Below are positions 1 to 26,902 of a stretch of DNA of 26,902 nucleotides, piece by piece. A program made the position numbers and the translations under genes. The notes below the pieces were generated by a model. The model saw only the letters and a program-made list of their open reading frames with translations. It ran no database searches and was not told the DNA's origin. How positions within the stretch are numbered: the stretch's first letter is position 1; each line of letters starts with the position of its first letter. The DNA is taken from positions 1 to 26,902 of the IMG/VR virus record IMGVR_UViG_3300022744_000088; one strand, 5' to 3'. The DNA comes from a virus.

Positions 1-2
1 CG

Positions 3-125
3 AAGCCGGATGACAGGCCCTGCACATGCAGCCCTCAAGACAGCCCGCCAGAGCCGTGCGCCAAGCAGTACGCGGCCAGCGAATGCATGTGCCTGACCAC
101 CGCCGCGCGTGCGGGTGGGGCCTAA
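3..125 (+). CDS. 3' end of a Cys-rich cassette protein (partial)
   Basis: An open frame enters from the left edge and gives about 40 residues before a TAA. The start lies outside the window. The visible tail is rich in Cys and Pro, with C-T-C, a lone Cys and C-M-C spaced as in small metal-binding proteins, but no family is recognised. The stop is formed by the TAA of the GCCTAAC R'' box of the first attC-like site, as expected for the ORF of an integron cassette. That positional agreement is the main reason to accept this frame; the short length alone would not justify it. Confidence 0.5.
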   Translation, partial: KPDDRPCTCSPQDSPPEPCAKQYAASECMCLTTAARAGGA

Positions 126-194
126 CGACTAGGTTAAGGCGGGTCCGACAGCGCGCAGCGCTGTTGGGCCTCGCCCTTGAACCGCCAGTTCGGC
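120..194 (+). other. attC: attC-like recombination site A
   Basis: R'' is GCCTAAC (120-126), followed by a 5-nt spacer and L'' GGTTAAGGCG (132-141). L' is CGCCCTTGAACC (172-183), pairing with L'' apart from an extra C and an extra G. After a 4-nt spacer comes R' GTTCGGC (188-194), one base off the GTTRRRY consensus. The centre forms a hairpin (145-154 with 158-167, three-base loop). The extrahelical G on the L' side is the known determinant of which strand the integron integrase uses. Confidence 0.68.
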
Positions 195-218
195 CTGTAG
201 CCGAAGCGAAAGGATGAT

Positions 219-782
219 ATGACCAAGCACTGCCCAGGATGCAGCCACCCGACGATATGCCGCACGCATGGTTGCGGAGCCGAAGAGGCGCGGCGAAACA
301 AGGCGACCCTGAAGGCCCCCAGCGACGCTGCGCGCTCAATCGCCAAGGCGCTGAACCTGCCCAAGAACACCGTGGCGTTCACTCTCAGCATGCGCGTCGG
401 CGAAGCAGCCAAGCTGGTAGTGGAAACGCAGCCCGGCCAAGAGGAGGGAAAGCAACTGGCCGCGATCCTGCAGCACTACCGAATTCAAGAGATTGAAGGG
501 CCTAACGCCGAGTTGAGCCCGCCGAGCCCCATGGGCGAGGTCGGCTTGAACGAGAGGTTAGGCCGATCACTGCTGCACAACCTGCGAACGCTTGGCACGG
601 AGCATTCTGATTTCAGCGTCGGCGACGAGGCTGCGGACGAGATCGTGCGCCTGAGCTGCGCGGTCGAGTTGCTGATGGTTGGCCTCAAGCAAGTGTCCAC
701 GCGGCCAGCAGAGGAATCCGCCTTCATCGCCGAGGTGTTTTTGAAAAACGCGAAGGACAGATACGGGGTGCGCATCGTATGA
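219..782 (+). CDS. Hypothetical protein, apparent fusion of two cassette ORFs across attC site B
   Basis: 187 aa, no family recognised. The ATG at 219 has an AAAGGA ribosome-binding site at 209-214. The first 30 residues contain C-P-G-C and C-R-T-H-G-C, a possible small zinc site, followed by a helical stretch to about residue 93. Residues about 94-115 are the translation of attC site B, low-complexity and Pro-rich, because the R'' box is read CCT AAC instead of giving a TAA stop. Residues 116-187 form a second, mostly helical segment. The simplest reading is that loss of the first cassette's stop joined it to the following cassette ORF. Its stop overlaps the next start (ATGA), so the two are probably translationally coupled. 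Confidence 0.6.
   Translation: MTKHCPGCSHPTICRTHGCGAEEARRNKATLKAPSDAARSIAKALNLPKNTVAFTLSMRVGEAAKLVVETQPGQEEGKQLAAILQHYRIQEIEGPNAELSPPSPMGEVGLNERLGRSLLHNLRTLGTEHSDFSVGDEAADEIVRLSCAVELLMVGLKQVSTRPAEESAFIAEVFLKNAKDRYGVRIV
500..563 (+). other. attC: attC-like recombination site B (inside an ORF)
   Basis: R'' GCCTAAC (500-506), spacer GCCGA, L'' GTTGAGCC (512-519), L' GGCTTGAAC (543-551), spacer GAGAG, R' GTTAGGC (557-563). R'' and R' are perfectly complementary. L'' and L' pair with one G-T wobble and an extrahelical G at 548. The centre can fold through GCCC (526-529) and GGGC (533-536). At 64 bp it is a typical attC length. The stretch GTCGGCTTGAACGA resembles the 3' half of well-known cassette attC sites. 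It is the best-formed site in the window. Confidence 0.78.
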
Positions 783-1048
783 CAGAGGCACAGATCCTCC
801 GCGAAGAGTTTGCGCGTCTGAGGCGCGATTTTCTTGCCTTTGCTCAGGCTCAGGACACTTGGGCCAACGAACGCCGATGGCGCGGCGATGAGGCTGGCAT
901 GCGCCTGCATTGCGAGGTGCGCGAAGCCTACAGGTCTGCCGCTCACTGCCGTTCGCCGGCGAGGGTCCGCTCGATGGGCGTGTTGTGGTGCACCGAGACG
1001 AACGGGGCGAGCTGCTGGCCCCACCACCAGCAGCACCCGAAGGAGTGA
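779..1048 (+). CDS. Hypothetical small protein, cassette ORF
   Basis: 89 aa, no family recognised. The start overlaps the preceding stop as ATGA and no strong ribosome-binding site is visible, so it probably depends on coupling. Residues 1-55 are charged and probably helical. From about residue 56 the composition changes to a Trp/Cys/His-rich tail that looks less protein-like, and another frame over the same bases (about 940-1045) reads more like ordinary protein. A frameshift near 930 is therefore possible. The stop lies inside the AAGGAG-TGA ribosome-binding region of the next gene, which favours the frame as drawn. Confidence 0.5.
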   Translation: MTEAQILREEFARLRRDFLAFAQAQDTWANERRWRGDEAGMRLHCEVREAYRSAAHCRSPARVRSMGVLWCTETNGASCWPHHQQHPKE

Positions 1049-1051
1049 AGC

Positions 1052-1234
1052 ATGGGCTTCAAGTTCAACCTTGGCGAGAAGGTGACCGTGGAAGTGAGCG
1101 GCGAGACCGGCGAAGTGCTGGGCCGCGCCGAATACACGACGGCCGCCAACAACTACCTCATCCGCTACCGCTGCGCCGATGGCCGCGCCGTGGAAGCGTG
1201 GTGGCAGGAGGACGCGCTGCGCACCGCGGCCTGA
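1052..1234 (+). CDS. Small conserved phage-type protein, KOW/SH3-like
   Basis: 60 aa with an AAGGAG site just upstream of the ATG. The sequence is a run of short beta strands: F-K-F-N-L-G-E-K-V-T-V, then G-E-V-L-G-R-A-E-Y, then N-N-Y-L-I-R-Y and E-A-W-W. The final pair of Trp is followed by a short acidic stretch. I recognise this pattern from small phage and prophage proteins of unknown role, and the order of strands suggests an SH3-like barrel. It is the third ORF in the same cassette and ends about 40 bp before attC site C. Confidence 0.7.
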   Translation: MGFKFNLGEKVTVEVSGETGEVLGRAEYTTAANNYLIRYRCADGRAVEAWWQEDALRTAA

Positions 1235-1272
1235 TGCAGCGGCGGTGGCCTGCCTGGGCTGCTGCCAGTGCA

Positions 1273-1324
1273 CCACAACGTTCGAGCTAAGCCGCCGAAG
1301 GTCGGCTTGAGCGAAGGGTTAGGG
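1273..1324 (+). other. attC: attC-like recombination site C
   Basis: L'' GCTAAGCC (1286-1293) and L' GGCTTGAGC (1304-1312) pair perfectly over 8 bp apart from one extrahelical G at 1309. The short centre folds GCCGCC/GGTCGGC around GAA. R' is GTTAGGG (1318-1324). R'' (CCACAAC, 1273-1279) is weaker, two mismatches to R'. The 3' half is nearly the same as that of site B (GGTCGGCTTGA, then CGA or GCGA, then GGTTAGG), so the two sites appear related. Confidence 0.68.
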
Positions 1325-1351
1325 CGCTGGTGGAGAAACTAGGAGAACGTG

Positions 1352-1708
1352 GTGAGCAAAGGAATGACATGGGCGCTGACCGACCACCTATGCAAAGGGT
1401 GCGGCGGGCGGGTACTACGGTGCGTGAGCGGGGGCGGCCCGACTGGCGGCGGCAACCCGATATGGAAGTGCGCCGACTGCGGTAAGGCTGCGGCAGCGAT
1501 GGGGCCGGAAGTGCTGTGCTGGTGCGGCTACAGCCACAAGCACAACCACAACGCGACGGCCTACGTGTGCCAGCCGTTCACGGTGCTGGAGGCCAAGCCC
1601 GAACTGCTGGCCGCGTTCCAGGCTTGCGGCTGCGATCCGAAGCGAGGCGGCGAAGTGGGAATCATGCTGGAGCGTGACCTACAGGCCGTGATGCGCGGTG
1701 CGCCCTAA
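1352..1708 (+). CDS. Cys-rich zinc-ribbon-like cassette protein
   Basis: 118 aa from the GTG at 1352, which sits 6 nt after AGGAG (1341-1345). A GTG at 1349 is also in frame but too close to that site. The N-terminal half has C-K-G-C, a further Cys, then C-A-D-C, an arrangement expected for a zinc ribbon, followed by L-C-W-C-G and a His-rich patch (S-H-K-H-N-H-N). The C-terminal half is helical with one more C-G-C. No enzymatic motif is seen, and nucleic-acid binding or protein docking is only a guess. The TAA stop is the core of the R'' box of attC site D, the classic cassette arrangement. Confidence 0.72.
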   Translation: MSKGMTWALTDHLCKGCGGRVLRCVSGGGPTGGGNPIWKCADCGKAAAAMGPEVLCWCGYSHKHNHNATAYVCQPFTVLEAKPELLAAFQACGCDPKRGGEVGIMLERDLQAVMRGAP

Positions 1709-1810
1709 CGCAAAGTTGACCGGCCCGAGCGAACACAAAGGACACACCGAATGAGCACTGACGACACGAACGCAGCCCGTCGAGGGTCCGGGTCGAACGA
1801 CCTGTTAGGC
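1703..1810 (+). other. attC: attC-like recombination site D (long centre carrying a start codon)
   Basis: R'' CCCTAAC (1703-1709), spacer GCAAA, L'' GTTGACC (1715-1721), L' GGTCGAAC (1791-1798) with extrahelical G at 1795, spacer GACCT, R' GTTAGGC (1804-1810). At 108 bp it is within the known attC range. The roughly 70-nt centre contains an AAAGGA ribosome-binding site (1737-1742) and the ATG at 1751 of the next ORF, which is then read through L' and R'. Confidence 0.7.
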
Positions 1811-2173
1811 GTTGCGTCCGAAGCGCACAAGCTGACAGACCGCCAGATTGCCGACATGGCGTTTGCAGTGCTGCGAGAGCACAACGACAACCGGCTTTGG
1901 CGTGCGCTGACCTATGACAGCGGACCCTATGACGTGACCACCCCAACATTGGCGCTATGCCACCTGGCGCGGGTGTTCTTTGCAGCCGGGGTTGCTGCCG
2001 CACTGGCTGGCTGCGTGGACATGGTGCAGCCACCCGACATTGCTGTGGCCGAGGAACTGTGCGCCAAGCGCGGGGGCTATTCGCACGCCCAGCGCTGGGA
2101 GCGTGGCACGGTCCTGGATATTACCTGCAAGGACGGCACGCAACTGCAAGTGCGCGTGCCGAAGAAGGGTTGA
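1751..2173 (+). CDS. Hypothetical protein starting inside attC site D
   Basis: 140 aa, family not recognised. The AAAGGA at 1737-1742 is 8 nt before the ATG. Residues 1-20 (Arg/Gly/Ser-rich) are translated from the attC centre and its R' box, so recombination at this site would exchange the extreme N-terminus. Residues 25-70 are probably helical. Residues 73-88 form a hydrophobic segment ending A-A-L-A-G-C, which looks like a lipobox but sits too deep to be a normal signal peptide unless translation starts internally. The C-terminal 50 residues form a small beta-rich domain. The next gene starts 3 nt after the stop codon. Confidence 0.62.
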   Translation: MSTDDTNAARRGSGSNDLLGVASEAHKLTDRQIADMAFAVLREHNDNRLWRALTYDSGPYDVTTPTLALCHLARVFFAAGVAAALAGCVDMVQPPDIAVAEELCAKRGGYSHAQRWERGTVLDITCKDGTQLQVRVPKKG

Positions 2174-2175
2174 CC

Positions 2176-2448
2176 GTGTTGATACTGAAGGACGAGATTC
2201 GCACCGCCCGCAAGTTCTACGATTGCGACGCGAGCGCGGCGTGGAACAACTACGGCCCGCCGCGCGATGAACTGCCGCCAGATGACCGCCTAATCCTTGA
2301 AGGCGCGCAGGCGGACAAATGGAAGATCAGGCCGGGCCAGCGATACCGCTGCATCGTGTTCCGCGATGGGCGCGAACTGGTGACGCAGCGCACCAGGCTG
2401 GATATGGATGCGCTGTGCCATCGGCACGAGTTGTATGACGACGCCTAA
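2176..2448 (+). CDS. Hypothetical protein, cassette ORF
   Basis: 90 aa from a GTG start just after the preceding stop; GAAGAAGGG upstream can serve as ribosome-binding site. An ATG at 1957 is in frame, but the extension overlaps the preceding ORF and reads unlike protein. The product is charged, with a Tyr/Trp-containing N-terminal third, a D-E-L-P-P-D-D-R turn and a C-terminal beta stretch (Y-R-C-I-V-F-R-D-G-R-E). No family is recognised. The TAA stop lies within GCCTAAC, the R'' box of a fifth attC-like element. Confidence 0.68.
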   Translation: MLILKDEIRTARKFYDCDASAAWNNYGPPRDELPPDDRLILEGAQADKWKIRPGQRYRCIVFRDGRELVTQRTRLDMDALCHRHELYDDA

Positions 2449-2462
2449 CTAGCAGTTATCCG
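2443..2462 (+). other. attC: attC half-site E (R''-spacer-L'' only)
   Basis: GCCTAAC (2443-2449), a 5-nt spacer and GTTATCCG in the L'' position. No L'/R' pair follows within normal attC length. A perfect 10-bp inverted copy of 2451-2460 (GATAACTGCT) occurs at 2702-2711, about 240 bp away, but the base positions expected for R' there read GATACTC. This is either the broken terminal site of the array or a very long degenerate attC. Confidence 0.45.
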
Positions 2463-2466
2463 AACC

Positions 2467-2661
2467 ATGAAAAGTCGCCGCCATCACCATAGCCGTTGGC
2501 ACCACTGCAACACGCCCGAGGCCCTGCGCCGCCGACGTGCAGCGGCGGACGCCAGGCGCGAGGCATTGGCCGCGACTCTGCCGCCTGCCTATGAGCCGCC
2601 CGCCTGGATGATGGCGGGGCTGTGGTGCGGTTTCATGGCGCGCTCACCGGCCAGGCCCTGA
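2467..2661 (+). CDS. Small basic hypothetical protein
   Basis: 64 aa, Arg/His-rich at the N-terminus (K-S-R-R-H-H-H), then an Arg/Ala helical stretch and a hydrophobic M-M-A-G-L-W-C-G-F-M segment near the C-terminus. The start lacks a clear ribosome-binding site and follows the half-site E directly. The ORF lies entirely between the two arms of the 10-bp inverted repeat at 2451-2460 and 2702-2711. Function is unknown, and coding status is uncertain because Arg-rich frames arise easily in this base composition. Confidence 0.35.
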   Translation: MKSRRHHHSRWHHCNTPEALRRRRAAADARREALAATLPPAYEPPAWMMAGLWCGFMARSPARP

Positions 2662-2743
2662 GCAGCGACCGAACGTCGGCAGCGTGAGACTCAGCCGCGT
2701 CGATAACTGCTCGATACTCCCGCAGTACAGATACAATATTCCC

Positions 2744-3271
2744 ATGCACCCAAGCCCCCAGCGACTTCGTGAGTTGTTGACCTATGACCCAGATACGGGA
2801 GAACTGCGCTGGCGAGATCGACCAGTGAGCGACTTTCGATGGCCGTGGACACACGCCCAATTCATGCGCACGATGGCTGGCAAATTGGCAGGCACAGTTG
2901 GCGCGAATGGGTATCTCTACATTAGGCACAAAGCCCAAAATCTCCTTGGGCATAGAGTCGCATGGGCTATTCACTTTGGCTCCTACCCTGAAGACCGAAT
3001 TGATCACATCGACGGAGACAAAACAAACAACCGATTGCACAACTTGCGCGACGCAACTGCATCTATCAATTCGCAAAATATCAAGCGCGGCAGAGGAAAG
3101 GTTGGACTTCTCGGTGTTTGCCATGTGCCAAGAAACAAGACGAACCCGTATCAAGCATTCATTGCTATTGGAGGCGTTTCGCGCGGACTTGGCGTCTACA
3201 AGACGGCGGAAGAAGCACACGAGGCGTACCTGCATGCAAAACGTCGGCTGCATGCCGGGTGCACTATCTGA
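2744..3271 (+). CDS. HNH endonuclease with C-terminal AP2-like region
   Basis: 175 aa from the ATG at 2744; an in-frame ATG at 2684 adds 20 unconvincing residues. Residues 69-112 carry the HNH core: G-H-R-V-A-W, then D-H-I-D-G-D-K-T-N-N-R-L-H-N-L-R, then Asn residues at 109 and 112. Residues 121-170 (G-V-C-H, then Y-Q-A-F-I, then Y-K-T-A-E-E-A-H-E-A) match the AP2/ERF-like DNA-binding region found behind many phage HNH nucleases. These act as free-standing homing nucleases or in DNA packaging. The gene is visibly less GC-rich than its surroundings, suggesting recent transfer. It converges on Rz with 8 nt of overlap. TACAAT at 2732-2737 could be a -10 box for a leaderless transcript, but no good -35 is seen. 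Confidence 0.88.
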   Translation: MHPSPQRLRELLTYDPDTGELRWRDRPVSDFRWPWTHAQFMRTMAGKLAGTVGANGYLYIRHKAQNLLGHRVAWAIHFGSYPEDRIDHIDGDKTNNRLHNLRDATASINSQNIKRGRGKVGLLGVCHVPRNKTNPYQAFIAIGGVSRGLGVYKTAEEAHEAYLHAKRRLHAGCTI

Positions 3272-3803
3272 TCACTTTTGGCCAACTGGCTTGCAATTGT
3301 CTGAGGCGAGAAGCGAGGTCTTCAGCGTCTTCGACAGTTTGTCGATAGTCAGACAGTAACGTTCCAACCACGTCCCCAAGGGGTATACCGGGCTCTTGTC
3401 TGGTAGATCCGGGATCACTGGCGGCGCCACTGGCGGCGGCTGAACAGGTGACAGCGGCGAGCTGGTCGAGCACGCCGACAGTGCGGCGGTCAGCAGCAGC
3501 GCGAGCGGCCACCAGGGACGTGCGTTCGGTCGTGCGTGCATCGGTGGCCTCCTTGAGCCGTTGCTGCCAGGTCTGCTCGGTGCGGCGGTTGGCCTCGGAT
3601 TGCGCCAGGGCGGCGCTGGCGGCGTTGGCGACGAGTTCGGCATGCTCTGCCTTCACCCGCGAGGTTTCGGCCCGCTGCTGCTCGAGCTGGCCGCTCATGC
3701 GCCAGTGCTCAAGCCGCGCTCCCGCGCCTGCAATGGCAAGCACCGCAGCGCCGGCCGCGACCCAGCGCACCCAGCCGAGGCCGAAAAGGTCGGCAACGCT
3801 CAC
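3264..3803 (-). CDS. Rz: Rz-like i-spanin (inner-membrane spanin)
   Basis: 179 aa from a GTG that overlaps the preceding stop as GTGA. An N-terminal membrane anchor (residues about 10-28, W-V-A-A-G-A-A-V-L-A-I-A) is followed by a long Ala/Glu/Arg-rich coiled coil through about residue 120, the expected layout of a periplasmic i-spanin. With the Rz1 partner it would bridge inner and outer membrane and fuse them in the last step of Gram-negative lysis. The 3' half encodes Rz1 in another frame. The end overlaps the convergent HNH gene by 8 nt. Confidence 0.85.
   Translation of the reverse strand: MSVADLFGLGWVRWVAAGAAVLAIAGAGARLEHWRMSGQLEQQRAETSRVKAEHAELVANAASAALAQSEANRRTEQTWQQRLKEATDARTTERTSLVAARAAADRRTVGVLDQLAAVTCSAAASGAASDPGSTRQEPGIPLGDVVGTLLSDYRQTVEDAEDLASRLRQLQASWPKVIR
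3272..3541 (-). CDS. Rz1: Rz1-like o-spanin lipoprotein, nested in Rz
   Basis: 89 aa read in a different frame wholly inside Rz. The ATG at 3541 gives a basic N-terminus, a hydrophobic stretch (W-W-P-L-A-L-L-L-T-A-A) and a lipobox L-S-A-C. After the predicted lipidated Cys comes a Pro-rich segment (P-V-Q-P-P-P-V-A-P-P), typical of Rz1. Longer upstream extensions of the frame are possible but would bury the signal peptide. Nested Rz/Rz1 is well known from lambda. The mature protein is about 70 residues, long for an Rz1. Confidence 0.87.
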   Translation of the reverse strand: MHARPNARPWWPLALLLTAALSACSTSSPLSPVQPPPVAPPVIPDLPDKSPVYPLGTWLERYCLTIDKLSKTLKTSLLASDNCKPVGQK

Positions 3804-3979
3804 GGCCGAGGCTCCAACACGCGCTGCGCCACGTTGGCGGCCGGGTAGCCCAGCATGGCCGCCAGCATCACCGTGACCCATGACTCGTCTGCAATGACGC
3901 CACGCCAGCGCAGCGCAGTTGCCAGCACCATCCCAAGGATGGCGACCCACAACTTGCGGCTGCCCCACTCGGCGTTCAC
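3800..3979 (-). CDS. Small two-segment membrane protein, candidate holin or antiholin
   Basis: 59 aa from a GTG overlapping the previous stop (GTGA), with the same overlap into Rz. Two hydrophobic segments are visible: residues about 10-22 (L-W-V-A-I-L-G-M-V-L-A) and about 33-46 (S-W-V-T-V-M-L-A-A-M-L-G-Y), separated by a short polar turn. Size, topology and place between lysozyme and spanins fit a class II-type holin. Two other membrane proteins in the cassette (37 aa and 140 aa) are rival candidates, and no sequence family settles it. Confidence 0.68.
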   Translation of the reverse strand: MNAEWGSRKLWVAILGMVLATALRWRGVIADESWVTVMLAAMLGYPAANVAQRVLEPRP

Positions 3980-4089
3980 TCGTCGCCTCCATCAGCACCG
4001 CCGCGCCAGATGTCCACAGCCAGCCTGATCATCCAGGCCACCAGCGGCAGCAGCAGCGACACGGCGAGGATGGCCAGCAGCGCGTCCAT
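3976..4089 (-). CDS. 37-aa membrane peptide in lysis cassette
   Basis: ATG start overlaps the lysozyme stop (TGATG) and its own stop overlaps the next GTG (GTGA), so it sits inside an unbroken chain of coupled genes. One hydrophobic segment spans residues 3-22 (A-L-L-A-I-L-A-V-S-L-L-L-P-L-V-A-W-M), followed by an amphipathic and then Gly/Asp/Glu-rich tail. It resembles pinholin- or antiholin-sized membrane peptides, but the role is inferred from place and topology only. Confidence 0.65.
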   Translation of the reverse strand: MDALLAILAVSLLLPLVAWMIRLAVDIWRGGADGGDE

Positions 4090-4616
4090 CAGCCGGTCAC
4101 CCCGAGGGCGGCGACATCAGGCAGCGGGTGCCGGCCCTCGCAGACCGCGCGCTCAAGGTCGCGGCGCTTGACGATGCCGCCGCACTTGTTCGCCGGGTCT
4201 CGGCAGTCACGCTTGCCGATGTGTGTCCAGCGGCTGATTTCGGCGCACGCGCCGGCCCAGTCGCTGGCGCGCAGCTTGGCCGCGAACGTGCTCTTGCATG
4301 TGGCCACGACGCCGACGTTGAACGCAAAATCCAAGGCGGCGACGTGGACGTGCGTCGGCATCTCGTTGGGCACGCACGCCCGCAGGCCCTTGTCGTGCTC
4401 GGCCAGGTCGCGCACGAGGATCTGCAGGCACTGCTCGTGGGTGTACTTCTGCCCCATCTGCACATCCGGGCCGGTGTGCCCGACGCACGCCGTGGCAATC
4501 CCGGCCGGGTCGAGGTAGGTCTGCAGCATGTTGCCTTCGCTTTGCAGCACCAGCGGCGCGGCCAGCGCAGCCACGACGCCAGCACCGGCCGCCACGTAGC
4601 GCGGGTTGATGCTCAC
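4089..4616 (-). CDS. Endolysin, GH24 phage lysozyme with SAR-type N-terminus
   Basis: 175 aa from a GTG overlapping the preceding stop. The enzyme cuts the glycan strand of peptidoglycan. The catalytic E-8-D-5-T spacing of T4-type lysozymes is intact: Glu27, Asp36, Thr42. Residues 7-25 are an Ala/Gly/Val-rich, weakly hydrophobic segment directly before the catalytic Glu, as in signal-arrest-release endolysins such as P21 lysozyme, which are exported by Sec and released from the membrane on depolarisation. The C-terminal half keeps the conserved lysozyme features A-L-D-F-A-F-N-V-G and a G-G-I-V-K-R-R motif. Several Cys could support disulfide activation. A start further upstream would lie within the preceding gene and read unlike protein. 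Confidence 0.92.
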   Translation of the reverse strand: MSINPRYVAAGAGVVAALAAPLVLQSEGNMLQTYLDPAGIATACVGHTGPDVQMGQKYTHEQCLQILVRDLAEHDKGLRACVPNEMPTHVHVAALDFAFNVGVVATCKSTFAAKLRASDWAGACAEISRWTHIGKRDCRDPANKCGGIVKRRDLERAVCEGRHPLPDVAALGVTG

Positions 4617-5035
4617 GGTCCAATCCCCGGCGTTTTGTCGACCACCGCCTTGATGGCGGCCCAGATGCCGACCACGCCCATGCCGATGGCGCCGAGCCAA
4701 CCGATGACCGTCTTGAGCGTTTTGACGGTCGTCAGGCCCGCTTCCACCTGCTGCGTGATCTCGGTATTGCGCGCCAGTTCTTCACCCTGGCGGGCAATGG
4801 TGGCTTCCACTTTGGGCCGCCACTCTGCCGACTCCTTGACGTGCAGCCGGAGGTCATCCGCAATGCCGCGCACCGTGCGCAACACCTCGGTCTGCCCCAT
4901 GGTCAGCTCGGCAATCTGCGATGCCTGGTGCCGAGCGTGAACCATCAAAACGCGGATCTGCTCGCGGTCGTGCTCGAGGTCGGTCTTGCCCGGCTGGTGG
5001 GGCACGGTCAAGGGTATGGGTTCGGGTGCACTCAT
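4613..5035 (-). CDS. Coiled-coil protein with C-terminal membrane segment, candidate holin
   Basis: 140 aa. The N-terminal 25 residues are Pro-rich. Residues about 25-105 are charged with heptad-like hydrophobic spacing, consistent with a coiled coil. Residues 110-130 form one membrane segment (V-I-G-W-L-G-A-I-G-M-G-V-V-G-I-W). This cytoplasmic coil plus tail anchor resembles XhlA-type lysis accessory proteins. It directly precedes the lysozyme with GTGA overlap. Whether it is the holin, an antiholin or a partner of the two smaller membrane proteins cannot be told from sequence. Confidence 0.7.
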   Translation of the reverse strand: MSAPEPIPLTVPHQPGKTDLEHDREQIRVLMVHARHQASQIAELTMGQTEVLRTVRGIADDLRLHVKESAEWRPKVEATIARQGEELARNTEITQQVEAGLTTVKTLKTVIGWLGAIGMGVVGIWAAIKAVVDKTPGIGP

Positions 5036-5047
5036 CTCGGGCCCTCG

Positions 5048-6493
5048 TCAGTACGTGGCGAATGGCTTGGCCGGCCGGCTGTAGGCAGCGGTGCGTCGAG
5101 CCCAGCCGCGCGTAAACCGGAACCGCTGCAGGTTGCCGGCGACGGCGTAGGTGCTGGACGGCCCGTAGCCGTAGTTGCCCAAGTGGACCTGCATCGTGCC
5201 GCTGGGCATTACGCCCGGCACATAGGTGCCCTGGCTCACACCATCAAGCCACAGCGTGGCTGTGGCGTCGTCGTACGTGACTTCGACGTAGTACCAGGTG
5301 TTGATGCTGATCGACCCGCCGGTGATCCTGTACGCACCGCCGCCGGCCGCCGTCTGGGTGAAGAAATGGATGGTGCCGGTTTCCACGTTGACACTGATGC
5401 GGTTGTTGCTGGCAGTGCCGATCTCGCACACCACGGGGATGTTTGCCACGCTCGTGAGCCGCATCCAGAAGCTGAAGGTCCACGGCCCGCCTCCGGTGTT
5501 GAAATCGGTGGACGAATCGCTGGACAGCCACGACCCGGTGCCGGCAAACGACGTCGAGCTGGCCGCATAGGCGCCATACGTGGCGTTAAGCGACTGCGCC
5601 GTGCTGGTGGTGATGCTGGAGCCGTTCAGCGTCCAGGTGCGCCCCGATACCGCATCGGTCCACGTAGTGCCGCCGTTGGTGCCCTCCAGGCTCAGCGCAC
5701 TGGTGGTCAGGTCCCAGCCAGGGTCTCCCCATCCGCGCTCGCCAATCAGCCACAGCGCCAGGCCCTTGGTGCCGGTGCCTGCGGTGTCGACGTCGACGTT
5801 GATGTCGGCGTCGTCTGCGATCACCGCGCCGTCAGCCGTGAAAGCGTAAGCCGCTGCCGCGGTGGTGCTGCTGGTTTCGCTCACGTCGATGGTGAGCTTG
5901 GTTCCCAGGATGCTGTCGGTCCCGTCGTTGATGTCCACCGTCGGCAGGCCGCTGCTGGAAACCGTCGAGACCGAGGCGCGCACATTGGTCAACAGCATGG
6001 CCGCAGGCGCCCGCAGTGCCAGTTTTCGCGTGCCGGTGGTCAGCGCGGTGGTGGGCGTGTCCAGCGTGAGCGGGATTTCGATGCGCTCGGCCGTGGCCGT
6101 TCCGCCAAACTCGGCGCCAAAGACACCACCGCGGCCGAATCGGTAGTCGCTGTAGCTCGTGATCGAGTACGTGGCGCAGACGACCTTGTACAGCCGCGCG
6201 TAGGTCTGCGGCGTGCACCAGTTGGCGCCGCTGGTGCTGCTCGACACCGCGCCGGTTGACTTGTTCACAACCACATAGTTGGTGCGGCTGCCGGTCAGCG
6301 TCAGCGTGCCATTGGCCACGGCCACGCCGGCAATGCGCCCGCCGAAGTATCCCCAGGTCAGGCCCAACGTCGTCGAGTCGTTGCGGCCAAAGTAGGCCGC
6401 CGGCGACATGGCATCGAACAGCGCGTTGGCAGTGGCCTCCTTGTTGCTCTGGCTGGTCGTGATCAGCGTCAGGTTGGTGGTGCTGTCTGCCAT
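5048..6493 (-). CDS. LamG/concanavalin A-like tail protein, likely receptor-binding
   Basis: 481 aa. Residues 1-125 form a Gly/Thr-rich beta domain of a kind common at the start of phage tail-tip proteins. Residues about 195-250 form a beta segment with D-D-A-D-I-N-V-D-V-D and L-A-L-W-L-I-G, also recurrent in phage tail proteins. Residues about 265-475 form a concanavalin A-like LamG fold: F-S-F-W-M-R-L-T, then W-Y-Y-V-E-V-T-Y-D, then A-T-L-W-L-D-G-V-S-Q-G and a final R-F-R-F-T-R-G. Such domains bind glycans. Placement right after the tail-tip genes and before lysis genes is where receptor-binding proteins are usually found. Carbohydrate binding at the host surface is inference. Confidence 0.82.
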   Translation of the reverse strand: MADSTTNLTLITTSQSNKEATANALFDAMSPAAYFGRNDSTTLGLTWGYFGGRIAGVAVANGTLTLTGSRTNYVVVNKSTGAVSSSTSGANWCTPQTYARLYKVVCATYSITSYSDYRFGRGGVFGAEFGGTATAERIEIPLTLDTPTTALTTGTRKLALRAPAAMLLTNVRASVSTVSSSGLPTVDINDGTDSILGTKLTIDVSETSSTTAAAAYAFTADGAVIADDADINVDVDTAGTGTKGLALWLIGERGWGDPGWDLTTSALSLEGTNGGTTWTDAVSGRTWTLNGSSITTSTAQSLNATYGAYAASSTSFAGTGSWLSSDSSTDFNTGGGPWTFSFWMRLTSVANIPVVCEIGTASNNRISVNVETGTIHFFTQTAAGGGAYRITGGSISINTWYYVEVTYDDATATLWLDGVSQGTYVPGVMPSGTMQVHLGNYGYGPSSTYAVAGNLQRFRFTRGWARRTAAYSRPAKPFATY

Positions 6494-6495
6494 GG

Positions 6496-7539
6496 TTATC
6501 CGATCGAAATGGATGCGGTGTTGCCCAGTCCCACGCGGTCGGAGACCTGCTGCACGGTGAGCGTGTAGCCGCTGAAATTGCTGCCGGTGCCGAACGTGGC
6601 CGTCGTGGTGGTCACCTCGGTGTCGACGTCGTAGGTTGGCCCGAATGACACCCGCACGCGGTAGCGCTCGCTGGCTTCACCCAGCGGCACGTCGCCGCCG
6701 TTGGCCCATTGGCTTGGAATGCGCGTGCGGCGTTTCCAGGTTGCTACGTAGGCGCTGCCGTTGCTGTAGCAGCGCAGGTCGACCGGATCGAGCGGAAGCA
6801 GCGACGTCTGCGTTTCAGTGGCGCTGACGTCTGCGCCGGCTGTCACGGCGTTGCCTAGACTGACGGCCCGATAGATCACCGTGCGGCCCAGCAGCGACAG
6901 CGGAGAATCCACGCGCGCCACGGCATCGTCGAGCAGGATGAATCGGTCGCCGATCACCTGCGTGCCAATGGCCGACTCGGTGCCCAGCCTGCCGCGCAGC
7001 AGGCCGGTGAGCTGGTATTTCAACGTGCCCACCAAGCTGGCCGCCTTGAACTGCACCACCTCGTTGCCGATCAGCGCCAGGTTGCTGCCGGCCAGCAGCA
7101 GCGCATGCGTCACCGACTCCAGATCGCCAGCACCCATGAGCTGCACGGTGACGCCGCCGGGGTCGACGGTGTTGCCGCCGCGCCAGGTGTTGGGCAGGTC
7201 TTGAATCACGCCCAATGTGGCACGCTTGGTGATCTGCGCGATTTCTGCAAAGGTGGTGCCGCCGTCGGTGCTGCGAAACAGCGCACAGCCGCCCCAGCTG
7301 GCCTGCGCGCTGCCTGCGGCCACGTAGATGCCGGGCGTGTCGTCACCATCGGCCAGCAACGGCAGCTGCAGCACCTCGAGCACGGTGGAGCCGATGCCGG
7401 TGAGCGTCGAACCGGGCGTCGGCGTGGCACCCGTGCTGGCGCTGGTGTAGATGGTGGTGTCGCCATCGTCCACGCACACAAACTTGAGCACGCCGCCGTC
7501 ATCGGTGCGCTCCAGCACGCGCAGGGTGTAGCTGCTCAT
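6496..7539 (-). CDS. Tail-tip protein, C-terminal piece (GTA-like host-specificity type)
   Basis: 347 aa. It carries features of the C-terminal half of GTA/phage host-specificity tip proteins: a V-V-Q-F-K-A-A beta segment, L-T-G-L-L-R-G-R-L-G-T-E, then D-P-V-D-L-R and T-W-K-R-R-T-R-I-P followed by a fibronectin-like end. The start ATG comes one base after the UGA stop of the upstream tip gene, in the +1 frame. The first residues (Y-T-L-R-V-L-E-R-T-D-D-G-G) look like the direct continuation of the domain ending at V-I-T-V-Q-D in that gene. The two products therefore very likely form one functional tip protein. Confidence 0.8.
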   Translation of the reverse strand: MSSYTLRVLERTDDGGVLKFVCVDDGDTTIYTSASTGATPTPGSTLTGIGSTVLEVLQLPLLADGDDTPGIYVAAGSAQASWGGCALFRSTDGGTTFAEIAQITKRATLGVIQDLPNTWRGGNTVDPGGVTVQLMGAGDLESVTHALLLAGSNLALIGNEVVQFKAASLVGTLKYQLTGLLRGRLGTESAIGTQVIGDRFILLDDAVARVDSPLSLLGRTVIYRAVSLGNAVTAGADVSATETQTSLLPLDPVDLRCYSNGSAYVATWKRRTRIPSQWANGGDVPLGEASERYRVRVSFGPTYDVDTEVTTTTATFGTGSNFSGYTLTVQQVSDRVGLGNTASISIG

Positions 7540-7540
7540 G

Positions 7541-9832
7541 TCACGTGTCCTGCACCGTGATCACGTCAGTCGGCTCCACGGTGCTGTAGGCCAGCGTCGT
7601 CGAGATCGTGCGCTTGGTGCGCTGCGCCCAGGCTTGATACAGCAGCACGTCGGCCACCTGGCGGGCCTTGTCGGACTCCATCACCACCGGCAGCTCGATG
7701 CTCGACTGCTGGTCGCTGTAGCCGGCCTGCCGGCGCGCTTCGGCGGTGTTGATCTGGTAGTCCAGCGTCGGGTCCTTGAAGGCGACCGTCACCACGTCGG
7801 GCAGCTCGCTTTCCTGGCCTCGCTCGTGCTGGATGAGTTCCTGTGCGGCCTGGCCAATGCCGGCGCCCAGCGCGGTGGCCGGGATCGTGGCCGAACTGGT
7901 GCGGCCCCGCTTGCGGAACGCAATCTTGGTGCCGCTCTCCACGGCGTCGAACTGAAAGGCCGCCGCCAAAGGCTCAAGCGCCGCACGAGCGGCCATGCGC
8001 TGGGTGCGGGTGTAGCCGATGACCTGGTCAGTGAGCTCGGTGACGTCGATCTGGCCCGAGGTCAATCCGGCCTGCGTGCAGACGTGCGCGACGATGGCCG
8101 AGAGCGTGACGGAGCCGGCGGCGTGGTTGCCGGCATTCCAGGTGCTGGCAACGCTGGAGGTGCTTTGCGCGTAGCTGCTGACCACGGCCGGATAGGTCAC
8201 GTCGGTGCTGAAGTACGGCGGCGTGGCGGTCAACGTGCCGCGCATCAGGCCCAAGGTGATGGCCGACAGGGCCTGCGCATCCCAATACGCCGAGCTGCTG
8301 TAGTTGGGGTCACCCGGCAAAAGCACAGGGCCGAGCGCGTTCTGGTAGAGGATGTTGTTGCGGTACTCGATCGCGCACAGTTGCTTCGCCGTGCCCACCA
8401 CGGTGGCCCAGATGCGGTTGGGCACGACGCTGCCATCGGTCAGCACGCAGTGGCCCGGGTCGCCCTGCACCTCTACTGCTCCCTCGGGTGCCGTGTAGGG
8501 GCTGCTGCCAGCGCGGCAGGTGTGCACCGGGTGATAGGCCTCGCGGGTGGCCGTCAGCTCCAGCAAATAGTTGGGGCTGGCCGTGCTGAAGTCGCCGCCG
8601 CCAACCGCAACGGACCCGAATGGCGTGGTGGCATAGCCTGCCGGCGGCGGCACGGCTGCCGGGTATTGCGCTGGAGGCGGCCCCCAGATCTGGCGCCACA
8701 GCGCAATGAATCGCGTGTCCCAGCTGCTGGCGTATCCGGCCAGGCGCATGTCCACCACGCCGTGCGTGAGCACCGGCACGCTCAGGCCATACAACCCGGG
8801 CGCGAAAGGCCCGTTCTGGATCTTGTAGGCCGATGCCATCGGGTAGGTGTACTGCACCGACCCTTCCACGCTGGGGATGTATCCCGGCACGTCTGGCAAC
8901 GGCTTCTGCTCGATGATCTGCGCACCACCCGCGGCCACGTTTGGCGTGTCGTTGTTGGCCGTGTACCACCAGCCGCGGCCCGCCCAATTCACCGACGCCC
9001 GCGCCGGGTCGTTGTTCCAACCGGTGAAGTTGGCCGCCTGTTGCGTGGCAATTTCACTGAAGGTGTAGGCCGTGGCTGGCGAGGTGGGCTGCGTCTTCCA
9101 GCCAAACACGGTGTTGCCGATGGAATGGGTCGGCATGCCGTCGTTCTCGGTGACGTCCCAGCGGTAGATGCGCAGCGGCTCACGCAGCGCTGACGATGCC
9201 GGGTCGCTCTCGGCCTCTGGCACCGTCCCGCTCACCTCGACGCTCACCTGCGGCATGCGGTTGCCGTGCTTTTCCAGCGGCAGCGCAGTGAACACGAGGT
9301 AGCTGATGCCGCGCAGCGCGGGCACCTTGCCGGCGCCGACCACGGCCTCGATGGTGGGATCCGGGCTCTGCAGCTCGTCGCCCGTGTAGAACGTCATGTA
9401 CTGCGACCGGAACTTTGCGCTGGCGGCGGCCACGTCGGCCGTGGCGGTGTCGCGCGCGTCGTAGACGCATTTGGCATCGAGCCACACGCGCCGCAAGCCG
9501 GAGATTTCACCCTCAGCGATGAGCACGGCGAAGCTCAGCGAGTAGCTGTACGTGGTGACCTTGGGGCCGCCCTTGCCGCCTGACTTCTTGCTGGTTTCGA
9601 CCAAGCTGCCCGACCAGATGGCTGGGCAGCTCACGCGGTCGCTGCCGTAGATGTGGGGCACCGGCGCGCCGTAGGTCGACACCGAGACCGTCAGGTCGTC
9701 GAGTCGCGGCCCTTGCATGCGCGGGCCTGCCACGGCGCCGCCAATCATCGAGCCGATGGCAAACCCCAATTGGGGCATGCCGAAGAAGCTGCCGACCGCT
9801 GCGCCGGCAATGGCCAGTGCAAGCTGTGACAC
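7541..9832 (-). CDS. Tail-tip/host-specificity protein, N-terminal piece (GTA-TIM-like, J-type)
   Basis: 763 aa from a GTG overlapping the NlpC stop. The N-terminus has a Gly/Ala-rich membrane-like segment (I-A-G-A-A-V-G-S-F-F-G, then G-S-M-I-G-G-A-V-A-G-P), followed by G-P-R-L-D-D-L-T-V-S-V-S-T-Y-G-A-P-V-P and Y-G-S-D-R-V, the hallmark opening of this tail-tip family. Later parts include the hub-like region and a cysteine pair. In the tail it would form the distal hub that contacts the host and opens for DNA exit. The usual protein of this family is about 1,100-1,300 aa in one chain; here the chain stops at UGA and the remaining 347 aa follow in the next gene. Confidence 0.88.
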   Translation of the reverse strand: MSQLALAIAGAAVGSFFGMPQLGFAIGSMIGGAVAGPRMQGPRLDDLTVSVSTYGAPVPHIYGSDRVSCPAIWSGSLVETSKKSGGKGGPKVTTYSYSLSFAVLIAEGEISGLRRVWLDAKCVYDARDTATADVAAASAKFRSQYMTFYTGDELQSPDPTIEAVVGAGKVPALRGISYLVFTALPLEKHGNRMPQVSVEVSGTVPEAESDPASSALREPLRIYRWDVTENDGMPTHSIGNTVFGWKTQPTSPATAYTFSEIATQQAANFTGWNNDPARASVNWAGRGWWYTANNDTPNVAAGGAQIIEQKPLPDVPGYIPSVEGSVQYTYPMASAYKIQNGPFAPGLYGLSVPVLTHGVVDMRLAGYASSWDTRFIALWRQIWGPPPAQYPAAVPPPAGYATTPFGSVAVGGGDFSTASPNYLLELTATREAYHPVHTCRAGSSPYTAPEGAVEVQGDPGHCVLTDGSVVPNRIWATVVGTAKQLCAIEYRNNILYQNALGPVLLPGDPNYSSSAYWDAQALSAITLGLMRGTLTATPPYFSTDVTYPAVVSSYAQSTSSVASTWNAGNHAAGSVTLSAIVAHVCTQAGLTSGQIDVTELTDQVIGYTRTQRMAARAALEPLAAAFQFDAVESGTKIAFRKRGRTSSATIPATALGAGIGQAAQELIQHERGQESELPDVVTVAFKDPTLDYQINTAEARRQAGYSDQQSSIELPVVMESDKARQVADVLLYQAWAQRTKRTISTTLAYSTVEPTDVITVQDT

Positions 9833-10278
9833 TACGCCACCCCCGGGTAGCCGTAGGCGCACACGATGCGCGATCGCCAGATGGGCGATAGGCGGTGCTC
9901 GATCACCTTGCCGGCTGCCTCCAGCGCGTGGACGATGGACAGCCCGCCCCACCGGTAGTCGGCCAGGATGGCAACATGCTGCGGCTCGCTCGCAAAGCTC
10001 ATCAGCACCACGTCGCCACACTGGGGCTCGTCAACGCGCGCCATGAACGACTCCAGCACGCGCTGCAGCGTGCCGTTGGCAGGCTGCCGGCCGTAGCCGC
10101 CAAAGCGCGGGTCGAAGTGCACCTGCCACCAGTCAGGCGGCACGATGCCCAGCGCCACCGCCACGCCGCCCACCAGGCCACCGCAGTCGGTGCCCAGGCT
10201 CTTGGTGCGGGCCTGGTGTGCGAACGGCGTGTCAAGCCACGCGCGTGCCTCGGCGGCCACGTCGGCGCGGCTGGTCAT
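9832..10278 (-). CDS. NlpC/P60 cysteine peptidase, tail assembly
   Basis: 148 aa. The catalytic Cys32 sits in T-D-C-G-G-L-V, and His101 in P-Q-H-V-A-I-L, matching the NlpC/P60 fold. The third polar residue is probably His117. This is the counterpart of the NlpC-like protein of GTA and lambda-like tail modules, which trims peptidoglycan during DNA entry or processes tail parts. The ATG overlaps the DUF2163 stop (ATGA), and the stop overlaps the tip gene start (TAGTG). Confidence 0.9.
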   Translation of the reverse strand: MTSRADVAAEARAWLDTPFAHQARTKSLGTDCGGLVGGVAVALGIVPPDWWQVHFDPRFGGYGRQPANGTLQRVLESFMARVDEPQCGDVVLMSFASEPQHVAILADYRWGGLSIVHALEAAGKVIEHRLSPIWRSRIVCAYGYPGVA

Positions 10279-11144
10279 CCCTGCCCCCCGACGATCAGCG
10301 TCTTGTCGCGGCCCGGGACGGCCCAAAACCCGCGGAAGTTCACCACGTTGTCGAACTTGGTGCTGCAGTCGCCGGTGACCACGCCAGCGCTGCTGACCAG
10401 GTGCCGCTTGTCGCAGCCGGCAATGAGCGTCACGCCGTCGGTGGCCGCCAGGTCATACGGCAGCGGCAGTTGCAGCGTGATGGTCGCGCCGGTGTTGTTC
10501 TTGATGTCGGCCACGATGCCGCTGTTGGCGCCGGAGGTGAACGTGGCCTTGCCGGCTGCAAAGTATGCGTCGGCCTTGGTGACGGCGACCACGAAGACGC
10601 GCCGGCTGCTGGCGCTGCTCACCGTCGTGGCGTGCGTGAAGGTGGTGAGGTCCTTTGTGCACCGCGCATCGCCCAGCTCGGCGTTGCACAACGGCTGCAC
10701 CACGGCGCCGACGTTGTTCTGCAACTTCTGCATCAGCCCGCGCAGCTCGGCCACAAAGCCGCCGCCGCGGCGCTGGATGTTGCCGATCTCGCCCACGCGC
10801 ATGACCTCGGCGCCGTCGGACAGGTTGGCCCAGTTCACCTGCCGCAGCTCCACCGCGGCGCCATCCCACAGGCCGGCCTCGATGTCGGCCTCGGTGATGC
10901 CGGCAGAGTCAATCAGCCCCACCACCTCGAGGTCATCAACGTTGAATGCGGCCTTTGTGGCAATGGCGCTGCCCGAGAAAACGCTGGTTGGCTGGTACGT
11001 CGTGCCGCTGTACGTGATGGCCACGTCGTGATCGGTGAAAGCGTACACGTCGCCATCGGTGCGCGTGATCTTCCAGATGCGCGCCAGCGTGAGCGCGCTG
11101 CCGGCGTAGTGCGTGACCAGGCCGCTGTCGATAGCCTTGGTCAC
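10275..11144 (-). CDS. DUF2163-family tail protein
   Basis: 289 aa from a GTG overlapping the DUF2460 stop (GTGA). Recognisable DUF2163 features include L-A-R-I-W-K-I-T-R-T-D-G near the start, F-T-D-H-D, an N-V-D-D-L-E-V-V-G strand and a C-terminal C-D-K-R, then a Cys, F-R-G-F and P-G-R-D. The Cys-rich C-terminal part is typical. In the gene transfer agent of Rhodobacter and related phages, this protein forms part of the distal tail hub together with DUF2460 and NlpC, the same order as here. Confidence 0.9.
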   Translation of the reverse strand: MTKAIDSGLVTHYAGSALTLARIWKITRTDGDVYAFTDHDVAITYSGTTYQPTSVFSGSAIATKAAFNVDDLEVVGLIDSAGITEADIEAGLWDGAAVELRQVNWANLSDGAEVMRVGEIGNIQRRGGGFVAELRGLMQKLQNNVGAVVQPLCNAELGDARCTKDLTTFTHATTVSSASSRRVFVVAVTKADAYFAAGKATFTSGANSGIVADIKNNTGATITLQLPLPYDLAATDGVTLIAGCDKRHLVSSAGVVTGDCSTKFDNVVNFRGFWAVPGRDKTLIVGGQG

Positions 11145-11770
11145 AGCCGCACCTCCACCAGCGGGATGCCGGCCCAGCGCATCAGCACGCCACGTGTCGG
11201 CGTGCGCGCCAGGGCCTCGGCCGTCATCTGGTCGACGTCGAACCGCACCGGCACGTCGAACTCGCCAGCCCAGGTGAGGTTGGCGGCCGTCTTGCTCGTG
11301 GTCGTGGTGACGATGCCGGTGGTCGCGTCGAGCGTGTAGTCGGTGGTGAGCGTGAGCGTGCTGCCGCTGTTCTTCAACTCGAAACCCGACGCAATCGGCT
11401 TGCTGATCTTGCGATCGAGCGACTGCGCTCCGCTGGTGTAGCGCTTGACGAGCTGAAACGTCGTGCTGGTCAGGCCGGTGACCACGCCGGTGGTGTGCGT
11501 GGCGGCGAAGTCTGTCCAGTCCTTGAACCGAAAGGCGTGCAGCTTGCCGCGCATGGTCATGAAAAACGCGCGCAGCTCGGCGTGCGTGGTGGGCGTGTTG
11601 TCGGCGTTGATGCCCTGGCTCACGTCCCACTTGTGGAGCGGGTAGGTCCACGCGCCCAGGCGCGATTCGTAGCCAGCCGTGGTGGTGACCACCGTGGTCT
11701 CGAAACACGGCCCGCCTTGAGCGCCGACGGCGATGCGCTCGGGGAAGCGTGGCGACTCGTAGAAGGCCAT
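11141..11770 (-). CDS. DUF2460-family distal tail protein
   Basis: 209 aa. The N-terminus F-Y-E-S-P-R-F-P-E-R-I-A-V-G-A-Q-G-G-P is the signature of DUF2460, which functions as the distal tail protein under the tube. Middle residues L-R-A-F-F-M-T-M-R-G-K-L-H-A-F-R-F-K-D-W are also conserved in the family. The start overlaps the tape measure stop (TGATG) and the stop overlaps the next start (GTGA). Confidence 0.93.
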   Translation of the reverse strand: MAFYESPRFPERIAVGAQGGPCFETTVVTTTAGYESRLGAWTYPLHKWDVSQGINADNTPTTHAELRAFFMTMRGKLHAFRFKDWTDFAATHTTGVVTGLTSTTFQLVKRYTSGAQSLDRKISKPIASGFELKNSGSTLTLTTDYTLDATTGIVTTTTSKTAANLTWAGEFDVPVRFDVDQMTAEALARTPTRGVLMRWAGIPLVEVRL

Positions 11771-13881
11771 CAGGTGCCCCTCATCTGCGCCAACTGCAGC
11801 CCGCGCGCCGCGGCGGCGGCCAGCTGCTGCTGCGTGGCCGCGCTGACCGGGCCTTGCACGGACAGGTTGATGACAACCGAGCCGGTGGATGCCGGGTGCA
11901 CGGTGACGCCGCTGCGGCCGCCGTAGATCGGCTCAGGCCCGCGCTCGCCGGTCATGCCCCACTTTCCTGGGGGAATGTAGCCGCCGGTGGCAAAGCCGCC
12001 AGCGAACAGGCTGGAGAGCCACCCGCCCATCTTGCCGAAGATGTCGCCGCCGCCGCTGCCGCCGATGGCCCCGGTGATCCAGTTGCCCAGCGGCTCGGTG
12101 ATCATCTTGCGGGTGATGATGCGCAGGATGTCTTGCTCGAGGCCCTTGAGCACGCCGCTGAGACCCTTGCCGCCGACGATCGCGTCCTCGAAGGCCGACG
12201 AGAAGGTCATGCCGAGTTCTTCGGCCAGGCTCTTGGTCTTTGCCGTCTTGCCGTTCATGTCGTCCAGCGCCTTCTGTGCCGCACGCTGTGCCGTGGTGTC
12301 GCTGATGGCGCCCTTTTGCAGCAGCGTGTTGATGCGCTCGATTTCCTGCGTGTAGCGCTCCAAAGGCGTCAGGTTGGCCTGCGTCAACGCCACGCCTTCG
12401 CGCATCACGTCTTGCAGTTCCTTCATGGCCTCGGTGGCCGCCCTTGCAGCGGGGTCCAGCTTGGTGATCTCGTCGGTGATGCGAGAAAACGCCGAGTCAG
12501 GCACGTTGCCGCCGGCGGCGCGGATGTTGGCCAGTTGCGTGAGCGTGTCGCGCAGCCGGGCCAGCTTGTTCTCGTCGGCACCTTCAATGCGCTTGAGCGC
12601 GTCGGCCACGGCCTCGGGGATGTCGGGGCCGAAGATGTCTGGCTTGTCCTTCTTGCCGGAACCTCCAATCACCGCGCGCACAGGGTTGAGCTGCGGCTTT
12701 GCGGCGGTGCCGAACAGCGTGCTGCGCGGGTCTGAAAACGCATTCGCACGCACCCCGGTAAGCCCCAGACGCGCTGCCTGGCTGGCCTTCTCGATGGCCT
12801 TGCTCATCCGGTCGCCGTCGTAGTTCCACAGGTCGATGTAGCGTTGGTTTGCGTCCGCGACGGTCTTGTTGCGCTCGTCAAGCAAGCCGCGGATGGCCAG
12901 CAGGCGCTGAGACACCGAGCCGCCGCGCGGATCGACCGCAGCAGCGGGAACCGTAAACGCCAGCGAGATATCGGCGCCCACCGCCTGGAAGCTGCCGGCA
13001 ACGGCCCGCGCCAGCTTGGCCAACCCAATCAGCGCCTCGACCAACACGGCAACGCCCTTGGCGCCCGCGAAGGCCCATTCCTGCACGGCGTTGACGGATG
13101 CCATGCCGCCGCCTGCGGAATCAACCGACAGCATGGCCTTCAGCGCTTCAGACAGCGCGTCCTTGAATGCAGTGATGGCCGGCAGCGCCTCTACCGCCAT
13201 CACTTGCGCGTGTTGCCGCAACTGGCTGGATGCGCGGGCCTGAGCATCGGCAAACGCATCGGCGCGCTGGATCTGCTCGTCGGTGAGCCGGATCGATGAC
13301 TCGCCGCTTTCCTGGTACTCCTTGAAGAACTTGAGCACCGCGGCGCCAGACTTGCCGAACAACGCCAGCGCGTTGCTCGTCTTGGCCTCGCCATCGGCAA
13401 ACCTGCCGAACGCCTCGGCCAGCGCCTTGATCTTTTCGTCGGGCCGCATCTTCGAGAACTCCTCGAAGTTGATGCCCAAGTTCTTGATGGCCTGCGCGGC
13501 GCCTTTGTCCTCGTCCTTCAGCGCGCTGAGCTTGCCGGTAAGCCGCGTCATCAGCCCGGCCAGCGTCTCGACAGACACGCCGGAGACATCGGCAGCAGTC
13601 TGGAAGCTGGCCAGCGCAGCCGCGCTCGCGCCGGTTTCTTCGGCCAGGTCCTGGAACTTGGCGACGCCGTTGATCAGCGCCGGGAAAACGGCGGCAAGTT
13701 CTTGCAGCCCCTGCTGCAGCTTGTCGGAGATGAAGCTGCCGGCAAAGACGTCTTTGATGCGGCCCAGCGAGGTCTGTGCGTCGCGGCCAAACGACTCGAT
13801 GACGCCATTGGCGCGCGACAGGTCTTGCTCGAGGCGCGCGACTTGCGCCTCAAGGTCGATTGTCAGCTTGGCGATTGCCAT
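11770..13881 (-). CDS. Tail tape measure protein
   Basis: 703 aa, the longest single gene of the tail module after the tip. The N-terminal 40 residues are a coiled-coil segment (L-E-A-Q-V-A-R-L-E-Q-D-L). A hydrophobic region at about 250-290 fits the membrane-active part. The C-terminus has the Gly-rich F-A-T-G-G-Y-I-P-P-G-K-W-G and G-E-R-G-P-E-P motif seen in many lambda-like tape measures. Taking the usual 0.15 nm per residue, a tail of about 100 nm would be expected, which is inference. Place right after the frameshifted chaperone pair supports the call. ATG start follows the T-part stop by one base. Confidence 0.93.
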   Translation of the reverse strand: MAIAKLTIDLEAQVARLEQDLSRANGVIESFGRDAQTSLGRIKDVFAGSFISDKLQQGLQELAAVFPALINGVAKFQDLAEETGASAAALASFQTAADVSGVSVETLAGLMTRLTGKLSALKDEDKGAAQAIKNLGINFEEFSKMRPDEKIKALAEAFGRFADGEAKTSNALALFGKSGAAVLKFFKEYQESGESSIRLTDEQIQRADAFADAQARASSQLRQHAQVMAVEALPAITAFKDALSEALKAMLSVDSAGGGMASVNAVQEWAFAGAKGVAVLVEALIGLAKLARAVAGSFQAVGADISLAFTVPAAAVDPRGGSVSQRLLAIRGLLDERNKTVADANQRYIDLWNYDGDRMSKAIEKASQAARLGLTGVRANAFSDPRSTLFGTAAKPQLNPVRAVIGGSGKKDKPDIFGPDIPEAVADALKRIEGADENKLARLRDTLTQLANIRAAGGNVPDSAFSRITDEITKLDPAARAATEAMKELQDVMREGVALTQANLTPLERYTQEIERINTLLQKGAISDTTAQRAAQKALDDMNGKTAKTKSLAEELGMTFSSAFEDAIVGGKGLSGVLKGLEQDILRIITRKMITEPLGNWITGAIGGSGGGDIFGKMGGWLSSLFAGGFATGGYIPPGKWGMTGERGPEPIYGGRSGVTVHPASTGSVVINLSVQGPVSAATQQQLAAAAARGLQLAQMRGT

Positions 13882-13882
13882 G

Positions 13883-14119
13883 TCAGTCCACCTTTGGGGG
13901 CTTGTGCATCTTGATGACGAGCAGCCGCTCGATCAGGTCTTCAACGTCTTGCACGTCGTACATGGCCGCAAACAACGGCAGCGCCTGCCAATCCAGCCCG
14001 CCCATGCCATTGGCCAGTGCGTTGTGGATGCGAATGGCCACGATGTCTTTGGCGGTGGCCTCGGGTTTGTCTTCACCCTCCCACTCGACGCCCGCTGCAG
14101 CGTCTAGGAGGGTGGCAAG
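13883..14119 (-). CDS. T part of G-T tail assembly chaperone, reached by -1 frameshift
   Basis: 78 codons that have no start of their own near the beginning of the frame and open out of the end of the G gene. Reading slips back one base at GGGAAAC (14125-14119), so codon AAC is followed by CTT in place of TTG. The T part contains I-V-A-I-R-I-H-N-A-L-A-N-G-M-G-G and Y-D-V-Q-D-V-E-D-L-I-E-R and ends K-V-D. The G-T fusion would be 192 aa. In lambda and most siphophages the G and G-T proteins coat the tape measure and recruit tail tube protein in a set ratio. Confidence 0.85.
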   Translation of the reverse strand, partial: LATLLDAAAGVEWEGEDKPEATAKDIVAIRIHNALANGMGGLDWQALPLFAAMYDVQDVEDLIERLLVIKMHKPPKVD

Positions 14120-14125
14120 TTTCCC
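14074..14125 (-). promoter_or_regulatory. Programmed -1 frameshift signal: slippery heptamer plus stem-loop
   Basis: The heptamer G-GGA-AAC (14125-14119) is in the correct phase of the G gene. After a 4-nt spacer an 8-bp stem forms between 14114-14107 (CACCCTCC on the minus strand) and 14081-14074, which pair exactly. An inner stem, GACGC/GCGTC (14104-14100 with 14091-14087), stacks on it. The zero-frame stop TAG (14106-14104) lies within the structure. Confidence 0.88.
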
Positions 14126-14460
14126 GAGGTGGCGCCCCTGCCGTTGATGTGCTGAGTAATCATCGACAGCGCCTCGCCAGTAACTTTTGAGGCCCAGTCG
14201 GCGCGGTCTTCAACCAGCGCCATCCAGACGCCAGCGTCGAACTTGATGGCCTTGTCGCCATCGCCAAACGCATCGGCCTCGGTGAACCCGCGCCAATCGA
14301 CCACGTAGCTGCAGCACAGCTCGGGCGACAGGCCGGCACTCAACTGCGCCAGCGCCAACTCGCCCGGGCGACGCACGCACACGGAGCGCGCGTCGTCCAG
14401 ATCCACCCAGCGTTCCCGCACCTTGCGGATGCGGGCAATCAACTCGGCGGAACTGTCCAT
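14104..14460 (-). CDS. Tail assembly chaperone G (zero-frame product)
   Basis: 118 aa, ATG start overlapping the tail tube stop (TGATG). Charged N-terminus (A-R-I-R-K-V-R-E-R-W-V-D-L), then a helical body with C-C-S-Y-V-V-D-W and C-terminal A-L-S-M-I-T-Q-H-I. The zero-frame ends four codons after the GGGAAAC slippery site. The role as chaperone of the tape measure is inferred from place between tail tube and tape measure genes and from the frameshift. Confidence 0.85.
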   Translation of the reverse strand: MDSSAELIARIRKVRERWVDLDDARSVCVRRPGELALAQLSAGLSPELCCSYVVDWRGFTEADAFGDGDKAIKFDAGVWMALVEDRADWASKVTGEALSMITQHINGRGATSGNLPPS

Positions 14461-15110
14461 CAGCTAGCCGACTGGTTCGGCTTGACGCACCAGCCGTCGC
14501 CCAAGATGTTGAACTGACCCGAGGCCAGCGCACCGGCCTGCACCGACTCACCGGGCATCGACGGGATGCCGTAATACACCCTCAAGGTTTTTGACCCTTG
14601 CATGACCCTGAACAGCAGCGCCGTGCTGGTCTGCGCGGCGGCTTCGATGGCGCTCATGGCAGCGCCTTGCACGTCGGCGTTGCGCACGTCGATCGTGAGA
14701 TCCTGCGGCGCCAGCAGGCCGGCGATGTTGCTGGTGCGGGTGTGGTACAGCCGCGTGTCGTCCAGGCTGTTGGCAGCACCGCCGCCGACGGCGTAGCTGG
14801 CCGCCTCGGCAATGGTCGACCACGCGGTGGCCGCCGTGAAAGTGCCGGCGCTGTAGGTCGAGTAGCCGCTGGTGTTCAACCCGTTCATCGTGAACGTGCT
14901 CGAGCTGGTGGCGATGACGTGCGCGGCCTGGTTGTTGAGTTCGACCATGCCGGCCGTGACCGTCCAGTAACCCACGGCACCGTCGGTCAGGCCGTGCGCG
15001 GTAAGCGTTGCCACACCCGGGTTGGCCTTGGTGACGGCAGTGGGAGAGATGGCGGATGCCAGCGTGCTGGCGTATTGCACGGTGATGCCGCGCCCGACGA
15101 TGGTGCCCAT
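14460..15110 (-). CDS. Major tail tube protein
   Basis: 216 aa, with the features of the phage tail tube family TTP_3-like: beta-rich, Thr/Ser/Ala-rich, with G-R-G-I-T-V-Q-Y at the N-terminus, D-L-T-I-D-V-R-N-A-D near residue 140 and V-Y-Y-G-I-P-S-M-P-G near residue 180. It polymerises to form the tail tube that the tape measure sets in length. It begins a terminator-bounded unit: an intrinsic terminator lies just upstream of the gene. The stop overlaps the start of G. Confidence 0.85.
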   Translation of the reverse strand: MGTIVGRGITVQYASTLASAISPTAVTKANPGVATLTAHGLTDGAVGYWTVTAGMVELNNQAAHVIATSSSTFTMNGLNTSGYSTYSAGTFTAATAWSTIAEAASYAVGGGAANSLDDTRLYHTRTSNIAGLLAPQDLTIDVRNADVQGAAMSAIEAAAQTSTALLFRVMQGSKTLRVYYGIPSMPGESVQAGALASGQFNILGDGWCVKPNQSAS

Positions 15111-15144
15111 GATTGGAGCCTTTCAAGTGACGGGCTGCGCGCCC

Positions 15145-15168
15145 AAAAAGAAACCGCCCGAAGGCGGC
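15145..15168 (-). terminator. Intrinsic terminator after tail-terminator gene
   Basis: On the minus strand CCGCC-TTCG-GGCGG forms a 5-bp stem with a stable tetraloop, followed by TTTCTTTTT. It lies between the stop of the DUF3168 protein and the tail tube start. Confidence 0.8.
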
Positions 15169-15196
15169 GGAAGACAACGGCGAAGAAGTGCCGTAT

Positions 15197-15556
15197 TCAG
15201 GTGATCCAGCGTTGAACGGTGACGCTCACGGCGTCAATGCCGAGTTCCTCATCGAAACCGCCGGCCTTGTCGGTGACAACGTAGGCGTCATTGGTAGCCA
15301 CGGCGCCCATGACGGCATCGGCCACCTCCTCGGCCTCGGCCGATGTCTCTGCGTAGCACTGCACCTGCCATGTGCAGTCGGTGCCGGCCGCGGAGTTGTT
15401 CAGGAGCAGCTCGCGCGACTGCTGGCCGACGAACACCACCAGCGGGAACGACTGGCCCTGCCCGACGGCGTTCTGCGCGATGCGCGCGGCAGGCACCAGG
15501 GCCGTGAGCGCGGCGTGGCCGGTGAGCAGCGCGCGGAAGTCTGCGTCGGCGCTCAT
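15197..15556 (-). CDS. DUF3168-like tail completion/terminator protein
   Basis: 119 aa from the ATG at 15556, overlapping the gp10-like stop (ATGA). The open frame continues upstream as Arg-rich nonsense within the preceding gene. Features are the opening A-D-F-R-A-L-L-T-G-H-A-A-L-T-A-L-V-P, a central F-P-L-V-V-F-V-G and the C-terminal G-I-D-A-V-S-V-T-V-Q-R-W, typical of the lambda U / DUF3168 family. It caps the tail tube where it meets the head. Order gp10-like, DUF3168, tail tube is standard in HK97-like phages. Confidence 0.82.
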   Translation of the reverse strand: MSADADFRALLTGHAALTALVPAARIAQNAVGQGQSFPLVVFVGQQSRELLLNNSAAGTDCTWQVQCYAETSAEAEEVADAVMGAVATNDAYVVTDKAGGFDEELGIDAVSVTVQRWIT

Positions 15557-16125
15557 GGGGCGGGTGCCTTCGGCCTGTTGAGCTTGGCGATGGCCGGCTC
15601 GATCTTGCGGTTGAACTCCTGCAGCGCAGCGCCCAGCATGGCCACGCCGGCCTCGATAAACTTGGCGCCCGGCACATGCTTGCGGTTGCCGCCGCGGCGG
15701 TTGAGCTGCGCGCGCGCGGCCTTGTGGCTCTTGCTGCGCCCGCTGGCCGGCGTCCAGCCGAAGTTCAGCCAGCGCCAGTAGAACGGGTCGCGGTAGTTCT
15801 TCGCGCCGCGGTTGCCGCCCTTGGCGGGCCTGACGTTGACGAACACGCCAACGTTGCCAGATCGCCTCGCCACCTTGCTGGTGCGCACGCTGATGGCCTT
15901 TTTGAGAGTGCCTGGCACACGCCACCCTTTGCGGTAGGCATGCGCGCTGCTGCGCTTGGTGAGGTTCAGCACCGGCGTCGCACTGCGTGCCGCACGCTGC
16001 ACCAGGCGCGCACCGGCGGCCAGTGCGTTGCGCAACGCCCGCACGCGCAGCTTCGGCGCAATGCCGGCCAGCGCTTCGCGCACGTCCTGGATGCCGTGGA
16101 TCTTGGCGCCGATGCCTTCGTTCAT
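15553..16125 (-). CDS. HK97 gp10-like protein
   Basis: 190 aa from the ATG at 16125, overlapping the head-closure stop (ATGA). Features: I-H-G-I-Q-D-V-R-E-A-L, R-A-L-R-N-A-L-A-A-G-A-R, then strongly basic segments, and F-Y-W-R-W-L-N-F-G-W, the conserved aromatic strand of the gp10 family. Proteins of this family sit at the head-tail junction or help tail completion. The extra basic insert (R-G-A-K-N-Y-R, S-K-S-H-K) makes it longer than HK97 gp10. Confidence 0.85.
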   Translation of the reverse strand: MNEGIGAKIHGIQDVREALAGIAPKLRVRALRNALAAGARLVQRAARSATPVLNLTKRSSAHAYRKGWRVPGTLKKAISVRTSKVARRSGNVGVFVNVRPAKGGNRGAKNYRDPFYWRWLNFGWTPASGRSKSHKAARAQLNRRGGNRKHVPGAKFIEAGVAMLGAALQEFNRKIEPAIAKLNRPKAPAP

Positions 16126-16457
16126 CGCCCGTCCCTTGCTCCGGTGGAGCACATCAGTTCGAGGTACTCGCGCCCGGCCTTGGGCTCGATGACGCTCACG
16201 ATGTCGTACGGCTGCGAGCGCCACAGCACACGCATGGTCGGCACGATGCCATCGCGCCAGCGGATGCGGAACCGCACCTCGACCTGGCTCTGCGCCTGGC
16301 CGGCGGCAAAGAACTCACGCCCTCGCAACGGCTCTGCCTGCGCCCACACCGTGAGCGTGTCCGACCAGGTGGTGAGCACCTGGCCGCGCGCATCGACGCC
16401 GCTGTCGCGCGTCTGCAGCGTGATGCGCTGGTCGTACTGGCCCGCGTTGACTGGCAT
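16122..16457 (-). CDS. Head-tail joining / head closure protein (SPP1 gp16-like)
   Basis: 111 aa. G-Q-Y-D-Q-R-I-T-L-Q-T-R at the N-terminus, then W-A-Q-A-E-P-L-R-G-R-E-F, and R-F-R-I-R-W-R-D-G-I-V-P, the standard pattern of the head-tail joining family. It closes the portal channel after packaging. It follows the connector gene with a gap of three bases, and its stop overlaps the gp10-like start. Confidence 0.92.
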   Translation of the reverse strand: MPVNAGQYDQRITLQTRDSGVDARGQVLTTWSDTLTVWAQAEPLRGREFFAAGQAQSQVEVRFRIRWRDGIVPTMRVLWRSQPYDIVSVIEPKAGREYLELMCSTGARDGR

Positions 16458-16460
16458 GGC

Positions 16461-17042
16461 TCAGACGTGCAGGCGGTAGCGGTCGAGCAACCGATCGGTC
16501 CAGCCGCCCGGCAGCGCCTCGGGCTTGGCGCCAGCCATGATCTCCTCGCGGAACTTGTACAGCGTGCCCACGCGCAGGCCGATCCAGTCGATGATGGTGG
16601 CCGGCACGTCGCTGCTGGCCGCACCGTAGCCTGTGAGGAACCGCACCCGCACCGCGTTCGATGTGGCGTAGGTGACCGGCCACACGTAGCCGTAACTGGG
16701 AAGCAGCCATCCTGGGTCGTTGTCGGCATCGAGCCGGTACGCGGCGCTGCTGAGCGTCTGCTGGCTGCCAGAGCCGTCGATGTAAATCACCGAGGTGATG
16801 GACTGCACCGGCGGCACGCCGAGCTCGATCTCGCAGGCCGGGAAGTAGTCGAGCACGCGCTCCCAGGTCTGATTGATCAGCGAGCGGCCCAGCAAGTGCT
16901 CGCACTGCTGACGCGCCGAGACGATCAGCGAGGTGATGAGGTCGTCGTCGTCGGTGATGTCGGAGTCGACACGCAGGCGCAGCTTGGCATCGGCCAGCGC
17001 CAGCGGCTCGGCGGCCGGCTCGGTGATCAGCTTCAGCGTCAT
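16461..17042 (-). CDS. Head-tail connector (HK97 gp6-like)
   Basis: 193 aa from the ATG at 17042; a start four codons upstream is possible. The N-terminus K-L-I-T-E-P, then E-P-L-A-L-A-D-A-K-L-R-L-R-V-D and D-D-D-L-I-T-S-L-I-V-S-A-R-Q-Q-C-E belongs to the gp6-like adaptor family that binds below the portal. The middle has the usual P-V-Q-S-I-T-S-V-I-Y-I-D beta hairpin and the V-R-V-R-F-L-T-G-Y-G strand, followed by a C-terminal helix. It directly follows a strong terminator, so it must be reached by read-through or a promoter of its own. Confidence 0.9.
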   Translation of the reverse strand: MTLKLITEPAAEPLALADAKLRLRVDSDITDDDDLITSLIVSARQQCEHLLGRSLINQTWERVLDYFPACEIELGVPPVQSITSVIYIDGSGSQQTLSSAAYRLDADNDPGWLLPSYGYVWPVTYATSNAVRVRFLTGYGAASSDVPATIIDWIGLRVGTLYKFREEIMAGAKPEALPGGWTDRLLDRYRLHV

Positions 17043-17052
17043 GCAATGACCC

Positions 17053-17078
17053 AAAAAAAAAGCCGCCCGGAGGCGGCC
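17053..17078 (-). terminator. Intrinsic terminator after the fibre-like gene
   Basis: On the minus strand GCCGCC-TCCG-GGCGGC is followed by nine T. Strong stem and long U-tract make this the best terminator in the window. Confidence 0.87.
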
Positions 17079-17098
17079 TGGCGTGATGACTGCCCGCG

Positions 17099-18499
17099 TT
17101 ACCGCGTGCGTGCGTTGGCGTTCGGCGAACGCCTGGACATGAGCGAAACGGGCCGCATCGACTGACCTGGCCCGTGACCGACCGGGTACAGCGTCAACCC
17201 ACCGTTGCCGATGGCCGGCGTGAGCGTGCCGGCCGATGCGGTGACGGCCTCACCGGTGAGCGCCCTGGTGGTGACGCCGCCCGACGAATAGACGACCGTG
17301 CCGGCGCTGGCCGTGCTCGAGCTGCCGGCCAGCGGGACGACGATGCCCAGCGTGAGCGTGCCGGCCGACGTGGTGATCGCCGCGCCGGATGCGGCGATTG
17401 CCGCGCCAGGTGAGGCCGTGCCAGCCGATGCAGTGACGGCCTGGCCGCTGAGCGCTACGGTGACCGAACCGTCTGCGCTGTAGGTGACGGTGCCGGCGCT
17501 GGCGGTGACCGCTGACCCGGACAGCGCGACGGTGCGTGTTGGCGCAAGAGTGCCGGCGCTGGCTGTAGCTGCTAAGCCAGACAGCGCAACGGTGCGGGTC
17601 GGCGAAAGCGTGCCGGAACTGGCGGTTGCGGCCTGACCGGAAGCGCTGACTGTTGCCGATGGCGCCGTGGTGCCGGCGCTGGTCGTGACAGACTGACCGG
17701 ACAGTGCTGCAGATGCGCCACCTGCTGACGGCGTAACAGGCACCCAAATGCTGCGAGACTCGTATAGAGCTTGCGGGCGTCGGTACTCTGCTGTTACCTC
17801 GTCCTGCTGTATCGTGTACCCGCCCCGGATGACCAGATTGGCAATCCGACCAGCGCCAAACAAACTGGCGTTGTTCCGACTGAAGACGTACAGCGTGCTT
17901 GATGGGAAATTCGCAGCCGAGCCAGCGGTGGCGGTCGTCGTTAGAGACTGCGAGACGCCATCTACATACGCTGCCGATACGCTCCCGGAACCCGCCAACG
18001 ACTTGTCAAAAACAATCGCATAGTGATGCCACTTTGCGGCACTAGGGCGCGCAAATGAGCGAGATGATCCGCCGCTGCCGCCGCCAGCTCCGACCTGGAA
18101 ATTTCCCGCCGCTGGTGCGCCGGAATTTGGGTCAACGATAAAACCGTTGTTTGTGTTGTAGTTGGCTGTGAATTCAAGCGCCAACTTGTCATCGTTCGCG
18201 TATGAATCCCAATACAGCCAAAACGACAGCGATAGGAAATTCCACGCGGACAGGTCGAGCGGGATCGAGGCGCACGCGGTCGAGCCATTGCCGCGAATAG
18301 ATGCGCCTGTCGAGTCGTAACTGCGACCATATCCCGCTTGTATGGTCACCTGCTTTCCCGTGACCAGATCAAAATCCCAGTCACGAAACGGAATCAGCGT
18401 CGTAATGTTCCGCGTTAGCGGGTCATTGCGATTGATCCGCAAAGGCCCAGTAGGCTGCGCAACAAATCGCCCGCCGCGCGGGATCATGGTTACAGCCAT
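17099..18499 (-). CDS. LamG-domain protein with 20-residue C-terminal repeats, candidate capsid fibre
   Basis: 466 aa. Residues about 20-245 form a LamG/concanavalin A-like domain (L-S-L-S-F-W-L-Y-W-D, then K-W-H-H-Y-A-I-V-F-D, then A-A-Y-V-D-G-V-S-Q). Residues 262-430 hold about eight repeats of 20 residues with the core A-L-S-G-x-A-V-T-A-S-A-G-T, two with short insertions. The final 35 residues are Arg/Pro-rich. The gene lies among head-module genes, between small virion-type proteins and the connector, and is bounded by a terminator. A glycan-binding fibre or decoration on the capsid is the best guess; a displaced tail fibre is the alternative. The LamG part is less GC-rich than its neighbours, hinting at separate origin. 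Confidence 0.72.
   Translation of the reverse strand: MAVTMIPRGGRFVAQPTGPLRINRNDPLTRNITTLIPFRDWDFDLVTGKQVTIQAGYGRSYDSTGASIRGNGSTACASIPLDLSAWNFLSLSFWLYWDSYANDDKLALEFTANYNTNNGFIVDPNSGAPAAGNFQVGAGGGSGGSSRSFARPSAAKWHHYAIVFDKSLAGSGSVSAAYVDGVSQSLTTTATAGSAANFPSSTLYVFSRNNASLFGAGRIANLVIRGGYTIQQDEVTAEYRRPQALYESRSIWVPVTPSAGGASAALSGQSVTTSAGTTAPSATVSASGQAATASSGTLSPTRTVALSGLAATASAGTLAPTRTVALSGSAVTASAGTVTYSADGSVTVALSGQAVTASAGTASPGAAIAASGAAITTSAGTLTLGIVVPLAGSSSTASAGTVVYSSGGVTTRALTGEAVTASAGTLTPAIGNGGLTLYPVGHGPGQSMRPVSLMSRRSPNANARTR
17210..17716 (-). repeat. Tandem coding repeats, period about 60 bp
   Basis: Encodes roughly eight copies of a 20-residue unit around A-L-S-G-x-A-V-T-A-S-A-G-T. Copies are diverged at DNA level but the phase is kept, apart from two short insertions after T-V-T-Y and T-V-V-Y. 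Confidence 0.85.
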
Positions 18500-18505
18500 G
18501 ATCGA

Positions 18506-18988
18506 TCAGGCGTAATAGATCTCGGTATACGTCGCCGTTACCGTTGCTCCGAGTGCCGTCCCTGCGTCGTTGTAAAGGACGATGCCCCACTTCTTGGGAA
18601 TCGTTCCGAACGCCGTCACAACATCAAACACGCCGCGAGCCGTGACGGCCACCCCGCCTTGATTGAGCGGGATGGTTCCGATCAGTGACAACGCGGTCGG
18701 GCTGCCAATGGCGGTTAGCGCTTTGTCGGTGCCGTCCACGTTGTCGGTGGTCCCGCTGTTGCCCTGGTAGTTGGTGCCGTCTTCGCTCTTGTAGCCGTAG
18801 ACGATCACCTGCTTGTTGCCACTGGGCGCCGTGCTGGTCGTCAGGATGTTGACCGTCAGCAGGATGCTCGTGATGTTGTTTGTTGCCGCCGTGGTCGTGA
18901 CAGCAGCAGACGAACGATTCGCAGCAGACGAAAGCGAGCCCGCAGTGATCGTGATCGAGGTGGAAGTGCCAAAGGTCAAGCCGGCCAT
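18506..18988 (-). CDS. Putative virion structural protein
   Basis: 160 aa, Thr/Ser/Ala-rich and beta in character throughout: T-S-T-S-I-T-I-T-A-G-S-L, then I-L-L-T-V-N-I-L-T, then N-K-Q-V-I-V-Y-G-Y-K-S-E-D-G, and K-K-W-G-I-V-L-Y-N-D-A-G-T-A-L. Such sequences are common in phage decoration and baseplate-like proteins, but no defined family is recognised. The stop is 6 nt before the LamG gene start, so the two are likely one translation unit and could be anchor and fibre. Confidence 0.72.
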   Translation of the reverse strand: MAGLTFGTSTSITITAGSLSSAANRSSAAVTTTAATNNITSILLTVNILTTSTAPSGNKQVIVYGYKSEDGTNYQGNSGTTDNVDGTDKALTAIGSPTALSLIGTIPLNQGGVAVTARGVFDVVTAFGTIPKKWGIVLYNDAGTALGATVTATYTEIYYA

Positions 18989-18990
18989 GC

Positions 18991-19443
18991 TTAGGCTCCA
19001 ATCGCTGCGATAACTTCTGCCACGCTCACGGCGTCAGGCGTCTCTGCGATGGCTTTAAGCGCGGCCACCTCTTGACTGGTCAGGATGTTGAGTGTTTGGA
19101 AATGCTCAAGCATCGCGCGCAGCGCAGCGCTCCCGAAGTCAAGCCCGTCAGTTCCCAAAAAGGCCAACTGCCGACGCAGCAGCGAGCCCATCACTCGCGT
19201 GCCGGCGTCGCCGCTGGCAAGCATGCTGTCGCGGGCACCTTCGAGCTTGAGCAACACGGTCTCCGCTGCCAGCGGCCCGCCGCTCATGCGCTCGGCCAGT
19301 CCGCGAGCGCTGCACATGCGCGGTTCGACTCGCGTTCGACCGATCGACAAAGCGGCGGCAATCTGCCCATGCTCATGTGCCGCTGCAAGTGCTTGCAATG
19401 CCGGGTCGGCTGCAATCGCCTCGGTGATCTGTTGCGGGGTCAT
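18991..19443 (-). CDS. Hypothetical helical protein of head module
   Basis: 150 aa from the ATG at 19443 (ATGA overlap with the preceding stop). Mostly helical: T-P-Q-Q-I-T-E-A-I-A-A-D-P-A-L-Q, then G-Q-I-A-A-A-L-S-I-G-R-T-R-V, and a C-terminal helix with L-T-S-Q-E-V-A-A-L-K-A-I-A-E-T-P. Proteins with this opening and a T-S-Q-E-V-A-A-L-K region occur next to capsid genes in several phages, but no function is known to me. It ends 3 nt before the next gene. Confidence 0.68.
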   Translation of the reverse strand: MTPQQITEAIAADPALQALAAAHEHGQIAAALSIGRTRVEPRMCSARGLAERMSGGPLAAETVLLKLEGARDSMLASGDAGTRVMGSLLRRQLAFLGTDGLDFGSAALRAMLEHFQTLNILTSQEVAALKAIAETPDAVSVAEVIAAIGA

Positions 19444-19697
19444 GGTCGCGCCTCCGGCGGCATCTGGTATCGCTCTAGCTCTTTCAGCCACGCAGAGTGG
19501 CAGTGCCCAATGGCTCCCGGGTGCAGCGTCTGCCACGCAAACAACAGATCAACCGGCCGCATCAACCAACCCCATGGCTTGCCGTCGCGGTGTAGTCGGT
19601 AGAAGTGCGCGCTCATGGTCTCGTCGCACCAGCCGCCGCAGACTGCGTTGAGCAGCTGGTCAATGGCGCACAGCAAGTTGATGACGTACCAGCGCAC
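19440..19697 (-). CDS. Small conserved phage protein
   Basis: 85 aa. The pattern L-L-C-A-I-D-Q-L-L-N-A-V-C-G-G-W-C-D-E-T-M-S-A is one I recognise from many phages and prophages of proteobacteria, where the usual form has G-G-x-x-D-E-T-L-S-x-R. The N-terminal segment is hydrophobic enough to be membrane-associated. The rest is rich in His and Trp. Function is unknown. Overlaps the next gene by ATGA. Confidence 0.75.
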   Translation of the reverse strand: MRWYVINLLCAIDQLLNAVCGGWCDETMSAHFYRLHRDGKPWGWLMRPVDLLFAWQTLHPGAIGHCHSAWLKELERYQMPPEARP

Positions 19698-19704
19698 ACC
19701 GACC

Positions 19705-20127
19705 TCACGCGAATCGAATCAGACCCGTGCTGCTGTCGTTCGTCGGCATCGTCAGCGTAAACGTGCCGGCGGTGATGGTCTGCGAGCCAAACGTGAACAC
19801 GCCCAGGTTGCGGTTGGTGTCCGTGGTGCTGTAGATCATCACGGCGTCAAACGCGGTGGAGAGCGTCACGTTGGTGTACGTGATGCTGGCGCTGGGCGTC
19901 CAGTAGGCGGTGGTGCTGGTGAGGCCAGCCGTGTTGCCGTTGGTGACGCTGACGCCGCCCGCGGTGTAGTTGGTGCCGCTCACTTCACCGGTGGCGGTGT
20001 AAGCCGTGTTTGTGCCGTTGGTGGTGGCGCTGGCCAGGTAGAGCGCGGCTTTCAGCGTCTTGCTGTCGACCACCGCGCTGAGCGCGGCTTGCTTCATGGT
20101 GCCGGAGATTGCTTGCGTGTTGGCCAC
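19705..20127 (-). CDS. Putative virion protein (beta-rich)
   Basis: 140 aa, opening M-A-N-T-Q-A-I-S-G-T-M-K-Q, then L-K-A-A-L-Y-L-A-S-A-T-T-N-G and Y-T-A-T-G-E-V-S-G-T-N-Y-T-A-G-G. This K-A-A-L-Y to E-V-x-G-x-x-Y-x-A-G-G pattern is common in phage structural genes near the capsid or tail, of unknown exact role. High Thr content and a late T-F-T-L-T-M-P strand suggest an exposed beta-sandwich. Confidence 0.78.
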   Translation of the reverse strand: MANTQAISGTMKQAALSAVVDSKTLKAALYLASATTNGTNTAYTATGEVSGTNYTAGGVSVTNGNTAGLTSTTAYWTPSASITYTNVTLSTAFDAVMIYSTTDTNRNLGVFTFGSQTITAGTFTLTMPTNDSSTGLIRFA

Positions 20128-20136
20128 GGTGACCCC

Positions 20137-20334
20137 TTACAGTGATTGAGCGATGGCCCCGAACTGGTGCCCGGTCTTGATCTGGCCGTCGATGTCGTTG
20201 CCGACCCACTCGCCGCCGATGAACTTGTCCACACGCACGAGCGTGATCTGGTCGTCATCGTGCGTGACGGTGCGGCGCAACTCGACCTGATCGGCCGGCA
20301 CCCAGCCGCGCGTGGTGAAGATGTGGCCTTCCAT
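20137..20334 (-). CDS. Small hypothetical protein of head module
   Basis: 65 aa from the ATG at 20334, which has a GGAG ribosome-binding site; the frame is open further up only as nonsense across the terminator. It contains G-H-I-F-T-T-R-G-W-V-P-A-D-Q-V-E-L-R-R and D-F-like strands later (L-V-R-V-D-K-F-I-G-G-E-W-V-G-N-D). No family is recognised. It starts a new unit just after an intrinsic terminator. Confidence 0.68.
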   Translation of the reverse strand: MEGHIFTTRGWVPADQVELRRTVTHDDDQITLVRVDKFIGGEWVGNDIDGQIKTGHQFGAIAQSL

Positions 20335-20350
20335 GACGCTCCCTCGACGG

Positions 20351-20377
20351 AAACAAAAAGGCCGCCCAAAGGCGGCC
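20351..20377 (-). terminator. Intrinsic terminator after putative decoration gene
   Basis: On the minus strand GGCCGCC-TTTG-GGCGGCC is followed by TTTTTGTTT. Confidence 0.87.
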
Positions 20378-20401
20378 CTTGACGTTTCAGCCGATGGCCA
20401 A

Positions 20402-20905
20402 TCAGTCGGCGATGGCTTCAGCAGCGGTTGATCCGCTGTAGCGTTTGCCATACAGGTTGTAGATCACGACGCAGCCGCGCGATGCGGTGGCGGCATGACC
20501 CGTGCAATCGACGCGGAAGCAGTCGAAACCGTTCGCCACGTCGAGGTCGCTTGCCTGCAGGTCGATGATGTACAGCGAGTCCTTGCTGTTCGTCGTCTGC
20601 GTGGTGAACGTGTTGGACGTGACAGCGGTCTCCGTCATGGCCTTGCTGGCGCCGTAGTCCGTGTTGGCCAGCATGCGCGTGAAGGCCAGGGCCTTCTCGC
20701 TCGTACCGGCCACGGCAGTCGCCTGCTTGAGCGTCACCGCTGTGCCGGTGACGGTGGTGCCGTCGGCAATGCTGATGATGATCTGAGCCCGCGAGTAGCC
20801 CTTCATGGACACGTAGGTCGTGTCGCCGAGGGTGGAGGTGAGCAGCAGACCAGCCGCCGCGACGACGGTGGTGCATTGCTCGTCGAGTCGTGCGTTGTTG
20901 TTCAT
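20402..20905 (-). CDS. Putative capsid decoration/accessory protein
   Basis: 167 aa, following the major capsid gene by 34 nt. Beta-rich with M-K-G-Y-S-R-A-Q-I-I-I-S-I-A-D-G, then A-L-A-F-T-R-M-L-A-N-T-D-Y, and a late F-R-V-D-C-T-G and V-V-I-Y-N-L-Y-G-K-R-Y. Similar proteins placed after HK97-type capsid genes are often decoration or stabilising proteins, but this is inferred from position. The terminator that follows would limit read-through beyond capsid plus this gene. Confidence 0.7.
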   Translation of the reverse strand: MNNNARLDEQCTTVVAAAGLLLTSTLGDTTYVSMKGYSRAQIIISIADGTTVTGTAVTLKQATAVAGTSEKALAFTRMLANTDYGASKAMTETAVTSNTFTTQTTNSKDSLYIIDLQASDLDVANGFDCFRVDCTGHAATASRGCVVIYNLYGKRYSGSTAAEAIAD

Positions 20906-20939
20906 GGTGATGAACCTCTTTCAGTCGTGTGGGTGGTGT

Positions 20940-22244
20940 TCAGCGAGCGCCGAGAGCCACGAAGTGGCTCAGCGTGTTGCTGCCATTGCGACGCGCCATC
21001 GCGGCCGACAGCCACGGCTGCCCCCCCAGACGGAACACGAAGCGGAAGGCGCGCATGTTCTGATCGAAGTAGAAGTGCATCGACTGGTCGGCCTTGACGC
21101 CGCCCTTGGTGATGCAGATGTACTGGTTCAGATCGGCAAGGATGATGTCGCCGGCGCTCGACAACGCAGGGGATGCCTCGGTCATCACGATGGGGCGTCC
21201 CAGCAGGGTGCCGTATTGCGCACCCGACAGACCGCCTGGCGGGATGAAGATCGGCCCGCCGCCGACGTTCTCGGTGCCTGCCACGTTCTTCACGTTTACC
21301 GTGACTTGAGGCAGCAGCGGCTCCACGTCCTGATTGATGATCCAGACCGCATTGGCGCGATTGCTCGCTGGCATGCGGCTGTACATCTTCAGCACGTTGG
21401 CCGCCAGCACGGTCGAGGCAGCCTGCGAGGTCTCCTTGGCCACCGTGACCAGGCACGGCGCGGAAAGGATGCCCAGCGGCTGACCATCGCCCAGGCCGTT
21501 GACGATGGCGTCGGTGACCTTGTAGCTCATCTTCTCGCCGGCCAAGGCGTTGACCCACACGCCCAGCGCTGGCGCATCCTCAAGGGATTCTTCCGTCACA
21601 GGCACAAGCGCGGTGAGGCGATTGAGCTTGATGGAGACGTTCTTGAAGATCGGCTTGGTCTGCGTCAGCGTTGCCGCTTCCGAATCCCAGTAAGCCTGCA
21701 CGCCGGTCGTGCCGTGCGCGGTTTCCTCGTTGATGGGCATGACGAACTGGTTACCAGCCACCGGCACCTGGCGCGTGCGGCTCAGCAGCGATTCGCCAGC
21801 GTTGATCACGGACATGATCTCGCTCGCGTACTGCGGAGGCACGAGGAAACCACCGTCTGCACCGACCGACTCGTTGCCGTAGGTCGTCGCCGCGGCTCCC
21901 ATCGTCAGGCGCTGGTCAACCGATTGCGGGCGCAGCGTTGCACCGCGGACAGCCCCGAGGAACTGGCCGAAGTGTGCGAAACCGTGCGACGGGTCGTCGG
22001 CGCGGTTGTCCGTGACGCCGATGACGTTGGCGCCCTCGGGCAGCACGATCGCACGCTCGGCCTCGATGACCTCTTGCATCTGCTCGATGCTGGCTTGCGC
22101 CGACGTGGCGTCGGCCTTCGCGGCGTTGAAGGCCGCAGTCTGTTCGGCGGTGAAGTCGGCATCGCCAGCCGCCGCGGTGATCGTCTTCATGGTCTCGACG
22201 GCCGCGGACTTGCGCTGCAACAGCGCAGAGAGTCGCTTGTTCAT
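20940..22244 (-). CDS. Major capsid protein, HK97 fold
   Basis: 434 aa. Residues 1-70 are a charged helical delta domain (A-A-V-E-T-M-K-T-I-T-A, then Q-A-S-I-E-Q-M-Q-E-V-I-E) usually removed by the prohead protease. The HK97 core begins around 110 with G-A-D-G-G-F-L-V-P-P-Q-Y-A-S-E-I-M. Later come P-V-T-E-E-S-L-E-D-A, G-D-G-Q-P-L-G-I-L and a C-terminal V-F-R-L-G-G-Q-P-W. The ATG is preceded by GAAAGG. Gene order after protease and portal is standard. A terminator just upstream separates it from the protease, which may allow independent high expression. Confidence 0.95.
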   Translation of the reverse strand: MNKRLSALLQRKSAAVETMKTITAAAGDADFTAEQTAAFNAAKADATSAQASIEQMQEVIEAERAIVLPEGANVIGVTDNRADDPSHGFAHFGQFLGAVRGATLRPQSVDQRLTMGAAATTYGNESVGADGGFLVPPQYASEIMSVINAGESLLSRTRQVPVAGNQFVMPINEETAHGTTGVQAYWDSEAATLTQTKPIFKNVSIKLNRLTALVPVTEESLEDAPALGVWVNALAGEKMSYKVTDAIVNGLGDGQPLGILSAPCLVTVAKETSQAASTVLAANVLKMYSRMPASNRANAVWIINQDVEPLLPQVTVNVKNVAGTENVGGGPIFIPPGGLSGAQYGTLLGRPIVMTEASPALSSAGDIILADLNQYICITKGGVKADQSMHFYFDQNMRAFRFVFRLGGQPWLSAAMARRNGSNTLSHFVALGAR

Positions 22245-22262
22245 GGTGAACCTTTCAGAAAT

Positions 22263-22286
22263 GAAAAAGCCCGCTCAAGGCGGGCT
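22263..22286 (-). terminator. Intrinsic terminator between protease and capsid genes
   Basis: On the minus strand AGCCCGC-CTTGA-GCGGGCT is followed by TTTTC. It ends about 20 nt before the capsid start. Confidence 0.83.
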
Positions 22287-22356
22287 GGATGGGCTTCGAC
22301 CGGTGCGGCCGTCGGGCCGCTGCCACGTCGTCGGACGCGGCAGGAACTGGAGCCGG

Positions 22357-23283
22357 TCAGGTCTCCAGAATCTGGATGTCTCGCAGCGCTGCTGCGGTCT
22401 TCATGCCGCGCGCCGGCTTGCGGTACTGCGCGATCACGTTGTCGAGGGTGTCCACCGCGTCAGCCATGCCGGAGGCAATGGCGTCTGCGGCGAGCTTCAT
22501 GCGGCCCTGGCCAAACGCGGGGCCGCGCACGTCTTCCACCGACACACTGACGCCTGCCGCACGGCGGCCCTTGGCCACGGCCGAGGTGAACTCGGCGCCG
22601 TAGGCGTCGACCATGGCCTGCAGGTTGGCGCGTGTCTCGGGTGACAGCGGACCGGTGTCGTTGCCCTCGGCCTTGTGCTGGCCGTAGGTGATGAACTCGC
22701 GTTTGATGCCAGCCTGCTCATAGGCGGCCGACAGGTCGTCGTGCGGCAGCACCACGCCGATGCTGCCAACCATGCCGCCAGGCGCGACGACGATGCGGCT
22801 GGCCTGGCTGGCGATCCAGTAGGCGCCGCTGGCGGCCGTGCTGTTGGCTACGGCGACCACAGGCTTGACCTTGGCCGCGGCGGCGATGGTCTGGCCCAGT
22901 TCTTCGACGCCAAACACCGAGCCTCCAGGGCTGTCGATGTCCAGCACGATGGCGCCGACGTTGGGATCCGCCGCGGCAGCCTTGACAGCGACCGACAGCG
23001 CCTCGGTGCTGGTGAGCGGCTGCGAGGTGTTGCCGGCGGCGTGGGCGCGGTGCGTGAGCACGCCGTAGACCGGCACGACGTAGACGCCGCCGCCGCTGGA
23101 CTGTTGCGCAGCCAGGCGCCGCTGCGCAGCGGCCTCGGGCGCGTCGCCCACGGCAGCGCGGATCTCGGCGGCGCTGAGTTTGACGCCAGCTGCCCAGCGG
23201 TGCAGCACGGCGGTCATGGAGCGCAGCACGGCCTCGTCGAGCGCCCAAGGCGTGCTGTGGAAGGCGGCGAGCAGGTGCAGCAT
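22357..23283 (-). CDS. Prohead protease, S49 (SppA-like) family
   Basis: 308 aa from the ATG at 23283. Contains V-Y-G-V-L-T-H, D-I-D-S-P-G-G-S-V (residues 115-123), then A-A-S-G-A-Y-W with nucleophile Ser152, and G-S-I-G-V-V. Lys204 in Y-G-Q-H-K is in the position of the Lys base of SppA; its 52-residue distance from Ser152 matches bacillar SppA (Ser147, Lys199). Phage S49 proteases cut scaffold or capsid delta domains during prohead maturation. The N-terminal extension of 60 residues is common in phage members. It starts 5 nt after the portal stop. Confidence 0.93.
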   Translation of the reverse strand: MLHLLAAFHSTPWALDEAVLRSMTAVLHRWAAGVKLSAAEIRAAVGDAPEAAAQRRLAAQQSSGGGVYVVPVYGVLTHRAHAAGNTSQPLTSTEALSVAVKAAAADPNVGAIVLDIDSPGGSVFGVEELGQTIAAAAKVKPVVAVANSTAASGAYWIASQASRIVVAPGGMVGSIGVVLPHDDLSAAYEQAGIKREFITYGQHKAEGNDTGPLSPETRANLQAMVDAYGAEFTSAVAKGRRAAGVSVSVEDVRGPAFGQGRMKLAADAIASGMADAVDTLDNVIAQYRKPARGMKTAAALRDIQILET

Positions 23284-23288
23284 GGTGG

Positions 23289-24731
23289 TCACTCCAGGCG
23301 CAGCAACTCGGCCACGCGGTCGGCGAGAAAGTCGCCGTCGGTTGTCTTGGTGTCGGCGTCCGCAAAGATGCCCGGCAGTGCTGCTGCGCGGGCCATGGCG
23401 GTGCTTTCGGACACAGCCAGCACCTCGGATACCCAGCGGGCATGCTCTGCCCCCACTTCGGCGCCCTTGCGCCACATGGCGCACTCCTTGCGCGCCACGC
23501 GCTCGGCCGCCGCGGTGAGCAGCAGTGCGCGGCGTTCGCCGCTTGGGCCGGCTTGCGTCGGCGCCGCGCTGGCGGTGGTCATGTTCAACGGCTGCAGCGG
23601 CTCGTCCAGGCCGTCCAGCGGGTTGAGGTTCTCGCTGGCGCGGGCTTCGTTGCGCGTCAGCCAGCCGTCGTTGATGCCGCGGCTGTAGGCCGAGTAGCGC
23701 GACGTGGTGTCGCCACGCAGCAGGCCCGACAGCTTGAACTCGGCAAAATAGCCGTCGCCGAAGTCGAGGTCTCGCAGCAGCGCCTGCTCCCATGCCACGC
23801 AGGGCGGCATGATGGTGTCGGTCACGAAGTCGAGCTGCTGGTGTTCGATGTTGCCCCAGGTGGCACGGTCCAGGATGCCGACCTTGTGCGGCGGCATGCG
23901 GAACAAGCCGCAGATGTCCACGTCGGCGTACTTGCGGTTTTCGATGAACTGCGCGTCGGCGTTGTTCAGCGCCGGGATGGACTGAATTTCTTTGCCGTCC
24001 TCCATGACCGGCACCTTGCCGCTGTTCATGCCGCCGTAGCCGTCGGCGAAGTCTTTGGCGTAGCGGCGGCGGTCGTCTGGCGTGGCGAACTTGCCGGCCA
24101 TCTTGATCCACAGCGACGTGCGCGGCGCCTGCGAGAAGTACCTCGAGCCGTAGTCGCGCGCGGCGATGGCGGCACCGAGCGCCTCACGTTGGGCTTCGAT
24201 GGGGTTCAGGCCGCAGTAGCCGTCCATCGTGAGGCCGGTGATGTGCAACACCTCGCCGCGCACGAAGGTTCGCTGCTCGCCACCGTTGCCGCTGTAGATG
24301 TAGCGCGGCTCGCCGTTGGGCAGCACCTCGATGCGCACGCGGTCGGCCGGCATGGGCACGAGCATGTCGGCCCGGCCGCTGCCGGCGTACACGACCTGGC
24401 TGTACGCATTGCCGCGCAGATCGACCCAAGCCTGCATGGCCTGGCGCCACTGGCTGCTGGTCATCCACGGGTTCGGCGCGTCGTGCAACAGCGGGTACAG
24501 CGGGTGATCGGTGGCCGCCCGCTTGCCGCCGCCGGCCAGGCGCTCGTACACCATGAGCGGCAGCATGCCGATGGTTTCGGCACGCACCCTCACGCACTTG
24601 TAGACGGTGGAGAGCCGCGCCGCGGACTCCACCGACACGGTGACGCCCGACGACGTGACGCCGCCCACCGGGCCATACCAGAAGTCGTCGTCGAAGCCGC
24701 GCGTGGCGCCGATGTTGCCGGTGACGAACAT
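23289..24731 (-). CDS. Portal protein, HK97 family
   Basis: 480 aa, forms the ring through which DNA enters the capsid. Family features: R-L-S-T-V-Y-K-C-V-R-V-R-A-E-T-I-G-M-L-P-L-M-V-Y near residue 40-62, then H-P-L-Y-P-L-L-H-D-A-P-N-P-W-M-T, then G-N-A-Y-S, and V-L-H-I-T-G-L-T-M-D-G-Y-C-G-L-N-P. The last portion has the usual S-A-Y-S-R-G-I-N-D-G-W-L-T-R-N-E-A-R stem helix. Start overlaps the preceding small gene (TGATG). Confidence 0.95.
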   Translation of the reverse strand: MFVTGNIGATRGFDDDFWYGPVGGVTSSGVTVSVESAARLSTVYKCVRVRAETIGMLPLMVYERLAGGGKRAATDHPLYPLLHDAPNPWMTSSQWRQAMQAWVDLRGNAYSQVVYAGSGRADMLVPMPADRVRIEVLPNGEPRYIYSGNGGEQRTFVRGEVLHITGLTMDGYCGLNPIEAQREALGAAIAARDYGSRYFSQAPRTSLWIKMAGKFATPDDRRRYAKDFADGYGGMNSGKVPVMEDGKEIQSIPALNNADAQFIENRKYADVDICGLFRMPPHKVGILDRATWGNIEHQQLDFVTDTIMPPCVAWEQALLRDLDFGDGYFAEFKLSGLLRGDTTSRYSAYSRGINDGWLTRNEARASENLNPLDGLDEPLQPLNMTTASAAPTQAGPSGERRALLLTAAAERVARKECAMWRKGAEVGAEHARWVSEVLAVSESTAMARAAALPGIFADADTKTTDGDFLADRVAELLRLE

Positions 24732-24880
24732 CAGCGCACGAGCCTCGCGGTGTTGATGGTCATCGCCAGCACGAGCACGCCCGCGGTGATGACGCCGGCC
24801 GGCACGTAGATCATTCCCGCGCCGATGCTGACCAGCGTGACGCCGGTGAGGATCGATGCGTTGTAAACGTGTCGGTTCAT
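24731..24880 (-). CDS. 49-aa membrane protein between terminase and portal
   Basis: ATG start 8 bp after the large terminase stop; its own stop overlaps the portal start (TGATG). Two hydrophobic segments (residues 8-24, S-I-L-T-G-V-T-L-V-S-I-G-A-G-M-I-Y, and 27-42, P-A-G-V-I-T-A-G-V-L-V-L-A-M) are joined by a short turn, giving a hairpin topology. No family is recognised. The place in the packaging module is unusual for a membrane protein, and the coupled overlaps on both sides argue that it is really translated. Confidence 0.72.
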   Translation of the reverse strand: MNRHVYNASILTGVTLVSIGAGMIYVPAGVITAGVLVLAMTINTARLVR

Positions 24881-24887
24881 GAGGTGG

Positions 24888-26576
24888 TCACACCCAGGCG
24901 ATGCTGTCTTCTTCGGAGTAGCGCGACACCGCGGCGGCAGGCGCCCGGCTGAGCAGCTCCACCGCGTTGAACATGGCCATCACCGGGTCGATCTTGGCAA
25001 CGCCGCTGGCTTGCTTGGTGATCAGCATGGCGTTGCCTTTTGGTTCGATCTTGCAGTTGCCCACGCACCAGGCCATGAGCTCCATGGCGCCATGGTGCAG
25101 CGCGCCCTCGGCCAGCTTGCGCTCGCACGTCTTGATGGCGCCGGCCAGGCGCCAGCCTTGCGACACGGCCACGATGCGCTCAATGTCAATGCCGGTGTCG
25201 GTGATGGCGTCGACGATGGCGCCAATGCCCACAGGGTCGACGCCGATCTTGTCAAGCTTGCCCGACGCATCCATCCGCGCAGCGATGTCGGCCACCTCGG
25301 CCACGTCGTCGCCGATCTTTTCCACCAGCGTCATCTGCCCGGTTTCGGCGAATCCACTGAACCGGGCCGCCTCGCTTTTGCGGCGCTCCAGCACGCTGGG
25401 GTGCGCCCAGGCGTGATGCCACGTCAACCAGGCGCCGGTGGCCGCCTCGCGGCCCGCAACGCACACGCCCAGCAAGTCGTCCAGACCGCCGCCGTCGATG
25501 CCCAGCTCCAGCACTTCGCAGCGCTCGATGACCTGCTCGAGCGTCAGCTCGGGCCGGCCGGCGGCAATCCACCAGTCGGCGCCCACCCAGCGGTCGCTGC
25601 GCAGGTTCAGACCGATCTCGACGTTGAGGTGCTTGGCGAGGAAGATGCGCATCTTCGCTTCGCCGCCGGCCTCGGCTTTGCCCAGTTCACGCGCAAGGTA
25701 TTCCTCGTCGACGCTGGCCCCGAGGTTGGGGTTGGTGACGTAGAAGTACCGAGGATCGCGCTCGAGCCGCCGCTCCAGCACCCACTTCGGGTGCTCGTAG
25801 ATCACGGGCAGGAACTGCGGATCGACGATGCGGCCGTCGCGCACGGCACGCGCGTAGTCGAGCTTTTCCTTGAACACCCCGGCCGGAGGTTCGTCGGACT
25901 GCGTGCTGGAGTACAGCACAAAGCCCTCGGGCCGGCTGGCCAGGCCGCCGGTGGCCTCGAGCAGCATGCGATCGGCGCCCGGTTTCTTGCCAAAGAGCCA
26001 CAGCTCGTCGACCAGCGTGACGATCCACTTCTTGCCGGCGACGGTTTCGCTTTCCGCCGCCACCACCTGCAGCGTCGCCCCGGTCGTGCGATGCGTGATG
26101 GTGCGGATGTGCTCTTGCACATGCAGAAGTTTCGACAACTCCTCGCTGGCGAAGATCGCGTCGCGCGCCGGCCGCCAGGCGCCGTTGGCCACCTCCACGG
26201 TCGGCGCCAGGATACCCATTTCGCCAGAATTGCGCTGGTTGACCAGTAGCGCCGTCAGCATGATGCCGGCGGCGTTGGTGCTTTTTCCGTTCTTCTTGCT
26301 GATGAGCAGGAAGAACTCGCGGATCAGGCTCCGGCCGGTGTCGCGGTCGTACGCGCCAAAGATGGCGCCCACCAGGTCGAGCATCCACTTGCGGCTGATC
26401 TCGCCCAGCGTCGGCGTCGGGCTGCCAATCACGTCAACCGCCGGCAGAGACCTGAAGTAGTCCAGGCCCATCGTGGCATCCTGCTGGAACAACGGCCCGC
26501 AAGGTACCAGCGACTCGCCGGCCATCACGCGCCGCTCCCAGTCGGGGCAGGCGGTGGTCCAGCTGGGCACCGTCAT
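24888..26576 (-). CDS. Terminase large subunit, HK97-type
   Basis: 562 aa. ATPase domain: Walker A-type S-K-K-N-G-K-S-T (residues 93-100), Walker B I-V-T-L-V-D-E (185-191), coupling motif S-S-T-Q-S (about 223-227). The nuclease domain begins near residue 350, with E-L-G-I-D-G-G-G-L-D-D giving the first catalytic Asp, and K-I-G-V-D-P-V-G-I later. The protein drives DNA into the prohead and makes the end cut. The Walker A has two Lys before the Gly-Lys-Ser/Thr, as is usual in this group. ATG overlaps the small subunit stop (ATGA). Confidence 0.96.
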   Translation of the reverse strand: MTVPSWTTACPDWERRVMAGESLVPCGPLFQQDATMGLDYFRSLPAVDVIGSPTPTLGEISRKWMLDLVGAIFGAYDRDTGRSLIREFFLLISKKNGKSTNAAGIMLTALLVNQRNSGEMGILAPTVEVANGAWRPARDAIFASEELSKLLHVQEHIRTITHRTTGATLQVVAAESETVAGKKWIVTLVDELWLFGKKPGADRMLLEATGGLASRPEGFVLYSSTQSDEPPAGVFKEKLDYARAVRDGRIVDPQFLPVIYEHPKWVLERRLERDPRYFYVTNPNLGASVDEEYLARELGKAEAGGEAKMRIFLAKHLNVEIGLNLRSDRWVGADWWIAAGRPELTLEQVIERCEVLELGIDGGGLDDLLGVCVAGREAATGAWLTWHHAWAHPSVLERRKSEAARFSGFAETGQMTLVEKIGDDVAEVADIAARMDASGKLDKIGVDPVGIGAIVDAITDTGIDIERIVAVSQGWRLAGAIKTCERKLAEGALHHGAMELMAWCVGNCKIEPKGNAMLITKQASGVAKIDPVMAMFNAVELLSRAPAAAVSRYSEEDSIAWV

Positions 26577-26860
26577 GAAGACACAACCTTCAACGACGGC
26601 GGCGGCCTGGGTCTGTACCGGCCCTCGCTGGCGGCCTCAGCAAGCCGCGCCGCTTGTTCCTTCTTGCCGACAACCCCTCCCCCCGCGGGTTGCGCGTACC
26701 GCGCCGCCGCAATGGCAGCCTTGAGCTGCGCAGGCGTTGGGTTGATGAACCCCTGCATCACGCGGCGCAGGAAATCCACCGGATCTTCGATTTTCGATGC
26801 GTCGGGTGGCTTTCGTGGACGCCCCGCACCAGGCCGACGACCACCATGACCGTTGGCCAT
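26573..26860 (-). CDS. Terminase small subunit
   Basis: 95 aa, starts near the right edge. The opening H-G-G-R-R-P-G-A-G-R-P-R-K-P-P resembles the AT-hook-like basic N-terminus common in small terminases. Then D-F-L-R-R-V-M-Q-G-F and P-T-P-A-Q-L-K-A-A-I-A-A-A-R-Y-A, a helical DNA-binding region. It would recognise the packaging site on DNA, which often lies next to or inside this gene, but no cos or pac site can be identified here. The small size and the A-A-R-Y-A-Q-P motif fit the family. Confidence 0.85.
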   Translation of the reverse strand: MANGHGGRRPGAGRPRKPPDASKIEDPVDFLRRVMQGFINPTPAQLKAAIAAARYAQPAGGGVVGKKEQAARLAEAASEGRYRPRPPPSLKVVSS

Positions 26861-26902
26861 CTTGATTCAGGCTTGATACAGCCTAGATTTTGTCCGCGTG
26901 GT

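Follow-up and report, generated by a model that had tools for sequence, protein, structure and literature searches.

An apparently inverted integron cassette array beside the late genes of a tailed phage

Cassettes and attC sites at the locus

The stretch of DNA analysed here, hereafter called the window, is a viral contig of 26,902 nt (positions 1-26,902 of IMG/VR record IMGVR_UViG_3300022744_000088). It carries a convergent block of late genes with PHROG matches to endolysin, tail proteins, tape measure, major tail, capsid, portal and TerL. Terminase, portal, major capsid and tail genes are thus all present, as expected for a tailed phage (Caudoviricetes). To the left of this block lie an HNH endonuclease gene and a series of small ORFs interspersed with attC sites, as follows.

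3-125, plus strand: 3' end of a Cys-rich ORF (from its translation), whose stop TAA lies in box A; its cassette is cut by the contig end
120-194, minus strand: attC site A (class-1 model 22.4 bits, E=5e-4; detector 36.0)
126-505, plus strand: cassette 1, from the cut in box A to the cut in box B (from box positions, with boundaries by analogy with shared cassettes)
219-782, plus strand: 187-aa ORF reading through attC B, an in-frame fusion of cassettes 1 and 2
500-563, minus strand: attC site B (class-1 model 39.5 bits, E=1.2e-8)
506-1278, plus strand: cassette 2 (from box positions), with ORFs 779-1048 and 1052-1234
1273-1324, minus strand: attC site C (class-1 model 46.5 bits, E=1.5e-10)
1279-1708, plus strand: cassette 3, attC C body and ORF 1349-1708; recurs in viral contig L002
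1703-1810, minus strand: attC site D (detector 34.5; class-1 model just 9.3 bits; homologous site in viral contig L084)
1709-2448, plus strand: cassette 4, attC D body and ORFs 1751-2173 and 2176-2448; recurs in L084
1739-1753, plus strand: Shine-Dalgarno sequence (AAAGGA) and ATG of ORF 1751, in the attC D loop
2443-2449, minus strand: terminal box GCCTAAC; homology with L084 ends exactly at 2449
2467-2661, plus strand: 64-aa ORF separating the array from the HNH gene
2684-3271, plus strand: HNH endonuclease (PHROG 99, E=2e-50; Pfam HNH_3)
3272-26860, minus strand: lysis-tail-head-packaging block

An earlier reading of this DNA, made from the sequence only, had described four R''-L''-L'-R' elements in the same orientation and judged that random GC-rich sequence would not produce them. 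The four elements are present. On the minus strand, sites A to C match a covariance model whose training set consisted solely of 13 plasmid class-1 attC sites (E-values from 5e-4 to 1.5e-10), the best plus-strand score at these sites being 9.8 bits; site D fails this model and was identified by structure and homology only. Site A has its left box, GCCTAAC, at 120-126, with a crossover expected after 125, and both boxes of site B are intact, its minus-strand L'' motif being GTTCAAGCCGAC. The left box of site C is degenerate (CCACAAC), and site D spans 108 nt, with L''/L' reading AAGTTGACC / GGTC[G]AAC. A bulged-stem detector, separate from the covariance model and run on the window and on controls, yielded three sites within the window's first 4 kb, whereas 20 dinucleotide shuffles yielded none. 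Its background was 0.07 per 10 kb across 80 control phage loci, TerL relatives that served as controls only, and the class-1 model gave no match at E<=1 in forty control phage loci (785 kb). No Rfam family matched the window at Rfam thresholds.

Intergenic hairpins, such as terminators or regulatory RNAs, are frequent in phages, and the low score of site D would suit attC look-alikes of that kind, unrelated to integrons. We consider this highly improbable, given E-values down to 1e-10 with a plasmid-derived model that finds nothing in control phages, cassette units shared from box to box, and, in two relatives, the occurrence of a genuine integron integrase next to such arrays (see below).

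The left-box TAA provides the stop codon of three ORFs (positions 125, 1708 and 2448), as had been noted from the sequence. ORF 1349-1708 codes for a 119-residue, Cys-rich protein that looks zinc-ribbon-like by eye. The 140-residue product of ORF 1751-2173 is also present in viral contigs L085 and L086, and the 90-residue product of ORF 2176-2448 matches PHROG 13613 (E=7e-19). The cassette proteins have no match of weight in Pfam. The ORFs had been described as promoterless, and no sigma-70-like promoter was found in positions 1-4000.

The array had been delimited at 120-2449. Of this stretch, 2443-2449 consists of a terminal box alone, without an attC body behind it. This box is the predicted attI-proximal edge of the array, i.e. 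the first cassette boundary in attC orientation. The minus-strand sequence GGATAAC-TGCTA-GTTAGGC (2443-2460) resembles a simple site, yet it differs from the corresponding junctions of L084 and L126. The intI gene of a complete integron is missing from the 26.9-kb fragment, with no TIGR02249 match anywhere in it, and neither a phage int gene nor attP was seen in the window. Most likely, the window contains an integron cassette array of the CALIN type, represented by its attI-proximal end, with no integrase in the fragment. Like CALINs, which have at least two attC sites in the same orientation within ~4 kb, it has four in 1.7 kb; it also has the R''/L''/L'/R' anatomy with a bulged stem (three of the four sites in the model, the fourth by structure and homology), an extrahelical base that lies in L'' on the attC strand, here the minus strand, and a mobile unit whose limits fall at the R' core site (G|TTRRRY). 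Its genes depart from the CALIN pattern of an ORF sense to attC with attC at the gene's 3' end.

Orientation of sites and reading frames

The cassette ORFs of the window are antisense to the attC sites, all of which occupy the minus strand. In class-1 controls, the extra base sits in the ORF-proximal arm, whereas in the window it occupies the arm distal to the ORF stop; the window sites therefore point the other way. The sequence-only reading had treated the sites as canonical, in ORF-then-attC order, and had assigned strand choice to the extra G in L'. Their identity as attC sites stands, unlike the strand reading and the order, and the class-1 controls do not support the role given to that G. 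Our first version of the detector, which accepted an extra base in the right arm only, was rejected as it found class-1 sites poorly; this poor recovery exposed the reversal of orientation.

Among sites defined by the covariance model, ORFs are antisense to attC in 35 cases and sense in 13 in a first viral set, versus 5 antisense and 54 sense in Burkholderiales chromosomes (p=3e-12). A second viral set is mixed, with 88 ORFs antisense and 64 sense. Two factors contribute: the crudeness of ORF calling in GC-rich DNA, and the presence of canonical host-type arrays in some contigs, such as IMG/VR contig L248, where 10 ORFs are sense and none is antisense. A Shine-Dalgarno sequence and an ATG were found inside long attC loops in 38 of 96 viral cases, including site D of the window, and in none of 32 cellular ones. 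In the viral sets, the sense strand never showed such a start signal.

Cassettes shared with other phages

Cassette 3 is found whole in L002 (90% nucleotide and 97% amino acid identity; match 1277-1710), and cassette 4 is found whole in L084 (92% nucleotide identity). Both matches end at GCCTAA|C boxes, the left boxes that represent R' of the minus-strand sites. The differences between the two copies of cassette 3 number 2, 3 and 23 at first, second and third codon positions, respectively, a bias that supports the plus-strand ORFs. Together, the shared cassettes and this bias suggest fairly recent exchange under selection. Conversely, an old array that a phage acquired in a single capture and that has since lost its mobility would account for the ORF fusion across attC B, the degenerate box of site C and a fragment without intI. 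We regard such a dead remnant as improbable, however, since unrelated phages carry cassettes 90-93% identical that have intact boxes and differ in their neighbours, and substitutions are concentrated at third codon positions.

The arrays of the relatives sit among phage genes. In L089/L002, the array is flanked by NinB/HNH and RuvC/TerS/TerL/portal. In L084 and L126, it is followed by an integron integrase, an excisionase, a phage integrase and convergent late genes. The L084 integron integrase scores 416 bits against TIGR02249 (cut-off 265), and its counterpart in L126 is 74% identical. The sites, their orientation, the shared cassettes with attC-bounded ends and the phage context in relatives are all read directly from sequence. 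In the window, the HNH gene occupies the spot of the intI-xis-int genes of these two relatives. That the L084 array might be host flank was ruled out, as a phage excisionase, an integrase and then an endolysin come next. ARAGORN found no tRNA att sites in the relatives; tRNA-like 3' ends were seen after int in L084 and L126, by eye only.

Because the contig end cuts its left side, the window array is placed inside the phage by analogy. It could instead be a host chromosomal integron adjoining a prophage attachment site, the contig being a provirus with its flank: prophages often have lysis genes at one end, the linear contig may be a fragment, and certain IMG/VR contigs, L248 among them, do have canonical host-type arrays. 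This is unlikely, as the ORFs are antisense to attC as in phage arrays and unlike those of Burkholderiales, the cassettes are common to phage contigs, and the same order of array and convergent late genes, with a phage integrase in between, is found in L084 and L126. In addition, the cassette genes searched were not found in phage records, plasmids or 399 genomes of the order Burkholderiales; within that search, two cassette proteins compared with phage records gave no match. Megablast of the window against phage records gave no match either, and a tail-tip protein search returned one distant relative (L195), which is devoid of attC sites. With its cassettes found inside other phage genomes and its layout repeated in two intI-carrying relatives, the array is very probably part of the phage genome, as the sequence-only reading had considered.

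A putative phage-adapted integron

Integrons are known as bacterial gene-capture platforms, and such cassettes spread antibiotic-resistance genes. Viruses appear to run their own version: dozens of viral contigs have cassette arrays, with a layout reversed relative to that of bacterial chromosomes. The array probably belongs to a phage-adapted integron: attC is placed on the 5' side of the gene, whose translation it would often start, and transcription would come from a phage operon. The array would lie within the terminal part of a tailed phage's rightward early operon. Its mobile unit would run from GCCTAA|C to GCCTAA|C, with attC first, inverted with respect to the ORF, then one or a few small ORFs, the last of which may often use the TAA of the following box as its stop codon. 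With a Shine-Dalgarno sequence and an ATG in the loop, as in attC D and dozens of related viral sites, the site would supply the translation start and an N-terminal leader; we infer that these leader ORFs are translated. The cassettes would represent self-contained translation units inserted in one direction into the phage operon, which would transcribe them in place of the integron Pc promoter. Their movement presumably depends on an integron integrase, be it the IntI of the host or the phage-borne IntI seen in relatives, with a putative crossover at the left box. More broadly, we lean towards the view that some tailed phages own an integron system, in which inverted attC sites 5' of genes carry the ribosome-binding site and start codon and are served by a clade of phage-borne integron integrases (L084/L126). 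Any cassette dropped into the early operon would then be transcribed from a phage promoter with its own translation start, and phages could trade early genes such as those for methyltransferases.

Integrons in phages are already known from Qi et al. 2023 (PMC9892861), who describe attC clusters with small ORFs in phage genomes, some with intI (TJE1, P12002L, PH101, Va_90-11-286_p16 and M16-3), show IntI1 recombination of several phage-integron sites and call TJE1 and PH101 typical. The window shares these features, but TJE1 has ORF-then-attC order in normal orientation, as tested in our analysis. Neither inverted cassettes nor start codons in attC are described in the searched text of that paper, and no description was found in the open-access literature, where absence is weak evidence; the inverted layout in phage integrons thus appears to be undescribed. 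Class 1 mobile integrons share the attC anatomy and L''/R'' motif, and the L084 integrase is about 53% identical to IntI1, but their ORFs run in the same direction as attC, which lies at the 3' end, and are transcribed from Pc, an arrangement inverted in the window. The 'reverse' integrons of Treponema (PMC3607928) also have an odd relative direction of integrase and cassette genes; there, however, intI is turned to face attI, whereas in L084 and L126 the ORFs are turned and the intI-attC relation is normal. ORF-11/ORF-18 of attI1 and short ORFs in attC (PMC8876359) similarly combine a recombination site with a Shine-Dalgarno sequence and start codon that aid translation of a cassette. In those cases, the product is a short peptide of its own, coupled to the following gene, whereas the ORF that begins in the attC loop of the window is the cassette gene itself, opposite to attC.

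If the system works as inferred, a recombination site would double as a translation start, and phages would have a site-specific route for modular exchange of early genes, providing a reason for the shuffling of their accessory genes. For viral contigs, the sense of ORFs relative to attC may also serve as a simple sequence test to tell arrays of the phage type from host integrons.

attC sites and layout of the window

A covariance model was built from 13 attCs of plasmid class-1 integrons, with longer central loops shortened. It matched three sites on the minus strand of the window (E=1.5e-10 to 5e-4), bearing out the attC elements claimed in the sequence-only reading; the top plus-strand score at these sites was 9.8. 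The same model gave no match at E<=1 in 40 TerL-homologous phage loci (785 kb). The main features are as follows:

120-194, minus strand: attC site A (22.4 bits, E=5e-4)
500-563, minus strand: attC site B (39.5 bits, E=1.2e-8)
1273-1324, minus strand: attC site C (46.5 bits, E=1.5e-10)
left of the late block, with the HNH gene and the array: 64-aa ORF
2684-3271, plus strand: HNH gene, left of the late block
3272 rightwards, minus strand: tailed-phage late block (endolysin, tail proteins, tape measure, major tail protein, capsid, portal, TerL)

Site D (1703-1810), whose loop is unusually long, scores only 9.3 bits with the class-1 model; in its favour are a hit by a bulged-stem detector, the pairing of L'' with L' with a single extra base, and a homologous site in the viral contig L084.

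The GC content is 64.1% in the array versus 66.2% in the late block, and a TIGR02249 search found no integron integrase in the window. As the window is a linear IMG/VR entry 26,902 bases long, both its ends are contig ends; its left flank being missing, the array might be the flank of a provirus, a reading that we consider improbable. The last unit ends at 2449 with no attC body beyond, as expected at the attI-proximal edge of an array. At that edge, the minus strand of 2443-2460 (GGATAAC-TGCTA-GTTAGGC) resembles a simple integrase site but differs from the attI junctions of L084 and of L126, another viral contig. An in-frame fusion across site B joins cassettes 1 and 2 into a single 187-aa ORF (219-782), and the left box of site C is degenerate, so parts of the array may be decaying.

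Orientation of the sites relative to the cassette genes

The extra base of class-1 sites is in the arm that adjoins the ORF stop. In the window sites it is in the arm away from the ORF stop, and the model's matches are on the minus strand, whereas the cassette ORFs read along the plus strand. Judging from these sequence features, the window attCs are thus inverted relative to the cassette genes, and the strand initially assigned to them has to be reversed. GC-rich ORF calling is crude, but in the cases checked the coding strand is backed by family matches and codon-position bias: substitutions at codon positions 1/2/3 number 2/3/23 between ORF 1349-1708 and its homologue in the viral contig L002, and 6/6/18 between ORF 1751-2173 and L084.

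To compare orientations, we took sites from the class-1 model, adding window site D by hand, and counted the ORFs of 50 or more codons that end at an attC site; the motif searches that supplied most contigs were blind to ORFs. ORFs sense versus antisense to attC numbered 54 versus 5 in chromosomes of the order Burkholderiales and 24 versus 3 in other cellular intI loci. In the window and a first viral set, antisense ORFs prevailed (35 versus 13 sense; Fisher p=2.8e-12 versus Burkholderiales). A second viral set was mixed (88 antisense versus 64 sense) and takes in plainly canonical arrays, e.g. that of L248. Four IMG/VR viral contigs (L248, L213, L214 and L258) have such canonical, sense-oriented arrays, which are probably host integrons beside prophages.

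Integrons and CALINs in phages have been reported, and IntI1 acts on phage attCs (Qi et al. 2023, PMC9892861). We examined the TJE1 array of that study, which has the normal orientation, unlike the inverted window array. In Treponema integrons, intI is turned, not the cassettes (PMC3607928). In the open-access literature searched, we found no description of arrays whose ORFs are inverted and whose attC sites contain start codons.

Shared cassettes, phage context and integrases

Two whole units recur in other viral contigs: 1277-1710 matches L002 4658-5096 (IMGVR_UViG_3300043406_000016) at 90%, and 1704-2449 matches L084 9954-10698 (IMGVR_UViG_3300048837_000737) at 92%. Both matches end a few bases from left boxes, not right boxes. 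An integrase that uses the attCs of the minus strand would move exactly this kind of unit, from GCCTAA|C to GCCTAA|C with the attC body ahead of the gene. The 140-aa ORF of the window also occurs in L085 and L086. A 72% homologue of the cassette-3 gene lies outside any attC array in another viral contig (L003:10001-10348), indicating that this gene exists also as an ordinary phage gene.

The five sites of L002 and L089 are flanked on the left by RecT, NinB and an HNH gene and on the right by a Holliday-junction resolvase, TerS, TerL and portal, and their cargo includes a DNA methyltransferase. In L084, Erf/RecE-like recombination genes and SSB precede the array, followed by an integron integrase (TIGR02249, 416 bits, cut-off 265), an excisionase, a phage integrase and a convergent endolysin. 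In L126 (IMGVR_UViG_3300034109_000875), the order is dNMP kinase, array, integron integrase (74% identical to that of L084), excisionase-like gene, phage integrase and convergent tail genes. In the window, too, the array is followed by convergent late genes, with an HNH gene in the place of the L084 and L126 integrases. Further arrays adjoin RecT (L257) and Gam-like genes (L206, L208). Type IV pilin-like genes (PHROG 'pilin' moron) adjoin the arrays at L084:8293-8757 and L086:2031-2492.

On the tree, the integrases of L084 and L126 pair with full support, and the stem leading to them is long. In a scan of GTDB representatives, the nearest cellular relatives share 49-52% identity with them over most of the protein. 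In 399 genomes from the order of an Oxalobacteraceae (Burkholderiales) MAG, identities reach 51-56% and 88 of the genomes hold a relative at E<=1e-100; the pair is thus known here only from viral contigs. Virus Rctr41k (KX853513.1), at 4680-5678 and 8415-8813, has a gene resembling integron integrases that shares 41-43% identity with the phage IntI, together with weak attC-like sites among methyltransferase genes.

Start signals in attC loops and proposed expression

An attC loop holding both a Shine-Dalgarno core and an ATG, with an ORF of 50 or more codons that starts there and crosses the far box, was found in 38 of 96 long viral sites but in none of the 32 long cellular ones (p=2.5e-6); the viral sets had no such arrangement in the sense direction. 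The leader peptides are alike (for example ...vrltdglg-P, ...gsseglg-P, ...pverpvr-P), window ORF 1751 having one of this type (AAAGGACACACCGAATG). A published review covers short ORFs of attI1 and attC that help translation (PMC8876359).

Most likely, the array lies in the rightward early operon of the phage. No sigma-70-like promoter was found in the window array, and transcription would therefore be read-through from a phage promoter. Each cassette carries its own attC 5' of the gene and in many cases its own start codon, and its last gene often stops on the TAA of the next box. With the crossover position, strand use and translation that we infer, fixed-orientation insertion at attI or another attC would yield a co-directional, translatable gene. 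The recombinase would be an IntI of the host or, for relatives, one that the phage itself encodes.

L128, L129 and L131 (~7500-10951) have a second group of viral integrases (38-40% identical), with long attC-like sites that are hardly recognised by the class-1 model and also seem to hold start codons.
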